Source: Streptosporangium becharense
GTDB taxonomy: Bacteria > Actinomycetota > Actinomycetes > Streptosporangiales > Streptosporangiaceae
Assembly (NCBI RefSeq): GCF_014204985.1
Contig: NZ_JACHMP010000001.1
Coordinates: forward strand, 4,836,001 to 4,900,000
Direction: 5' to 3'
DNA length: 64,000 nucleotides
Shown here: positions 1 to 64,000 of the stretch, piece after piece
Layout: each line of letters starts with the position of its first letter
Numbering within the stretch: position 1 is the stretch's first letter
The notes under the pieces: generated by a model
Database searches by the model: none
The model's input: the letters and a program-made list of their open reading frames with translations, nothing else
Told to the model about the DNA's origin: nothing
Program-made: the position numbers and the translations under genes

Positions 1-143
1 TCCAGGCCATCGCCGAACGGGCCCCGGCCTCGGAACAGGACCTGCTGGCGATCACCGGAATCGGACGCGTCAAACTGGATCGTTACGGCGAAGCGGTGCT
101 CGACCTGTGCCGCGCCGCCGCGAACCGGACGGAGGACGCGTGA
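1..143 (+). CDS. uvrD2: C-terminal end of UvrD2-type DNA helicase (HRDC domain), partial
   Basis: Only the last 46 codons are in the window. They read as the end of an HRDC domain: the ASEQDLLAITGIGRVKLDRYG stretch carries the helix-hairpin and GIG turn typical of HRDC. HRDC helps RecQ- and UvrD2-type helicases bind structured DNA. The identification rests on this motif and on synteny: in mycobacteria uvrD2 lies directly upstream of whiB7, which is also found here. The TGA stop overlaps the GTG start of the next gene by 4 bp, so the two are probably co-translated. RecQ also carries HRDC and cannot be excluded from this fragment. Confidence 0.65.
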   Translation, partial: QAIAERAPASEQDLLAITGIGRVKLDRYGEAVLDLCRAAANRTEDA

Positions 144-1006
144 ACGAGGCGCTGAAGGAGCTGCTGGACCTGCTCGACCTGGAGCAGATCGAGCTCGACA
201 TCTTCCGGGGCCGCAGTCCCGAGGAGCGCATCCAGCGCGTGTTCGGCGGCCAGGTGGCCGCCCAGGCGCTGGTGGCCGCGGGCCGGACGGTACCGGACGA
301 TCGCTACGTCCATTCGCTGCACGCTTATTTCATCCGGCCGGGAGACCCGGCCATCCCGATCATCTACAACGTCGAGCGGGTCCGCGACGGCCGTTCCTTC
401 ACCACCCGGCGGGTCGTGGCCATCCAGCACGGCAAAGCGATCTTCGCCATGTCGGCCTCCTTCCACGTGGTCGAGAGCGGCGTCGAGCACCAGGCGGCGA
501 CCATGCCCGAGGTGGCCGGGCCGGAGGAACTGCCGCTCTTCCGGGAGCGGATGCTCGGGATCGTGGGGGAGGACTCCCCGCTGCGGGAACTGGTGACCCG
601 GCCCAGGCCGGTGGACGCCCGCTACGTCACCCCCCTCACCTGGGAGGCGCACCGCGATCCGGAGTTGCGCGGCTCGAAGACCAACGTGTGGTTCCGTTAC
701 GACGCCGAACTGCCCGACGACCCGCTGCTGCACGTGGTGCTCGCCGCCTACGCCTCCGACTTCACCCTGGTCGACACCGTGCTGCTGACCCACGGGCTGG
801 CGTGGGGCGCCTCCAACGTCTCCGGGGCGTCGCTGGACCACGCGATGTGGTTCCACCGGCCGTTCCGCGTGGACGACTGGATGCTGTACGCCCAGGAGTC
901 ACCGTGGTCGGGCGCGGCCCGCGGGCTCGCCAGGGGTGAGATGTTCACCCGCTCCGGAGAGCTGGCGGTCTCGGTGGTCCAAGAAGCCCTGATTCGCGTG
1001 AGATAG
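140..1006 (+). CDS. tesB: Acyl-CoA thioesterase II (TesB family)
   Basis: The 288-residue protein has the double-hotdog layout of TesB thioesterases, which hydrolyse acyl-CoA to free acid and CoA in the cytoplasm. Family segments visible are FGGQVAAQAL near residue 30, SLHAYFIRPGD near 55, DGRSFTTRRV near 80 and, in the second hotdog, LDHAMWFHRPFRVDDWMLY followed by SGARGLARGEMF-like sequence near the C-terminus. The length is normal for the family. The GTG at 140 is preceded by GGAGG at 131-135 and overlaps the helicase stop, so I chose it over the upstream ATG. It precedes whiB7 but is separated from it by a promoter and leader. Confidence 0.9.
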   Translation: MNEALKELLDLLDLEQIELDIFRGRSPEERIQRVFGGQVAAQALVAAGRTVPDDRYVHSLHAYFIRPGDPAIPIIYNVERVRDGRSFTTRRVVAIQHGKAIFAMSASFHVVESGVEHQAATMPEVAGPEELPLFRERMLGIVGEDSPLRELVTRPRPVDARYVTPLTWEAHRDPELRGSKTNVWFRYDAELPDDPLLHVVLAAYASDFTLVDTVLLTHGLAWGASNVSGASLDHAMWFHRPFRVDDWMLYAQESPWSGAARGLARGEMFTRSGELAVSVVQEALIRVR

Positions 1007-1023
1007 CGGCAAAATCGCAGGTA

Positions 1024-1061
1024 GAAAATAAGTTGCCCATCCCCCGTACGGGGTTTAGGGT
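1024..1061 (+). promoter_or_regulatory. Predicted whiB7 leader promoter with A/T-rich WhiB7 box
   Basis: A -35 element TTGCCC (1033-1038) and -10 TAGGGT (1056-1061) are separated by 17 bp. An A/T-rich run, GAAAATAAG (1024-1032), lies directly upstream of the -35. In mycobacteria and Streptomyces that arrangement marks promoters activated by WhiB7 (bound to SigA, with its AT-hook in the minor groove), so autoregulation is likely. The assignment to WhiB7 is inference. Confidence 0.6.
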
Positions 1062-1074
1062 CTTGGTCAAGCAA

Positions 1075-1094
1075 GTCGGACACTACTGTCCGAC
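1075..1094. promoter_or_regulatory. Perfect 8-bp inverted repeat at the start of the whiB7 leader
   Basis: GTCGGACA (1075-1082) and TGTCCGAC (1087-1094) are perfectly complementary around a 4-nt loop. It lies just downstream of the predicted transcription start and 26 nt before the leader-ORF start. It could be an RNA hairpin or a repressor operator; the sequence does not decide. Confidence 0.4.
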
Positions 1095-1120
1095 GGTCCA
1101 CGAATGGAGGTGAGTCCACG

Positions 1121-1417
1121 GTGAAGAGCATTCTGATGTCGTCCTGGCTGGGGCTCACTTCCGCGCGCCGTAACACCCTTGTGTCCTGCGGCGGCCAGGC
1201 CATCCTCACCGTCCGTGAGGCTGCCCTGCTCCAGCGGGATGAGTCTGCCCACTTCCAGGTCGAAACCCGTCGGCGTGCCGCCGTCGCCGCTTTCCCGGCG
1301 ATGGGTGCCGCCGTTGCCCCGACTCCTGTGGGTGACGACTACGCAACGACCAAGCACATCGGAAACGGTGGACTGCGTGGTCCGCAACCCTGGAGGCATC
1401 GCCCGGTCATGAACTGA
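1121..1417 (+). CDS. Leader ORF upstream of whiB7 (98 aa)
   Basis: A GTG start follows a strong GGAGGTGA ribosome-binding site (1106-1113) at 7-nt spacing. The 98-residue product has no recognisable domain. The ORF lies between the promoter and a strong intrinsic terminator, with whiB7 beyond. In mycobacteria and Streptomyces, whiB7/wblC has upstream ORFs whose translation controls terminator readthrough, so antibiotics that stall ribosomes switch whiB7 on. This ORF fits that role, but it is long for a leader peptide and may also make a stable protein. Its stop codon lies inside a hairpin (1402-1422), 18 nt before the terminator stem. Confidence 0.55.
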   Translation: MKSILMSSWLGLTSARRNTLVSCGGQAILTVREAALLQRDESAHFQVETRRRAAVAAFPAMGAAVAPTPVGDDYATTKHIGNGGLRGPQPWRHRPVMN

Positions 1418-1422
1418 CCGGG
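1402..1422 (+). ncRNA. Hairpin spanning the leader-ORF stop codon
   Basis: CCCGGTCA (1402-1409) pairs perfectly with TGACCGGG (1415-1422) across a 5-nt loop. The UGA stop of the leader ORF is the first three bases of the 3' arm. A ribosome reaching the stop would melt it, and a ribosome stalled upstream would let it form. It is a plausible sensing element for the adjacent attenuator. Confidence 0.45.
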
Positions 1423-1435
1423 AGATAAGCCTTCA

Positions 1436-1476
1436 GGCCGCGGATCCGCATCAGGATCCGCGGCCTTCTTGTTTGT
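1436..1476 (+). terminator. Intrinsic terminator / attenuator before whiB7
   Basis: A perfect 12-bp stem (GGCCGCGGATCC, 1436-1447, with its complement at 1454-1465) and a 6-nt loop are followed by the T-rich TTCTTGTTTGT. It lies 67 bp upstream of the whiB7 start and downstream of the leader ORF, the position expected of a transcription attenuator. Confidence 0.85.
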
Positions 1477-1543
1477 CCGCGTCATTCCTGACCCCCCACC
1501 CACGAGGTAACCAACTATCGAACACCTAGCTGAGAGGTGAAGC

Positions 1544-1813
1544 ATGGGGGCCCAGACGGTCATGGACCTGATCGACGAAGCCGCAATCCCCTGTCGTACC
1601 GACCCTGACCTGTGGTTCGCCGAGTCCCCGGACGACGTGGAGTTCGCCAAGGCGCTCTGCGGAGGCTGCCCGATCCGCCAGGCCTGCTTGGCCCGAGCGC
1701 TGGAGCGCGAGGAGCCGTGGGGAGTCTGGGGCGGCGAGCTCGTCCTGCGGGGAGCGATCGTTCCCCGGAAGCGCCCGCGCGGACGCCCGCGGAAGAACCC
1801 GGTCGCCGCCTGA
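1544..1813 (+). CDS. whiB7: WhiB7 antibiotic-resistance transcription activator
   Basis: This 89-residue WhiB-family iron-sulfur protein has the four cluster cysteines at C17, C39, C42 and C48. The WhiB7-type turn EPWGVWGGE (57-65) follows, and then the AT-hook RGRPRK (79-84), which separates WhiB7 from other WhiB proteins. WhiB7 binds region 4 of the principal sigma factor and activates intrinsic resistance genes when ribosome-targeting antibiotics are present. GAGAGGTGA precedes the ATG. The gene lies behind an attenuated leader and next to uvrD2 and the ABC1 kinase gene, exactly as in mycobacteria. The Streptomyces name is wblC. Confidence 0.96.
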   Translation: MGAQTVMDLIDEAAIPCRTDPDLWFAESPDDVEFAKALCGGCPIRQACLARALEREEPWGVWGGELVLRGAIVPRKRPRGRPRKNPVAA

Positions 1814-1866
1814 CCGACCTGATATCCGACAGCACACCACCCCAGAACGTTCCTGAGAGGATCACC

Positions 1867-2061
1867 ATGAGCTACTCCAGCACCCGGAGCCTGAACCTGC
1901 CGTCTATCCAAGAAGAACTGGTCCGGGATCGAATACGGACCCTTCACCAGGAGGCGGAGCAGCACCGCCGAGCGGTCGGACTCCAGCGTGTCCAGCGCGC
2001 TCGCCGCGACGCCGAGCGTGCCACCGCGCGTCTTCGCGCCGCGCTCCTGCGCCTCGTCTGA
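1867..2061 (+). CDS. Small charged helical protein of unknown function (64 aa)
   Basis: ATG at 1867 follows GAGAGGA. The 64-residue product is rich in Arg, Glu, Gln and Ala (RDRIRTLHQEAEQHRRAVGLQRVQRARRDAERATARLRAALLRLV) and is predicted to be almost entirely helical, possibly a short coiled coil. I recognise no family. It starts 53 bp after whiB7 in the same direction and is followed by a strong terminator, so it probably shares the whiB7 transcript and its antibiotic control. High GC3 and a clear ribosome-binding site support a real gene. Confidence 0.6.
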   Translation: MSYSSTRSLNLPSIQEELVRDRIRTLHQEAEQHRRAVGLQRVQRARRDAERATARLRAALLRLV

Positions 2062-2120
2062 TCACGGAGGTCCCGGGGGTCGGCAACGTGATGAAGATCC
2101 CCGGGACCGACGGAACGAGT

Positions 2121-2224
2121 GAGCATCCGAGGATCAGAGGCACCGAGAGCATCCGAGAACCGGCAGCACCGAGAGCATCCGAGAACCGGCAGTACCGAGA
2201 GCATCCAAGGATCAGAGGCACCGA
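2121..2224. repeat. 26-bp tandem repeat, four copies
   Basis: Four contiguous 26-bp units start at 2121, 2147, 2173 and 2199, each beginning GAGCATCC and ending ACCGA. Units 1 and 4 share one inner sequence (GGATCAGAGGC) and units 2 and 3 share another (GAACCGGCAG), an ABBA order. There are no spacers, so it is a minisatellite and not a CRISPR array. It lies between the 64-aa ORF and the terminator. Confidence 0.95.
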
Positions 2225-2228
2225 GTGG

Positions 2229-2274
2229 ACGTCTGAGGGGTGGCCCACAACGGGGCCACCCCTCAGACGTTTTC
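2229..2274 (+). terminator. Strong intrinsic terminator after the whiB7 transcript
   Basis: An 18-bp perfect stem (2229-2246 with 2253-2270) and a 6-nt loop end in GTTTTCC. It ends the plus-strand whiB7 unit. The palindrome may also stop minus-strand transcription from the ABC1 kinase gene. Confidence 0.92.
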
Positions 2275-2424
2275 CGCCCCCGATTCCCCGGCCGAACTCG
2301 GCGAACACGAAACCGAAGCGCCTGGGCGTGTCATCGAAGCACCCGAGCGTGTCGCGGACGGAGGCGACTCCGTTGCGTCCCCGCACTGCCGGCGATCATC
2401 CACCCCCCGGGCGGCCCGGACCAC

Positions 2425-2590
2425 GCGAACCGCGCAGTTCGCGAACCACGGGTATGAGCCATGGCCGTGCATCCCGCCGGGGCTCGGCCGCGCAGTTCGT
2501 GAACCACGCGGACCGCGCAGGCCGCGAACCGCGCAGTTCGCGAACCACGGGTATGAGCCATGGCCGTGCATCCCGCCGGGGCTTGGCCGC
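2425..2590. repeat. Direct repeat of about 67 bp at 99-bp period
   Basis: Positions 2425-2491 recur at 2524-2590 with one mismatch (CTCGG versus CTTGG). A partial third copy of the GCGCAGTTCGTGAACCACG part lies between them at 2490-2508. Each copy contains the palindrome TTCGCGAA. This fills the gap between the whiB7 terminator and the end of the ABC1 kinase gene; 2275-2424 shows no gene or clear signal. Confidence 0.93.
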
Positions 2591-2595
2591 GAGAC

Positions 2596-3933
2596 TCAGG
2601 CCGTGGTGAGGGTGGGTTCTCCCGAATCCTCGTCGACGAAGCCGGGGACCCACCGGACGACCTCCTCGCGGAAGCGCGCGGTGGCACCGAGCTGGCAGAG
2701 TACGCCCACCCCCGCCGCGTGAACCCGGTGGATCAGCACGTAGGAGGGGGGCAGATTGAGCTGGCGCACCACGTTGCCGGGACGCAGGTCGGTGACCGTG
2801 GCGGCCTGCTGTTGCAGCCACTCCCTGCTGAACGAGAACTGCTCGACCGCGGTCGGCTCGACGTAGGGGGCGAGGAACGCCCTCAGGGCCTCCGGATCGA
2901 CCTCGATGTGCGGCTGGATGAACCCCTCGTCGCGCAGCCCCTGGATGACGGTCGACATGTCACCGTTGTTGAAGATGCGCGTGAGTTTCCCGAAGACCGG
3001 CGGGTAACCGTCGGGCAGCCGGTTGACCGCTCCGAAGTCGAGGACGCACATGCGGCCGTCGTCCAGGATCCGGAAGTTGCCCGGGTGCGGGTCGGCGTGG
3101 AGCATGCCCACCCTCGCCGGCGAGGAGAACAGGAACCGGACGAGCTGCAGCCCGGCCCGGTCACGCTGCTCCTGGGTGCCGTCGGAGATGATCCGGGACA
3201 GCGGGACGCCGTCCACCCACTCCGAGACGAGCACCTGCTCGTTGGCGGCGATCACGTCCGGGATCAGGAAGTCGGGGTCGTCCTTGTACTCCAGGGCGAA
3301 GGCGTGCTGGGCCTCCGCCTCACGGATGTAGTCGAGCTCCTCGGCGATCCGCTCCCGCAGCTCGGTGAGGACCGACTTGATGTCGAGGCCGGGCAGCAGC
3401 ACTCCGAACAGCTTGCCGAGCCGGGCCAGCTGGGTGAAGTCGGAGAGCAGCGCCTTGCCCGCCCCCGGATACTGGATCTTGACTGCGACCGTCCGGCCGT
3501 CGTGCCAGACCGCTCTGTGCACCTGCCCGATCGAAGCGGCGGCGGTGGGCCGGTCTTCGAACGACTGGAAGTTCTCCCGCCAGTCGTCACCCAGTTGCTC
3601 GACGAGGACCTTGTGGACGGTGGCGGCGGGGAGGGGCGGGGCGGCGTCCTGAAGCTTGGTCAGGGTCGCGCGGTAGGGGCCGGCGACCTCTTGGGGGAGC
3701 GCGGCCTCGAAGATCGACAGAGCCTGGCCGAGCTTCATCGCACCGCCCTTGAGCTCTCCCAGAACCTTGAAGATCTGCTCGGCGGTGCGTTCCTGGATCT
3801 CCTGGGCGACGATCTCTGCGGACTTTCCCCCGATCCGCTTTCCGAGACCGAGGGCGGTACGGCCGGCGAACCCGATGGGAAGGGACGCAAGCTTGGCGGA
3901 GCGCGCAACAGCGCGACGCGGAAGGTCACTCAC
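2596..3933 (-). CDS. ABC1/UbiB-family atypical protein kinase
   Basis: The 445-residue protein is an ABC1 (AarF/UbiB, COQ8-like) kinase-fold protein. It shows the family KxGQ motif (MKLGQALS near 66), the Ala-rich nucleotide loop AAASIGQVHRA near 130, the lysine VAVKIQYPG, EELDYIREA, and the catalytic/metal segments HADPHPGNF and LDFGAVNR. In quinone-making bacteria UbiB supports lipid-quinone metabolism; in actinobacteria the substrate is unknown. It corresponds to M. tuberculosis Rv3197, next to whiB7. The GTG start (SDLPRRAV) matches the usual N-terminus of Streptomyces homologues. Confidence 0.9.
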   Translation of the reverse strand: MSDLPRRAVARSAKLASLPIGFAGRTALGLGKRIGGKSAEIVAQEIQERTAEQIFKVLGELKGGAMKLGQALSIFEAALPQEVAGPYRATLTKLQDAAPPLPAATVHKVLVEQLGDDWRENFQSFEDRPTAAASIGQVHRAVWHDGRTVAVKIQYPGAGKALLSDFTQLARLGKLFGVLLPGLDIKSVLTELRERIAEELDYIREAEAQHAFALEYKDDPDFLIPDVIAANEQVLVSEWVDGVPLSRIISDGTQEQRDRAGLQLVRFLFSSPARVGMLHADPHPGNFRILDDGRMCVLDFGAVNRLPDGYPPVFGKLTRIFNNGDMSTVIQGLRDEGFIQPHIEVDPEALRAFLAPYVEPTAVEQFSFSREWLQQQAATVTDLRPGNVVRQLNLPPSYVLIHRVHAAGVGVLCQLGATARFREEVVRWVPGFVDEDSGEPTLTTA

Positions 3934-3994
3934 CTTGGTCTGCGGCCCGTCCCCGTACAGCGAGACGCCGCTCCCTCCCTTCGCTGTGTGTCCG

Positions 3995-5095
3995 TCAGCG
4001 GCAGGTAGCCGACGCGACCATTGTTAGCGAACCGAACTCGTTTCGGAAACAACGACATTGAGGATGAACGCTCCAGGAGCGCCTCCTCCATCTCCAATCA
4101 GGCAATACATCCACTGTGCCATTGGTCACATGACTGTTACGATCATCGATCCAAGCAAGCACATGCCCGGCTGCCAGGGCCGCCACCAGCGCAGACAGCG
4201 TCGTACCACACGCTACCTCCCCGGCGGGGAAGCCACCGAGACGGGCGCTGACGACCGGCCAGCCGGGGTCGCGGTCACGCCGGGCCAGTTCTAGGCAGTG
4301 CAGACACGCGCTCTGCCCCGGCAGCACCAGCGGGCCGACCGATCCGGAGCCCTCGAAGGCCGTCACCAGCAGGTGCGGGACCTCCCACTCGACGAGCTCC
4401 CTGACCAGCAGGCCGTCCAGCGGCCCCACCGGAGCCAGCACCACGAGGTCCGGGCGTCGTGCCCCGTCCGCCGGGTGGGCTGCCCCGTCGCCGGTCCACG
4501 TGACGAGGCTGGGGGCGATCCCGCCGGCCACGGCGACCGCGCCGTCCTGCCGGCTCATGCCCACCTCCGCCCAGCCCAGCCCGCCGGGGACGACGTCCGC
4601 GCGGCGTGTCGTACCGGGGTCGACGACGCATATCCCGCCGATCCCGGAGGCAGCGAGCAGCGCGGCGACCTGGGCGCCCACCCGGCCCGCCCCGTACACC
4701 CGCACCTGGGCGTCGCGTCTGCGCTCCAGGGCGGCGAGACCGCCGTCGGTCGTGCCGGGGGTCAGGGACAGTTCGTCGAGATCCGGCCGCAACCGGTCGC
4801 GTTCGGCGATCGTGAGTGTGCGCAGCGGACCGGGACCCGCCGCGGCGTCGTCGACCACCCCGCGTCTGACCAGCGTGTCGAGCAGGGCCTTGCCGTCCTC
4901 CTCGCCGAGGCCCGCGTCGATCGCCCCGGCCAGTACCCCGGCGAGATCCCGCACGCCGTCGAGGCTCTCGACCCAGCGGCGGACCTCGGGCTCCAGATCG
5001 GTCAGCATCACCGAGTGACGCGGATGGAGGCCGAACTGCAGGGTGCGTCCGTCACGGACGATCCGGCGCAGCGCGGGCTTCAGGCGTGGTCTCAT
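3995..5095 (-). CDS. ThiF/E1-fold protein, cyclodehydratase-like (Rv3196-type)
   Basis: The 366-residue protein has an N-terminal winged-helix-like segment (about 1-110) and a Rossmann core, VRVYGAGRVGAQVAALLAASGIGGICVVDPG, from about 135, as in ThiF/E1 adenylating enzymes and the leader-binding half of azole cyclodehydratases. Four cysteines that could bind zinc are present as CLHC and, near the end, HPQCRC. I see no RiPP precursor or YcaO partner nearby, so a modification role is not supported. By synteny it matches M. tuberculosis Rv3196. It starts at the ATG behind GAGGAAGGA; longer in-frame starts overlap low-information sequence. It probably shares an operon with the ABC1 kinase gene, 61 bp downstream. 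Confidence 0.75.
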   Translation of the reverse strand: MRPRLKPALRRIVRDGRTLQFGLHPRHSVMLTDLEPEVRRWVESLDGVRDLAGVLAGAIDAGLGEEDGKALLDTLVRRGVVDDAAAGPGPLRTLTIAERDRLRPDLDELSLTPGTTDGGLAALERRRDAQVRVYGAGRVGAQVAALLAASGIGGICVVDPGTTRRADVVPGGLGWAEVGMSRQDGAVAVAGGIAPSLVTWTGDGAAHPADGARRPDLVVLAPVGPLDGLLVRELVEWEVPHLLVTAFEGSGSVGPLVLPGQSACLHCLELARRDRDPGWPVVSARLGGFPAGEVACGTTLSALVAALAAGHVLAWIDDRNSHVTNGTVDVLPDWRWRRRSWSVHPQCRCFRNEFGSLTMVASATCR

Positions 5096-5380
5096 CGGGG
5101 GTCCTTCCTCGCGGGACGTGCCGGCACGGGTCTGCCGGGTTCGGGAAGACGTGCCGTTCTCAGGCGGCGAGTCAGCGTGCCACGTCCCCCCAAGATCCCG
5201 GCCCTCTTTCCCGCCGCCTGTGGATAACCTCCCGCCTGTGGACAACCGGCACCGCGAAGCTCCCGGGAGGAACCCGGAAGGTTCTTCGAGGACGCGGCAC
5301 TGTGACGATCAGCGAGGCACGCCACCCGGAGAGTCCCTGCAGGCACGGCTCCGTGACGGTCCCGTAGAGGCGTTGCGCCG

Positions 5381-5463
5381 TCCCCTCCGGACCTGGGTGG
5401 AGAAGGCGTCCCCTCCGGACCTGGGTGGAGAAGGCGTCCCCTCCGATCCGGGTGGGGAAGGCG
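5381..5463. repeat. 28-bp tandem repeat, three copies
   Basis: Units at 5381-5408 and 5409-5436 are identical; 5437-5463 is a variant one base shorter. The last unit ends 6 bp before the predicted -10 element of the enoyl-CoA hydratase gene, so copy number could change the upstream promoter DNA. Confidence 0.93.
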
Positions 5464-5481
5464 TGCACTACGCTCCCCGGC

Positions 5482-6267
5482 ATGAACGAGCTCTTGGTCG
5501 ACCGGCGTGACGACGGTGTCGTGGTGCTCACCCTGAACCGCCCCGACCGGCGTAACGCGATGACCGAGGGGATGACGGAGAGCTGGCGGCGGGCGATCGC
5601 CGATCTCGCCGCGGACCGGGACGTCCGGTGCGTGGTGGTCACCGGCGCGGGAAACGCGTTCTGCTCCGGAGGAGACCTGTCCTGGCTCGCCGAGCGCGGC
5701 GCCGAGAGCGTGCCCGCGCTGCGCGACCGGATGCTCGGCTTCTACCGGACCTGGCTGGCGATCGCCGAACTGGAGGTGCCGACCGTCGCGGCCGTGAACG
5801 GCGCCGCCGTCGGGGCCGGGCTCTGCCTCGCGCTCGCCTGCGACCTCGTCTACGCGGCCGAGGAGGCCAGGCTGCTGGCCCCTTTCACCTCGTTGGGTCT
5901 GCACCCGGGGATGGCCGCCACCTACCTGCTGCCCCGTGCCGCGGGCGTATGGGTGGCCAGGGAGATGCTGCTCACCGGCCGGACGCTGACCGGCGCCGAA
6001 GCCGCGTCGGTGGGGTTGGTGACCAGGGCGTTCCCCCGCGAGTCGCTCCTCGGGGAGGTGCTGGAGATCGCGTCGCGGACCGCGGCCAACGCGCCGGTCG
6101 CCACCCGGCTCACGAAGGTCGCCCTCGCGGGCGGCGGGCACGCGGATCTCGACGCCGCGCTCCGCTGGGAGTCCCTCGCCCAGCCCGTCACCATGGCCTC
6201 CGACGACATGCTCGAAGGGCTGGCGGCGCAGCGAGAACGGCGGGCTCCGCGATTCGGCAACGCATGA
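5482..6267 (+). CDS. Enoyl-CoA hydratase/isomerase (crotonase family)
   Basis: The 261-residue crotonase-fold protein has both oxyanion-hole segments, GNAFCSGGDLSWLAERG (about 54-70) and AAVNGAAVGAGLCLALACDLVYAA (about 98-121). Of the two catalytic glutamates of rat crotonase, the first (in the QPEILLG segment) is replaced by Ser/Thr here (APFTSLGL); the second is kept in VAREMLLTG. It may therefore be an isomerase or a specialised hydratase in fatty-acid breakdown. A -10 element TACGCT (5469-5474) lies 7 nt before the ATG with no ribosome-binding site, so the mRNA is probably leaderless. It lies between Rv3196- and YgjP-type genes as an insertion in the syntenic block. Confidence 0.9.
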   Translation: MNELLVDRRDDGVVVLTLNRPDRRNAMTEGMTESWRRAIADLAADRDVRCVVVTGAGNAFCSGGDLSWLAERGAESVPALRDRMLGFYRTWLAIAELEVPTVAAVNGAAVGAGLCLALACDLVYAAEEARLLAPFTSLGLHPGMAATYLLPRAAGVWVAREMLLTGRTLTGAEAASVGLVTRAFPRESLLGEVLEIASRTAANAPVATRLTKVALAGGGHADLDAALRWESLAQPVTMASDDMLEGLAAQRERRAPRFGNA

Positions 6268-6408
6268 GACAGCAGATATCCAGGTTAATTCGATAAGTCG
6301 TGGTCATAGCGGATCAGTCTTCCTTAACAATCATCGAACGGTGACTGACCAGCGGGAACGTGTTCTACCCTCTGGTGTGAATTCGCCATTCTCGGCTACC
6401 GTTCATAT

Positions 6409-6924
6409 GTGCCCCCCGAGACAGTCGAGGTCCGTCGAAGTTCTCGTCGCCGGCGGACGGTTTCCGCGTACCGCGACGGCGAGAAAACGGTCGTGCTCCT
6501 TCCCGCCGGGCTGAGCAGCACCGACGAGGAGCAGTGGGTGCGCCGGATGCTCGACCGGCTCGCGGCCAAGGAGCAGCGCAGACGGCCCTCCGACGACGAC
6601 CTGCTCGGTCGGGCGGTCGAGCTGTCGGCCCGCTACCTGGGCGGGCGGGCCAGGCCGTCGAGCGTGCGCTGGGTGGAGAACCAGCAGCACCGCTGGGGCT
6701 CCTGCACTCCCGATCACGGGACCATCAGGATCTCCACCCGGCTTCGGGGCATGCCGTCATGGGTGGTCGATTATGTGATCATGCATGAGCTCGTCCACCT
6801 GCTGGTGCCGAGTCATGGTCCCCGTTTCTGGGCGCTGGTGGAAAAATATCCCAAGGCCGAACGGGCACGGGGCTTCCTCGAAGGATTCTCCACCGCGGCC
6901 AACGGCGCCGCGGAGGAATGGTGA
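6409..6924 (+). CDS. YgjP-like zinc metallopeptidase (DUF45/WLM, M48-related)
   Basis: The 171-residue protein has the signature of the YgjP family: RWGSCTPDHGTIRISTRL near 101-118, followed by the zinc motif HELVHLLVPSHGPRFW near 125-140 (HExxH with a third His in the SHG segment). The family cleaves or remodels unknown substrates in the cytoplasm. A GTG start lies 6 nt after TACCGT (6397-6402) with no ribosome-binding site, consistent with leaderless translation. The next gene starts inside its 3' end. Confidence 0.85.
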   Translation: MPPETVEVRRSSRRRRTVSAYRDGEKTVVLLPAGLSSTDEEQWVRRMLDRLAAKEQRRRPSDDDLLGRAVELSARYLGGRARPSSVRWVENQQHRWGSCTPDHGTIRISTRLRGMPSWVVDYVIMHELVHLLVPSHGPRFWALVEKYPKAERARGFLEGFSTAANGAAEEW

Positions 6925-7520
6925 GTGAAGATCGGGTAGTAGCGGTTCTCGTCACACCTCCGGCCGCGCGGGCCGCACCGGCGGGGATCGAACCCGCCGA
7001 CTTCCTGAGGGCCGTCGCCGAAGACACCTACGAGCTCGTCGCCGGTCTCGACTTCGTCTCGCCGGTCGTGGTGACGAGCGTGCCGGGCATGGAGGAGATC
7101 GTCTGGCCGGGAACCCCGGTGATCGACATTCCCGACCTCTCCGGTGCCGCCCTGGTCGAGGCGGCGTTCGCGGCCCTGCCCCACGGAGAGCAGGCTGTCC
7201 TGCTCAGCGCCGACGCACCCGACCTGCCTCCCCTGCTCATCGGCAAACTCTTCCGTGAGCTCGGCCGGGCCAGGATCGCCGTCTGCCCGGCCGCAGAGGG
7301 CGGTGCGGTGGCGCTGGCCGCCCACCTCCCCTATCCCGGCTGGGCCGAGGCCGGTTTCGACGACCCCGACCCGGTCAGGCGACTACGCGCTCAAGCACCC
7401 GGCAGCCGCATGGTCGCCAGGGGGCCCGGCTGGCACCGCCTGCGCGATCCCGACGACATCCGCCTGCTCGACCCGGGCCTGGAGGGGTGGGACAACACCC
7501 GTGCCCTGCTGTCGGTCTGA
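6918..7520 (+). CDS. GT-A-fold NTP-transferase-like protein
   Basis: The 200-residue protein has the spacing of small nucleotidyltransferase/GT-A proteins (CofC, MobA, DUF2064 types): an N-terminal strand VVAVLVTPP, a central LLSADAPDLPPLLIGKLFREL (about 95-115) where the DxPDLP motif usually coordinates substrate, and a C-terminal RLRDPDDIRLLD. It is short for CofC and the substrate is not apparent. The ATG at 6918 (or GTG at 6921) overlaps the metallopeptidase stop, with GGAGG at 6912-6916, so the two are co-translated. The GTG at 6921 has the better spacing to GGAGG. Its stop codon lies in the first unit of a minisatellite. Confidence 0.6.
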   Translation: MVSEDRVVAVLVTPPAARAAPAGIEPADFLRAVAEDTYELVAGLDFVSPVVVTSVPGMEEIVWPGTPVIDIPDLSGAALVEAAFAALPHGEQAVLLSADAPDLPPLLIGKLFRELGRARIAVCPAAEGGAVALAAHLPYPGWAEAGFDDPDPVRRLRAQAPGSRMVARGPGWHRLRDPDDIRLLDPGLEGWDNTRALLSV

Positions 7521-7650
7521 GGACACCGCGGCCGGTTGAAAGCAACGCGGCCGGTCTGGGGAGACCGCGGCCGGAAAGCAACGCGGCCGGTCTGAGGACA
7601 CCGCCCTGGGGCGAAGACGACGCTCCCGGTCTGGGGGACACCGCGGCCGC
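7515..7650. repeat. Degenerate 36-39-bp tandem repeat, about 3.5 copies
   Basis: Units begin GTCTG at 7515, 7554, 7590 and 7629 and share GACACCGCGGCCG and AACGCGGCCG blocks. They fill the convergent gap between the NTP-transferase-like gene and the EEP phosphatase gene. The complementary GC blocks inside each unit could form hairpins that end transcription. Confidence 0.85.
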
Positions 7651-7666
7651 CCGTGCCGCGGGACGG

Positions 7667-8668
7667 TCACGAAGCGGGCAGCCGCAGATCGGCGAAGACG
7701 GCCCGGTGGTCGGTGCCCTTGACGGTGTGGACGCTGACCTCGCTGACCCCCACCCGCCGGTCCACCACGACGTGGTCGATGGTGATGATCGGCGGAATGC
7801 CCTTGTTCGCGGGCCACGTCGGGATGAGCCCCTGACCGACGACGTCGGCCGCGTCCGTGTAACCGCGGTCCAGGAAACGGCGCATGGCCACGTGGTCGAG
7901 GCTGGCGTTGAAGTCGCCCGCGAGGATCCGGATCCTGTCCGGGGCGGCGGAGGGCAGGGCGTCCAGCGCGGCGGTCCAGTCGTGCACCTGCCTTCCCAGC
8001 GGCGGGAAGGGGTGCACGGAGACGAGCTCCACGGGTTTGGCACCGGGCAGGTTCAGCCGGGCGGCGGGCATGTTGTGCCCGATCGCCTCGAACAGGTTCT
8101 CCAGCGGGGTCAGCTCGTACCTGGCGTACAGGCCGCTGCCGCCGGCGCTCCACTCCGCCTCCAGCACCCGGTGCGGCATGACCTCCTTCAGCCCCGCGGC
8201 GTCCAGCTTCTCGACCATCCCCGGGGTCAGCTCCTGGGCGCTCAGCACGTCCGGTTTCAGACGCCGGACCAGGTCCATCACGACCTCCGGATCCGCGTGA
8301 CCGAACAGCATGTTGAGCGTCACGACCCGCAGGGGCGTCCCCGTGGCGGCATCGGCGGAGCCCAGGGCACGCGGGAGCACGCTGAAGCCGAGCGCCGCGG
8401 TGGTGATCAGCGCGACGGCGCCGGCGGCGCGGTTGCGGGACAGCGCGGACAGCAGCACCGGCACGAGCGAGCCCGCCGCCACGTACGGGGTGGCGGTCAT
8501 GAGCTGCGTGGTGAGCGAGTCACGTTCCAAACCGGCGACCCGGGCGACCGCCCAGGCGGCGAACGGCGTCACCGCGGCCCAGGCGAGGGCCTTCGGCACC
8601 CGCCAACGCCGCTTCGGGGTCACGATCGCCCCTCCGACGCTCCTCTCAGCTACGACGTCCACGCTCAC
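7667..8668 (-). CDS. Membrane-anchored endonuclease/exonuclease/phosphatase (EEP) protein
   Basis: The 333-residue protein starts with about 110 residues holding three hydrophobic segments (AWAAVTPFAAWAVARVAG, TATPYVAAGSLVPVLLSAL, AVALITTAALGFSVL). An EEP catalytic domain follows: LRVVTLNMLFG, AQEL, SVHPFPP, ILAGDFNAS, IDHVVVD and the C-terminal TDHRAVFADL. These are the metal-binding and catalytic Asn, Glu, Asp and His motifs of DNase I-like phosphatases. With the membrane anchor it probably cleaves a phosphodiester or phospholipid head group at the cell surface. It lies downstream of the zincin-NUDIX pair on the same strand. The GTG start has no clear ribosome-binding site. Confidence 0.85.
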   Translation of the reverse strand: MSVDVVAERSVGGAIVTPKRRWRVPKALAWAAVTPFAAWAVARVAGLERDSLTTQLMTATPYVAAGSLVPVLLSALSRNRAAGAVALITTAALGFSVLPRALGSADAATGTPLRVVTLNMLFGHADPEVVMDLVRRLKPDVLSAQELTPGMVEKLDAAGLKEVMPHRVLEAEWSAGGSGLYARYELTPLENLFEAIGHNMPAARLNLPGAKPVELVSVHPFPPLGRQVHDWTAALDALPSAAPDRIRILAGDFNASLDHVAMRRFLDRGYTDAADVVGQGLIPTWPANKGIPPIITIDHVVVDRRVGVSEVSVHTVKGTDHRAVFADLRLPAS

Positions 8669-8761
8669 AGTGCCCCGATTCGCTTGCTCGGCCCGATTGG
8701 AGACGAAGATATCCAGGAGGGGATGAGAGCAGCATAAAACGGTCCAACGCCGTCGGGGCTC

Positions 8762-9307
8762 TCACCCGGAGAGCAGGGCCTCCCGGGCGCGGCGGGCCAG
8801 GCGGCGGGTCGCCTCGTCGGAGAGATCGGGAATCCCGTCCACCGGGAACCACCGCAGGTCGAGGGACTCGGCGCTGATCACGGCCTCCACGGCCGCGGGG
8901 GCGATCGCGCCGTACTCGACATCCAGGTGGTGGGTGTACGGGGGGTGGCACCAGACGCGGTGCCGGTCGACGGCCAGCGGGCCGGGCAGCAGCCGCAACC
9001 CGGGGATACCGGACTCCTCGGTGGCCTCCCGCAGCGCGACCGCCGCCAGCGAGACGTCCCCGCGCTCGCAGTGACCACCCATGGGCAGCCACATACCGGC
9101 CTTGGGGTGCAGCGTCAGCAGCACCCGTTCGCCGTTGTGGGAGAGCACGGCCGTGGTCGCCGTGAGATGACCGGGCACGCACTCGCGCCACATCGCGTCC
9201 TCGTGGGCGTGGACGTGTTCCAGGAACTCCTTGCGCAGCAGCTCTTCCTCGGCGGTGGGCGCCACCCAGCCCGTGAGCACCTCACGGGCGTCGTCGCGCA
9301 GGCTCAC
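8762..9307 (-). CDS. NUDIX hydrolase
   Basis: The 181-residue protein has a complete Nudix box, GGHCERGDVSLAAVALREATEESGI (about 77-101), which binds Mg2+ and hydrolyses a nucleoside diphosphate linked to another group. The substrate cannot be read from the sequence. Its ATG overlaps the stop of the upstream zincin-like gene by 4 bp, so the two are translationally coupled. The EEP phosphatase gene follows after about 90 bp. Confidence 0.88.
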   Translation of the reverse strand: MSLRDDAREVLTGWVAPTAEEELLRKEFLEHVHAHEDAMWRECVPGHLTATTAVLSHNGERVLLTLHPKAGMWLPMGGHCERGDVSLAAVALREATEESGIPGLRLLPGPLAVDRHRVWCHPPYTHHLDVEYGAIAPAAVEAVISAESLDLRWFPVDGIPDLSDEATRRLARRAREALLSG

Positions 9308-10647
9308 CCGCCCCCACCCTTGCCGTCCGCGTCGTCGTCCTTGCCGTCACCACCGTCATCCGGAGCGCCGCCCTCGCCGGGGGCACCCTCACCTCCGGCG
9401 GCGGAGGACTCCCGCAGGGACGCCTCCAGGGCGGACAGGTCGAGCTCGGGCTCACCCCGTACGAATCCCTCGGGGTTCTCCAGGTCGTCGGCGGTCGGCA
9501 TCAGGTCGGGGTGGTTCCAGAGCGCGTCACGTCCGTCGACGCCCCGGTCGGCCTCCAGGGCCCGCCACAGCACGGCCGCCTCGCGCAGGCGACGCGGCCG
9601 CAACTCCAGGCCGACGAGCGTGGCGAAGGTCTGCTCGGCAGGCCCGCCGCTCGCCCTGCGGCGCCGTACGGTCTCCGCCAGCGCCGTGGCGGAGGGGAGC
9701 TTGCCCTCGGCCGCGCTGTCGACGACGGTGCCGACCCAGCCCTCGACGAGGGCGAGCATGGTCTCCAGCCGGGACAGGGCGGCCTTCTGCCGCTCGGTCT
9801 CCTCGGGCTTGAGCAGGTTGCCACCGCTCAGCAGCTGCTGGATCTGCTCGGGGTTGTTGATGTCGATGCCGCGGATCTGCTCCTCCAGAGCGGACGCGTC
9901 GACCGTGATGCCCCTGGCATACTCCTCCACCGCACCGAGCAGGTGCGCGCGCAGCCACGGGACGTGCTGGAACAGCCGGTGATGGGCCGCCTCGCGCAGC
10001 GCGAGATAGAGGCGGATCTCCTCGGCGGGCGTCTCCAGGCCCTGGCTGAACGCGGCCACGCCGCCGGGCAGCAGGGCGGCGTTGTCCGACAGCGGCAGAC
10101 CGATATCGGTCGAACCGATCACCTCGCGGGCGAGCGAGCCGACGGCCTGGCCGATCTGCTGGCCGACCATCATGCCGCCCATCTGCTTCATCATCCCCAT
10201 CAGCGGCCCGGCCATGGCCTGCGCCTCCGGGGGCAGACCGGCGGCGCCGAGCGTGCCGCTCATGGTCTCGACCATGCGGGCGGCGATGGGATCGCAAAGT
10301 TTCTGCCAGACGGGGATCGTTTTCTCGATCCACTCCGAGCGGCTCCACGCCTGGGGACTGTTGATCCCACTCGGCAACGCGGTGGCCTCGTTGAGCCACA
10401 GATCGGCCAGATTCAGGGCGTCGACGATCTGGCGCCGCTCACCCTCCATGACACTCGGGTCGCCTTCGGCGGCCACGGCGTGTCGTGCGATGTTCTTCGC
10501 CATGTCCCAGTTCACGGGACCTGAGGTCGGCGGCGCGGAGAGCATGTCGGCGAATTGACGCATGGCCGCCGCGATCTGCTCCGGGTTGCCGAACATGGCG
10601 AACGGGTTCTCGTTGGGGTCGTTTTCCCGACCTGGCAAGTCAGTCAC
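9304..10647 (-). CDS. Zincin-like metallopeptidase (DUF2342, Rv3195-type)
   Basis: The 447-residue protein belongs to the actinobacterial DUF2342 zincin-like family. Visible segments are the acidic, Met-rich GPLMGMMKQMGGMMVGQQIGQAVGSLAREVIGSTDIGLPL (about 146-186) and LALREAAHHRLFQHVPWLRAHL (about 215-236), which holds the presumed zinc helix. The C-terminal 50 residues are a Gly/Asp/Glu-rich tail (EGAPGEGGAPDDGGDGKDDDADGKGGGG). The function is not known. By synteny it matches M. tuberculosis Rv3195. It is divergent from the SDR gene across an 82-bp gap and coupled to the NUDIX gene by a 4-bp overlap. Confidence 0.85.
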   Translation of the reverse strand: MTDLPGRENDPNENPFAMFGNPEQIAAAMRQFADMLSAPPTSGPVNWDMAKNIARHAVAAEGDPSVMEGERRQIVDALNLADLWLNEATALPSGINSPQAWSRSEWIEKTIPVWQKLCDPIAARMVETMSGTLGAAGLPPEAQAMAGPLMGMMKQMGGMMVGQQIGQAVGSLAREVIGSTDIGLPLSDNAALLPGGVAAFSQGLETPAEEIRLYLALREAAHHRLFQHVPWLRAHLLGAVEEYARGITVDASALEEQIRGIDINNPEQIQQLLSGGNLLKPEETERQKAALSRLETMLALVEGWVGTVVDSAAEGKLPSATALAETVRRRRASGGPAEQTFATLVGLELRPRRLREAAVLWRALEADRGVDGRDALWNHPDLMPTADDLENPEGFVRGEPELDLSALEASLRESSAAGGEGAPGEGGAPDDGGDGKDDDADGKGGGG

Positions 10648-10729
10648 CGCTCTACCTCGTGCAGGATGGAGGAGTCCACATCCGCCACGTTATCCGTCGT
10701 ACGGCGGGTCAGTGCAAAGTGAGGACCTG

Positions 10730-11800
10730 GTGCCTACCTCAAAACGCTCCCGGCCCCCCGTCGTCGCCGTCACCGGTGCCGCCTCGGGCATCGGCCGTGC
10801 GCTCGTCGCGAAGGTCGCCTCGTCTGCGGATTTCCGCAGGGTCGTGGCCATCGACGAGCAGCGCGGTGACGTGCCCGACGTCACGTGGCGGGTGCTCGAC
10901 GTCCGAGATCCGCTCTTGGCGAACCGGATCTCCGACATCGACGTCCTCGTACACCTGGCGGCCGACTACGCTCTGGACGCCGATCCCATGGAGCGGCGTG
11001 CCCACAACCTGCGCGCCGCGCAGACGGTGCTCACCGCCAGCGCCGCCGCCCGGGTGCGCCGGGTCGTCCTCGTCACCAGCGCCATGGTGTACGGGGCCGT
11101 CCCGGACAACCCCGTCCCGCTGCCGGAGGACGCGGCGGTCGCGGCCGAGCCCGACACGGGCGTGGTCGGCGACCACCTGGAGATCGAGGCGCTGGCCCGG
11201 CGTTCCCGGCGCAGCCACCCCGGTCTCGACGTGACGGTGATCCGGCCCGCAGCCGTTGTCGGCCCCGGTGTCGACAGTGTGGTCACCCGGCACTTCGAGG
11301 CCCCCCGGCTGCTCACGGTCAAGGGGTGCAGCCCCCGCTGGCAGTTCTGCCACCTCGACGACCTGGTCTCGGCCCTGGAACTCGCGGCGCTCGGCGTCGT
11401 CTCCGGCGTGGTGGCCGTGGGCAGCGACGGCTGGCTGGAGCAGGAGCAGGTCGAGGAGATCTCGGGCCTGCGCCGCCTGGAGCTGCCCGCCGGGCTGACC
11501 TTCGGCACCGCCCAGCGTCTGCACCGTCTCGGGGTCACCCCCGCCCCGGCGACCGACCTGCACTACGTCGTCTACCCCTGGGTGGTCGACTGCGCGTCCC
11601 TGCGTGAGGCCGGCTGGAAACCCGCCTGGACGAACGAGGCCGCGTTCACCCAGCTCCTGGAGCTGCGTGAGGGCAGGCACGCGGTCGTCGGCCGCCGCCT
11701 GTCCGGCAAGGAGGCCACGTTGACCGCCGCCGGCGCCACCGTCGCCGTCCTGGGCACCGCCGCCATCGTCCGGGTCGCCCGCAAGAAGCGCCGCCTCTGA
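10730..11800 (+). CDS. SDR-type NAD-dependent epimerase/dehydratase
   Basis: The 356-residue extended SDR begins with the nucleotide-binding GAASGIGRALVAKVA (about 15-29). It continues with DVRDPLL, VHLAADYALDADP, a VVLVTSAMVYG strand and WQFCHLDDLVSALELA. The usual catalytic YxxxK is not obvious (the segment reads VYGAVPDN...GDHLEIE), so catalysis is uncertain. The last 30 residues form a hydrophobic segment followed by RKKRRL, suggesting membrane attachment. The GTG at 10730 follows GAGGA at good spacing; an in-frame GTG at 10712 is less well placed. Confidence 0.85.
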   Translation: MPTSKRSRPPVVAVTGAASGIGRALVAKVASSADFRRVVAIDEQRGDVPDVTWRVLDVRDPLLANRISDIDVLVHLAADYALDADPMERRAHNLRAAQTVLTASAAARVRRVVLVTSAMVYGAVPDNPVPLPEDAAVAAEPDTGVVGDHLEIEALARRSRRSHPGLDVTVIRPAAVVGPGVDSVVTRHFEAPRLLTVKGCSPRWQFCHLDDLVSALELAALGVVSGVVAVGSDGWLEQEQVEEISGLRRLELPAGLTFGTAQRLHRLGVTPAPATDLHYVVYPWVVDCASLREAGWKPAWTNEAAFTQLLELREGRHAVVGRRLSGKEATLTAAGATVAVLGTAAIVRVARKKRRL

Positions 11801-11971
11801 CGAAGGGCGTAGCCCGTCCGGGCGGCCGTGCGGGTGATCACACACGGCCGTCGCGGTGCCCGCAGGGCCGGTCCGGACGGCCGCGGGACCGGCCGTCCGG
11901 CGGCCGGATGCGGACCGTACGCGAGACCGCGTGCTCCGGACGACGATTTCCGGGACGGTACGCTTTGTGAC

Positions 11972-12397
11972 GTGGACGTCATCCGGCTGCTCGGCATTCG
12001 CGACACCCCGCTCTCGGTCGACGAGGTGCTTTCCGCCGTCGGCGACCACGCCGCGGGCGGCACGACCGTCTTCGTCGGCACGGTACGCGACCAGGACCAC
12101 GGCAAACCGGTCACGAGCCTCTCCTACTCGGCGCACCCGAGCGCCGAGGCCGAGCTGCGCCGGGTCGCGGAGAAGGTCGCCGCCGACTTCCCGGTGACCG
12201 CGCTGGCCGCGGTCCACCGGGTCGGAGACCTGCGCCTGGGCGACGTCGCAGTCGTCGTCGCGGTCGCCTGCCCGCACCGCGGCGAGGCGTTCGAGGCCTC
12301 CCGGAGGTTGATCGACGACCTCAAGGGCCAGGTTCCCATCTGGAAGAACCAGCTTTTCGTCGACGGTTCGTCGGAATGGGTCGGTGCCTGCGACTGA
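11972..12397 (+). CDS. moaE: Molybdopterin synthase catalytic subunit MoaE
   Basis: The 141-residue protein is MoaE, which with thiocarboxylated MoaD converts cyclic pyranopterin monophosphate to molybdopterin. Family segments are GGTTVFVGTVRDQDHGKPVTSLSYSAHPSAE (about 29-59), VAVACPHRGEAFEASRRLIDDLK and the catalytic-lysine region VPIWKNQLFVDGSSEWVG near the C-terminus. No moaD is present in the window. The GTG at 11972 lies exactly 7 nt after TACGCT (11959-11964) without a ribosome-binding site, indicating a leaderless mRNA. Longer in-frame starts would give an Arg/Gly-rich extension unlike the family. Confidence 0.92.
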   Translation: MDVIRLLGIRDTPLSVDEVLSAVGDHAAGGTTVFVGTVRDQDHGKPVTSLSYSAHPSAEAELRRVAEKVAADFPVTALAAVHRVGDLRLGDVAVVVAVACPHRGEAFEASRRLIDDLKGQVPIWKNQLFVDGSSEWVGACD

Positions 12398-12536
12398 ACC
12401 TGGCGGGCCCGGTCCCACGCCGAGCCCGGTGCGCCGCTGACCGGGCCGGAGGTGCCGCGGTCGGCTCCGCGGCGAAGACGCCCGGCGGTGTGTGGGTGCG
12501 GTCTGACGACCTGTGACACGGCATAGGCTTTGTCCC

Positions 12537-13583
12537 ATGTCCCGACGAGCGCTGACCCTGATGGTGGCCGGCTTCCTCACGCTCGCTCTCGCCATCATCG
12601 GCGCGGTGCTACCGGTGCCCTACGTCGTCCTGAGCCCCGGGCCGACCGAGAACACCATCGGCGACGTCGACGGCAAGCCGGTGATCAGTATCAAGGGACG
12701 CCAGACCTACCCGACCGACGGCAAGCTCAGCCTCGTCACCGTGGCATACCAGGGCGGGCCGGGCGCCAGGATCGACCTGTTCAGCGCGCTCAGAGGATGG
12801 ATCGACCCGACCATCGCCGTCGTCCCCGAAGAGACGATCTTCCCTCCGGCGACCACCGCGAAGCAGGTCGAGGAGCAGAACACCCAGGAGATGACCAACT
12901 CCCAGGACGACGCCACCGCCGCGGCGCTGACCGAGCTGAAGATCCCCTACACCTCCGTGGTCACCGTGGCCTCCACCGAGAAGGGCCTGCCCGCCGACGG
13001 GAAGTTCAAGCGGGGAGACGAGATCGTCTCGGTGGACGGCACACCCACGGCGGACCGCGAGAGCGTCTCCGCAGCCGTTCGCAGGCACAAGGCGGGTGAG
13101 ACGGTCACCTTCGTCGTCAACCGCGGCGACCAGAGTCTGACCGTCGCCGTCCCGACCACCGCGTCCAAGGACGGCACACCGGTCGTCGGCATCGTCATGA
13201 GGTCCGGCTACAAGTTCCCCTTCGAGGTCTCCATCAACGTCGGCGACGTCGGCGGCCCGAGCGCGGGGATGATGTTCTCCCTCGGCATCGTCGACAAGCT
13301 CACCCCCGGGGCGATGACCGGTGGCAAGGCGGTCGCCGGAACCGGCACGATCACCCCCGAGGGCGAGGTCGGCCCGATCGGCGGAATCCAGCAGAAGATG
13401 GTCGGCGCGCGCGAGGCCGGGGCGGCGTTCTTCCTCACCCCCGCCGACAACTGCGCCGAAGCGGTCAAGGCGGTCCCTGAGGGCCTGAAACTGATCAAGG
13501 TCGAGTCCCTCCACGAGGCCGTGCAGGCGATCGACGTGATCCGCACCGGCAAGGGCACCACGCCGAGCTGCTCCGCGGGCTGA
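12537..13583 (+). CDS. PDZ-Lon (S16) membrane-anchored protease, Rv3194c-type
   Basis: The 348-residue protein has one N-terminal membrane anchor (ALTLMVAGFLTLALAIIGAVLPVPYVVL, about 5-32), then a PDZ domain (about 130-215, with KGLPADGKFKRGDEIVSVDGTP). A Lon-type S16 domain follows, with the nucleophile in GDVGGPSAGMMFSL (about 241-254) and the partner lysine in GGIQQKMVGAREAG, giving a Ser-Lys dyad. The catalytic domain probably faces outside. It matches M. tuberculosis Rv3194c and precedes the UPF0182 gene, as there. TAGGCT (12524-12529) lies 7 nt before the ATG with no ribosome-binding site, so the transcript is probably leaderless. Confidence 0.92.
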   Translation: MSRRALTLMVAGFLTLALAIIGAVLPVPYVVLSPGPTENTIGDVDGKPVISIKGRQTYPTDGKLSLVTVAYQGGPGARIDLFSALRGWIDPTIAVVPEETIFPPATTAKQVEEQNTQEMTNSQDDATAAALTELKIPYTSVVTVASTEKGLPADGKFKRGDEIVSVDGTPTADRESVSAAVRRHKAGETVTFVVNRGDQSLTVAVPTTASKDGTPVVGIVMRSGYKFPFEVSINVGDVGGPSAGMMFSLGIVDKLTPGAMTGGKAVAGTGTITPEGEVGPIGGIQQKMVGAREAGAAFFLTPADNCAEAVKAVPEGLKLIKVESLHEAVQAIDVIRTGKGTTPSCSAG

Positions 13584-13789
13584 TCTCCCTTCCGGCAGGC
13601 CCAGCCGGGGTTTTGACCAGACGAATCGGAAATCCGGGCACTCATCCCAACCTTCGTACGTTTGTCCCACTGGGACCCCGGACCCTCGGGGGTTGTGGCC
13701 GGACCGTGCCCGAGCGGCTGAGCGCGGCCGAACCCCTGCCGGTGTAGGTTTCCAGACACGGACCGTGCTCTTACGACAAGGGGTTGGCC

Positions 13790-16777
13790 TTGAGCTTCCG
13801 GACCCCCGGAGCCGGCAGGGCAATGCGCTTGCCCCGCCGGCCACGATTGCTACTTCCCGTCGTCGTCGCCCTCGCGGCGATCGTCGTGTTGTTCCTCCTC
13901 TTCGCCGGCATCTTCACCGACTACCTGTGGTACGACTCGGTCGACTACACGGCGGTCTTCTCCGGTGTGGTGGTCACCCAGATCCTGCTGTTCGTCGTGG
14001 GCGCGCTGCTGATGGTGGGCATCGTCGGCGGCAACATGCTGCTGGCCTACCGGATGCGGCCGATGTTCGGGCCGGGCATGTTCGGCGGCGCCAGCGGCGC
14101 CGACCGCTACCGGATGGCCCTCGACCCGCACCGCAAGCTGATCTTCCTGATCGGTGTGGCCGTGCTCGCCCTCTTCGCGGGGTCGTCGTTCTCCTCCCAG
14201 TGGAAGACCTGGCTGGAGTTCGTCAACGCGACGCCGTTCGGCGCCTCCGACGAGTTGTTCAACATCGACATCTCGTTCTTCATGTTCACCTATCCGTTCA
14301 TCCGGATGGTGCTGAACTTCCTGTTCGTGGCGGTGGTGCTGTCCGCCGTCATGGCCGCGATCGTGCACTACCTGTACGGCGGGTTCCGGCTCCAGTCGCC
14401 CGGAGTGCACGCCTCGCGTGCCGCCCGGGTGCACCTGTCGGTGCTGCTGGGCGTCTTCGTCCTGCTCAAGGCGGTCGCGTACTGGGTCGACCGGTACGGC
14501 CTGGTCTTCTCCGAACGGGGTTTCGTCCACGGCGCCTCGTACACCGACGTCAACGCGGTGCTCCCGGCCAAGACCATACTGGCGATCATCGCCCTGATCT
14601 GCGCCGTCCTCTTCTTCGCCGGGGTCGTCCGGCCAGGCGGCATGCTGCCCGGCGTCGGCTTCGGCCTCCTGGTGCTCTCGGCCATCCTGATCGGCGGGGT
14701 CTACCCCGCGCTGGTCGAGCAGTTCCAGGTCAAGCCCAACCAGCAGGGCAAGGAGCAGGAGTACATCAAGCGCAACATCGACGCCACCAGGAAGGCCTAC
14801 GGCGTACAGAACGCCGAGGTCATCGACTACGCGGCGCAGGGCGACGCGAGCAAGGTGAACGTCACCGCCGACAGTTCGATCTCCGGGGTGCGTCTGCTCG
14901 ACCCGAGCCTGGTCGCCAAGACGTACCAGCAGCGGCAGCGGATCCGCGGTTACTACGACTTCCACGAGCCGCTCGACGTCGACCGCTACCCCGACGGGAA
15001 CGGCACCATGCGCGACACCGTGGTCGCGGTCCGCGAGCTCACCGGCCCGCCGCCGGCGCAGAACAACTGGATCAACCGGCACCTCGTCTACACCCACGGG
15101 TACGGCTTCGTGGCCGCACCCGGCAACGAGGTCGACGCCGAGGGCCTGCCCAACTTCGACTCCAAGGACATGCCGGTCACCGGCCCCCTGGTGGAGCGGA
15201 CGAAGCTGACCGAGTCGAGGATCTACTTCGGCGAGGCCCCGGCCTCGGCCGAGTACGTCATCGTGGGCGGCGGCGGCAAGCAGGAGCTCAACTACCCCAA
15301 GAGCGGCGGCACCGGCCAGGAGAACACCACCTATGACGGCAAGGGCGGAGTCCCGGTCGGCTCGTTCTTCAACCGGCTGCTCTACGCCGCCAAGTACAGT
15401 GAGATCAACCTGCTGTTGTCGGGTGACATCAACGACCAGTCAAAGATCCTTTATGAGCGCAACCCGCAGGAGCGCGTCGCCAAGGTGGCCCCGTTCCTGA
15501 GCCTGGACGACAACCCCTACCCGGCCATCGTCGGCGGCAGGGTCGTCTGGATCGCCGACGCGTACACCACGTCCAACTCCTACCCGTACTCCCAGAGCAA
15601 GAGCCTCGAGGCGATGACGCGCGACACGGTCACCGACCCGCGCGCAGTGGTGCCGCAGCCGCGTGACCGGATCAACTACATGCGCAACTCGGTCAAGGCC
15701 ACGGTCGACGCCTACGACGGCACCGTCACCCTGTACGCCTGGGACGAGCAGGACCCGATCCTGCAGACCTGGCGCAAGGCGTTCCCGGGCGTCATCAAGC
15801 CGAAGTCCGAGGTGCCCGCCGAGCTCCAGCAGCACCTGCGCTACCCGGAGGGGCTGTTCAAGGTCCAGCGGGACGTGCTCTCCCAGTACCACATCGAGGA
15901 CGCCGCGGCCTTCTACAGCGGCCAGGACTTCTGGAACGTCCCGAACGACCCGTCGTCCGGCGACCGCGACATCAAGCAGCCGCCGTACTACCTGTCGGTC
16001 AAGATGCCGAAGACCTCGGCGCCGTCGTTCTCGCTGACCACCACGTTCGTCCCGCGTCAGGGGCCCAACCTGGCCGCGTTCATGGCGGTCGACGCCACCC
16101 CGGGGCCCGACTACGGGAAGCTGCGCATCCTGCGCATGCCGTCCAACACCACGATCCCCGGTCCGGGTCAGGTACAGAACAACTTCCAGAACAAGTTCTC
16201 CGGCGAGCTCAACCTGCTCGGCCTCGGCCAGGCGAAGGTCCGCTACGGAAACCTGCTCACCCTGCCGTTCGCCGACGGCCTGGTCTACGTGGAGCCGGTG
16301 TACGTGGAGATCGCCGCCGCCTCCGGGCAGGAGCCGTACCCGATCCTGCGCCGTGTGCTGGTCTCCTACGGCAGCAAGGTCGGTTCGGCCGACACGCTCA
16401 AGGGCGCCCTTGAGCAGGTCTTCGGCGACGGCACCGGTCAGCCCGTGACGGAGAACAAACCGGAGCAGGCCAGGCCGGAGGGGAACAAGCCCGAAGACTC
16501 CGGCGCCGCCACCGACCTGAGCAGGTCGATCAACGCCGCGGAGGAGGCGTACCAGAAGGCACAGGACGCCCTGGCGAAGAACCCGCCCGACTGGACGGCG
16601 TACGGCGAGGCGCAGAAGGAGCTCAAGGAGGCGCTCGAAAAGCTCAAGGGGACGGCCTCCACCACGGCGCCCACGTCCACCGCCTCACCGAGCCCCACCC
16701 CGTCGGCGTCGGCGCCGCCTGCGGCGTCTCCGTCGCCCACGGTCTCCCCCTCGCCCACGGCCTCGCCCAACCCCTAG
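13790..16777 (+). CDS. UPF0182 large membrane protein, Rv3193c-type
   Basis: The 995-residue protein has about seven membrane segments in the first 320 residues, a long extracytoplasmic region rich in aromatic and Asp residues (for example NNWINRHLVYTHGYGFVAAPGNEVD), and a Thr/Pro/Ser tail of about 40 residues. That is the UPF0182 architecture of actinobacteria and cyanobacteria; function unknown. TTG at 13790 follows AAGGGG at 6 nt and gives the usual N-terminus (SFRTPGAGR). TTG at 13784 and ATG at 13823 are alternatives. A -10-like TAGGTT at 13745-13750 gives a short leader. It follows the PDZ-Lon gene as in mycobacteria. Confidence 0.9.
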   Translation: MSFRTPGAGRAMRLPRRPRLLLPVVVALAAIVVLFLLFAGIFTDYLWYDSVDYTAVFSGVVVTQILLFVVGALLMVGIVGGNMLLAYRMRPMFGPGMFGGASGADRYRMALDPHRKLIFLIGVAVLALFAGSSFSSQWKTWLEFVNATPFGASDELFNIDISFFMFTYPFIRMVLNFLFVAVVLSAVMAAIVHYLYGGFRLQSPGVHASRAARVHLSVLLGVFVLLKAVAYWVDRYGLVFSERGFVHGASYTDVNAVLPAKTILAIIALICAVLFFAGVVRPGGMLPGVGFGLLVLSAILIGGVYPALVEQFQVKPNQQGKEQEYIKRNIDATRKAYGVQNAEVIDYAAQGDASKVNVTADSSISGVRLLDPSLVAKTYQQRQRIRGYYDFHEPLDVDRYPDGNGTMRDTVVAVRELTGPPPAQNNWINRHLVYTHGYGFVAAPGNEVDAEGLPNFDSKDMPVTGPLVERTKLTESRIYFGEAPASAEYVIVGGGGKQELNYPKSGGTGQENTTYDGKGGVPVGSFFNRLLYAAKYSEINLLLSGDINDQSKILYERNPQERVAKVAPFLSLDDNPYPAIVGGRVVWIADAYTTSNSYPYSQSKSLEAMTRDTVTDPRAVVPQPRDRINYMRNSVKATVDAYDGTVTLYAWDEQDPILQTWRKAFPGVIKPKSEVPAELQQHLRYPEGLFKVQRDVLSQYHIEDAAAFYSGQDFWNVPNDPSSGDRDIKQPPYYLSVKMPKTSAPSFSLTTTFVPRQGPNLAAFMAVDATPGPDYGKLRILRMPSNTTIPGPGQVQNNFQNKFSGELNLLGLGQAKVRYGNLLTLPFADGLVYVEPVYVEIAAASGQEPYPILRRVLVSYGSKVGSADTLKGALEQVFGDGTGQPVTENKPEQARPEGNKPEDSGAATDLSRSINAAEEAYQKAQDALAKNPPDWTAYGEAQKELKEALEKLKGTASTTAPTSTASPSPTPSASAPPAASPSPTVSPSPTASPNP

Positions 16778-16851
16778 AGATCGCCGGGAGCCCAGCGACA
16801 TCCGATTCGCTTTCACCTCCGAAGCCGGGTAGTCTTACGGACGTACGCCGA

Positions 16852-16925
16852 CGCGGGGTGGAGCAGCTCGGTAGCTCGCTGGGCTCATAACCCAGAGGTC
16901 GCAGGTTCAAATCCTGTCCCCGCTA
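16852..16925 (+). tRNA. Initiator tRNA-fMet (CAT), copy 1
   Basis: The 74-nt gene folds as a cloverleaf with anticodon CAT. It has two initiator hallmarks: an unpaired first position (C1 opposite T72) and three consecutive G:C pairs next to the anticodon loop (CTGGG / CCCAG). CCA is not encoded. A TAGTCT at 16830-16835 is a likely -10, and a terminator follows directly. Confidence 0.97.
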
Positions 16926-16932
16926 CTGAACG

Positions 16933-16971
16933 AAGACCCCGGTCGCCGGAAACGGCGGCCGGGGTCTTTTC
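16933..16971 (+). terminator. Terminator of tRNA-fMet copy 1
   Basis: A stem of about 16 bp around a GAAA loop (AAGACCCCGG...CCGGGGTCTT), with one G-T pair, is followed by TTTT. Confidence 0.9.
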
Positions 16972-17092
16972 GTGTGCGCACTGCGTTTTCTGCACGTCCC
17001 GCGCCGCTTCCTCCGGCCCGGCCTCCCGCCTGGCACCGCGACCGTCGAGCAGTCCCGGGCGACCTCGGCGCGCCGCGGACTCCACCGCCGGT

Positions 17093-17121
17093 TTGCTTCT
17101 GGAGGGGGAGGCGGATACTGT
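17093..17121 (+). promoter_or_regulatory. Predicted promoter of tRNA-fMet copy 2
   Basis: TTGCTT (17093-17098) and TACTGT (17116-17121) are separated by 17 bp, and the tRNA starts 15 bp downstream. Confidence 0.5.
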
Positions 17122-17136
17122 TGAGACACACACCGA

Positions 17137-17210
17137 CGCGGGGTGGAGCAGTTCGGTAGCTCGCTGGGCTCATAACCCAGAGGTCGCAGGTTCAAATCCT
17201 GTCCCCGCTA
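17137..17210 (+). tRNA. Initiator tRNA-fMet (CAT), copy 2
   Basis: It is identical to copy 1 except for one C-to-T change in the D-arm region (GCAGTTCGG instead of GCAGCTCGG). It has the same initiator features and no encoded CCA. It has its own promoter and terminator, 211 bp from copy 1. Confidence 0.97.
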
Positions 17211-17216
17211 CAAAGC

Positions 17217-17249
17217 GAAGACCCTGATCTCTCAGAGATCAGGGTCTTC
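17217..17249 (+). terminator. Terminator of tRNA-fMet copy 2
   Basis: A perfect 14-bp stem (GAAGACCCTGATCT with its complement) around a 5-nt loop. The following CTGCTTCT is only weakly T-rich. The arms differ from those of copy 1 apart from a shared GAAGACCC start, so the duplicated tRNAs have independent terminators. Confidence 0.8.
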
Positions 17250-17519
17250 CTGCTTCTGGTCTCACGTTCGAAGCCGCGGGTTGCGTCTGACGGCGCATGG
17301 CCGCCCCTGCAGGGCGGAGCGCCGTGGCGGGTGATCCTCACTCGGTTTGAGCAGGACCGTTGACCGGTTTCACACGGGCGGGGCACAGCGGTCGACGGCC
17401 TTCGCCGGCCGATGACGGTCCGGGGAAAGGTCCGTTCCGCGCCCGTCCGGGGGTGGCGCCGCCACGTCGGCGACAAGAGCCGACGCACGCGTCCGCCGCC
17501 AAGAGGTAGCGTGCGGATC

Positions 17520-17948
17520 GTGACTGAGATGTCCGGGCCGGTCCTGCGCTGGCGCGTGCGCCGTGATCTCGTCGTGGTGAAGGCCGTCGCGACGCTCGTC
17601 CTGGCGGCGTTGGCCGTGCTGAGCGTTGACGACCCTCGCGGGATGATCCTGGCGGGGGTGGCGGCCCTGGTCACGGCGGTTCTGACCCTGCGCGACGTCC
17701 TGGTTCCGGTACGGCTGAGCGCCGACGGCGAGGGCCTTGTCGTGGTGAAGGGCTTCGCCGGGTCCGAACGGCTGGCATGGAACGCCGTCGAGCGGGTTCG
17801 CGTGGACAGCCGGACCCGTTTCGCCTCGCGTACGGAGCTCCTGGAGATCGACACCGGGGAGGCCGTCTACCTCTTCAGCCGGTTCGACCTCGGGGCACCC
17901 TGCCAGGAGGTGGCCGACGAGTTGTGCGCGTACCGGACAGGCACGTGA
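17520..17948 (+). CDS. Small membrane protein with bacterial PH domain
   Basis: The 142-residue protein has two hydrophobic helices (LVVVKAVATLVLAALAVLSV and GMILAGVAALVTAVLTL, about 15-60). A PH-like beta segment follows, VPVRLSADGEGLVVVKGFAGSERLAWNAVERVRVDSRTRFASRTELLEIDTGEAVYLFS, as in the actinobacterial PH-domain membrane proteins (CFP-6 type). Function unknown. TAGCGT (17507-17512) lies 7 nt before the GTG at 17520 and there is no ribosome-binding site, so I chose this leaderless start over longer in-frame ones. Confidence 0.75.
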   Translation: MTEMSGPVLRWRVRRDLVVVKAVATLVLAALAVLSVDDPRGMILAGVAALVTAVLTLRDVLVPVRLSADGEGLVVVKGFAGSERLAWNAVERVRVDSRTRFASRTELLEIDTGEAVYLFSRFDLGAPCQEVADELCAYRTGT

Positions 17949-17986
17949 TCCGCCCGTAAGGCGGTCCCGGCCCCGTCGGGTTCGGG

Positions 17987-18220
17987 TCAGGCCCGTGCCC
18001 TGACCCGGCGGTGCCGGGGTACGAACTTGGGCTCGCTACGACGCAGCAGCAGGCTCGCCTTGTACAGGGCCCAGCCGGTGAGGAAGGCCCCGAAGCAGAT
18101 CTGCCCGATCCGCGCCCACACCGAGACTTCAACCGCCGCGAACACCACGACACCGATCCAGACAAAGCCGAAGACGCCCACGAGGGTCGCCGCAGCCCAA
18201 TTCAGCCCCCGCTGCAACAT
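17987..18220 (-). CDS. Small two-helix membrane protein (77 aa)
   Basis: The 77-residue protein has two membrane segments (AAATLVGVFGFVWIGVVVFAAVEV and RIGQICFGAFLTGWALYKASLLL) and a basic tail ending RRHRRVRARA. I recognise no family. It is convergent with the PH-domain gene. Confidence 0.65.
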   Translation of the reverse strand: MLQRGLNWAAATLVGVFGFVWIGVVVFAAVEVSVWARIGQICFGAFLTGWALYKASLLLRRSEPKFVPRHRRVRARA

Positions 18221-18273
18221 GCCTGAAGTGTTGCAGATCTTGGTTCAAGCCCAGGTCAATGACGCGGAACGCG

Positions 18274-18684
18274 TCATCGCGGGAGGCTACGGCTCGTGCC
18301 GGCACACCTCCGTGCGCGAACCCCGCCACCGGCCGCCGGGGTCGTCGCGCGCGGATTCCGCTCCAACGCGGCCAGCAGCGCGGCCGCGGTGCGCGCGTCG
18401 GCCAGGATGCGGTTCACCTCGTCCTCCGTCGACGGGAGCTGGCCACGCTTGGCGAGCTCCTCGGTGAGGAAGGTCAGCGGCGCCGGATACCCGGCCGTGT
18501 CCGCGGCGACCGTCGCCCGGGCCGCGGTGAGAAGACGCAGGTAGTAGGCGCGAAGAGTTGCTTCACGCATCCGGGCGTCCTCAAGGTCGCTCAACAGGGA
18601 CCGGGCGACCCTGAGCAGGTCACCGGGGCAGTCGGCTTCCGCGTCGATGTGCGCGCGGATGTCGTCGTACTCCGAGCGGGTCAT
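18274..18684 (-). CDS. Hypothetical helical protein (136 aa)
   Basis: The protein is mostly helical (SEYDDIRAHIDAEADCPGDLLRVARSLLSDLEDARMREATLRAYYLRLLTAARATVAADTAGYPAPLTFLTEELAKRGQLPSTEDEVNRILADAR). It ends in a low-complexity basic tail. The ATG follows GGAGG at 8 nt, better than the GTG three codons upstream. No family recognised. It is transcribed away from the rRNA operon. Confidence 0.65.
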   Translation of the reverse strand: MTRSEYDDIRAHIDAEADCPGDLLRVARSLLSDLEDARMREATLRAYYLRLLTAARATVAADTAGYPAPLTFLTEELAKRGQLPSTEDEVNRILADARTAAALLAALERNPRATTPAAGGGVRARRCAGTSRSLPR

Positions 18685-18972
18685 GGTGCTCACCTCCAGG
18701 CGGAGTCAGGATCCTGACCCTCGCTCCTACTTGGTATCCAGAGTCGATTGCGAACGGCTTGACGTCTGGTTGCGCGTTTCGACGCCCTACGAGTGTTTGG
18801 GACGCGCGAGCCTCGGGGATGGTTGGCAAGTTGTCTCTGTGACGTGAGAGTCCTGGTAATGTTCTTTCTGCAGGGCGGCACGCCCCCCGGTCTCTCGCAA
18901 AGAGTCCGGGCAGGTGAAACGCCCGGCGACTCCCTCTCTGCAAACCCAGCAAGCTGGGCCTTGTCTGCACAG

Positions 18973-19002
18973 TTGGACAAGGCGCGGATGTTGAAGTAAG
19001 TT
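18973..19002 (+). promoter_or_regulatory. Predicted rRNA operon promoter P1
   Basis: TTGGAC (18973-18978) and TAAGTT (18997-19002) have an 18-bp spacer, about 360 bp before 16S. The rest of 18685-18972 shows no further convincing promoter or gene. Confidence 0.55.
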
Positions 19003-19084
19003 AGAGGGGTTGCCCTGGGAACAGGGAAGTCGACATCCTAGCGGATCCGGCGGGTGCGGGTCGAACGGTCGCAAACACGACAGT

Positions 19085-19114
19085 TTGACACAAACCCGGG
19101 GGAAACGGTAAGAT
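19085..19114 (+). promoter_or_regulatory. Predicted rRNA operon promoter P2
   Basis: A consensus -35 TTGACA (19085-19090) and TAAGAT (19109-19114) are separated by 18 bp. This is the best sigma-A promoter in the window. The actinobacterial rRNA leader motif TTGAGAACTCAACAGTG follows at about 19187-19203, where antitermination signals are expected. Confidence 0.75.
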
Positions 19115-19210
19115 GGTGACACGGAATGGAATGCCCCGGAGGATCGGTCCGCACGGACCGGGTTCCCCGGTGAACGCGTCCGTTTCTTGAGAACTCAACA
19201 GTGTGTTAAA

Positions 19211-21000
<1,790 letters not shown>

Positions 21001-21266
21001 ACTCAACCAGGCCGGGGTCACCGGGCCGTTAGTACCGCTTCCGGGGTTCGTCTCCGGGGGAGAGGGAACGCTGGTCTGCCGGAGGGCCGGGCTGGTTGGA
21101 CACACTGTTGGGTCCTGAGGGAACGGACACTCTCAGGGGCGTGCCGGCCGGTCGTCGTGATGGCGATGCGGTGGGTGGGTCCTGGTTCGTTTGGCCTCGT
21201 GTACAGGGCCGGATCGCTTGTCTCGGGTTGTCGGGGTGGGTGGGTGCGGTGGCTGTTTGTTGTTTG

Positions 21267-24462
<3,196 letters not shown>

Positions 24463-24496
24463 GAGGCAGCAACCGGTGGGTTGTGTGTTTCATAGG

Positions 24497-24614
24497 GTTA
24501 CGGCGGTTATGGCGAAGGGGAAACACCCGGTTACATTCCGAACCCGGAAGTTAAGCTCTTCAGCGCCGATGGTACTGCACCGGGGACGGTGTGGGAGAGT
24601 AGGTCGCCGCCGGA
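24497..24614 (+). rRNA. 5S ribosomal RNA
   Basis: The sequence has the actinobacterial 5S core (ATTCCGAACCCGGAAG, GATGGTACTGC and GTGGGAGAGTAGG). The ends ACGGCGG and CCGCCGG pair. About 118 nt, 70 bp after 23S. Confidence 0.95.
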
Positions 24615-24625
24615 CAATCGTTATG

Positions 24626-24681
24626 TGAGGGGGAGGGGTCTGTCCCGTGAGGGGACGGACCCCTCCCCCTCATTCTTTTTC
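24626..24681 (+). terminator. Main rRNA operon terminator
   Basis: A stem of about 20 bp (GAGGGGGAGGGGTC... with its complement, one G-T pair) around a GTGAG loop is followed by ATTCTTTTT. It is the first of several terminator-like elements downstream of 5S. Confidence 0.93.
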
Positions 24682-25050
24682 GTGTGCGTGTGCGTGTGCG
24701 TGTGCGTGTGCGGGGGGCCGGCCCGGATGGTGGGGGGCTCTTCTTTTTTGGTTGTATGGGGTTCCGGGGGGTTTGCGGGCCCCCCTTTTTTTGTGTGTCA
24801 GGGGGGTCCGGGGGCGGGCCCCCCTTTTTTTGTGCGGGTGCGGGTGCGGGAGGGGCGGTGCAGGGCTCTCTTTTTCGTGTGGGCGAGGGAAGAGTGCGCA
24901 GGGCCCTTTGCGCGTATGCGAGGGATTCCGCCGGGCATCTTCTTGGCGCGCGGAGGAGGTCGGGCCCTGGCGGGGTGCGGGTCTGCTGGGGGCCCGCCGG
25001 GGGCTTTGCGGGCCCCCTTCCTTTTTCGCTCTGCGGGCCCCCTTTTTTTC
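24681..25050 (+). repeat. Hexamer repeat and array of terminator-like hairpins after the rRNA operon
   Basis: Five copies of CGTGTG (24681-24710) are followed by G-run/C-run hairpins ending in T-tracts: 24766-24792 (6-bp stem, T7), 24801-24831 (9-bp stem with one G-T, T7), 24988-25025 (perfect 10-bp stem, TTCCTTTTT) and a further GCGGGCCCCC plus T7 at 25033-25049. Weaker CCC-plus-T motifs occur at 24741, 24868, 25200 and 25231. All T-tracts point the same way, downstream of rRNA transcription. The rest of the gap to 25293 is GC-rich low complexity without a credible gene. Confidence 0.75.
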
Positions 25051-25293
25051 GTGGCGGCCCCGGGGGTGGGCTCTTCTGTTGCCGGGGGGCGGGTGATGCG
25101 GCGGGGCGGGCCTGTTGGCCGCGGGGCGGGCCTGTTGTCGGGAGCGTGAGGGGGCGGGTCCTGCTTCGTGTTCTGCGGATGCGGGAGGGGTGGTGCAGGC
25201 CCCTTTTAGTATCTGCCGGGGTCTGCGGCCCTTTTTTCGCGGAAACCTCCGGTGCCATGTGGTCGGCTCCGGCAGTGGCCTGATCACAGCTGG

Positions 25294-25761
25294 TCAGGCT
25301 TCGGCGGTGGCCTGCAGAAGAGGCTCGATGCGGAAGGGCACCTGCACGGACAGGGCGATCGTGGTGTCGGTGCGTTGCACGGCGGGGGAGGCCAGGATGC
25401 GGGCGATGATCTCCTGGAGCTCCGGGGTGCTGCGGGCGACCACACGGCACAATAGGTCGGCCTGACCGCTGGTCCCGTAGACCTCGAGGATCTCCGGTAG
25501 GACCTTCAACGCCTGCACGGCCTCGGCCAGCCGGCCCTGGGCGATCTGTAGCGAGACGAACGCCAGAATCGGGTATCCGGCCCCCTCGGGGGTGACGGTG
25601 GGGCCGAAGTCGGTGATGACACCGCGGGCGGTCAGCTTCTCCACACGGGCCTGTACGGTGCCCCGGGCCACGCCGAGAAGGCGGGCCAGTTCAGTCAGGC
25701 CGACGCGCGGGTTCGCACGCATGGTGATCAGGAGGCGGCTGTCGAGAGCGTCGAGCGGCAT
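25294..25761 (-). CDS. Lrp/AsnC-family transcription regulator
   Basis: The 155-residue protein has an N-terminal helix-turn-helix (LDALDSRLLITMRANPRVGLTELARLLGVARGTVQARVEKLTARGVITDF) and a C-terminal RAM effector domain (ILAFVSLQIAQ ... GTSGQADLLCRVVARS). These proteins bind amino acids and form octamers on DNA. It is divergent from the phenylalanine hydroxylase gene across 120 bp, so the likely role is amino-acid-responsive control of that gene and itself. Phe or Tyr as effector is inference from position. Confidence 0.9.
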   Translation of the reverse strand: MPLDALDSRLLITMRANPRVGLTELARLLGVARGTVQARVEKLTARGVITDFGPTVTPEGAGYPILAFVSLQIAQGRLAEAVQALKVLPEILEVYGTSGQADLLCRVVARSTPELQEIIARILASPAVQRTDTTIALSVQVPFRIEPLLQATAEA

Positions 25762-25845
25762 CGCCTCAGGTTAGGCGATACGACCAGGATAGTGAAGGTT
25801 TGATCATGCGTTTCTGTGCGGATTGCCTAGAAAAGCTGCTCACTC

Positions 25846-25874
25846 TTGTCAACCTTTCCGGATATTGCTGTCAT
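25846..25874 (+). promoter_or_regulatory. Predicted promoter of phenylalanine hydroxylase gene
   Basis: TTGTCA (25846-25851) and TGTCAT (25869-25874) are 17 bp apart. The ATG follows 7 nt later with no ribosome-binding site. The -10 is weak, as expected for an activated promoter. Confidence 0.4.
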
Positions 25875-25881
25875 TTCATAC

Positions 25882-26769
25882 ATGTTCGAGGAAGCGCAGT
25901 ACTTCGCACCGGTGGCCACCCGTGATGACGGCACGATCGAGGTCAAGCTCGCGGCCAGTCACCCCGGTTTCGCCGACCCGGTCTACCGCGCCCGCCGCAA
26001 CGCGATCGCCGCGCTGGCGGTGGGATACGTGCCCGGTACGCCCATTCCGACGGCCGAGTACACCGATCAGGAGCACGAGGTCTGGGCCCTGGTCAGCAAG
26101 GAACTCGCTGCCAAGCACCGCAAGTACGCCACCGCCGAGTACCTGCACGCGGCCGAGCGGCTGGGGCTGCCCACCGACCGGATCCCGCAGTTGCAGGAGG
26201 TCGGTGACCTGCTGGAACCGTTGACCGGCTTCCGGTATATCCCGGCCGCGGGACTGGTCCCGCTGCGGGACTTCTACGGTGTGCTGGCCGACGGGCTCTT
26301 CCACTCCACGCAGTACATCCGGCACCACTCCACGCCGCTGTACACGCCCGAGCCGGACGTCATCCATGAGGTGATCGGGCACGCCAACGCCCTCGCCTCC
26401 GACCGTTACGCGCGGCTCTATCGGCTGGCCGGGCAGGCGGCTCGAAGAGTCGAGAGCGACGAGGCGCTGGAGTTCGTCTCGAAGGTCTTCTGGTTCACGC
26501 TGGAGTTCGGCGTGATGACGGACCAAGGGGAGCTCCGGGCGTACGGGGCGGGCATCCTCTCGTCGTACGGGGAGATCGAGGAGTTCAGGGGTATGGACAT
26601 CCGGCCGCTGGACATCGCCATCATGGGCACGACGCACTACGACATCACCAAGTACCAGGACGTGCTGTTCCGCGCCGACTCCCTGGAGCACTTGGAGGAC
26701 GTGGTCGGCGGGTTCTGGGCGGACTGTGACGACGAGATGATCGCCCGGCTAATCGCCGACGCGCGCTAA
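25882..26769 (+). CDS. Phenylalanine 4-monooxygenase (aromatic amino acid hydroxylase)
   Basis: The 295-residue enzyme of the pterin-dependent aromatic hydroxylase family converts phenylalanine to tyrosine. The iron ligands are H162 and H167 in PDVIHEVIGH and E208 in WFTLEFG, all present. The length matches the bacterial single-domain form without an ACT regulatory domain. I chose ATG at 25882 because a TTG 12 codons upstream coincides with the predicted -35 element and has no ribosome-binding site. Phenylalanine versus tryptophan specificity cannot be settled from sequence alone. The divergent Lrp/AsnC gene is the likely regulator. Confidence 0.9.
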   Translation: MFEEAQYFAPVATRDDGTIEVKLAASHPGFADPVYRARRNAIAALAVGYVPGTPIPTAEYTDQEHEVWALVSKELAAKHRKYATAEYLHAAERLGLPTDRIPQLQEVGDLLEPLTGFRYIPAAGLVPLRDFYGVLADGLFHSTQYIRHHSTPLYTPEPDVIHEVIGHANALASDRYARLYRLAGQAARRVESDEALEFVSKVFWFTLEFGVMTDQGELRAYGAGILSSYGEIEEFRGMDIRPLDIAIMGTTHYDITKYQDVLFRADSLEHLEDVVGGFWADCDDEMIARLIADAR

Positions 26770-26900
26770 GGATCGGTATCCGTTCCCTGGACGATTTTCA
26801 CCTTTGTCGTTTTCTGGGTGATTTTCGGGTTCGTTGCCTTTCGCCAGCTTCTTGCGGGATATATCCCGGTCTGAAGGGATAGAGGAAGCGGCTGGGATCG

Positions 26901-28085
26901 GTGATGGATGTGGGGTACCGGATCTGCGCGGTGGCGTTGCTTGTGCCCGTGCTAGCCGGTGGCTGTACGTGCCAGGATCTGACGCTGGTGAGCGACGGCG
27001 TCCTGAGCGCCTCCCCCTCCGTGACTCCAGAAGGGGGAACGCCGACCTCTGCGGTGTCCCCGGGCAAGACACCGGCCTCCGCGCCACCGGGGAGCGGGGA
27101 GACCTACTCGTCACCGGGCGGGGAGACATCTCCGGCGCAGGGTGGGGAGCCGGTCTTCACAGGGCCGTCGGCCGGCGGGGGGCCGTCAGCCGAGAGGCGG
27201 GATGTCCGGTCGGCGGCGTCGTCGGGCACCGCACGGGTGGTGTCCCGGGTTCCGGCGCCGCTGACACGGCCCGTCGCCGCCCCGGAGTTTCCGGGAGCCG
27301 TCATCCCGCGATCCCGTACCTCGCCGCGGATCCGCGCCGGGAAGCTGACACGAGCCCTCGACCGGCTCCGCGGAAGGTACGGCGGCCGGGTCACCGCCGC
27401 GGCACAGGATCTGACCACCGGCCGCTCCTACCGTTATCGTTCCGGCCTGCGGCTGCCGACGGCCAGCACCTCGAAGGTCGGCATCCTGATGGCGTTGCTG
27501 CTGCGTACACAATGGCGGGATCTTGCTCGGGCGGCGAAGGACGACGCGGAACGGATGATCCGCTTCAGTGACAACCAGGCGGCCGACCGGCTCTACGAGC
27601 GGATCGGTCTGCGGGGCGGACTGGCCGGCGCGAACCGGCGGTTCGGTCTCACGCGTACACGTACCCCTGCCGGGCGGTGCGTCGACCTTCACTGCTGGGG
27701 CATCACGCGGACCACCGCCGAGGATCAGGTCCGTCTGGTCAAGGCGCTGGCCGTCGCCGCGAGCCCGCTGGCACCTCGGGAGCGGCGGCACGTGATCCGT
27801 CTGATGGAGAAGGTGACCCCGGACCAGAAATGGGGCATCAGCGCTGGGGCGTGTGAAGGTGACCGGGTGGCGTTGAAGAACGGCTGGCTGCGGCATGTGT
27901 CGAACGGACGCTGGGCGGTCGCCAGCGCCGGGCTGATCCGCGGCCACGGACACGACTATGCCGTCGCCGTCCTGACCGAGGACAGCGCGAGCATGGCCGC
28001 GGGCATCGCCAGGGTCGAGAGCGCGGCGAGACGCATCCTGGCGGCCTTCCGCGGCGAACGGCGCTGTGCGGCACACGACCGTTGA
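26901..28085 (+). CDS. Class A beta-lactamase-like serine hydrolase, probable lipoprotein
   Basis: The 394-residue protein begins with a signal peptide ending LAGGC (probable lipobox, Cys22) and a Ser/Pro/Gly linker of about 120 residues. The transpeptidase-like domain has S189-T-S-K192 (SxxK), S223-D-N225 (SDN) and K326-N-G (KTG position). The omega-loop glutamate motif ExxLN of true class A beta-lactamases is not visible, so efficient beta-lactam hydrolysis is doubtful; a peptidoglycan or ester hydrolase role is possible. Start is GTG 26901 or ATG 26904. Confidence 0.8.
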   Translation: MMDVGYRICAVALLVPVLAGGCTCQDLTLVSDGVLSASPSVTPEGGTPTSAVSPGKTPASAPPGSGETYSSPGGETSPAQGGEPVFTGPSAGGGPSAERRDVRSAASSGTARVVSRVPAPLTRPVAAPEFPGAVIPRSRTSPRIRAGKLTRALDRLRGRYGGRVTAAAQDLTTGRSYRYRSGLRLPTASTSKVGILMALLLRTQWRDLARAAKDDAERMIRFSDNQAADRLYERIGLRGGLAGANRRFGLTRTRTPAGRCVDLHCWGITRTTAEDQVRLVKALAVAASPLAPRERRHVIRLMEKVTPDQKWGISAGACEGDRVALKNGWLRHVSNGRWAVASAGLIRGHGHDYAVAVLTEDSASMAAGIARVESAARRILAAFRGERRCAAHDR

Positions 28086-28231
28086 ACCTGACCGATCTCC
28101 GGCTGGAGAACGGACGACCGGCCGGTGGCCCGATCCGTCGGGGCCGGATGGCTGCGAAGCCGGGCGGCCGTTCGATGGAGGCGAAGGGTGCCCTGAAACC
28201 GGGCCGCGGCTCTGGCCGCCGGGACGCAGGT

Positions 28232-28388
28232 GCCGGTCACCCGGTCTTGTCGACCGGCCATTCCGTGACCGGCCATTCCGTTCGACCGGTGGCCCGGTCT
28301 TGTCGAGCGGCCATTCCGTTCGTCCGGTGACCTGGTCTCGTCGACCGCCTGTCTCCTCTTGTCGACCGGCTACCCCGTCTTGTCGACC
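28232..28388. repeat. Degenerate repeats of a TCTTGTCGACCGG motif
   Basis: TCTTGTCGA or a one-base variant occurs at about 28245, 28298, 28336, 28357 and 28378, interspersed with three CGGCCATTCCG blocks. The last copy encodes the C-terminus of the response regulator (VDKTG), so the repeat runs into the gene's 3' end. The remainder of 28086-28231 shows no signal. Confidence 0.8.
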
Positions 28389-29089
28389 AGGCGGTAGCCC
28401 ACCCCGCGTACGGTCTGGATCAGTTGGTCGTCGGTGTCGCCCAGGCGGGCGCGGAGGCGCTTGACGTGCACGGCGATGGTGTTGGTCGATGTGGCGTCGG
28501 TGGAGTTCCAGACGTGCCGCATGATCTGCTCACGCGTCACCGTCCGGTGCGCGTTCCGCATCAGGTAGTGCAGCAGTTCGAACTCGCGTAGCGGCAGATG
28601 GACGGTCCGGCCGTCCACTCTGACCTGGTAGGCGTTCACGTCGAGTTCCACCTTGCCGACCGTGAGCGTCCTGCGGCTTCCGGCCTCGCCGCTGAAGGCG
28701 GCCTGGACCAGGGGGAGCAACTCCGGAACCCGGTAGGGCCGGGCCACGCACGCGGTCGCACCGGCCGCCAGGGCCTGGACGGCCTGCTGGGCGTGTCCCT
28801 CGCCCACCCCCAGCAGGACGGGAATCGCCCGCGTCAGCCGTACCGCGCGGACGAACTCCACCGCCCCGATCACCGGCAACGTGGCGCTGACGAGAACGAC
28901 GTCAGGCCGCAGCGCCCCGGCTTGTAAAAGGGCCTGGGCGCCGTCGGTGACGCCCATGACCTCCACACCCTCGCGTTCCAGGACACTGGCCAGGTCTTCG
29001 ACCATGACCGCCTCCGGATCGGCGACCAGCAGCATTGGCGCCGTCCGTGTGTCCCGGTCCACCTCGGGTGCCGTCTGCGGCTGGATCAC
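28370..29089 (-). CDS. OmpR-type response regulator with degenerate receiver domain
   Basis: The 239-residue protein has an N-terminal receiver fold and a C-terminal winged helix (LPLREFELLHYLMRNAHRTVTREQIMRHVW ... TIAVHVKRLRARLG ... IQTVRGVGYRLV). In the receiver the phospho-acceptor Asp is replaced by S68 (DVVLVSATLP), the acidic pocket is reduced to one Asp (VADPEA), and the switch Lys is replaced by Arg (ARPYR). It is probably not phosphorylated. GTG at 29089 follows GGAGG at 6 nt. It lies 20 bp after pstB, last in the pst operon, so it probably responds to phosphate or energy state by another route. No sensor kinase is adjacent. Confidence 0.88.
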   Translation of the reverse strand: MIQPQTAPEVDRDTRTAPMLLVADPEAVMVEDLASVLEREGVEVMGVTDGAQALLQAGALRPDVVLVSATLPVIGAVEFVRAVRLTRAIPVLLGVGEGHAQQAVQALAAGATACVARPYRVPELLPLVQAAFSGEAGSRRTLTVGKVELDVNAYQVRVDGRTVHLPLREFELLHYLMRNAHRTVTREQIMRHVWNSTDATSTNTIAVHVKRLRARLGDTDDQLIQTVRGVGYRLVDKTG

Positions 29090-29109
29090 CCGGATCCTCC
29101 AAGTATTGG

Positions 29110-29958
29110 TCAGCCGAAGCGGCCGGTGATGTAGTCCTCGGTCCGCTTGTCGCTGGGGTTGGTGAAAATGCGGCTGGTCTCGTCGAACTCCACCAGGCGG
29201 CCGTGCCGCACGCCGGCGGAGTCCACCTCGGCGGTGAAGAAGGCCGTGCGGTCGGAGACCCGGGCCGCCTGCTGCATGTTGTGGGTGACGATGACGATCG
29301 TGTAGTCGCGCGTCAGTTCCTGCATCAGGTCTTCGATCTTGGTGGTCGCGATCGGGTCCAGGGCCGAGCAGGGCTCGTCCATCAGGATCACGTCGGGCTT
29401 CACCGCGATCGCCCGTGCGATGCACAGACGCTGCTGCTGTCCGCCGGAGAGGGACAGTCCGCTCTGCTTGAGCTTGTCCTTGACCTCGTCCCAGAGGGCC
29501 GCCTTGCTCAGCGCCTCCTCGACGAGGTCGTCCATGTTGCCCTTGACGCCGTTCACCCGGGGGCCGTAGGCGATGTTGTCGTAGATCGACTTGGGGAACG
29601 GGTTCGGCTTCTGGAAGACCATGCCGATCCGGCGGCGGACCTCGATCGGGTCCACGTGGTCGCCGTACAGGTCCTCGTCGTGGTAGAGGATCTTGCCTGC
29701 CGCGCGGGCGCCGGGGATGAGGTCGTTCATCCGGTTGAAGCAGCGGAGCACGGTGCTCTTGCCGCAGCCGGACGGGCCGATCATGGCGGTGATCTCGCGG
29801 TTGCCGATGGTCATGTTGACGCCGCGGACGGCTTCGTAGTCGCCGTAGTAGACGCTGAGGTCGGAGACGGTGAAGACCGGGTCGAGGGCTTCGATGGTGC
29901 GGGGGACTTCGGGGCCGCGCACGTGGACGTTCGGCACGGAGATTCCAATTTCGGACAT
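29110..29958 (-). CDS. pstB: Phosphate ABC transporter ATP-binding protein PstB
   Basis: The 282-residue ATPase has Walker [11 protein letters not shown]-loop VFQKPNPFP, signature [14 protein letters not shown], Walker [14 protein letters not shown] and the switch His in [25 protein letters not shown] is typical of PstB. It powers high-affinity phosphate import through PstC/PstA. It starts 8 bp after pstA ends and has a 30-residue N-terminal extension. Confidence 0.97.
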
Positions 29959-29966
29959 TTCTTACC

Positions 29967-30857
29967 TCACCAGCGCTTCTGGTAGCGGTTACGGAGCCAG
30001 ATGGCGACGGAGTTCATCAGGAGCAGGATCGCCAGCAGGATCACGATCGCGGCGGCGGCGAGGACGGAGAACTCGGCCTGGGGGCGGGTGATGAAGCTGT
30101 AGATCTGCAGGGGCAGGACGGTGAAGCTGCTCCAGACGCCCTCGGGGTTGAACCGGACCAGCGTCGCGGCGCCGAGCATCAGGAACGGGGCGGCCTCGCC
30201 GATCGCCCGGGAGAGGGCGAGGATCGAACCCGTGGCGATGCCGGGGATCGACGCCGGGAGGACCTGCCGGTAGATGGTCTGCCACTGGGTCGCACCCAGG
30301 GCCAGCGAGCCCTCACGGATCGACGGCGGCACGGCGCGGATGGCCTCGCGAGCCGAGATGATCACGATGGGCAGCACGAGCAGCGAGATGGTGACCGCGC
30401 CGGTCATGACGGTGAAACCGAACTGCAGCCACCGGGCGATGATGCCGAGGCCGAGGATGCCGTAGACGATCGAGGGAACGGCCGCCAGGTTGGAGATGTT
30501 CAGCTCGATCAGCTTGTTGTACCACTTGGTCTTGTCGGCGTACTCCTCCAGATAGACCGCGGCGAGGATGCCCGTGGGCAGCGCCATCAGGGCGGTCAGC
30601 CCGATGATCCAGAGGGTGCCGAAGATGCCCGACTGGATGCCGGAGGTCTCCGGCCGCCGGATCGAGGGCTGGTTCTCCCAGAGCATGGAGTTGAGGCGGG
30701 GCCAGCCCTTGTTCACGACGTAGATCAACAGCATCGCCAGGAAGATCAGGGCGATCGCCAGGCTGGTCAGCAGCGCGATGCGGAAGAGGTGTTCCTTGAG
30801 CGGGCGTCCCTTGCTGGCCAGCTGCACGGCCGAGCGGGGCGTGGTGAGGATGGCCAT
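29967..30857 (-). CDS. pstA: Phosphate ABC transporter permease PstA
   Basis: The 296-residue protein has six predicted membrane helices and the permease EAA loop (SAREAIRAVPPSIREGSLALGATQWQTIYRQVLPASIPGI), which contacts PstB. Its ATG overlaps the pstC stop by one base (TGATG), giving tight coupling. Confidence 0.96.
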   Translation of the reverse strand: MAILTTPRSAVQLASKGRPLKEHLFRIALLTSLAIALIFLAMLLIYVVNKGWPRLNSMLWENQPSIRRPETSGIQSGIFGTLWIIGLTALMALPTGILAAVYLEEYADKTKWYNKLIELNISNLAAVPSIVYGILGLGIIARWLQFGFTVMTGAVTISLLVLPIVIISAREAIRAVPPSIREGSLALGATQWQTIYRQVLPASIPGIATGSILALSRAIGEAAPFLMLGAATLVRFNPEGVWSSFTVLPLQIYSFITRPQAEFSVLAAAAIVILLAILLLMNSVAIWLRNRYQKRW

Positions 30858-31798
30858 CAGTCGTAGACCTCGCGATACTTCTGGACCATGCGGGCGCTGA
30901 GGTAGTTCATCGCGAAGGTGAGCACGAAGAGCAGCGAGCCCACCGCGAAGATGGTCTTGTAGGCGATCGAGCCGACCGAGGCGTCACCGGAGCCGGCCTG
31001 GGCGATGAAGGCCGCCATCGTGGCCATCTCGTCGCCGGGGTAGAGGGTGAAGACCGACTTGAAGCCGCCCGCGATCGCGACGATCATCGTCTCGCCCGCG
31101 GCCCGCGAGATCGCGAGGATGACGGCGGCGACGATGCCGGAGAAGGCGGCGGGGACGACCACCCGCACCGAGGTGATCATCTTGGAGGCGCCCAGCGCGT
31201 AGGAACCCTCGCGTAGGCCGTTCGGCACCGCGGCCATCGCGTCCTCGGAGAGCGACGCGACGATCGGGATGATCATCACGCCGACCAGGAGGCCGGCGCT
31301 GAGCGCGTTCTTCGCCTCCAGGTTGAGGAAGGGAAGGAGGTCCCTCAGCAGCGGGGTGACGAAGGTGAGGGCGAAGAAGCCGAAGACCACCGTGGGGACG
31401 CCCGCGAGGACCTCCAGCACCGGCTTGAAGATCTTGCGGGTCCGGGCGGAGGCGTACTCCGACAGGTAGATCGCGGCGGCCAGGCCGAGCGGCACGGCGA
31501 CGACGACGGCGATCAGGGTGATCTCAAGGGTCGCGACGATGAGCGGCCACACGCCGAACGCCGGCGGGTTGAACAGCGGCCCCCAGCTGGTGGAGCCGAA
31601 GAACTCGGCGATGCTCACCGAGCCGAAGAACTCGATGGTCGGCTCGACCAGGGCGAAGACGATGCCGATGGTGGTCGCCACCGAGACCAGGGCCGCCGCC
31701 AGGAGGACGACCTTGACGGCGACCTCGCCGTAACGCGGGCGCGACCGCGCCAGGGACCGGGCGGCCCCTGATGCGGTCGTGCTCTGCTTGACCGACAT
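30857..31798 (-). CDS. pstC: Phosphate ABC transporter permease PstC
   Basis: The 313-residue protein has about six membrane helices and the coupling loop SEDAMAAVPNGLREGSYALGASKMITSVRVVVPAAFSGI. It forms the inner-membrane channel with PstA. Its start overlaps the pstS stop by one base (TGATG). Confidence 0.96.
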   Translation of the reverse strand: MSVKQSTTASGAARSLARSRPRYGEVAVKVVLLAAALVSVATTIGIVFALVEPTIEFFGSVSIAEFFGSTSWGPLFNPPAFGVWPLIVATLEITLIAVVVAVPLGLAAAIYLSEYASARTRKIFKPVLEVLAGVPTVVFGFFALTFVTPLLRDLLPFLNLEAKNALSAGLLVGVMIIPIVASLSEDAMAAVPNGLREGSYALGASKMITSVRVVVPAAFSGIVAAVILAISRAAGETMIVAIAGGFKSVFTLYPGDEMATMAAFIAQAGSGDASVGSIAYKTIFAVGSLLFVLTFAMNYLSARMVQKYREVYD

Positions 31799-32799
31799 CA
31801 GCCGGCGCTCTTCAGCGAGGTGATGTCAGCCTTGAGCTTGGCCTCCTGCTCGGCGTTGAGCGGGATGAACTTCGCGTCCTTGGCGATCGCGTTGATGTTG
31901 TTCGCGTAGTAGTCGAGGAAGGCCGCGACCTCGGGCCGCTTCACGGCGGTGGCGGAGGGGTAGATGAACAGCGGGCGGGCGAGCGGGGTGTACTTGCCGG
32001 CCTGGGCGTTCTCGACGCTCGGGGCCACGCAGCCGCTGCCCGAGTCGATCTCGACGGCCTTCAGCTTGTCGGCGTTCTCCTCGAAGTAGGTGAAGCCGAA
32101 GTAGCCGAGGCCGCCCTTGGCGCCGGCGACACCGGTGACGATGTCGTTGTCGTTCTCGCTCGGGCTGTAGTCCTTGCGGCTCGCGCCTTCCTCACCGTTG
32201 ATCTCGTCGGTGAAGTAGTCGAACGTGCCGGAGTCGGTGCCGGGACCGTAGAGCTTGAGCTCCTCGGCCGGGAACTTGGGGTCGACGTCCTTCCAGGTCT
32301 TGACCTTGCCCTCGGCCGCCGGCTCCCACATCTTCTTGAGCTGGTCGGTGGTGAGGCAGGTGGCCCAGTCGTTCTCCTTGGGCACCACGACGGTGAGGGC
32401 GTCGGTGGCCACCGTGAGCTCGGTGAACTTGATGCCCTTGGTGTCGCAGGCCGCCTTCTCCTCGTCCTTGATGGCGCGGGAGGCGTTGGAGATGTCGGTC
32501 TCGCCGGCGCAGAACTTCTCGAAGCCGCCACCGGTGCCGGAGGTGCCGACCGGCACCTTGACCTGGGGCTGCTCCTCGCCGAAGAGCTCGGAGGCCGCCT
32601 GGGTCAGGGGTGCCACGGTGCTGGAGCCGTCGATCTTGATCTCGCCGCTCAGAGCCGCACCGCCGCCGGCCTCGGCGGGGGAAGCGGCGGTGGTGCTGCC
32701 GTCACTGGCGGGCTTGGCGTCGCCGCCGCATGCCGCCGCGAGCGAGACGACGAGCGCGGCCGTCGCCACCGCGCTGAGGCGGCGCTGTGCACTGGTCAC
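31798..32799 (-). CDS. pstS: Phosphate-binding lipoprotein PstS
   Basis: The 333-residue protein has a lipoprotein signal (AALVVSLAAACGG) and the phosphate-binding segments IDGSSTVAPLTQAASELF, VPVGTSGTGGGFEKFCAGETDISNASR and GPGTDSGTFDYFTDEING. It captures phosphate outside the membrane. GTG at 32799 follows GAAGGA. It is first in the operon, downstream of a candidate Pho box. Confidence 0.96.
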   Translation of the reverse strand: MTSAQRRLSAVATAALVVSLAAACGGDAKPASDGSTTAASPAEAGGGAALSGEIKIDGSSTVAPLTQAASELFGEEQPQVKVPVGTSGTGGGFEKFCAGETDISNASRAIKDEEKAACDTKGIKFTELTVATDALTVVVPKENDWATCLTTDQLKKMWEPAAEGKVKTWKDVDPKFPAEELKLYGPGTDSGTFDYFTDEINGEEGASRKDYSPSENDNDIVTGVAGAKGGLGYFGFTYFEENADKLKAVEIDSGSGCVAPSVENAQAGKYTPLARPLFIYPSATAVKRPEVAAFLDYYANNINAIAKDAKFIPLNAEQEAKLKADITSLKSAG

Positions 32800-32841
32800 G
32801 GTATGTTCCTTCTCCGTAGTCAGACCCGTTCTCGATGTCTT

Positions 32842-32877
32842 CGATGAAACCGAGGCAAAGTGAACGGAGATGAAACG
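32842..32877 (-). promoter_or_regulatory. Candidate PHO box upstream of pstS
   Basis: Read on the minus strand, two adjacent 11-nt units (CGTTTCATCTC, 32867-32877, and CGTTCACTTTG, 32856-32866) and a third, CGGTTTCATCG (32842-32852), resemble the GTTCAYC direct repeats bound by PhoP in Streptomyces. They lie 43-78 bp before the pstS start. The match is moderate. The gap from here to 33090 shows nothing else clear. Confidence 0.5.
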
Positions 32878-33090
32878 AGTCGTGACCTGTGTCGAAAAAG
32901 GTGCGCCCGGCCATGTGAATACCGGTTCTTTGGCGAGAGTTTGATCTACGTTGCCGTTCCGGGGGGATGGGCATCCCGAGCTGTGAGGATTTCCCGGCCG
33001 GAGCATCGGCGGAGACGCGGGTGCGGGCCTGCTGGGCCGCACCCGCCGCGTTGGACGGTTCTTTGCGCGTGCCCGTCCGTTCACCTTCCC

Positions 33091-33262
33091 GTCACGTGAG
33101 GGGCCCGATCCCCGTCACATGGGACTCGATCCCCGTCACATGAGGGGTTCGCGCCTTTGTCACACAGGACCCGAGCCCCGTCACGTGGGGGGCTCGCGCC
33201 TTCGTGACGTGAGGGGTTCGCGCCTCGGTACGAAGAGACAGACCGTGCCCGTCACGTGAAGG
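33091..33262. repeat. Imperfect 20-27-bp tandem repeats with TCACGTGA-like cores
   Basis: About seven units begin CCGTCAC or a variant (for example CCGTCACGTGAGGGG) at 33091, 33114, 33135, 33161, 33180, 33205 and 33251. Several contain the palindrome CACGTG. They occupy the gap between the pst promoter region and the hisN-like gene. No ORF is associated. Confidence 0.85.
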
Positions 33263-33324
33263 TTGCGGGCCCGTCGTGCGAAAGGGGGCGTCGTGCGAAA
33301 GGGGGCGATGCGCTCGTGCGAAGA

Positions 33325-33379
33325 GGCCGTTCTCCGTCGCGTACCGGAAGCCGCTTCCGGTATGCGACGGAGAACGGCC
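33325..33379. terminator. Long hairpin downstream of the HisN-like gene
   Basis: A 26-bp stem (33325-33350 with 33354-33379) with one G-T pair and a 3-nt loop lies 31 bp past the end of the minus-strand hisN-like gene. There is no T-tract, which is common for actinobacterial terminators, so terminator is the likely role. Confidence 0.7.
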
Positions 33380-33409
33380 CGGTCGCGACGGTGGGGTGGG
33401 GAAGGGGGG

Positions 33410-34213
33410 CTACACCGGCAGGGTGAGCGGGCCGCTGCCGAGGCGCTTGAGCCCTTCGTTGTGCAGCGCGCCGTTGCTGCACAGCAGGCTGCCGCCGTCG
33501 ATGCCGGGAACCCCCGACAGGTCGGTCCAGATGCCGCCGGCCTCCTCGACGATCACGGTCAGCGCCGCGATGTCCCAGGGAGAGAGCTCGGGCTCGGCCG
33601 ACATGTCGACGGCGCCCTCGGCGACGAGCACGTGCGACCAGAAGTCACCGTAGGCGCGGCTGCGCCACACGGACCGGTTCAGGTCGAGGAACGCCTCGAG
33701 CTTGCCCGCCTCCTCCCACCCGCCGAGGCTGGAGTAGGAGAACGACGCGTCCTCCAGGCGGGTGACCGAGGAGACCTGGCAGCGGGTGGCCTTGGTGAGG
33801 CTCCGGCCGGTCCAGGCCCCGCTGTCGCGCGCGGCCCACCAGCGGCGGCCGAGGGCCGGGGCGGAGACCAGGCCCACGGCGACGCGATCCTGGTCCATCA
33901 GCGCGATGAGTGTGGCCCAGACGGGGACGCCCCGCACGTAGTTCTTGGTGCCGTCGATCGGGTCGACGATCCAGGAGCGGGCGCCGTAACCGGTCGTGCC
34001 GAACTCCTCGCCGAGGATCGCGTCGCGCGGCCTGGCCCGGCCGAGAGTGCCGCGGATCGCCTCCTCGACGGCCTGGTCGGCGTCGCTGACCGGCGTGAGG
34101 TCCGGTTTGGTCTCCACCCGCAGGTCGATGGCCTTGAAGCGGCGCATGGTCAGGTCGTCGGCGGCGTCGGCCAGGGCGTGGGCCAGACGCAGGTCGTCGT
34201 GGTAACCCGTCAC
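33410..34213 (-). CDS. hisN: Inositol-monophosphatase-family phosphatase, probable histidinol-phosphatase
   Basis: The 267-residue Mg2+-dependent phosphatase has the family motifs GEEFG (about 80), WIVDPIDGTKNYVRG (DPIDGT) and SPWDIAALTVIVEEAGG (WD). In actinobacteria the homologue HisN removes phosphate from histidinol phosphate; inositol monophosphatase activity is also possible. GTG at 34213 follows TAGCGT by 8 nt without a ribosome-binding site; longer in-frame starts give a Pro-rich extension unlike the family. It is divergent from the hotdog thioesterase gene and adjoins rsgA-aroA, a common actinobacterial arrangement. Confidence 0.82.
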   Translation of the reverse strand: MTGYHDDLRLAHALADAADDLTMRRFKAIDLRVETKPDLTPVSDADQAVEEAIRGTLGRARPRDAILGEEFGTTGYGARSWIVDPIDGTKNYVRGVPVWATLIALMDQDRVAVGLVSAPALGRRWWAARDSGAWTGRSLTKATRCQVSSVTRLEDASFSYSSLGGWEEAGKLEAFLDLNRSVWRSRAYGDFWSHVLVAEGAVDMSAEPELSPWDIAALTVIVEEAGGIWTDLSGVPGIDGGSLLCSNGALHNEGLKRLGSGPLTLPV

Positions 34214-34317
34214 GGGTGGCAACGCTATCGCGTCGCGGGAGGGGAGGAGGAGAGCGGGAGCATGCGGAGGAACCGTGTCGCGTCCCATCAGAGGGGGAAT
34301 GCCTGGTAAATCAGGCG

Positions 34318-34346
34318 TTGGCGGCTGTGTTACCGGCGAGTAGCAT
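34318..34346 (+). promoter_or_regulatory. Predicted leaderless promoter of the hotdog gene
   Basis: TTGGCG (34318-34323) and TAGCAT (34341-34346) are 17 bp apart. The ATG begins 6 nt after the -10, so transcription and translation should start at the same base. Confidence 0.7.
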
Positions 34347-34352
34347 TCGGGC

Positions 34353-34796
34353 ATGAGCTTTGACGCGGGTTCCCTCATGCTGCAGAGCGTTCCGTTCGCC
34401 GGGACGCTGGACATCTCCTACGACAAGGTGGAACCGGGCCTGGCGATCGCCCGCATGGCAGACCGGGTCGACCTGCACAACCATATGGGCGGCCCGCACG
34501 CCGGGGTGCTGTTCAGCGTGGCCGAGCTGGCCTCCGGCGCCGCCATGCTCGCCGCCTTCGGTGACCAGCTCTCGCGGGCGACCCCGCTGGTCGCGAACGC
34601 GGCGATCCGCTACACCAAGCTCGCACTGGGGGACATCGTCGCCGAGGCCCGGCTGGTGGGCTCCCGCGAGGAGGTCGTGGCCCTGCTGGACGCCGGGAAG
34701 CGCCCCGAGTTCGAGATCGCCGTCGAGGTCAGGACCGCCGACGGTACCCCGGTCTCCGAGGTGACCGTCTTCTGGACCCTCCGCCCGAACCGGTAG
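34353..34796 (+). CDS. Hotdog-fold thioesterase-like protein (DUF4442/PaaI type)
   Basis: The 147-residue protein is a single hotdog domain. The helix region HNHMGGPHAGVLFSVAELASGAAMLAAFG (about 42-70) is typical of PaaI/DUF4442 proteins, and RYTKLALGDIVAEARLVG forms the central strands. It probably hydrolyses an acyl-CoA. It is transcribed alone, convergent with rsgA. Confidence 0.85.
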   Translation: MSFDAGSLMLQSVPFAGTLDISYDKVEPGLAIARMADRVDLHNHMGGPHAGVLFSVAELASGAAMLAAFGDQLSRATPLVANAAIRYTKLALGDIVAEARLVGSREEVVALLDAGKRPEFEIAVEVRTADGTPVSEVTVFWTLRPNR

Positions 34797-34916
34797 CCGT
34801 CCGCCGGATCCGTGCCGCGCGGCCTTCCCGGGCCGGTGTCTGATCGCGTGCCTTACCCCGGGCCGGGGTCTGGTGCCGCGTGGTTCACGCCGGGCCGAGG
34901 GGCGGATCCGCGTGGT

Positions 34917-36116
34917 TCATCCCAGGTCGGGGAGCGGATCCGCGCCGGAGCGGGCCTGGTCGTCGTCCGCGGTGCCCTCGCGGCTGGCGAGCAGGCGCCG
35001 CAGGGACTCCAGCCGGGCCGGGCCGGCGTGGCCGGCGGCCACCCAGGCGTCGAGAGCGCACTCCTCGGACAGGTGGGTGCAGCCCTTGGGGCAGTGGACG
35101 GTGCCCTCGACGAGATCGGGGAACCCGGCGAGGACGGTCTCGACCGAGACGTGGGCGAGCCCGAAGCTGCGCACGCCCGGGGTGTCGATGATCCAGCCCC
35201 CGCCGGGGAGCTCCAGGGCGACCGCCGAGGTGGAGGTGTGCCTGCCCCGGCCGGTCACCGCGTTCACGTGCGAGACGGCCCGGTTGGCGTCCGGGACCAG
35301 GGCGTTGACCAGGGTGGACTTGCCCACGCCCGAGTGGCCGACGAGCACGCTGACGCGGTCTCTGACGCGCTCGCGCAGCTCGTCCAGGTCGCCGCCCTTC
35401 TGGATCACGACGTACGGGACGCCGAGCGGGGCGTAGAGCGCGACCAGGTCGTCGGGTGCGGCCAGGTCGGACTTGGTGAGGCAGAGCATCGGTTCGATGT
35501 CCGCGTCGAAGGCCGCGACCAGCATCCTGTCGATCATCCGGGGGCGGGGCGGCGGGTCGGCCAGGGCGGTCACGATCACCAACTGCTCGGCGTTGGCCAC
35601 CACGGGACGCTCGATGCCGTCGGTGTTGTCCGTGTCGTCCGCCGAGCGGCGCAGCATCGAGGTGCGGGGCTCCACCCGGACGACCCGGGCCAGGGTGTCG
35701 GGTCTGCCCGAGACGTCGCCCACCAGAGCCACCCGGTCGCCGACCACGATCCCCTTGCGGCCCAGCTCGCGGGCCTTCATGGCGACGACCGTCCGGCGGC
35801 CCGTCGCGATGTCGTCCGCCCGGTCCTTCCTGCGGCGGCCCCGTTCGCCGACCGGCTCGACCAGGCAGGTGTAACGCCCGCGGTCGACCGCGATCACGAA
35901 CCCTGGGACCGCGTCCTCGTGGGCAGGGCGGATGCGGGTCCGGGGCCGGGACCCCTTGCCCGGCCTGACCCTGACGTCGTCCTCGTCGTACTCGCGCTTT
36001 CTCAGCTTCGCCGCCTTATCCGGCCCGGACCGCCCCGGTGCGGGGCGGCGACGGTGGTCCGTCGCTACCGGGCGTCTCCTCCGGGGCGTGCCGGCCGGCC
36101 ACCCCTCATCGCGCAC
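34917..36116 (-). CDS. rsgA: Ribosome small-subunit-dependent GTPase RsgA
   Basis: The 399-residue circularly permuted GTPase has G4 TKSD before G1 GHSGVGKST and G3 DTPG. It ends with a zinc motif ([15 protein letters not shown]). An OB-like domain precedes the GTPase ([13 protein letters not shown]). It assists late 30S maturation. The N-terminal 65 residues are Arg/Lys-rich. The GTG start overlaps the aroA stop by 11 bp, so the start may be further in. The aroA-rsgA pair is conserved in mycobacteria (Rv3227-Rv3228). Confidence 0.92.
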
Positions 36117-37383
36117 CGCCCAGCATGTCCGTCCACATGGAGGCGAACTCGGGGAGGGTCTTACCCGTGGTGGCGATGTCCTCCACCTCGACGCCGGGCA
36201 CGGCCAGGCCGATCACCGCTCCGGCGGTGGCCATCCGGTGGTCGGCGTAGGAGCGGAAGATCCCGCCGGTGAGCCGGCGCGGCCGGATCTCCAGGCCGTC
36301 CTCGGTCTCGTTCGCGTCACCGCCGAGACCGTTGATCTCCGCGACCAGGGCCGCCAGCCGGTCGGTCTCGTGCCCGCGGATGTGGGCGACGCCGCTGATC
36401 CTGCTGGGGGAGTCGGCGAGCGCGGCGAGGGCGGCGATCGCCGGAGTCAGCTCGGCCACGTCGCGCAGGTCGGCCTCGATGCCGGTGATCCGCCCGGTGC
36501 CGGTGACCGCCAGCCCCTCGGGCGTCCGCTCGACCCGGGCACCCATGGCGGAGAGCAGGGTGCGGAGCTGGTCACCGGGCTGGGTGGTCGACGCGGGCCA
36601 GCCGGGGACCGTGACCGTGCCGCCGGTGACCATGGCAGCCGACAGGAACGGCGCCGCGTTGGACAGGTCGGGCTCGACCGTGAACTCCCGCGCCGCGATG
36701 GGGCCGGGCTCGACCCGCCAGACGTCCGGCTCGGAGTCGTCGACCTGGACGCCGTACTCGCGGAGCATCTGGACGGTCATCTGGATGTGCGGCTGCGACG
36801 GGATCGGCGGGCCGTCGTGGCGTACCGTCACGCCCTTGGCGAAACGCGCGGCGGTCAGCAGCAGGCCGGAGAGGAACTGCGACGACCCGGAGGCGTCGAG
36901 CGTGACCTCGCCGCCGGTCAGCGGGCCGCGGATCGTGAACGGCAGCGCGTCGCCCGTCACCTCGGCGCCCAGCGCGCGGAGCGCGCGCAGGATCGGGCCC
37001 ATCGGACGCCTGCGCGCGTGCGGGTCGCCGTCGAAGGACACCTCCCCGTCGGCCAGCGCCGCCATCGGGGGCACGAACCGCATGACGGTGCCCGCGAGGC
37101 CCACGTCGATGCGGGCCCCGGCGGTGACGGGGCCGGGCGTGATCGCCCAGTCGACGCCGGAGGCGCTCTCGTTGGACGGGACCATCGTGGCACCCAGCGT
37201 CCGCAGCGCCTCGGCCATCAGGTCGGCGTCGCGGCTGCGCAGCGCCAGCCGCACCGTGCCGGGCCCCTCGGCCAGCGCGGCCAGCAGCAGCGCGCGGTTG
37301 GTCACGGACTTCGACCCGGGCAGGGAAACGGTCGCGCGGACGGGATCGGTCGCCGTCGGGGCGGGCCACAGCGGAACGGACAT
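36106..37383 (-). CDS. aroA: 3-phosphoshikimate 1-carboxyvinyltransferase (EPSP synthase)
   Basis: The 425-residue enzyme joins PEP to shikimate-3-phosphate in aromatic amino acid synthesis. Motifs: [66 protein letters not shown] and the C-terminal [15 protein letters not shown] at 37383 lies 7 nt after TAGGCT on the minus strand without a ribosome-binding site, so the mRNA is probably leaderless. The gene starts the aroA-rsgA operon and is divergent from the SRAP gene. Confidence 0.96.
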
Positions 37384-37661
37384 GGCCAAAAGCCTACCGG
37401 GACCGGGAGCCGCGCTTCCTGGCCCGCGGGACCGTGCCGCCCGGTCAGCCCGGTCAGTGCCCGGTCAGCACCCGTGCCGTCCGTACCACTTGGTCGCACT
37501 CGTATCACCCGGTCGGTGCCCTTACCCGCCTGCCCGCGTGGGCCCGTGCCCGCTCGTGGTGAGGACACGGCGCCGGGCGGGCGGTGCGGGTGGCGCGCGG
37601 GACGAGGTGGGACATCGCGGTTACCGGGTTTCGGCGCACGCAGACATGGCAGGGTGGGGAT

Positions 37662-38420
37662 ATGTGCGGGAGATATGTGTCTGCGCGGAACAAGAACGAG
37701 TTGCTGGAGGAGTTCCAGGTCGAGCTCGACGCCGCCGACCAGGAGCTGAGGCCCGACTACAACGTCGCGCCGACCAAACCGGTCTACGCCGTGCTCAGCC
37801 GGACGCCGAAGGACGCCGCGACGGACCGGCCGATCCGGCAGTTGCGTGTGCTGCGCTGGGGGCTGGTCCCCTCCTGGGCGAAGGACCCGTCCGTGGGCTC
37901 GAAGATGATCAACGCCCGGGTGGAGACGGTGGCCGAGAAGCCCGCCTATCGCAGGGCGTTCGCCGAGCGCAGGTGCCTGCTGCCCGCTGACGGCTACTTC
38001 GAGTGGGCGGTCCTCGACGAGAAGGACGCCAAGGGCAGGCCGAAGAAGCAGCCGTACTTCGTCCGCCCCGAGGACGGCGGCGTGCTGGCCATGGCGGGGC
38101 TGTACGAGTTCTGGCGCGACCGGGGCAGGCCCGAGGACGATCCGCTGGCGTGGCTGGTGACCTGTACGGTCATCACCACCTCCGCGGTGGACGCGGCCGG
38201 TACGGTCCACGACCGGATGCCGATGCTGATCGAGCGCGACCGCTGGGGCGAGTGGCTCGACCCGGGAGTGCCCGACGCGCGGGGGTTCCTGATCCCCGCG
38301 GGCTCCACCGGCCTGCGGGTGCACCCGGTCTCCACCGCGGTCAACTCGGTGCGCAACAACGGCCCGGAGCTCATCGAGCCGCTGAAGGACGCCGAGGGCG
38401 ACGGCCAGGCCCTTCTCTGA
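37662..38420 (+). CDS. SRAP-domain protein (YedK/HMCES family)
   Basis: The 252-residue protein starts MCGRYV, leaving Cys2 as the N-terminal residue after Met removal. SRAP proteins use it to make a thiazolidine crosslink to abasic sites in single-stranded DNA. Other family residues are the Asn of NARVETV, the Glu of DGYFEW and the His of HDRMPM. It protects abasic sites during replication. By synteny it is Rv3226c. Its stop lies inside a 33-bp direct repeat. Confidence 0.95.
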   Translation: MCGRYVSARNKNELLEEFQVELDAADQELRPDYNVAPTKPVYAVLSRTPKDAATDRPIRQLRVLRWGLVPSWAKDPSVGSKMINARVETVAEKPAYRRAFAERRCLLPADGYFEWAVLDEKDAKGRPKKQPYFVRPEDGGVLAMAGLYEFWRDRGRPEDDPLAWLVTCTVITTSAVDAAGTVHDRMPMLIERDRWGEWLDPGVPDARGFLIPAGSTGLRVHPVSTAVNSVRNNGPELIEPLKDAEGDGQALL

Positions 38421-38476
38421 CGGCCGGGTATTTCCGGCCGGGCCCTTCTCTGACGGCCGGGTATTTCCGGCCGGGC
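38408..38476. repeat. 33-bp tandem duplication at the end of the SRAP gene
   Basis: The unit starting GGCCCTTCTCTGACGGCCGG at 38408 recurs exactly at 38441. Each unit contains the short inverted repeat CGGCCGG / CCGGCCG. The SRAP stop codon is in the first unit, and the second carries the same codons after the stop. It may serve as a convergent terminator toward the methyltransferase gene. Confidence 0.92.
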
Positions 38477-38534
38477 CCTTTCCGGGGCGGCTTCGGAGCG
38501 TCCGGGATTTTCTCCCCGGGGGTCCGCGGGGGCG

Positions 38535-39275
38535 TCAGGCCCGGCGCCGGGCGCTGGCCACCAGGTGGATGCCCACCGTGTCGTCGTCGTCCGGGTGGGC
38601 GTCGAGCTCGGTGTTGACCAGCCAGGTGAGCGCCCGGGGATCGGCGGCCAGCACGTGGTCGACCGTCGAGGGCGACAGCACCGTGCGCGGGCGCACCCAC
38701 TCGACCTCCAGCCCGGCGCCGGCGAGCAGCTCGCGGAGCTGGCCGCTGCTGAAGCACCGGGTGATGCTGCCGTCGGGCCAGGGCACGAGCATGACCTCGC
38801 CGGTCTGGCGCAGATGGGCCCAGTAGTTCTGCTCGGCGAGGATCGCCATGCCCAGCACCAGGGAGTCGACGCAGACCAGCGCACGACCGCCGGGCCGCAG
38901 CACCCGGGCGATGTCGTCGACCGCCGACTCGGCCATGAGCTCGACGGACATCGCCCGCTCCTCGGCGAGTACGGCGTCCACGCTGCAGTCGGGCAGGAAC
39001 CGCAGGTCGTCGGCACGGACCTGGCTGACCCTGGAGGCGTCGTGCAGAGACCGGCCCTCCGCGGGCCGGCGGAAGTCGACGACCTCGATCACCCGGTGAC
39101 CGGCCCTGGCCGCCTGGGCGCCCCAGCGTCCGTTGCCGCAGGACATGTCCAGGACGGTCGAGGGACTCTCCGGCAGCCAGCGGTTCAGCTGCTCGGCCAC
39201 GACCGCGTGGTAAAAGGTCCAGTACGGCCCGAGTGCACCTGAGCCGTTCAGCTCTTCGGCCGGGATGGGCAGCAC
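38535..39275 (-). CDS. Class I SAM-dependent methyltransferase
   Basis: The 246-residue protein has SAM-binding motif I VLDMSCGNGRWGAQAARAG (about 40-58), an acidic motif II VVDF, motif DDIARVLRPGGRALVCVDSL and a C-terminal CFSSGQLRELLAGAGLEVEWVRPR. The substrate is unknown. GTG at 39275 follows AGGAG at 6 nt; an upstream TTG (39314) is possible. It is divergent from sigR across a short gap that contains the SigR-type promoter. Confidence 0.8.
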   Translation of the reverse strand: MLPIPAEELNGSGALGPYWTFYHAVVAEQLNRWLPESPSTVLDMSCGNGRWGAQAARAGHRVIEVVDFRRPAEGRSLHDASRVSQVRADDLRFLPDCSVDAVLAEERAMSVELMAESAVDDIARVLRPGGRALVCVDSLVLGMAILAEQNYWAHLRQTGEVMLVPWPDGSITRCFSSGQLRELLAGAGLEVEWVRPRTVLSPSTVDHVLAADPRALTWLVNTELDAHPDDDDTVGIHLVASARRRA

Positions 39276-39376
39276 AAGCAGCTCCTGGCATCGGGAGGAT
39301 CCGGTGGTGATCAACTACCTACCGGTACGTATTTTTTGTTCCCCGTACCGGGCCTTTCATCACCTTCTATCTTGGG

Positions 39377-39402
39377 GGAACAGATACCTAGGCGAGCGTG
39401 TT
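39377..39402 (+). promoter_or_regulatory. SigR-type promoter upstream of sigR
   Basis: GGAAC (39377-39381), exactly 18 bp, then GTT (39400-39402) matches the consensus for SigR/SigH promoters (GGAAY-N18-GTT). It predicts a start near 39409, upstream of an in-frame ATG at 39446, which would give an N-terminally extended SigR. Confidence 0.8.
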
Positions 39403-39562
39403 GCAAGCGGACAACGCACAATCCCTCCGGAAGGTCGGCACACGAATGCTCGCCCTGATAGAACCGGTCACCGGCCCCGGCGATCGGTTCCTCCCCGACG
39501 AGCGGGTATCCTCCGCTCAGTACGGTGTCCCGCGTCAGCAGGACTCCGGCGATCTTAAGGGG

Positions 39563-40168
39563 GTGGGTCCGGTCCCTGCGACAGAAGAGGAGACTCTGGA
39601 GCAGCGGAGCATGCGGTTCGAGCGGGATGTGATGCCCTATCTCGACCAGCTCTATTCCGCCGCGCTTCGGATGACCCGGAACCCCGCGGACGCCGAGGAT
39701 CTTCTTCAGGAGACGTTCGCCAAGGCATTCGCGTCCTTCCACCAGTTCCAGCAAGGCACGAACCTCAAGGCCTGGCTGTACCGCATCCTGACCAACACCT
39801 TCATCAACAGCTACCGCAAGAAGCAGCGGGAGCCCAAGCAGTCGGGCGCCGAGGAGATCGAGGACTGGCAGCTGGCCAGGGCCGAGTCGCACACCTCCGG
39901 CGGGCTGAAGTCGGCGGAGATCGAGGCGCTGGAGCACCTCCCCGACACGGACGTGAAGCAGGCGCTGGCGGCGCTCCCCGAGGAGTTCCGCATCGCGGTG
40001 TACCTGGCCGACGTCGAGGGCTTCCCGTACAAGGAGATCGCCGACATCATGGGCACCCCGATCGGGACCGTGATGTCGCGGCTGCACCGCGGCCGTCGCC
40101 AGCTGCGGACCCAACTTGAGGATTACGCGCGCGAGCGCGGCCTGGTTCCGGCGGAGGGTGCGAAGTGA
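39563..40168 (+). CDS. sigR: Thiol-stress sigma factor SigR (SigH in mycobacteria)
   Basis: This group 4 (ECF) sigma factor of 201 residues has region 2 ([37 protein letters not shown] ... [23 protein letters not shown]) and region 4 ([48 protein letters not shown]). It directs transcription of thiol-redox and proteostasis genes on disulfide stress. I list the GTG at 39563 (VGPVPAT), which resembles the Streptomyces SigR N-terminus. An in-frame ATG at 39446 behind GGAAGG would add 39 residues. rsrA follows 64 bp downstream. Confidence 0.95.
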
Positions 40169-40232
40169 GCGAGCGAGACGGCCACCGGGCGCCCGCGGGC
40201 GCGGGCTCCGGATTCCCGGGTGAGGTGATCGC

Positions 40233-40499
40233 ATGAGCTGCGGCAACCACCACGACACCGACTGCCGCGAGGTCCTGGACAAGGTCTACAGCTACCTCGA
40301 CGGTGAGCTCGACGCGAACAAGTACTCCGACATCCGCCAGCATCTGGACGAATGTCATCCGTGTCTGGAGGAGTACGGCCTGGAGCAGGTCGTCAAGCAG
40401 CTGATCGCCAAGCACTGCGGCTGCGACCAGGCCTCCGCCGACCTGCGGGCCAAGGTGCTCAGCCGCATCGACCAGGTCCGCGCCGAGCTGGCCCGGTGA
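40233..40499 (+). CDS. rsrA: Zinc-binding redox anti-sigma factor RsrA
   Basis: The 88-residue ZAS-family anti-sigma factor has HLDECHPCLEEY (the HxxxCxxC zinc motif, about 36-43) and further cysteines at CGNHHDTDC and CGC. It holds SigR in reduced cells and releases it when the cysteines form a disulfide and zinc is lost. GAGGTGA precedes the ATG. It follows sigR in the same operon. Confidence 0.95.
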   Translation: MSCGNHHDTDCREVLDKVYSYLDGELDANKYSDIRQHLDECHPCLEEYGLEQVVKQLIAKHCGCDQASADLRAKVLSRIDQVRAELAR

Positions 40500-40552
40500 C
40501 CTCCTAGGATCTTCGGTACGGCCGTGGCCACACCGAGGATTAGGGGTTCACC

Positions 40553-41497
40553 ATGCGGATACTCGTGACCGGCGGGGCAGGATTCATCGGATCCACCCTG
40601 GTCGACCGGTTGCTGGCGGACGGCCACGAGGTGATGGCGGTGGACGACCTCTCCGGCGGCGACCGGGAGAACCTGGCCCGTGCCGCGGAGAGCCCCCGTT
40701 TCGCCCTGCACGTGCTGGACATCCGCGACCCGGCCCTGATCGGCCTGGCCGCGGAGTGGAAGCCGGAGGTCGTCTGCCACCTCGCCGCGCAGATCAGCGT
40801 TCGCAAGAGCGTGGCGGACCCGGTCCACGACGCCCGGCTCAACGTCGAGGGCACCGCCTCGGTGCTGACCGCCGCCCACCACGGCGGCACCCGCAAGGTC
40901 GTCTTCGCCTCCTCGGTCGCGGTGTACGGCAGGCCGCCGGTCATCCCCGTCCCCGGTGACGCCCCGACCGACCCGCGTTCGCCGTACGCGGCCTCCAAGC
41001 TCAGCGCCGAGACCTACCTGACCGCGTTCAAGGCGCTCTACGGCATCGACTACACGACGCTGGTGCTCTCCAACGTCTACGGCCCGCGCCAGTCGCCCGA
41101 TGGCGAGGCGGGGGTGGTCGCCATCTTCACCGACGCCCTGCTCAACGGCACCCCCACGGTCGTGTACGGCGACGGCGGCCAGACCCGCGACTACATCTTC
41201 ATCGACGACGTGGTGGACGGGTTCGCCCGCGCCTGCGAGGACCGGGGCAACGGCCGCCGCTTCAACCTGGGCACCGGAGTGGAGACCACCGACCGCGCGT
41301 TGCACTCCCTGGTCGCCGGGGCGGCGGGTGCCCCCGACGAGCCGGGCGAGGCCCCGGCGCGTCTGGGCGACCTGCCGGCGATGGCCGTCGACCCCGCCCC
41401 CGCCTTCGAGGGGCTCGGCTGGCGTCCGCAGACCGACCTGGCCGCCGGCCTGAAGACCACCGTCGACTGGGCACGGGCCCGCCTGGCCAGGCGGTAG
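40553..41497 (+). CDS. NAD-dependent sugar epimerase (UDP-glucose 4-epimerase-like)
   Basis: The 314-residue extended SDR starts MRILVTGGAGFIGSTLVDRLL (GxxGxxG). The catalytic motif is SSVAVYG ... SPYAASKLSAETYL (YxxxK, about 144-148), with substrate-loop YGPRQSPDGEAGVVAIF. It is a little shorter than GalE and may act on another nucleotide sugar. It lies downstream of rsrA and is followed by a minisatellite. Confidence 0.87.
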   Translation: MRILVTGGAGFIGSTLVDRLLADGHEVMAVDDLSGGDRENLARAAESPRFALHVLDIRDPALIGLAAEWKPEVVCHLAAQISVRKSVADPVHDARLNVEGTASVLTAAHHGGTRKVVFASSVAVYGRPPVIPVPGDAPTDPRSPYAASKLSAETYLTAFKALYGIDYTTLVLSNVYGPRQSPDGEAGVVAIFTDALLNGTPTVVYGDGGQTRDYIFIDDVVDGFARACEDRGNGRRFNLGTGVETTDRALHSLVAGAAGAPDEPGEAPARLGDLPAMAVDPAPAFEGLGWRPQTDLAAGLKTTVDWARARLARR

Positions 41498-41500
41498 CCC

Positions 41501-41611
41501 CCGTGCCGGGTGACACCTCCGTGTCGGGCGATAGCCTCCACGCCGGGCGGTTGTCCCCGTGCTCGGGGGCAGCCCCGTACCGGGCGGTAACCCCTGTGCC
41601 GGGCGGTAACA
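41501..41611. repeat. 18-19-bp tandem repeat, six copies
   Basis: Units start at 41501, 41519, 41538, 41557, 41575 and 41593 with the pattern CCGTGCCGGGCGGTAACC. The epimerase stop lies in sequence resembling the unit (CCAGGCGGTAGCC). The following 41612-41854 holds no gene; I see no convincing promoter in it. Confidence 0.88.
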
Positions 41612-41854
41612 CCGGTCGGACAGTCCGTCCGGGAGGCTTCCGGGCGGTTCGTACCCCCCTGGCGAGCGTCGATGGCGGGTGGTGATGGGTTGGTTACGCT
41701 TTGCTTGCGATTCCCGGTCTCCCCCTCCCCGTCTGGTGGGCTTCTGTAGCCTGAGTGCGAAATCGACGTGGAGGCAGCGCATGTTGAAGGAAACGGTCAC
41801 CCCGGTCTCTTTCGGGATCTCCTGGACTTGAGCACGCGCTCGTAGAACCCAAGG

Positions 41855-43210
41855 GTGGCCGCTTTGCGTGGACTGCCGTGGTTTGCCAAGGTCTATCTGA
41901 TCCTTGTCATCGGAGCCGCGTTCGCGTTGCTCGGATACGGCGTGGCCACGGGCGGCCGGTTCGAGCGGCTCGACTGGTCCAATCTCATGGTGCTCGCGCT
42001 GCTGTTCCTGGTGTGCGAGTCGGTGCCGACCCTGCTGAACGTCAGGCAGGCCGCGGTCTCGGTCAGTTTCTCTGCGGTGCTCGCCGCGGTGGTGCTCCTC
42101 GGCCCCGAGGGAGCGGCCCTGGTCGGCATGACGGCCATGTTCAGCGTCCGGCCGGGCCTGCCGCTGGTGAAACGGCTGTTCAACAGCGCGCAGTTCGCCA
42201 TCTGCGGCTATGTCGCGGGCCGCGTCTACGTGCTGCTCGGGGGCACGACCGACGTGCCGGACATCGCCGGGTTCGACGACCTCATCCTGCCGTTCGCGGG
42301 GGCGGCGGCGGTCTTCGTGCCGCTCAACTCCCTCCTGATCGCGCTGGTGCTGGTGCTCACCGGTCAGGCCGACCAGGTCCCGCTGCGCGGTCTGGCCCAG
42401 TTCATGGTCTCCTATCTCGGCTACGCCACCTTCGGGCTGCTGATCGCGGGGTTGTGGGCGACCGTCAGCTCGATCTCCACGGTGCTCGTGCTGCTCCCGC
42501 TCTTCGTCGCGCGCTGGGCCTTCGGGCAGTACCTCGCGCAGCAGCGCGCCTACGACGCCACGATCGCCGCGCTCTGCCAGGCGGTCGAGACCAAGGACTA
42601 CTACACACGCGGCCACTGCACCCGGGTCTCCCTCGCCGCGGGCATGATCGCTCAGGAGGTCGGCATGGGGTCGGAGCGGCTGCGTGCGATTCGCTACGCC
42701 GGCATGCTTCACGACGTCGGCAAGCTCGGCGTGCCGACCAAGGTGCTGCAGAAGGACGGCCCGCTCACCGAGGAGGAGTTCGCGGCCATCCAGCTCCACC
42801 CGATGCGCGGGCTGGAGATCGTGCGGGGCATCGACTTCCTGGACGAGGCGTTCGCCGGGATCATGCACCACCACGAGCGGCAGGACGGCAAGGGCTACCC
42901 GATGGGGCTGGCGGGCGACGAGATCCCGGAGTTCGCGAGGATCATCGCGGTGGCCGACGCCTTCGACTCGATGACCTCCGACCGCTCCTACCGGGGGGCC
43001 CGCCCGATCGACGTGGCCGTGGCCGAGCTCCGCAAGAACGCGGGCACCCAGTTCGACCCGGTGATGGTCGTGGCGTTCATCAAAGCGCTCGACCGTCATG
43101 GCTGGGAGCCGCCCCGCACGGTCGTCACCCCCCCGGGGAGCGAGGCCGAGACCACCATCAAGGACCACGACGACCCGACCATGCCCATCCAGGTGGTGTC
43201 GGAGCGATGA
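41855..43210 (+). CDS. Membrane HD-GYP-domain phosphohydrolase
   Basis: The 451-residue protein has about seven membrane helices (15-220) and a cytoplasmic HD-GYP domain: H254, HD286-287 in LHDVGKLGVP, HPMRGLEIV near 315 and HHHERQDGKGYPMGLAGDEIP near 338-358 (HHExxDGxGYP). HD-GYP proteins usually hydrolyse cyclic di-GMP or related dinucleotides, so this is a membrane-sensing phosphodiesterase candidate. GTG at 41855 has no strong ribosome-binding site; TAGAAC lies 6 nt before it. Its TGA overlaps the ATG of the next gene. Confidence 0.88.
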   Translation: MAALRGLPWFAKVYLILVIGAAFALLGYGVATGGRFERLDWSNLMVLALLFLVCESVPTLLNVRQAAVSVSFSAVLAAVVLLGPEGAALVGMTAMFSVRPGLPLVKRLFNSAQFAICGYVAGRVYVLLGGTTDVPDIAGFDDLILPFAGAAAVFVPLNSLLIALVLVLTGQADQVPLRGLAQFMVSYLGYATFGLLIAGLWATVSSISTVLVLLPLFVARWAFGQYLAQQRAYDATIAALCQAVETKDYYTRGHCTRVSLAAGMIAQEVGMGSERLRAIRYAGMLHDVGKLGVPTKVLQKDGPLTEEEFAAIQLHPMRGLEIVRGIDFLDEAFAGIMHHHERQDGKGYPMGLAGDEIPEFARIIAVADAFDSMTSDRSYRGARPIDVAVAELRKNAGTQFDPVMVVAFIKALDRHGWEPPRTVVTPPGSEAETTIKDHDDPTMPIQVVSER

Positions 43211-44487
43211 GCGGTCTCGGCGCCAACCGTGCGTTCCCGGCGTTCGACTCCGGCCAGTGGCTGCTGGTCTGCGCGGCCGGTCTGCTGGCGGTGGCCGGGG
43301 TGGCCCACACGGCCGCGACCGGGCTGGTCGACTCCGAGATCGCCGTCGGCTTCGGCGCGCTGATCGCGGCCGGGGAGCTGGCCAGGCTCACCATGCCCGG
43401 AAACCGCGAGGTGGCGCCGATCGGCTCGGCCGCGGCGCTCGGCTACACGCTGCTGCTGGACATGGGCGGCGTGCCGGCCCGGCACTCGGCGCTCCAGGTC
43501 TTCGCGGTGCTGTCGGTCGGCATGATCGCCGGGGCGTTGCCGCACCTGGCGGTGGGTCGCCCGCCCCGCCTCGACGCGATGGCGCGCAGGCTGTTCACCG
43601 GCGCGTTGCTCGCGCTGGCCTACCGGCCGCTGGCCGCCCCGCTGTTCGAGATGGCAGGCGAGGGCGGGAGCGGCTGGTGGCCGGCGCTGGGTGCGATGGC
43701 CGTGCTCATCGTCGTCATGGTCCTGCTCGACGTGCTGCTGGCCGCCGCGCTCCGCGCCGCGCAGGTACGCGCGGCCTTCGGGGTGGCCGTCCACGACGAG
43801 CTGCGGATGGCGGCGCCGCTGGGGGCGGCCGTGGCGGCGTCCGGCATCCTGCTCGCGCTCGCCTCGCACAGCATGGGCATGGCCGCGCTGCTGGTCTTCG
43901 CCGCACCGCTGCTGGTCACCCAGGTGGCCTTCCGCAAGTACGCCGGCATCAGGGCCACCTACCTGCAGACCGTCCGCGCGCTGTCGCGGGTCACCGAGGT
44001 GGGCGGCTACGTCGAGCCGGGCCACTCTCGCCGGGTGAGCCGGCTGGCCGTGGCGGTCGGACGCGAACTCGGCACGGCCGAGCCGGAGCTGCTGGAGCTG
44101 GAGTACGCCGCGCTCATGCACGACATCGGCCAGCTGTCACTGCGCGACCCCATTCCGGGAGGCGCCACCGTCCTCACCGATCCGGAGCAGGCCCGGCGCA
44201 TCGCCGAGCTGGGGGCGGAGGTGATCCGCCAGACCGGGGTGCTGGACCGGGTGGCCGAGATCGTCCGCCGTCAGTGCGACACGTGCGCGGAGACACCGCC
44301 GCTGGCCAGCCGCATCATCAAGGTCACCAATGCCTACGACGACCTGGTCGGCGGCTCCACTGACCGCGACCGGGCCGGCGCGGCGTTGGAAAGGCTCCGG
44401 CTGGGCGTGGGCGGGGAGTATGACCCGGCGGTCGTCGAGGCGCTGTCCCGGGTGATCGACAGGCTGGCCCCGCTTCATCGGCTGTAG
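43207..44487 (+). CDS. Membrane HD-domain protein, degenerate HD-GYP paralogue
   Basis: The 426-residue protein has about seven hydrophobic helices followed by an HD domain. The HD pair is kept (LMHDIGQLSL, about 302), as is the first His (GHSRRVSRLAV), but the HHExxDGxGYP signature is absent: the region reads IVRRQCDTCAETPPLASRIIKVTNAYDDLVGG. It is coupled to the upstream HD-GYP gene by an ATGA overlap and has the same overall layout, so it looks like a diverged tandem duplicate, possibly a regulatory partner. Confidence 0.82.
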   Translation: MSGLGANRAFPAFDSGQWLLVCAAGLLAVAGVAHTAATGLVDSEIAVGFGALIAAGELARLTMPGNREVAPIGSAAALGYTLLLDMGGVPARHSALQVFAVLSVGMIAGALPHLAVGRPPRLDAMARRLFTGALLALAYRPLAAPLFEMAGEGGSGWWPALGAMAVLIVVMVLLDVLLAAALRAAQVRAAFGVAVHDELRMAAPLGAAVAASGILLALASHSMGMAALLVFAAPLLVTQVAFRKYAGIRATYLQTVRALSRVTEVGGYVEPGHSRRVSRLAVAVGRELGTAEPELLELEYAALMHDIGQLSLRDPIPGGATVLTDPEQARRIAELGAEVIRQTGVLDRVAEIVRRQCDTCAETPPLASRIIKVTNAYDDLVGGSTDRDRAGAALERLRLGVGGEYDPAVVEALSRVIDRLAPLHRL

Positions 44488-44612
44488 GGGTTTCGGCCGC
44501 CGCACCGTTGTGGGGTTCCTACAGATCGCGTTGCCCCGATCGGTGGTTCAGGGCGAAGGGGGCCGCGAAGACCCCGGTCATAGGGTGGAGCGGTCGAAAG
44601 GGGTCCACCAAC

Positions 44613-44723
44613 GTGTTCGAGTCCGTTCTGGTCGCCGGCCGGGGCGAGATCGCCCGGCGAAGCATCCGGAACGGCCGGAGTTCGCCGGCGGCGACTGTGA
44701 CACAGGACTTGTGTCCCGGATGA
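44613..44723 (+). pseudogene. Remnant of biotin carboxylase N-terminus (36 codons)
   Basis: A GTG-started ORF reads FESVLVAGRGEIARRSIRNG, which resembles the first ~16 residues of acyl-CoA carboxylase biotin carboxylase subunits (MFxKVLVANRGEIAxRxxRA). It then loses similarity and stops at 44723. It lies 55 bp before a gene for a biotinyl-domain protein, so it may be what is left of a carboxylase alpha gene. A chance match or a leader ORF is possible. A TAGGGT at 44581-44586 could be a -10. Confidence 0.5.
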
Positions 44724-44778
44724 GGACATGATCAATTCTTCTGGACAGTTGAACCAGATTGGACGAGGGGAGTTCCCG

Positions 44779-44991
44779 GTGGCTGAGGTACGCGCGGAGA
44801 TGGTGGCGAACGTCTGGAAGGTTCTCGTGGCCGAGGGGGATTCCGTCGTGGAAGGTGACACCCTGGTCATCCTTGAGTCGATGAAGATGGAGATCCCGGT
44901 CCTCACCGAGGACGACGGCGTGGTCACTCAGATCAAGGTGGCGGAGGGTGACGTCATCCAGGAGGGCGACCTGATCGCGGTCATCGAGTAG
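44779..44991 (+). CDS. Stand-alone biotinyl/lipoyl-domain protein (TB7.3-like)
   Basis: The 70-residue protein consists only of a biotinyl domain: AEMVANVWKVLVAEGDSVVEGDTLVILESMKMEIPVLTEDDGVV...GDLIAVIE. The MKM lysine is the modified residue, at the usual turn position. GTG at 44779 follows GAGGGGAG and gives the start seen in M. tuberculosis TB7.3 (Rv3221c), also located near sigH and pdtaS. The function of the free domain is not known; it may donate biotin to a carboxylase encoded elsewhere. Confidence 0.9.
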   Translation: MAEVRAEMVANVWKVLVAEGDSVVEGDTLVILESMKMEIPVLTEDDGVVTQIKVAEGDVIQEGDLIAVIE

Positions 44992-45201
44992 CGGCTCCAT
45001 GGCGGTCACGCCCGTGCCCGAGCACGAGGACGGTCCGGCGTCCCGCAGCCCTGACGGTCGGCGGGACGCCCGGTGCGGCAGGGCCGCGGCGCGCGGGACG
45101 TCGGCGTGTGAGTCGCGTGGAGATGCCCGGTGCGCGGACCACGGGGGACGTCGGCGCGTAGGTCATGCGGGGCTGTCCGGTGTGTGAGTCACGCAGAGAT
45201 G

Positions 45202-45636
45202 TCAGCGCGTGAGTCGCGCGAGGAAGCGTTCGCGGTCGACGACCACTCGCTCGATCGTGCCGGTGGCGACGACGGCCTCCCGGCCGCCCACGGCTTCGCG
45301 TCCGCCCACGGCCTCCCGGCCACCCACGGCATCACGATGACGGGCGACGAAGCCGAAGACCAGGCGGCGGCCGTCGACCTCGGTGAGCTCGGCGGAGATC
45401 TCGACGTGGCTGCCGATCGCGCTGGCCGCCAGGTGCTCCAAGGCGACCCTGGTGCCCACGGAGGTCTGACCGGGGTCGAGGACACCCGCGACCGCCTGGA
45501 CGGTCGCCTGCTCGGCCAGGGCCAGCAGGCGGGGGGTGGCCAGCACCGGTACGTCCCCGCTGCTGACCTTCTCCGCCGTGTCCTCTCTCTCGACCATGAT
45601 GAGGAGGCGGGCCTGCAGACCGGGAGCGAGCGTCAT
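45202..45636 (-). CDS. Hotdog-fold thioesterase (FlK-like)
   Basis: The 144-residue protein is a small thioesterase: GLQARLLIMVEREDTAEKVSSGDVPVLATPRLLALAEQATVQAV ... SVGTRVALEHLAASAIGSHVEISAELTEVDGRRLVFGFVARH. These are the segments of fluoroacetyl-CoA thioesterase-like proteins, but any specific substrate is inference. A run of three GGREAV repeats near residue 110 comes from an 18-bp DNA repeat. On the minus strand TATGCT ends 7 nt before the ATG at 45636, so the mRNA is probably leaderless; in-frame ATG at 45648 is the alternative. Confidence 0.8.
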   Translation of the reverse strand: MTLAPGLQARLLIMVEREDTAEKVSSGDVPVLATPRLLALAEQATVQAVAGVLDPGQTSVGTRVALEHLAASAIGSHVEISAELTEVDGRRLVFGFVARHRDAVGGREAVGGREAVGGREAVVATGTIERVVVDRERFLARLTR

Positions 45637-46100
45637 GCGCGCCAGCATAGAGGTCCACCGTGGTGCTCCGACGGGCTCTCTCGTGTCGTGGCTGTCCCGG
45701 GTGGTCATCCGGCCGGGCTCCTGCCACCTCCCGCTTCCGGGTGGTGTGCTCGATCAGAAGTCGGCTAGTGTCCGGCTTGTTTAATTTAATGAATCTTTGC
45801 CATATCTTGTAGGGTTCTATGGGAGTCCGCTATCGTGGCGCGGGTCATCGCTCCTGAGGCCCCCGCGGCGCCCGGAGCGGCCGTCGGCGGCGGGACTTCC
45901 GAGTGGTTCACGGCGCAGGAACTTCGAGGGTGTATAAGTACGCCCAGAAGTTCTGAGTTCTGTGCGATGCTACGGCACGCGTCTTATTTGTGAGCCGTAC
46001 GGTGTGCAGGGTTTCGTGACATGGCCGTGACGGTGCCGCGATACGCATCCGCTTTGTTGGAGAACCCTGGGGTGGGAGCGGAGAGGGTTACGGGGGAGTC
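45637..46100. other. Intergenic promoter region between thioesterase and PASTA kinase genes
   Basis: No gene is supported. It holds an unusually A/T-rich stretch for this genome (45775-45835, TTTAATTTAATGAATC), and an inverted repeat GAACTTC (45919-45925) / GAAGTTC (45947-45953) flanking GTATAAGTAC. These are candidate promoter or operator elements for the downstream kinase gene. Confidence 0.4.
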
Positions 46101-47792
46101 ATGGTGGCCCAAGGCACGACGCTGGCGGGGCGGTATCGCCTGGATACGCGCATCGGCGCCGGTGGTATGGGCGAGGTGTGGCGGGGCGAGGACACGGTCC
46201 TGGCGCGCACCGTCGCCGTCAAGGTGCTGCTCCCCGGCCGGATGGACGACCCGGGCTTCCTGGTGCGTTTCCAGGGCGAGGCACGGGCCATGGCGACGAT
46301 CAATCACTCCGGGGTCGTCGATGTCTACGACTACGGGGTTCACGAGGTGCCCGGCGCGGGGGCGACGGCATACCTGGTGATGAAGTTCGTCGACGGTGAA
46401 CCGCTCGACCGCCTCCTGGGGCGGCTGGGCCGGATCACTCCCGGCGCCGCGATGGATCTGATCTCCCAGGCGGCCTCGGCCCTGCAGGCGGTGCACGAGC
46501 AGGGCATCGTGCACCGGGACATCAAACCGGGCAACCTCCTGGTCCGCTCGGACGGCACGCTCGTGCTCACCGACTTCGGCATCGCCAGGTCCGACGCCGC
46601 CAGCAGGCTGACGGACGCGGGCATGGTGCTCGGCACCGCCGCCTACTGCGCGCCGGAGCAGGCGGAGGGGGCGCCGGTCACACCCGCGGTCGACATCTAC
46701 GCGCTCGGCGTGGTGGCCTACGAGTGCCTGGCCGGGCAGCGCCCGTTCGACGGCGACACCCCGGTCACGATCGCCCTCAAGCACATCCGTGAGGCGCCTC
46801 CGCCGTTGCCGCCGGACATCCCGCCGGCGGTGCGGGCCCTGGTGGAGCGGGCCCTGTCCAAGGACCCCGCCCGCCGCTTCCCCAGTGCGGCGGCCATGAG
46901 CACCGCCGCGCAGCAGGCGGTCCTCGGCGGTGGGACGGGTCCGGCCGTGTCGCAGGCTCCGGCGGTCCCGGAGACCGGCTGGCAGGCGCAGATGCCCCAG
47001 GGCGGACCGCCGCAGGCCGCCCCGCAGACCGGCTGGCACGACCAGCCCGTCCCGCAGACGGGCTGGCAGGCGGCGCACGGAGGGCCGACCGGGAACTGGC
47101 AGGAGGGCACGCAGCCCACCGCCTCCTCTCCCGGCCAGGAGCCGGTCACCGAAGCCGTCCCGCAGCAGGGGCGGCGCCGCGCCGCGCCGAAGCCGAGGCG
47201 CAAGGGTGGGGTGCTCGCGGCGTCCGCGGCGGCCGGCGCGATGTGCGTCGGCCTCGTCGCGGTCGCGATCAACGTGATGGCGGCCAGCTCGGCGGACGAC
47301 ACCGACCACATGGCGAAGGGGACGACGCCTTCCGTCACGGTCACCACGAAGGCACCGGGCAAGAGGAAGAAGCCGACCCCCACGCCCACCGCGACCCGGA
47401 CCCAGATCGCGCCGCCGGTCGAACGGCCGACGACCAGGCCGGCCACCCCCACCAGGACCCCGGAGCCCGCCCCGACCCCCACGCCGACCCCCACGCCCAC
47501 CGCCACCCCGAGCCCCACGCCCAAGCCGAAGAAGGCGGTGCCCGACGTGGCCGAGATGACGCCGTCGGCCGCGCAGGCCGCCGTCGCGGCGGCGGGTTTC
47601 AAGCCGAACATCGTCTACAGCGCCGACGTCGACAAGACGCAGTGCCTCAAGGCGGTGCAGACGATCCCCGCGGCGGGGACCCTGGTGGAGATCGGCAAGC
47701 CGGTGGAGATCACCGTGATCAGCTACAAGTGCGAGCCCACGCCCACCCCCACCGCCTCCGCCCCCGCGGTGCCGACGTCCGCTCCCAAGTAG
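46101..47792 (+). CDS. Membrane Ser/Thr protein kinase with C-terminal PASTA-like domain
   Basis: The 563-residue kinase has its catalytic domain at about 10-275: glycine loop IGAGGMGEV, Lys41, catalytic HRD (138-140), DFG (158-160) and CAPEQ. A linker with repeated TGW motifs follows (about 290-335), then one transmembrane helix (about 371-395), a Thr/Pro-rich external stretch and a PASTA-like unit (PDVAEMTPSAAQAAVAAAGFKPN...). PASTA domains bind peptidoglycan fragments, so a cell-wall-sensing role is likely. It is not next to division genes, so it is not the canonical pknB locus. GGGGGAG precedes the ATG. Confidence 0.92.
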   Translation: MVAQGTTLAGRYRLDTRIGAGGMGEVWRGEDTVLARTVAVKVLLPGRMDDPGFLVRFQGEARAMATINHSGVVDVYDYGVHEVPGAGATAYLVMKFVDGEPLDRLLGRLGRITPGAAMDLISQAASALQAVHEQGIVHRDIKPGNLLVRSDGTLVLTDFGIARSDAASRLTDAGMVLGTAAYCAPEQAEGAPVTPAVDIYALGVVAYECLAGQRPFDGDTPVTIALKHIREAPPPLPPDIPPAVRALVERALSKDPARRFPSAAAMSTAAQQAVLGGGTGPAVSQAPAVPETGWQAQMPQGGPPQAAPQTGWHDQPVPQTGWQAAHGGPTGNWQEGTQPTASSPGQEPVTEAVPQQGRRRAAPKPRRKGGVLAASAAAGAMCVGLVAVAINVMAASSADDTDHMAKGTTPSVTVTTKAPGKRKKPTPTPTATRTQIAPPVERPTTRPATPTRTPEPAPTPTPTPTPTATPSPTPKPKKAVPDVAEMTPSAAQAAVAAAGFKPNIVYSADVDKTQCLKAVQTIPAAGTLVEIGKPVEITVISYKCEPTPTPTASAPAVPTSAPK

Positions 47793-47798
47793 CGTCCG

Positions 47799-47824
47799 GA
47801 GGCCGGCCCCGGCGGGCCGGCCTC
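47799..47824. terminator. Bidirectional hairpin between convergent genes
   Basis: A perfect 11-bp stem (GAGGCCGGCCC and its complement) around a 4-nt loop lies in the 36-bp gap between the kinase stop and the TPP enzyme stop. It should end both transcripts. Confidence 0.8.
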
Positions 47825-47828
47825 GCGC

Positions 47829-49481
47829 TCAGACGCCGGTGGTGTTGCGGGGGTAGGCCACGGACGGGTCGGTGGCGATGTTGACCATGTAGGGCACGCC
47901 CGAGTCGAAGGCGCGGCGCAGCGCCGGGCCGATCTCCGACGGGTCGGTGACGAGCTCGCCGCCGCCGCCGAGCGCGGTCACCACCTGGTCGTAGCGGCAC
48001 TGCGGCTGCAGGTCGGCGGCCACGTCGTAGCCGTAGAGCATCCGCATGGGGTGCTTCTCCAGGCCCCAGCCGCCGTTGTTGCCGCAGATCATCACGACCG
48101 GCAGCCGGTGGCGTACGAGCGTGTCGACGTCCATCAGCGAGAAGCCGGCCGCGCCGTCGCCGAGCAGGAGCACCACCTGCGAGGAGGGCCGGGCCAGCCG
48201 GGCGGCGATGGAATAGCCCAGGCCGGTGCCCAGGCAGCCGTACGGGCCCGGGTCGAGCCAGTTCCCCGGCTGCCTGGGCTCGACGTACTTGCCCGCGTAG
48301 GAGACGAAGTCGCCGCCGTCGCCGATCACCACGGCGTCGTCGGCGAGGATCTTGCCCAGCTCGCCGTAGATCCGCATCGGGTGGATCGGGTCGGAGTCGG
48401 CCGCCAGCAGCTCGGCGTCCGAGGCGGCTGCGGCCGAGGCGGTCTCGGTGAGCCGCTCCAGCCAGGGTGCGTACGTCTTGGGGGACACCCCGGCCTCGGC
48501 GCAGGCCGCGCCGAGGCTCCAGAACAGCAGCGACAGGTCGCCGGCCGCGGCGCCGGTGGGCTTCATGTGGGTGGTCAGCTGCGACGGCGCGTCGGCCAGG
48601 TGCACGACCTTGGCGAGCGGGGCGCCGTCCTTGCCGCCGAACCAGCCGTAGCCGAGGCGGAAGTCGACCGGGGTGCCGGCGATGATCACCAGGTCGGCCT
48701 GGGAGAAGGCCGTCCCCCTGGCCCGGGTCACCAGCAGCTCGTGCCCGGCGGGCAGGATGCCGCGGCCCTGGCCGTTGGGGATGACCGGCAGGCGGTACTC
48801 CTCGGCGAAGCCGCGGGCGACCTCCTCGGCGCGGTCCATCCACACGTCGGAGCCGAGCACCAGGACCGGGCGCTCGGCCTCGGCGATCAGGCGGGCGATC
48901 GCCGCGAGCGCGTCGGGGTCGGGCTCCAGGGGCGACGGGGTCAGCGTCTCGGGGGCCTCGTCGAGCGGCGGAGCGGCCGAGAAGAGGTGGTCCATGTGGA
49001 AGTCGAGGAAGACCGGGCCGCGGTGCGGGGCCAGGGCGGTACGGAAGGCCATCTCCACGTCCTGGCCGATGGAGTCCGCCCCGGAGCCGGTGAAGGCGAG
49101 CTTGGTGATCGGCGTGAACAGCGGCGGGTGGTCGAGCTCCTGCAGCGCGCCGGAGCCCCACCGCGACTGCGGCGCCCGCCCGCCCATGACCACGACCGGT
49201 GACCCGTTGAAGTGGGCGGTGGTCACCCCGCTGATGCCGTTGGTGATGCCGGGGCCCGCGGTCAGCACGGCGAGCCCGGGCTTACGGGTCAGCCGCGCGG
49301 TCGCCTCGGCGGCGAACACGGCGCTCTGCTCATGCCGGACGTCCAGGATGGGCATGCCTTCGTGGACGGCCCCGTCGTACAGCGGGAAGACGTGCCCGCC
49401 GGACAGGGTGAACATGGTCTCGACGCCGTATGCCTTGGAGACGGCGACGGCGATGTCGCCTGCGTGCTTGGGGGACTCCAT
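47829..49481 (-). CDS. Thiamine-diphosphate enzyme, acetolactate synthase-like
   Basis: The 550-residue protein has the three-domain POX/ALS layout: an N-terminal domain with the activating Glu in DVRHEQSAVFAAEATARL, a central domain, and a C-terminal TPP motif GDGAAGFSLMDVDTLVRHRLPVVMICGNN. It resembles the non-canonical acetolactate synthase-type enzymes of actinobacteria. The substrate is undetermined, and no small regulatory subunit is near. ATG at 49481 is 7 nt after TAGGTT on the minus strand, indicating a leaderless mRNA. It lies downstream of the dasR-like gene on the same strand. Confidence 0.87.
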   Translation of the reverse strand: MESPKHAGDIAVAVSKAYGVETMFTLSGGHVFPLYDGAVHEGMPILDVRHEQSAVFAAEATARLTRKPGLAVLTAGPGITNGISGVTTAHFNGSPVVVMGGRAPQSRWGSGALQELDHPPLFTPITKLAFTGSGADSIGQDVEMAFRTALAPHRGPVFLDFHMDHLFSAAPPLDEAPETLTPSPLEPDPDALAAIARLIAEAERPVLVLGSDVWMDRAEEVARGFAEEYRLPVIPNGQGRGILPAGHELLVTRARGTAFSQADLVIIAGTPVDFRLGYGWFGGKDGAPLAKVVHLADAPSQLTTHMKPTGAAAGDLSLLFWSLGAACAEAGVSPKTYAPWLERLTETASAAAASDAELLAADSDPIHPMRIYGELGKILADDAVVIGDGGDFVSYAGKYVEPRQPGNWLDPGPYGCLGTGLGYSIAARLARPSSQVVLLLGDGAAGFSLMDVDTLVRHRLPVVMICGNNGGWGLEKHPMRMLYGYDVAADLQPQCRYDQVVTALGGGGELVTDPSEIGPALRRAFDSGVPYMVNIATDPSVAYPRNTTGV

Positions 49482-49714
49482 GTAGCGCAACCTACCAGTC
49501 GGTCAATTGGGCGGACAGAGATTGTTGTCCCTGCCCACGATCGCCTCCTCTCATGCCGGAAACGGATGTCTGCCTTGTTGTGAGAAGAGATGTCGATCCT
49601 GGTGGGAGGAGGTGCCGCGACCTTCCGGCCGCCGTCCGGGAACACTGTGTCTCCGGGCGTCCCCGGGCGTCCCCGGGCGTCCCCGGGCTGCGCCGTGGCG
49701 CGCGGGGACGGGGC

Positions 49715-50434
49715 TCAGGGACGGCGCAGGCGGGTGACGAACTTGTAGCGGTCGCCCCGATAGAGGGACTGGGCCCACTCCACCGGGTTGCCGTCGGCGT
49801 CGAAGGCGTGCCGGGTGAGCAGGAGCATCGGCAGTCCGACGTCCACGCTCAGCACCTGGGCGTCGTACGGTGTGGCCAGCACGGTCTCGATGATCTCCTC
49901 GGCGTCGGTCAGCCGGACGCTGTAGGCGTTGTACAGGGTCTCGTACAGCGAGGAGTGCACCTCGAGCTCCCGTCGGAGCCGGGGGAAGCGCCGGGCCGAC
50001 AGGTGGGTGGTGTCGATCGACATCGGCTCGCCGTTGGCCAGCCGGAGCCGGTGGATGCGCAGCACCCGCCCTCCGGCGTTGATGGCGAGACGGCGGGCCA
50101 GGGGCTCGTCGGCGGTGATGTAGCTGATGTCAAGGATCTTGGTGTCGGGTTCGAGGCCGACGGTCCGCAGATCCCCGGTGTAGGAGGTCAGCTGCAGGAC
50201 CTGGGCGACCTTGGGGTGTGCGACGAACGTCCCCTTGCCCTGGATGCGCACCAGGCGGCCTTCGACGACGAGTTCTGACAGGGCCTGGCGCACGGTGGTG
50301 CGTGACGTCTCGAAGCGCACCGCGAGCGTCCGCTCCGGAGGCAGCGCGCTGCCCGCGGCCAGGCTCTTGGTGAGAGCGAGCAGGTTGCGCTTGACGTCGT
50401 AGTACTTCGGGATCCTAGGGGAGTCTTCGCTCAC
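49715..50434 (-). CDS. dasR: GntR/HutC-family regulator, DasR-like
   Basis: The 239-residue regulator has an N-terminal winged helix ([67 protein letters not shown]) and a UTRA effector domain ([28 protein letters not shown]). It resembles Streptomyces DasR closely throughout, including the end [20 protein letters not shown]. DasR senses glucosamine-6-phosphate and represses amino-sugar uptake and antibiotic genes. I found no DasR site in the gap to the TPP gene. Between the two genes are three tandem 11-bp CGTCCCCGGGC units (about 49655-49690). Confidence 0.88.
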
Positions 50435-51218
50435 ATGGTCACCTTCATCTCGGCCACGGCGGTGAATGCACCCCTGGTCACCGCTAGATCATCGGAACTC
50501 AGATTGGCCCGTGCGGTCAACCGCGGGCAAGAGCGGCCTGCCGGCGCCGGGGGCGGCCGGAGGCGTCCGGCGCGTGTCCCCCGCTCCATGCGGATGAGGG
50601 CGACCCGAAGCACGGCCTCGGGTGGTCCGGGCACGACGGGGACGACCGCACCCGCCGGTCCGCCGGTCGCCGGGTCGAGCTCGCAGGCCGTCGTGGCCGG
50701 CTTCCTCGTCCTGGTCCGCGCAAGTCTTGGCAGTTCGGGCTGATTGTGAAGGATATCCACAACGACGGGCGCCGCCGTCACACTCGCGGGCATCGAACCG
50801 GTGACGGAGACGGACGACGACCCCGTGCGGCCGGAGGGCCGGATCACCTCGGGGGCACCGGGCACGGCATCGGCCCGGCATCTCGCCGATCCTTGTGGTG
50901 TGACCGTTCTCACACCGCCTGGTCCATCCGTGAGCACCGCAGTGAGCACCGTGGCGAGCACCGCGATGGGTGACGTGGTGAGCGGTGCGGTGGGTGCCGT
51001 GATGGGCGTCGCGGTGAGCGGTGCGGTGGGCGTCGTGCACCGTCCCCGGGACCCGGTGGCCCCGGGCACACGGGCTCCGCGAGCGGTCGCCGGCGCACCT
51101 TCCCGCGCTGTCGCGCGCCACCGCTGCGACGGGCCGGGGATCTGCTCCATAGGCCGCATTTTCGCAGTCAAGGGCAGCCGATTCGCGTTCGGGCCTGCAA
51201 AGAACGCATGATGCACGG
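50435..51218. other. Long intergenic region with overlapping low-quality ORFs and GTGAGC repeats
   Basis: Between the dasR-like gene and pdtaS there are 784 bp with several overlapping ORFs on both strands. None has a ribosome-binding site, a domain or consistent codon use, so I annotate no gene. The section 50930-51050 is made of repeats of GTGAGCACCG/GTGAGCGGTGCGGTGGG type. CATGAT (51207-51212) lies 6 nt before the pdtaS GTG. Confidence 0.5.
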
Positions 51219-52682
51219 GTGCCGACTCTAAGCGACCTGGCGGTTCGCCACACCGCGCTCGACGATGCGGACCTTGAGTGGATGCACTCGCTGGTCTCCG
51301 ACTGGCAGCTCCTCGCGGACCTGTCCTTCGCCGATCTGATCCTGTGGATCCCGCTCAGGGATGGTTCGGGATGGATCGCGATCGCGCAGATGCGTCCCAC
51401 CACGGGGCCGACGGTCTACCACGACGACATCGTGGGCATGATCGCCCCCAAGGGGGAGCGGACGCTGCTGGAGACCGCGTGGAACGAGCGGCGCATCTGC
51501 CGCGAGGGTGATCCCGACTGGTCGAGCGGGGTTCCGGTCCGGGAGGAGACCATCCCGGTGCGGCGGGCCGACCGTTTCCTGGGCGTCATCCAGCGCTCGA
51601 CGAACCTGTCCTCCGCGCGCACCCCGTCCCGGCTGGAGCTGACCTACCTGCAGAGCGCCTCCGACCTGGCGCAGATGGTGTCGGAGGGCCGCTTCCCGTT
51701 CTCCGGCGCCGAGCCGATCCTGGTCCGTTCGCCGCGCGTGGGCGACGGGCTCCTCCGGCTCGACCGGGCCGGTCGTGTCACGTACGCCTCGCCGAACGCC
51801 CTGTCGGCCTACCGGCGGCTGGGCCTCAACGCCGACCTCGTCGGCGCTGAGCTGGGCCGCACGACCGCCGCGCTCTGCTACTCCGACGAGCCCATCAACG
51901 AGAACCTGATGATCGTCGCCAGCGGGCGTGAGCCCAGGGAGACGGAGGTGGAGTCGGGCGGCACGGTCGTGCAGCTGCGGGCGATCCCCCTGGTCGTCGG
52001 GGGTGGCAGGATCGGCGCGCTGGTGCTCATCCGGGACGTGACCGAGCTGCGGCGGCGCGAACGGGAGTTGATGACCAAGGACGCCACCATCCGGGAGATC
52101 CACCACCGGGTGAAGAACAACCTGCAGACGGTGGCCGCGCTGCTCCGGCTCCAGGCCAGGCGGCTGCGGGTGCCGGAGGGGCGGGAGGCGCTGGAGGAGG
52201 CGGTGCGCCGCGTCGGCTCGATCGCGATCGTGCACGAGACGCTGTCGCACACGCCCGAGGAGCAGGTCGACTTCGACGAGATCGCCGACCGTGTGATCGC
52301 GATGACGGGGGAGGTGGCGGCCCCGGAGACGCAGGTGGTGCCGCGCCGGATCGGCACGTTCGGCGTGCTGCGCTCGGAGATCGCGACGCCGCTGGCGATG
52401 GTGCTCACCGAGCTGCTGCAGAACGCCGTCCAGCACGGGCTGGCACAGCGGCAGGGACGGCTTCAGGTGATCGTGTCCCGCGGGGCCGAGCGGCTGGACG
52501 TCATCGTCTCGGACGACGGCAGCGGGCTGCCGGACGACTTCGACCTCGACAGCACCACCAGCCTGGGGTTGCAGATCGTGCGCACCCTGGTGGTGGGGGA
52601 GTTGTCCGGGCGCCTGGCCATCGAACCCCGCCAGGGTGGTGGGACCGAGGTGACCCTGTCCATCCCCCTCCCGGCGGCCTGA
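51219..52682 (+). CDS. pdtaS: Cytoplasmic sensor histidine kinase PdtaS
   Basis: The 487-residue kinase has an N-terminal GAF-like domain (about 20-160), a PAS domain (about 175-280) and a HisKA_2/HATPase module: EIHHRVKNNLQTVAALLRLQ (His295/296), ELLQNAVQHG (N box), DDGSGLPDDFD and GLQIVRTLV. There are no membrane segments. It matches M. tuberculosis PdtaS (Rv3220c), which signals to the RNA-binding antiterminator PdtaR; that partner is not in the window. GTG at 51219 lies 6 nt after CATGAT with no ribosome-binding site. Confidence 0.93.
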   Translation: MPTLSDLAVRHTALDDADLEWMHSLVSDWQLLADLSFADLILWIPLRDGSGWIAIAQMRPTTGPTVYHDDIVGMIAPKGERTLLETAWNERRICREGDPDWSSGVPVREETIPVRRADRFLGVIQRSTNLSSARTPSRLELTYLQSASDLAQMVSEGRFPFSGAEPILVRSPRVGDGLLRLDRAGRVTYASPNALSAYRRLGLNADLVGAELGRTTAALCYSDEPINENLMIVASGREPRETEVESGGTVVQLRAIPLVVGGGRIGALVLIRDVTELRRRERELMTKDATIREIHHRVKNNLQTVAALLRLQARRLRVPEGREALEEAVRRVGSIAIVHETLSHTPEEQVDFDEIADRVIAMTGEVAAPETQVVPRRIGTFGVLRSEIATPLAMVLTELLQNAVQHGLAQRQGRLQVIVSRGAERLDVIVSDDGSGLPDDFDLDSTTSLGLQIVRTLVVGELSGRLAIEPRQGGGTEVTLSIPLPAA

Positions 52683-52706
52683 GCGGCGGCGGAGAGGGGG
52701 GCGGGC

Positions 52707-52762
52707 CGGGCACCGGCGGGGGTGCCGCGGGGAGCGGGCACCGGCGGGGGTACCGCGGGGGA
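52707..52762. repeat. 28-bp tandem duplication after pdtaS
   Basis: Units 52707-52734 and 52735-52762 share CGGGCACCGGCGGGGGT and differ at two or three positions near their ends. The gap to whiB1 (52683-52927) otherwise holds GTGAGGGG-type repeats (52820-52860) and no gene. Confidence 0.88.
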
Positions 52763-52927
52763 CCGCGCTGCGGGGAGCCACGCTATGGTGGACAGTCACA
52801 TCGCGGGGGTGACGCCGCGTCGTGAGGGGATCACGGGGGTGAGGCCGTCGTGAGGGGTGAGCGCCGGCCGTGCGGGGCCGGCGCCGACCGCGGGACGCGT
52901 CGGGAGGCGCGTGTCAGGAGGCGGAGG

Positions 52928-53182
52928 TCAGACGTTCGCGCGAGCGCGGGCACGGGCGGTGCGGCGCTTGAAGGCGCGGCGCTCGTCCTCGCTCAGGCCG
53001 CCCCAGACACCGGCGTCCTGGCCGGACTCCAGAGCCCACTTCAGGCACGCCTCGCTGACGGTGCACGTACGGCACACCTGCTTGGCCTCTTCGATCTGCA
53101 TCAGTGCGGGGCCGGTGTTGCCGATCGGGAAGAACAGCTCGGGATCCACGTCACGGCAGGCAGCTCGGTGGCGCCAGTCCAT
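52928..53182 (-). CDS. whiB1: WhiB1 iron-sulfur transcription factor
   Basis: The 84-residue WhiB protein has cluster cysteines C9, C37, C40 and C46, the GVWGGLSEDERR turn and a basic Arg-rich C-terminus. WhiB1 is essential in mycobacteria, binds SigA and responds to nitric oxide. GAAGGAG precedes the ATG. It lies convergent to pdtaS, as in M. tuberculosis (Rv3219-Rv3220c). A CRP-like box lies 53 bp upstream of the start. Confidence 0.95.
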   Translation of the reverse strand: MDWRHRAACRDVDPELFFPIGNTGPALMQIEEAKQVCRTCTVSEACLKWALESGQDAGVWGGLSEDERRAFKRRTARARARANV

Positions 53183-53234
53183 GCGTCCACTCCTTCGTAA
53201 CAGGAGCCCCTGCGGTGGCTCCGTCGGCTCACTT

Positions 53235-53250
53235 TGTGAAGAGTTTCACG
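53235..53250. promoter_or_regulatory. CRP-like box upstream of whiB1
   Basis: TGTGA-N6-TCACG matches the CRP consensus TGTGA-N6-TCACA at 9 of 10 positions. In M. tuberculosis whiB1 is controlled by the cAMP receptor protein Rv3676, so conserved cAMP control is likely. The 280-bp gap upstream contains no gene. Confidence 0.7.
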
Positions 53251-53462
53251 AACGGTCGCGAGCGATTCCCCGGGCCGCGGTCGGTCGGGGGTCGTCTCAC
53301 TTGATCGCCGGTGGCCCAGGAGCGAGGTAGCCGCTCAAAGGTCCTACGTTCCGACGTCAATGTTGAGATTGTCAGCCACGCTCAGTACACGCAAGAGGTT
53401 TCGACGAACGTTTTGCCTGTCATGTATGTCGGATGCGTCACATGATGACCGCATGTAACAGG

Positions 53463-54419
53463 TTAGACCAGGACTTGTAACGCAGCTGGGATAGCCCGGA
53501 ACGTCACCCGCTCGACTTCTCCCAGGTAGTCGCCGTCGAGCTGGAAGGCCACCGGCCGGGCGGCGCTCAGCGTGAACTCCTTCTCGTCGTGGAGTTGCAC
53601 CAGGTGGCGGCCGGTCGGAAGGGTGTCGCGGACCCCGATGATCTGTGGCATCAACCGCAGCATCGCCGGCAGGCCCAGGCGCTGGAGCCCGATCATGTCG
53701 AGCCCGGTCTCGAAACTCGCCCAAGGGGTCGGGCAGACCGGCCGCGAGCCCACGTACGTCCACGGCGAGGTGTTGGAGACCACGGCCATGAAGACGCCGT
53801 CGGCCGCCGGCACGTCCGGCCCTTCGACGGTCATGGCCGGATGACGCTTGTCCGTCAGGAGATAGTGCTGCAACGCGGTGTTCACATAGCGGGCCGGAGT
53901 GGCCTTGCGGCCGGTGCCACGCATCCCCTCCACGGCCCGGATCACCTCGGCGTCGTACCCCAGGCCGCTGCAGAACGTGAAGTACCTGCTCTGGTCGTCC
54001 CAGAGCGCCTGGCCCAGGCCGACGGTACGGCGCCGGTCGTCCCGGACCGCCTCCAGGACCGCCCCGACCGCCTGAACCGGGTCGTTCGGCAGGCCCAGGG
54101 CCCGGGCGAAGACGTTCGCGCTGCCGCCGGGAATCGCCAGCAGTGCCGGCCGGTCCGTCGCCCGGCCCTCACCGGCCTCACCGTCCACGGGGTTGAGCAG
54201 CCCGTTCACGGTCTCGTTGATGGTGCCGTCACCACCGAGCACGGCCACCACGTCGAACCCGGAGGCATGCGCCTTGCGTGCCAGCAGGGCCGCGTGCCCC
54301 CGGTAGGCGGTCTCCTCGACGGTCAGGTTCATGGAGGCGCCCAACGCCCTGATGAGCACGTCCCGGGTTCGGCGGTTGGTGGTGGTCGCCTTCGGATTCA
54401 CCAGGAGCATCGCGCGCAT
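53463..54419 (-). CDS. Diacylglycerol kinase-family lipid kinase
   Basis: The 318-residue protein has the DAGK catalytic motif VVAVLGGDGTINETVNGLL (about 56-74), AIPGGSANVFARALGLP and a C-terminal beta domain with FQLDGDYLGEVERVTF. It phosphorylates diacylglycerol or a related lipid at the membrane. TACGCT lies 5 nt before the ATG on the minus strand, so the mRNA may be leaderless. It is divergent from the small membrane protein gene. Confidence 0.9.
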   Translation of the reverse strand: MRAMLLVNPKATTTNRRTRDVLIRALGASMNLTVEETAYRGHAALLARKAHASGFDVVAVLGGDGTINETVNGLLNPVDGEAGEGRATDRPALLAIPGGSANVFARALGLPNDPVQAVGAVLEAVRDDRRRTVGLGQALWDDQSRYFTFCSGLGYDAEVIRAVEGMRGTGRKATPARYVNTALQHYLLTDKRHPAMTVEGPDVPAADGVFMAVVSNTSPWTYVGSRPVCPTPWASFETGLDMIGLQRLGLPAMLRLMPQIIGVRDTLPTGRHLVQLHDEKEFTLSAARPVAFQLDGDYLGEVERVTFRAIPAALQVLV

Positions 54420-54496
54420 GGGGCCAGCGTATCCACCCGAAACGGTACGCAGGCGGCGGAGAAGCGAGCGGTATGCACCGACGGTAGGGTTGGCCC

Positions 54497-54886
54497 GTGC
54501 CGAACCGTCCGATGACCCTCACCGTCGCCGCAGCCGTCATGGCGCTGGAAGGTCTCACCGCGCTGCTGCTCGGCGGCTACGTCGCCGTGGAGACCGTGAT
54601 CGGCCGGCCCTCCGACCTGATGAGCTCGATCGGCGTCGCCTCCTTCGGGATCCTCCTCGGCGCGGCCCTGCTCTGGGTGGGCTGGGGCATGCTGCGCTCG
54701 GAGCGGTGGACGCGGAGCCCGGGCGTACTGGCGCAGATCTTCTGCGTGCCGATCTCGGTCACGCTGATCCAGTCCGACCAGCAGGCGATCGGCATCCCGC
54801 TGATCGCCGTCGCGGTGATCGGACTGGTCGCGCTGTTGTCACCCCCCACCACCGAGGCCCTCTACGGGGACCGGGACGGGGTCTAG
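54497..54886 (+). CDS. Small four-helix membrane protein
   Basis: The 129-residue protein has about four hydrophobic segments (LTVAAAVMALEGLTALLLGGYVAV, IGVASFGILLGAALLWVGWGML, GVLAQIFCVPISVTLI and AIGIPLIAVAVIGLVALL). Function unknown. GTG at 54497 lies 6 nt after TAGGGT (54485-54490), a leaderless arrangement. It is convergent with the sigma-factor gene, 11 bp away. Confidence 0.75.
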   Translation: MPNRPMTLTVAAAVMALEGLTALLLGGYVAVETVIGRPSDLMSSIGVASFGILLGAALLWVGWGMLRSERWTRSPGVLAQIFCVPISVTLIQSDQQAIGIPLIAVAVIGLVALLSPPTTEALYGDRDGV

Positions 54887-54897
54887 CCACCGGCTGG

Positions 54898-55677
54898 TCA
54901 GTCGTCCACGGTCAGGCCCTCGCGGAGCTGCGCGAGGGTCCTGGCGAGCAGACGGGAGACGTGCATCTGCGAGATGCCGAGCTCGGTGGCGATCTGGGAC
55001 TGTGTCATGTTGCCGAAGAAGCGCAGCAGCAAGATCCGCTTCTCCCGCGGCGGCAGGCGTTCGAGCAGCGGCTTGAGCGACTCGCGGTACTCCACACCCT
55101 CCAGCGAGTCGTCCACGATGCCGAGCGAGTCGGCCACCGCGGGCGCGTCGTCGTCGCCGGAGTCGGGCGCGTCGAGGGAGACCGTGGAGTAGGCGTTCGC
55201 CGACTCCAGCCCCTCGAGCACCTCTTCCTCGCTCATCTTCAGGAACGCCGCCAGCTCGGTCACCGTGGGTGCGCGCCCCTCCCGCTGGGAGAGCTCGCTG
55301 ATCGCCTTGGTGAGCGAGAGCTTCAGCTCCTGCAATCGGCGGGGCACCCGGACCGCCCAGCCCTTGTCGCGGAAGTGCCGCTTGATCTCACCGACGATCG
55401 TCGGGGTGGCGTACGTGGAGAACTCCACCCCGCGGGCGAGGTCGAAGCGGTCGATCGACTTGATCAGCCCGATGGTCGCGACCTGGGTGAGGTCGTCGAG
55501 CCACTCGCCCCGGTTGCGGAAGCGGCGGGCCAGGTATTCGACAAGGGGAAGATGGAGCTCGACGAGCTCGTCACGGATACGCTGACGACGCGGGTCGTCG
55601 GCGCTCAACTCCACCAGTTCCGCGAAGAGCAGGCGCGCGCGCACCCGGTCGGGCACCGCGTGGTCACTGGTGGCCAT
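54898..55677 (-). CDS. SigB/SigF-type general-stress sigma factor
   Basis: The 259-residue group 3 sigma factor has region 2 (HLPLVEYLARRFRNRGEWLDDLTQVATIGLIKSIDRFDLARGVEFSTYATPTIVGEIKRHFRDKGW), region 3 (VPRRLQELKLSLTKAISELSQREGRAPTVTELA) and region 4 (LLERLPPREKRILLLRFFGNMTQSQIATELGISQMHVSRLLARTLAQL). ATG at 55677 follows GAAAGGA at 8 nt. A GTG at 55698 overlapping the rsbW stop would add seven residues. It lies directly downstream of its presumed anti-sigma gene. Confidence 0.93.
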   Translation of the reverse strand: MATSDHAVPDRVRARLLFAELVELSADDPRRQRIRDELVELHLPLVEYLARRFRNRGEWLDDLTQVATIGLIKSIDRFDLARGVEFSTYATPTIVGEIKRHFRDKGWAVRVPRRLQELKLSLTKAISELSQREGRAPTVTELAAFLKMSEEEVLEGLESANAYSTVSLDAPDSGDDDAPAVADSLGIVDDSLEGVEYRESLKPLLERLPPREKRILLLRFFGNMTQSQIATELGISQMHVSRLLARTLAQLREGLTVDD

Positions 55678-55694
55678 GGCACGAGTCCTTTCCG

Positions 55695-56120
55695 TCACGC
55701 CGGCCTCGCCGCGCCTCGGCGCTTGCGCAGGACGATCGCCATACGGTCGGGGGAGTCGGTTACGGCATCCACATCGTCGGCCAGTGCGGTGAGCACCATC
55801 CAGGCGAAGTCGTCACGCTTGGGGGCGGGGTTTCCCACCGTGCTGACCTCGACCCGGATCTGCATCAGCTGCCCGGTGAGCTCGAAGTCGGCAGTCAGAT
55901 CGGTGCCCGGAACGGCCTCCGTCAGCAACATCGCGCAGGCCTCGTCGACCGCGATCCGCAGATCCTCGATCTCGTCCAGCGTGAAGTCCAGCCGTACGGC
56001 GAGTGCGGCCGTCGCCGTACGCAGCACGGACAGATAGGCACTCGCCGCCGGCAACCGCACGCTCACCACGTCGCGGATCCCACCCATCCCGACCGCGGGT
56101 GCCTCGGTGTGTTCGGTCAC
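55695..56120 (-). CDS. RsbW-like anti-sigma factor kinase
   Basis: The 141-residue protein has the GHKL ATPase fold of anti-sigma kinases, with VVSVRLPAASAYLSVLRTATAALAVRLDFTLDEIEDLRIAVDEACAMLLTEA. The usual N-box Asn (EAxxNA) is Met here, as in mycobacterial UsfX-like divergence, so kinase activity is uncertain; sigma binding is likely. It precedes and partly overlaps the sigma gene. No anti-anti-sigma gene is adjacent. Confidence 0.85.
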   Translation of the reverse strand: MTEHTEAPAVGMGGIRDVVSVRLPAASAYLSVLRTATAALAVRLDFTLDEIEDLRIAVDEACAMLLTEAVPGTDLTADFELTGQLMQIRVEVSTVGNPAPKRDDFAWMVLTALADDVDAVTDSPDRMAIVLRKRRGAARPA

Positions 56121-56226
56121 GTTCCTCCTCGCAGAGTCGCTGACTGCAACCTACAGCCCCAAGACGGTGGTTGGCCCGATTGGACTCGCGATCGAGCCCA
56201 TTTGACACCGTCAAGAACACCTGAAG

Positions 56227-56249
56227 ATACCCGAATAGGACACTTGAAC
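56227..56249 (-). promoter_or_regulatory. Candidate SigB/SigF-type promoter before rsbW
   Basis: On the minus strand GTTC (56246-56249), 13 bp, then GGGTAT (56227-56232) resembles SigB/SigF promoters (GTTT-N14-17-GGGTAY). The -10 is excellent and the -35 spacing slightly short. It suggests autoregulation of the rsbW-sig operon. Confidence 0.6.
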
Positions 56250-56329
56250 AGGTCAGACCCCGCGTGACCGCACGCCACACGGGGCCTGGTTGTCCAACAT
56301 TTCAGCGCTGTTTAAGCCGCCTTGGTGTC

Positions 56330-56734
56330 CTAGGCGGCGGCCTTGGTCTCCCAGAAGATCTTGGAGATCTCGTCGATCTTCGCGAGGAGCTCCTCGGCCT
56401 TCTGCACGTCCACGGTGCCCTTGGCGCCGGCCGCGCCCGCCAGCTTGGTGGCCTCCCAGAACAGCTGGTGCAGCTGCGGGTGCGCCTCCAGGTGCGGCGG
56501 CTTGAAGTAGTCGGTCCACAGCACCCACAGGTGGTGCTTGACCAGCTCGGCCCGCTCCTCCTTGATGGTGAGGGCCCGCGAGCGGAAGACCGGGTCCTCG
56601 TTGGCGGCGTACTTCTCCATGATCGCCTTGACGGACTCGGCCTCGATGCGGGCCTGGGCCGGGTCGTAGACGCCACACGGCAGGTCGCAGTGCGCCGACA
56701 CGGTGTGCTTGGGGCGCAGAAGTCGTGCGAGCAT
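56330..56734 (-). CDS. sodN: Nickel superoxide dismutase SodN
   Basis: The 134-residue protein has a 14-residue propeptide (MLARLLRPKHTVSA) and a nickel hook starting at H15: HCDLPCGVYDPAQARIEAE, with His1, Cys2 and Cys6 of the mature enzyme as ligands. It removes cytoplasmic superoxide after processing. AAGGAAGGA precedes the ATG. The maturation protease gene sodX is divergent here, whereas Streptomyces places it downstream. Confidence 0.97.
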   Translation of the reverse strand: MLARLLRPKHTVSAHCDLPCGVYDPAQARIEAESVKAIMEKYAANEDPVFRSRALTIKEERAELVKHHLWVLWTDYFKPPHLEAHPQLHQLFWEATKLAGAAGAKGTVDVQKAEELLAKIDEISKIFWETKAAA

Positions 56735-56814
56735 CGGAATCCTTCCTTGATGCCAGGGTCAGAATGGTCCGGTTAACGACCTTACTCGTCTTCGAACACC
56801 AGCGTGGGAGGGGG

Positions 56815-57132
56815 ATGCGCTCGATGAGGGTACGCGTCAGCGGAGAGTCGATGCTGCCCGCGCTGCGTCCCGGAGACTTGCTCTGGGTGCGGCGCGGGGC
56901 TCCCGTGCGTCCCGGCGACCTCGTCGTCGCCCGGCTGCCCTCGGACCCCTCCGTCCTGATCGTCAAGCGGGCGGCCTGGCGGGAGGGCGGGGGATGGTGG
57001 GTGGAGAGCGACAACCAGCGCGCCTCCGGCCGCCGCGACAGCTGGGACTTCGGCGCGCTGCCGGCCTCGTCGATCGTCGGCCGGGTGGTGCTGCGCTACT
57101 GGCCGGGCCCGCTCCGGATCGGCGGGCGGTGA
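56815..57132 (+). CDS. sodX: Nickel SOD maturation peptidase SodX (S26-like)
   Basis: The 105-residue protein is a minimal type I signal-peptidase-like enzyme. The Ser is in SGESMLPALRPGDLLWV and the Lys in VLIVKRAAW, giving the S26 Ser-Lys dyad; WVESDNQRASGRRDSWDFG is the family end segment. SodX removes the SodN propeptide. There is no membrane anchor. GGAGGGGG precedes two in-frame ATGs (56815 and 56824), and the second has the better spacing. Confidence 0.9.
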   Translation: MRSMRVRVSGESMLPALRPGDLLWVRRGAPVRPGDLVVARLPSDPSVLIVKRAAWREGGGWWVESDNQRASGRRDSWDFGALPASSIVGRVVLRYWPGPLRIGGR

Positions 57133-57211
57133 CGCGGCCGGTCATGCGGCCGCCCGCCCGCCGGCGGACCGGGCGGGCGGGACGGTGTCACTGACCGGGT
57201 CACTGACCGAG

Positions 57212-57742
57212 TCACTGGCCGACCTTCTGGCGGGCCCGGTAGGCGGCGACGTTGGCCCGGCTCGCGCACCGCTCCGAGCAGTAGCGGCGCGAGCGGTTGG
57301 AGGAGGTGTCGAGGTAGGCCCGGCGGCAGGGCGGCGCCTGGCAGAGGCCGAGCCGGTCGACGCCGTGGTCGGTGACCATCGTGGCCAGGCCCATGACGGC
57401 ACCCACGGCGTACTGGTCGGCCATCCGGCCACCCTCGGTCAGGTGCATGTGCCAGCGTTCACCGTCGTGGCCGGAGATCTGCGGCTGGACCGGATGGTGG
57501 ATCAACAGCGAGTTGAGCCGGTCGACGACTCCCTCCTCGTCGCCGGCCGCCGCCGTCTCGAAAACGGTCATGAGTTCTTCGCGCAGGTCACGCAGGGCTT
57601 CCAGGTCGCCACGGGTGAGCCTGCAGCCGGGCCGGTAACGGCCGCCCTCCTCCAGGAGGGTGCGGAGCCCTTCGAGGCCGGTCAGCCGGTCGGGGCTGTT
57701 GATCAGCAGCACGGCCAGCTCGGCGTAGGAGGTCAGGTCCAT
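57212..57742 (-). CDS. CGNR zinc-finger protein (ABATE domain)
   Basis: The 176-residue protein has an N-terminal ABATE-like helical domain (SYAELAVLLINSPDRLTGLEGLRTLLEEGGRYRPGCRLTRGDLEALRDLRE) and a C-terminal CGNR-type zinc finger, CQAPPCRRAYLDTSSNRSRRYCSERCASRANVAAYRAR. These are predicted stress-response transcription regulators in actinobacteria. It is divergent from the malic enzyme gene. The gap to sodX holds three GTCACTGACCG-type repeats. Confidence 0.83.
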   Translation of the reverse strand: MDLTSYAELAVLLINSPDRLTGLEGLRTLLEEGGRYRPGCRLTRGDLEALRDLREELMTVFETAAAGDEEGVVDRLNSLLIHHPVQPQISGHDGERWHMHLTEGGRMADQYAVGAVMGLATMVTDHGVDRLGLCQAPPCRRAYLDTSSNRSRRYCSERCASRANVAAYRARQKVGQ

Positions 57743-58005
57743 GGAGGATCCGTCGATGTAAGAGACGACAGGGACTTCGAGTATTACACGGTGGCGGGGC
57801 TGACACCATGTCAACGAAACCGACCGAACTGTGTCACCTGGCTCCGTCTCGACCTGTGGCACAATCGAGCAACGGGTGACCCCCGTACCCCTCCAGGCGA
57901 CCGTGCTCAGTGAGCAGGCCCCGAGCGGCTACCCGAAGCCCGGGACAGGCTTCCTGCGGCCGTCTCCGAAGGAAGTGTCCGTCTGACCGAACTACAGGGG
58001 TCGCT

Positions 58006-59208
58006 GTGGCCGTCATGCCATCCTCCACGTCCGTCCAAGCCCTCCAAGCCCTCGATCTGGATCCGGCCTTCGCCCTGCACCGCGGGGGCAAGCTGGAGGT
58101 CCGCTCCACCGTCCCGGTCCGCGACGCCGACGACCTGGCGCTCGCCTACACCCCGGGAGTGGCCAAGGTCTGCAGTGCGATCGCCGACGAGCCCGCGCTG
58201 GCGAACGAGTACACCTGGGTGTCCAACGTGGTCGCCGTCGTCTCCGACGGCACCGCCGTGCTCGGCCTCGGCGACATCGGGCCGGCCGCCGCCATGCCCG
58301 TCATGGAGGGCAAGGCGCTGCTGTTCAAGGAGTTCGCCGGTGTCGACGCCGTGCCCGTCTGCCTCGACTGCACCGAGGTCGACGCGCTGGTCGAGACCGT
58401 CGTCAGGCTCGCCCCCTCCTTCGGCGGCATCAACCTGGAGGACATCAGCGCGCCACGCTGCTTCGAGGTCGAGGACCGCCTGCGCGAGATCCTCGACATC
58501 CCCGTCTTCCACGACGACCAGCACGGCACCGCGATCGTCGTGCTCGCGGCGCTGAAGAACGCCGCGAGGCTGACCGGCCGCTCGCTGGGCGACCTGCGCG
58601 CCGTGGTCGCCGGCGCCGGGGCCTCGGGTGTCGCCGTCAGCCGGATGCTGCTCAACGCCGGTATCGGCGACATCGCGGTGGCCGACTCCAAGGGTCTCGT
58701 CCACGAGGGCCGCGAGGGGCTCAACCCGGTGAAGGAGGCCCTGGCGCGCGACAGCAACCGGGCCGGTCTGCACGGCTCCATCGAACGGGCGCTGACCGGT
58801 GCCGACGTGTTCGTCGGGCTGTCGGGCTCGACGGTCTCCGAGGAGGCCATCGCGTCGATGGCCGGCGACTCGATCGTCTTCGCGCTGTCGAACCCGACTC
58901 CCGAGGTGCACCCCGAGGTCGCCCGCAGGTACGCCAGGGTGGTCGCGACCGGCCGCTCCGACTTCCCCAACCAGATCAACAACGTGCTGGCCTTCCCCGG
59001 TGTCTTCCGCGGGGCCCTCGACGTCCGCGCGACCACCATCACCGAGAACATGAAGGTGGCCGCGGCGGAGGCGCTGGCCGGGGTCGTCTCCGACGACGAC
59101 CTGTCGGCCGAGTACGTGATCCCCAGCCCGTTCGACGAGCGCGTCGCCCCGGCGGTCGTCGCCGCGGTCTCCGCGCAGGCCCGCGCCGACGGCGTCGCCC
59201 GCCGCTGA
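58006..59208 (+). CDS. NAD(P)-dependent malic enzyme
   Basis: The 400-residue protein has malic-enzyme segments YTPGVAKVCSAI (near 45), GLGDIGPAAAMPVMEGKALLFKEFAGVDA, FHDDQHGTAIVVLAAL and the Rossmann AVVAGAGASGVAVSRML, with VFALSNPTPEVHPEVARRYA. It decarboxylates malate to pyruvate. The short form lacks the phosphotransacetylase domain of MaeB. GTG 58006 or ATG 58015 may be used. A terminator follows. Confidence 0.93.
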   Translation: MAVMPSSTSVQALQALDLDPAFALHRGGKLEVRSTVPVRDADDLALAYTPGVAKVCSAIADEPALANEYTWVSNVVAVVSDGTAVLGLGDIGPAAAMPVMEGKALLFKEFAGVDAVPVCLDCTEVDALVETVVRLAPSFGGINLEDISAPRCFEVEDRLREILDIPVFHDDQHGTAIVVLAALKNAARLTGRSLGDLRAVVAGAGASGVAVSRMLLNAGIGDIAVADSKGLVHEGREGLNPVKEALARDSNRAGLHGSIERALTGADVFVGLSGSTVSEEAIASMAGDSIVFALSNPTPEVHPEVARRYARVVATGRSDFPNQINNVLAFPGVFRGALDVRATTITENMKVAAAEALAGVVSDDDLSAEYVIPSPFDERVAPAVVAAVSAQARADGVARR

Positions 59209-59242
59209 AACGCGTCCCCCGGAGAGGTTCCCGTCCCCGGCA

Positions 59243-59281
59243 GCCGCCCCCGCCCGACCGGTGGGGGCGGCTTCGCTTTCC
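59243..59281 (+). terminator. Terminator of the malic enzyme gene
   Basis: A 9-bp stem (GCCGCCCCC with GGGGGCGGC) around an 11-nt loop is followed by TTCGCTTTCC. The 59282-59437 remainder has no gene. Confidence 0.8.
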
Positions 59282-59437
59282 TGGGCTGCTTTCAGGAAAC
59301 GCCGATATTCGTCACGGATCGTGCTATAAAAAAAGCTCTCCGTTACCTATGTGCGCAAGGCGTGCACCGGCGGCGGTGACGCGTGCCCGGACACCCCGTG
59401 CGTCGCGGCCCCACCGGTGCCCAGGGGCAGGAGAGCT

Positions 59438-60796
59438 ATGCAACGCGAGCCCAACCGGTCGCTTCAAAGGCTCATCGTCGAGGCGGGTTTCACCCACAAG
59501 GGGCTGGCCCGCCGCCTCAACGATCTCGGGGCGGCCCGCGGCCTGCCCGGTCTGAAGTACGACCACAGTTCCGTCCTGCGCTGGATCGCCGGGCAACGGC
59601 CGAGAGACCCCGTGCCGGGGCTGCTGGCCGAGATCTTCGCGCTCCGGCTCGGCAGGCCGGTCAGGCCCGACGATCTCGGCCTGCCGGTCGCGTCGACGCC
59701 TCCGGACCTCGGGCAGGAGTTCACCCACACGTGGCAGGAGGGAATCACGACCGTGACAGCACTGTGGCGCGCCGACGTGGAACGGCGCAGGTTCCTGCTC
59801 GACTCGACCTTCGCGATCGGGGCCGGGTCCGCCGGGGCGCTGCGCTGGCTGACCCTCCCGCATGAGGAACGCCCCGAGGGGCGGGGCAGCCGACGCGTCG
59901 GCACGGACGACATCACCGCGATCCGGGAGGTCACCCGGTCCTTCGGCGAGCTGGACAACAGGTTCGGGGGCGGCCGGATCCGCGAGGCGGTCGTGAAGTA
60001 CCTCGACACGGCGGTCGGCCCGCTGCTCAACGACGGCTCGTACACCGAGGCGACGGGTCAGGCGCTGACCTCCGCCGCGGCCGAGCTGACCCGGCTGGCC
60101 GGCTGGATGGCCTACGACCTGGAGCAGCACGGCCTGGCGCAGCGCTACCTCATCCAGGCCCTGCGCCTGGCCCGGAGCGCCGGCGACCACGGCCTCGGCG
60201 GGGAGATCCTCGCCGGGATGAGCCACCAGGCCATATATATAGGACAACCCGCGCACGCCCTCGACCTGGCCAGGGCCGCCCAGCTCTCCGCCCACCGCGC
60301 CGCCGTCTTCGCACTGCTCTCCGAGGCGCACGTGCTGGAGGCGCACGCGCAGGCCCTGCTGGGCGACCGCGCCGCCTGCGCGAGATCCCTCCACGAGGCG
60401 GAGCTGGCCTTCGACCGCCGGGCGGCCGGAGATCGGCCGCAGTGGATCTCCTACTTCGACGAGGCGTACCTGTCGGCCAAGTTCGCCCACTGCTTCCGCG
60501 ACCTGGGCGACGGCCCCGGGACCGTGCGGCACGCGCGGCGCTCACTGGAGATGGACGGCCGGTACGTCCGCGGACGCATGTTCAACCTGTCACTGCTCTC
60601 CGCCGGGCTGCTGGCCTCGGGAGAACTGCACGAGGCGTGCGAGGTCGGCGGGCAGGCGCTGGAGCTGGCCCGCGGGCTGCAGTCGGTCAGGACCCGGTCG
60701 TACGTGACCGACCTGCGGCGGCGGCTCGATCCGTACGCGGCCGAGCGGCCGGTGGCGGAGTTGAACGAGCGGGCACGGGAACTCACCTCGGTCTGA
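59438..60796 (+). CDS. NsdA-like TPR transcriptional regulator
   Basis: The 452-residue protein has an N-terminal HTH-like segment (NRSLQRLIVEAGFTHKGLARRLNDLGAARGLPGLKYDHSSVLRWIAGQRPRDPVPGLLAEIFALRLGRPV) followed by helical TPR-like repeats (LTSAAAELTRLAGWMAYDLEQHGLAQRYLIQALRLARSAGD). It resembles Streptomyces NsdA-type negative regulators of development and antibiotic production. ATG at 59438 follows AGGAG at 4 nt. It lies upstream of the protease copies but is transcribed on the opposite strand. Confidence 0.8.
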   Translation: MQREPNRSLQRLIVEAGFTHKGLARRLNDLGAARGLPGLKYDHSSVLRWIAGQRPRDPVPGLLAEIFALRLGRPVRPDDLGLPVASTPPDLGQEFTHTWQEGITTVTALWRADVERRRFLLDSTFAIGAGSAGALRWLTLPHEERPEGRGSRRVGTDDITAIREVTRSFGELDNRFGGGRIREAVVKYLDTAVGPLLNDGSYTEATGQALTSAAAELTRLAGWMAYDLEQHGLAQRYLIQALRLARSAGDHGLGGEILAGMSHQAIYIGQPAHALDLARAAQLSAHRAAVFALLSEAHVLEAHAQALLGDRAACARSLHEAELAFDRRAAGDRPQWISYFDEAYLSAKFAHCFRDLGDGPGTVRHARRSLEMDGRYVRGRMFNLSLLSAGLLASGELHEACEVGGQALELARGLQSVRTRSYVTDLRRRLDPYAAERPVAELNERARELTSV

Positions 60797-60903
60797 GCAC
60801 CGGTGCGGCTCGGTCCGAGCGGCGGTGCGGTGACGTTCGGGCGGCCGACGCGGTGGAGGCGCTGCGGAAGGCCGCGTGAGTAAACGAGACGCAGAAAGCA
60901 GAA

Positions 60904-60951
60904 AAGCAGGGTCCGACGGCACCAATCGGACCCTGCTTCTCTGTTCTGTTC
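60904..60951 (+). terminator. Terminator after the NsdA-like gene
   Basis: A perfect 13-bp stem (AAGCAGGGTCCGA and its complement) around a 9-nt loop is followed by CTCTGTTCTGTTC, T-rich for this genome. Confidence 0.88.
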
Positions 60952-60955
60952 AAGG

Positions 60956-61062
60956 CCGAGGGGCCGGTCGGTGCCGGGCCCCTCGGGTGGTGCTGGGGAA
61001 CGGGCGGGGTTTGGACCCCCGGCCTGTTCTGAACAGGGGGGGTTTGGACCCCCGCCCTGTTC
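60956..61062. repeat. Hairpin array 1 downstream of protease copy 1
   Basis: Three hairpins: 60956-60986 (10-bp arms CCGAGGGGCC, 11-nt loop), 60998-61029 and 61031-61062. The last two share a core GGGG-TTTGGA-CCCC but have different outer arms (GAACGGGC with GCCTGTTC; GAACAGGG with CCCTGTTC). The spacer between the first two is GTGGTGCTGGG. It lies directly past the protease stop (minus strand), so it may be its transcript end. A longer array of the same type follows copy 2. Confidence 0.92.
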
Positions 61063-61081
61063 GGGTGATCGTCGGTAGGGA

Positions 61082-62686
61082 CTACTTGACGATCGAGCCG
61101 GACCAGACGTTCGCGGCCTTCTGGTAGACGGTCGCGGTCTCGCCGTCGAAGTACGGCGAGGTGATCAGGTCGTAGCGGTTGTTCTTGTCCTGGTCGCCGA
61201 ACAGGCTGGTGACGCCGTTGACGTAGCCGAGACGCTTGGCGTTGCTGTACTTGGCGAGCCAGGGGCCACCGTCGGCGCCGGGGGTGAAGGAGCTCTTCAG
61301 GCCGATGTGCTCCTCGACCTTCTCCGCGGCGGAGACGTAGACCTTGCCGGAGGTCTTGCCGTAGGTCCACTTCGGCGTGACGCCGGTGTAGGCCTTGTTG
61401 CCGTCGGGGTGGGCGTCGGCGGGGTAGCCGAAGACGAAGACCGTCTGCTGCGGCTTCTGGTTCCAGGTGAAGCCCTGGCCGCCGACGTTCTCGCCGAGGT
61501 GGCCGACGTCCTTGACCCAGCCGTCAACGATGAAGTAGGTCTCGACCCAGTACTTCGGAACGACGGTCGACTTGACCCACTTGTTGACGTAGAACTGCTG
61601 CTTGGTCCAGCCGGTGACGACGCCGTCCTTCTTGACCTCGACCAGCTCGCCGTCGAACTTGCCCTCGGCCTTGTCGGCCGTGAGCTTCTTGTACTCTTCC
61701 TGGCTGATCTCGATGACCCCGCCCAGGCCCTTGCCGGTCGGGAACCTGTTGTTGTTCTCCAGGCCGGTCGCGGCAGCGGCGTACACCGACTTGGTGACCT
61801 CGGCGCCGACCAGCTTGACGCCCTCGTGGCCCGTCTCGGTCAGGTACTTGCCGATGGTCTCCGCGTTGGCGTCGGCCGGCTTGGCGACGGTCTCAACCTT
61901 GGGGTCGAGGAAGGCCTTCTTGAAGGGGCCCTCGGGGCCGTACTTCTCGTAGCCGGCCTCGTACTCCTTGTCGGTGATCGTCTTCTCTTTGACGAACTTG
62001 GCGCCGTTGTGGGCCGCGTACTCCTTGGCGGTGACCTGCTTGGCCGTGCCACCACCGAACTGGACACCGCGGTACACGGTCACGAACGCGTAGTCGCGGT
62101 CGCGGTCGTTGTAGACGCTGTAGTCGTAGTGGGTGTAGGCGGTCTTACCGACGTAGATGCCCCAGGGAGCCTTGCCCTGGTAGTAGCCGGGCACGAAGAC
62201 CCACTTGTCCATGACGCTGGCGTTGGCCTTGTCGTCGTAGACGCAGTGGCCGGCGGTGGCGACCAGGTTGCGGTACTTGGACTGGATCGAGGTGGCCGAG
62301 CACCACTTCAGGTCGCCCTTGGAGTCGACGAAGAACACCTTGCCGATGGTCTTGGGCAGGTTGATGTTCTTGACCTTGGCGGCCGACTTCTTCTCCTCGC
62401 CGATCGGGGCGACGACGCCGGGCTTGCCGTCCGGGGTGTAGCCGCCGCTCGCGTTCAGCTTCGGAGTGGCCTTGGTCTCCCAGGTGAAGGGGGTGGCCTT
62501 GGCCAGGTTGTTGGTGTGGTCGTTGGCCTTGAACCAGAACTCGGCGACCTCGAGGGCGGAGGGGGCGTCCTTGGCCATCGTGTCGTAGGCCCAGTCCGGA
62601 ACGGCCTGAGCGGTGCCGGCCAGGCCGGCGGCCAGCATTCCGGTGGCGAGGATCGCGCCACCGGCGGGGAGGAGGATGCGCTTCAA
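61082..62686 (-). CDS. Secreted trypsin-fold protein, copy 1, with Asp at the nucleophile position
   Basis: The 534-residue protein has a signal peptide (1-28, ends AQA) and a chymotrypsin-like fold: His147 in LVATAGHCVYD and Asp198 in DRDYAFVTVY. The nucleophile motif GDSGGP reads GADGGP (470-475), so Asp472 replaces the catalytic Ser. An insertion of about 200 residues (210-410), rich in Lys, Glu and Tyr, separates the two halves. It may be a catalytically dead or altered secreted protein. TTG at 62686 follows AAGGAG at 6 nt. A perfect CRP-like box lies 278 bp upstream. The last 219 bp repeat identically at the window end. Confidence 0.85.
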   Translation of the reverse strand: MKRILLPAGGAILATGMLAAGLAGTAQAVPDWAYDTMAKDAPSALEVAEFWFKANDHTNNLAKATPFTWETKATPKLNASGGYTPDGKPGVVAPIGEEKKSAAKVKNINLPKTIGKVFFVDSKGDLKWCSATSIQSKYRNLVATAGHCVYDDKANASVMDKWVFVPGYYQGKAPWGIYVGKTAYTHYDYSVYNDRDRDYAFVTVYRGVQFGGGTAKQVTAKEYAAHNGAKFVKEKTITDKEYEAGYEKYGPEGPFKKAFLDPKVETVAKPADANAETIGKYLTETGHEGVKLVGAEVTKSVYAAAATGLENNNRFPTGKGLGGVIEISQEEYKKLTADKAEGKFDGELVEVKKDGVVTGWTKQQFYVNKWVKSTVVPKYWVETYFIVDGWVKDVGHLGENVGGQGFTWNQKPQQTVFVFGYPADAHPDGNKAYTGVTPKWTYGKTSGKVYVSAAEKVEEHIGLKSSFTPGADGGPWLAKYSNAKRLGYVNGVTSLFGDQDKNNRYDLITSPYFDGETATVYQKAANVWSGSIVK

Positions 62687-63494
62687 GGGAAACTCCTTGG
62701 TCTGATGTGGAACGCTTCTTGCGTCCCATGCGTCAGTAAAGGGATAGCCAGGAACATACAGTCTCGATCTTGAGAACCGGAAGCCGAATCGAGAGGAAAA
62801 GGTCCGGTCCATAGGGCCGAGATCGTTCCGTTACATTCGTTTGACTTTGAAGCCGTTGTCGGGGTTTAGCGTTTCGAGATGTGTTTTCGCAGATAGATCA
62901 ACTTCTGTGGTGTGTGCGACAGATGCACTGTGATCGAATGAACGCGAATGGTTACGCGCCAGTTGTGACGCAGATCACACTCGCTCGATGGCACCGATCC
63001 GGCCGAAGGCGCGTCTAAGGATCCTGTCGCTTCCGAAGCCCGGCGTTCCGCGTGGCTTCCCGGGTGCCAACCCTCCGGCTCTCCATCCTTCTCGGAGCCC
63101 GGAAGTCGCGATGCGCAAGGGGCTGGCGCCGTCTCCTGGCCGCGCCACAGCGATTTGATCTTGCCGCTACGAGGATTCTCGCGTTCCCAAGGGTGATCGT
63201 TCGCTCCTGGGCTGATGGGCCGTCTCGCGACGCCTGAGAGGCTTCGACCGGGCATCGGATCTTCTGTCGAGCGGCCGGCCACGGAACGAGCCGCCCTCCG
63301 CGTCGCTATGGTCGAGAGCTTTCTGCCTCGCGGTGACTCCATGCGCCGACGCGGCGGGGAGAACGCGGCGGGTGCTCCGGCCGGCTACGGGTGAATGCGC
63401 GCCGTCTGCTCACCTGGCGAAAATCGGCTTTCCCTTTCCGGTCGCCGCCTGGTGGTGGGGGAACAATATGGACGCGCCGAATTAGGGAAAACGG
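62687..63494. other. Intergenic region upstream of protease copy 1
   Basis: No gene is supported. A 158-codon minus-strand ORF (62866-63342) has poor codon use, a TTA codon, no ribosome-binding site and no domain. The region carries the CRP-like box at 62964-62979. Two-thirds is of lower GC than the genes. Nothing else clear is seen. Confidence 0.5.
62964..62979. promoter_or_regulatory. Perfect CRP-like box upstream of protease copy 1
   Basis: TGTGA-CGCAGA-TCACA is an exact match to the CRP consensus. It lies 278 bp before the protease start, far for a normal activator site but possible with a long leader or an upstream start. Confidence 0.65.
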
Positions 63495-63522
63495 AAGGGC
63501 CCGGCATGAATGCCGGGCCCTT
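63495..63522. terminator. Hairpin upstream of array 2
   Basis: AAGGGCCCGGCAT (63495-63507) pairs with its complement 63510-63522 over 12-13 bp. No T-tract follows. It is 54 bp from the second hairpin array and could end minus-strand readthrough from protease copy 2. Confidence 0.6.
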
Positions 63523-63575
63523 CGTCATATCTATGTGGAGCCGGTGTCGTGTCGGCGGCACCGGTCGTGGAAAGG

Positions 63576-63762
63576 CCGAGGGCCCGGTCGGTGCCGGGCC
63601 CTCGGGTGGTGCTGGGGGAGCGCTCGGGGTTTGGACCCCCTGGCGCTCGGGTGGTGCTGGGGAACGGGCGGGGTTTGGACCCCCGGCCCGTTCTGAACAG
63701 GGGGGGTTTGGATCCCCGCCCTGTTCGGGTGAGCGAGCGGGGTTTGGACTCCCGGGTCGCTC
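63576..63762. repeat. Hairpin array 2 downstream of protease copy 2
   Basis: Five hairpins: 63576-63605 (arms CCGAGGGCCC), then 63618-63648, 63662-63693, 63695-63726 and 63731-63762. The last four share the core GGGG-TTTGGA-(C)CCC, but their outer arms differ (GAGCGC, GAACGGGC, GAACAGGG, GAGCGA), each with its own complement at the other end. Spacers contain GGGTGGTGCTGGG. It is the expanded form of array 1. Confidence 0.92.
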
Positions 63763-63781
63763 GGGTGATCGTCGGTAGGGA

Positions 63782-64000
63782 CTACTTGACGATCGAGCCG
63801 GACCAGACGTTCGCGGCCTTCTGGTAGACGGTCGCGGTCTCGCCGTCGAAGTACGGCGAGGTGATCAGGTCGTAGCGGTTGTTCTTGTCCTGGTCGCCGA
63901 ACAGGCTGGTGACGCCGTTGACGTAGCCGAGACGCTTGGCGTTGCTGTACTTGGCGAGCCAGGGGCCACCGTCGGCGCCGGGGGTGAAGGAGCTCTTCAG
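63782..64000 (-). CDS. Secreted trypsin-fold protein, copy 2 (C-terminal part)
   Basis: The 219 bp available are identical to 61082-61300 of copy 1 (offset 2700 bp), including the stop and the GADGGP motif with Asp at the nucleophile position. The rest lies beyond the window. Identity continues into the flank for about 15 bp before the arrays diverge. This indicates a recent tandem duplication or gene conversion. Confidence 0.93.
   Translation of the reverse strand: MKSSFTPGADGGPWLAKYSNAKRLGYVNGVTSLFGDQDKNNRYDLITSPYFDGETATVYQKAANVWSGSIVK

Follow-up and report, generated by a model that had tools for sequence, protein, structure and literature searches.

Protease-like genes and hairpin arrays at the locus

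The 7.8 Mb genome of Streptosporangium becharense contains three tandem, minus-strand genes encoding secreted S1-protease-like proteins, denoted here A, B, and C, which are followed by an additional, more divergent copy of the gene. The window, that is, the entire stretch of 64,000 nucleotides analyzed here, encompasses copy A (61082..62686, minus strand; TTG start codon at 62684-62686, TAG stop codon at 61082-61084) and the 3' end of copy B (63782..64000, minus strand), the remainder of which is outside the window, as is copy C. Copies B and C are, respectively, 89% and 91% identical to copy A. The product of copy A is a secreted S1-like protein with Asp at the expected position of the catalytic Ser (GADGGPW); its match to Trypsin_2 falls under the Pfam cutoff, and its similarity to PDB 3cp7 (E 6.7e-12) is limited to the N-terminal half. 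Homologs were detected by protein search in 67 of 100 genomes.

Downstream of each of the three genes are units of a hairpin, dubbed here H2, which, read on the strand of the gene transcript, carries the 7-base loop GUCCAAA. The gene transcript corresponds to the minus strand, hence this reading of the loop; the first-pass annotation of this DNA had used the plus strand. The two arrays within the window lie where that annotation had placed them, with two units after copy A (60998-61029 and 61031-61062) and four after copy B (63618-63762). The annotation was also correct in positioning them behind duplicated protease genes, although the tandem genes number three, not two. In the order of transcription, the units, all on the minus strand, are A1 (61031..61062; GAACAGGG-C-GGGG[GUCCAAA]CCCC-CCCUGUUC), A2 (60998..61029), B1 (63731..63762; GAGCGACC...CGCUCGCUC), B2 (63695..63726, with the loop AUCCAAA), B3 (63662..63693), and B4 (63618..63648), the latter matching the register of the lone hairpin in relatives. 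The plus-strand core GGGGTTTGGACCCC, originally described as common to all six hairpins, is exact in four of these and contains one mismatch in the other two. Similarly, the arms mostly vary with compensation, as had been claimed, with two exceptions: the unit GAACGGGC...GCCTGTTC (A2, found also in copy C) has one G.U pair on the plus strand that reads as A x C in transcript orientation, and in B1 the pairing near the loop is less neat.

A covariance model of H2, denoted R1, for which E-values are rough, matched six of the nine units in this genome in full, two in the core only, and one not at all; the units A1, C1, and B2, which R1 does not match in full, have shifted arms. Within the window, the scores were 18.4 bits for A1 (core only), 23.1 for A2, 22.7 for B1, 25.4 for B3, and 42.6 for B4, the last for a unit whose identical counterpart in copy C was part of the R1 seed; B2 is absent from the R1 matches. 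A search of the whole genome for the core with at most one mismatch yielded nine matches, all at this locus, compared with four for the reversed pattern, and neither this search nor the covariance model search found H2 elsewhere in the genome; many genomic copies, which the first-pass annotation had named as potential support for a structured family, are not borne out. Together with the flanking hairpins, both arrays fold much more stably than their 200 dinucleotide shuffles, with a z-score of -8.1 for array A and of -8.8 for array B. In the best fold of array A, the two adjacent units pair with one another; the best fold of array B consists of separate hairpins.

Terminator-like hairpins downstream of H2

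Both arrays are followed by a terminator-like lead hairpin (60956..60986 for copy A and 63576..63605 for copy B, minus strand), in the same place where the relatives have a hairpin that often carries a CCUUUU-type tail. The difference between the two lead hairpins, previously interpreted as a double compensatory change, consists of one substitution and a one-base change in length; the pairing itself is kept. Farther downstream, on the same strand, are second terminator-like hairpins, one after array A (60899..60943), after which the transcript strand reads CUUUUCUG, and one after array B (63495..63522; AAGGGCCCGGCAUUCAUGCCGGGCCCUU, then CCGUUUU). Several strong hairpins are stacked at each array. 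Relatives usually possess a single H2 in the same place and then a terminator-like hairpin. Across 45 distinct gene ends, the 10 nucleotides after H2 contain 2.36 T on average, compared with the 1.64 expected from the base composition, whereas a separate GC-rich hairpin, located about 29 nucleotides past the start of the H2 loop, is followed by 3.78 T in the next 10 nucleotides and, in many ends, has a CCTTTT-type tail. H2 itself lacks a T-tract and does not fit an intrinsic terminator, a terminator being one of the candidates named in the first-pass annotation. Given the absence of a T-tract and the presence of a terminator-like hairpin downstream, H2 most likely sits inside the 3' untranslated region (UTR) rather than forming its end.

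Conservation and covariation of H2

In many of the loci fetched from related genomes, the 3' end of the gene is followed by one hairpin with the same loop at the same place. In an ungapped alignment of 20 H2 hairpins (one from S. becharense and 19 from relatives), 84.5% of the cells assigned to the stem are paired, compared with 71.0% after shuffling, and 8 of the 11 pairs include changes on both sides. The covariation score of this alignment is 0.421, compared with 0.185 for shuffled alignments, which ignore the tree, and none of the 500 shuffles scored as high. Sliding the alignment reduced covariation to 0.088 or less. The register with the 7-base loop is the covarying one; when slid by a single position, only 46.8% of the cells are paired. 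When 60 matches, 56 of these distinct, were aligned by fitting to the model, pairing reached 86.5% and the covariation score 0.472, in an alignment that leans toward the structure. The best guard used against tree effects comes from arm-swap tests on low-redundancy sets. For H2 (n = 21), the hairpins with their own arms fold at -13.99 kcal/mol, compared with -8.81 kcal/mol for permuted arms, and none of the 20,000 permutations reached as low a value.

The loop and the inner stem, GRGG/CCYC, are nearly invariant, and the lower stem varies with compensation. The variants of the loop include GUCCACA, GCCCGAA, GUCCAGG, and one 6-base loop. Because the survey of gene ends was filtered on the loop letters, the constancy of the loop within it is conditional on that filter; the R1 searches are not tied to these letters, although the model was built from loop-bearing hairpins. 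Wobble pairs give a split signal on the folding strand. The inner four pairs contain 18 G.U compared with 3 A.C or C.A (26 and 14, respectively, in a neutral alignment), which favors the sense strand, whereas the pairing scores for the whole stem favor antisense in 28 of 59 units and sense in 17, with 14 ties. Place and orientation, rather than wobble pairs, are the grounds for assigning the strand. At the gene-bearing loci, inspected by eye, the model match is on the strand of the gene, directly past the stop codon. Taken together, the alignments support the view that selection keeps the folded form of H2, in agreement with what the first-pass annotation had suggested from the window, and the strong covariation among relatives bears out its notion of a structured family.

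A probable hairpin around the stop codon

Immediately upstream of H2 there is another hairpin, H1, with a 5' arm that is part of the coding sequence and with the stop codon often located inside. H1 of copy A (61067..61094, minus strand; GAUCGUC...GACGAUC, stop codon inside) and H1 of copy B (63767..63794, minus strand) share the same structure, and both fold. The arms differ among the relatives: GAUCGUC/GACGAUC in Streptosporangium, AUCCUC/GAGGAU at two other loci (L019 and L095), AUGUCC/GGACAU at L128, and CCUCAAG/CUUGAGG at L108. In the low-redundancy arm-swap test (n = 25), H1 folds at -12.15 kcal/mol with its own arms and at -9.09 kcal/mol with permuted arms, with none of the 20,000 permutations as low, whereas the 87 ends without H2 show little co-adaptation of the arms (-10.99 own, -10.69 swapped). 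The expected number of pairs across the stop codon differs only mildly (7.83 with H2, 6.14 without H2, and 6.70 for swapped arms), and at least four such pairs are present in 32 of 45 ends with H2 and in 64 of 87 ends without it. H1 is thus probably a genuine, co-adapted hairpin, an assignment of which we are less sure than of H2. A role as a stop-codon readthrough element was considered and rejected because, among the 56 H2-bearing ends, there is no conserved open frame past the stop; the next in-frame stop codon appears within seven codons in 28 of these ends, and three have none in the 399 nucleotides read.

Distribution of H2 among relatives

R1 produced matches in 14 of the 16 genomes of the genus Streptosporangium at E ≤ 0.1 and none in the other two. 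The gene locus accounts for 21 of the 27 matches in the genus and a contig edge for one; the remaining five are weak and have no loop. With the cutoff at E ≤ 0.01, R1 found matches in 46 of the 250 genomes of the family Streptosporangiaceae, and 40 of these, from 12 genera, were retained; six genomes with matches lacking both the loop and the gene (G118, G249, G143, G039, G059, and G196) were discarded as chance, and a match at a contig edge, where the gene is not visible (G009), was kept. The figure of 40 is a lower bound, given that two units with the loop GUCCACA in a Planomonospora genome (G029) scored too low for counting. A sample of 394 genomes of the class, members of the family included, yielded 10 with a match at E ≤ 0.001. 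Eight of these belong to the family, one of them being the genome G118 judged to be a chance match, and the two from outside the family (G502 and G330) both lack the loop.

The distinct gene ends number 145, and H2 is present in 56 of them; the H2 searches had enriched this set, so that the ratio is not a prevalence. One unit is present in 51 of these ends, two units in three, three units in one, and four units in one, and the loop starts 22-44 nucleotides from the first base of the stop codon. Many paralogs have no H2. When the presence of H2 was mapped onto a quick tree of 130 C-terminal parts of the proteins, 10 changes were required, compared with 40.7 for shuffled labels; H2 is bound to a clade of the gene family and was gained or lost several times. 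Two genomes of another genus (L111 and L102) likewise contain extra tandem units. The first-pass suggestion of a palindromic unit that multiplies, taken as one that also spreads, is not supported by this pattern, in which the presence of H2 tracks the tree of one gene family and the additional units are found in tandem only.

Comparison with known RNA elements

No Rfam family reached its gathering score in the 58-64 kb part of the window; among the five matches at E ≤ 1, the best two scored 26.8 bits (gathering score 95.5) and 23.3 bits (gathering score 42.5). A literature search found no published description of the H2 element. REP/BIME palindromic units resemble H2 in that hairpin units are arrayed after genes, but such units are dispersed through the genome. 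The confinement of all nine core matches to a single locus leads us to reject the assignment of H2 to REP/BIME or to any dispersed palindromic unit.

Among the systems described in actinobacteria, the IRE-like hairpins of Streptomyces viridochromogenes, which are bound by the aconitase AcnA, are similar to H2 in being short UTR hairpins, with a loop that is recognized in the AcnA case; in the consulted sections of that report, the mRNA of a putative serine protease contains two IRE-like motifs near the stop codon, for which stronger binding and transcript protection were suggested (PMC3912134). However, the loops shown there are CAGUG, CAGCG, GAGAG, and GGGAG, from all of which the 7-base GUCCAAA of H2 differs, so that by its loop H2 does not belong with the kinds of IRE/aconitase-type hairpins presented, and the IRE-like motifs accompany many different genes, whereas H2 is confined to one gene clade (PMC3912134). 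The ANTAR-target RNAs of actinobacteria are likewise adjacent small hairpins with conserved loop bases; as described in the sections of the report consulted, each element comprises two hairpins with hexanucleotide loops carrying A1 and G4, whereas H2 is usually single and its register is that of the heptaloop GUCCAAA, which sets it apart from this class (PMC8164766). Together with the aconitase-bound hairpins, the closest precedent is s-SodF of Streptomyces coelicolor, a small RNA of about 90 nucleotides derived from a 3' UTR, in which, according to the consulted part of the source, a stop codon is followed by a hairpin and then by a terminator hairpin, and the loop is used in pairing (PMC3919588).

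Discussion

Comparative evidence shows that H2 has a conserved structure and a conserved place, is inherited together with its gene, and has multiplied in tandem, to two, four, and three units after copies A, B, and C. From these features, H2 looks like an undescribed control element at message ends. Among the candidates proposed initially, which also included a stabilizer, we favor a bound structure because it is the loop that is conserved, not the stem. We give an even chance to the more specific possibility that H2 acts in cis, as a conserved RNA element of the 3' UTR, in one clade of genes for secreted S1-protease-like proteins of Streptosporangiaceae, with a loop read by a partner. The transcript would contain, in order, H1 around the stop codon, H2, a short spacer, and the terminator-like hairpin. 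The folding molecule would be the mRNA, in which H2 would present the loop GUCCAAA over a G-rich/C-rich upper stem, with the lower stem free to change as long as the changes compensate. The constancy of the loop, compared with the changing stem, suggests that a partner recognizes the loop, which may be the contact site for a trans-acting factor, most simply an RNA-binding protein. This putative partner could set the lifetime or the 3'-end processing of the protease-like mRNA. As long as ribosomes arrive at the stop codon, H1 would be open, and it would close when they do not, which would tie the element to translation; with tandem H2 units, more binding sites would be available.

The conservation of the loop is also what would be expected if the 3' UTR were cut off as a small RNA of the s-SodF type, with the loop as the seed, the terminator-like hairpin as the 3' end, and the tandem units forming a multi-seed RNA or a sponge. 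The shared order of stop codon, hairpin, and terminator stem and, in the part of the s-SodF report consulted, the extension of the anti-target sequence into the loop (PMC3919588) make this a substantive, although unlikely, alternative. The variation of the stems would limit the seed to at most about 8-10 nucleotides, and unlike s-SodF, for which the source names a target (PMC3919588), no target was found for H2. In the 16 genomes of the genus, the exact complement GGTTTGGACC has 54 matches, of which 16 are H2 itself; this leaves 38, against 50 for the reversed control, and speaks against a trans target of 10 bases within the genus. Pairing between the loop and its own mRNA is likewise disfavored, given that complementary 6-mers in the gene and the region upstream are not enriched (0.199 per kb, compared with 0.263 for permuted 6-mers). 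The motif TTTGGAC occurs upstream in 5 of the 56 H2-bearing ends, some of which have stretches too short for this comparison, in each case in more distant relatives and never in Streptosporangium. Arguably, H2 could instead be part of a double or multiple terminator, or a passive barrier to 3' exonucleases, without a specific partner. It precedes terminator-like hairpins, and the arrays in S. becharense stack strong hairpins. Yet the T-rich tail belongs to the following hairpin rather than to H2, a passive barrier has no need for an invariant loop, and H1 with its stop codon is left unexplained, so that we regard this reading as distinctly unlikely.

Two further interpretations depart from a dedicated RNA element of this kind. 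If H2 acted as DNA, in the form of a single-strand hairpin or an inverted site for a recombinase or a regulator, the tandem multiplication, seen in this genome and in the two genomes of another genus, would itself be that activity, and the wobble pairs are compatible with folding of the other strand. However, H2 is not dispersed in its own genome or, as judged by the model, in the genus, its matches follow the strand of the gene right past the stop codon, and the arms vary freely, unlike those of a sequence-specific site; this possibility appears to have very little chance of being right. We consider very improbable the mimicry of the tRNA-Trp anticodon arm, under which H2, with its 7-base loop, U33, CCA, two A's, and a short upper stem, would be bound or modified by a tRNA enzyme. 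The corresponding arm of the tRNA-Trp of S. becharense, CCGGU-CUCCAAA-ACCGG, agrees with the H2 loop in six of seven bases, and the 7-base register is indeed the covarying one. Against this, a few per cent of random heptamers would match some anticodon loop in six of seven bases (a rough estimate rather than a computed one), so that the agreement may be due to chance; H2 has G at base 32, where tRNA-Trp has C; the variants GUCCACA, GCCCGAA, and GUCCAGG spoil the likeness; and H2 lacks an acceptor stem. With the anticodon arm defined as Y32-U-CCA-A-A on a 5-bp stem, six of the seven loop bases agree with the tRNA-Trp of this genome, and base 32 and several of the variants do not fit.

Returning to a cis-acting element with a loop read by a partner, an analogy in the mode of action, which implies no relationship, is provided by the eukaryotic histone 3' stem-loop and the IRE array of the transferrin receptor, where a 3'-UTR hairpin with an invariant loop is read by a protein and controls the fate of the mRNA, with the IRE occurring in tandem; we know of no bacterial partner for such an arrangement. 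A broader proposal, to which we assign a small chance of holding, is a family-specific post-transcriptional system in which the mRNAs for abundant secreted pseudoproteases would have, on the 3' side, a hairpin read by a protein and coupled to the stop-codon hairpin, with the number of sites tuned by tandem duplication; in the boldest form, this hairpin would imitate the tRNA-Trp anticodon arm, and a tRNA enzyme would read or modify the mRNA.

To our knowledge, few bacterial 3' UTRs are known to contain conserved structured elements beyond terminators, and post-transcriptional control in these actinomycetes is nearly blank. H2 is one such element: it covaries clearly, its loop is nearly constant, its place is fixed, its host genes form a clear clade, and its copy number varies naturally. 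Comparison of the wild and changed loops would provide a handle on the RNA-binding partner of a large family of secreted proteins, and, with the stop-codon hairpin, a connection between the termination of translation and the fate of the mRNA becomes open to direct testing.

Active-site residues and stop codons of the protease-like genes

The trypsin-like protein encoded by copy A of the tandem secreted protease-like genes (window 61082-62686, minus strand) retains the TAGHC motif and, in a weak alignment piece, contains GADGGPW where PDB 3cp7 has GSSGGPW, a difference that makes it look like a pseudoprotease. A protein search produced 26 homologous matches to the protease-like protein within one genome. 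Among 145 distinct homologue gene ends, a set enriched by searches for H2 (the 3'-UTR hairpin with the loop GUCCAAA), 40 had GADGGP as their first xxxGGP motif and 27 had GASGGP. The 56 ends with H2 carry 36 TAG, 18 TAA and 2 TGA stops, compared with 38 TAG, 25 TAA and 26 TGA among the 89 ends without it; this difference could be due to ancestry or to a requirement of H1, the hairpin around the stop codon.

Flanking regions and divergence of the tandem copies

Each gene copy is preceded by a TGTGATCTGCGTCACA-like palindrome, which resembles CRP-type sites, and, on the opposite strand, by GGCACCG...CGTCTAA (window 62965-63018; positions 6652-6707 and 9349-9407 of L009, the locus with copies B and C; also in relatives). 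The latter sequence recalls an ECF-type promoter directed away from the protease-like gene. Downstream, the gene for an NsdA-family TPR-like regulatory protein (window 59441-60796; NCBIfam NF053720) is convergent to the protease-like gene; in another fetched locus, L017, the sequence past the terminator resembles, by eye, the end of this neighbour, so the convergent arrangement may be conserved. By-eye reading of copies B and C (L009 4780-9080) showed nearly identical ends and 3' UTRs flanking a divergent mid-coding sequence, a pattern that suggests gene conversion among the tandem copies or selection on their central part.
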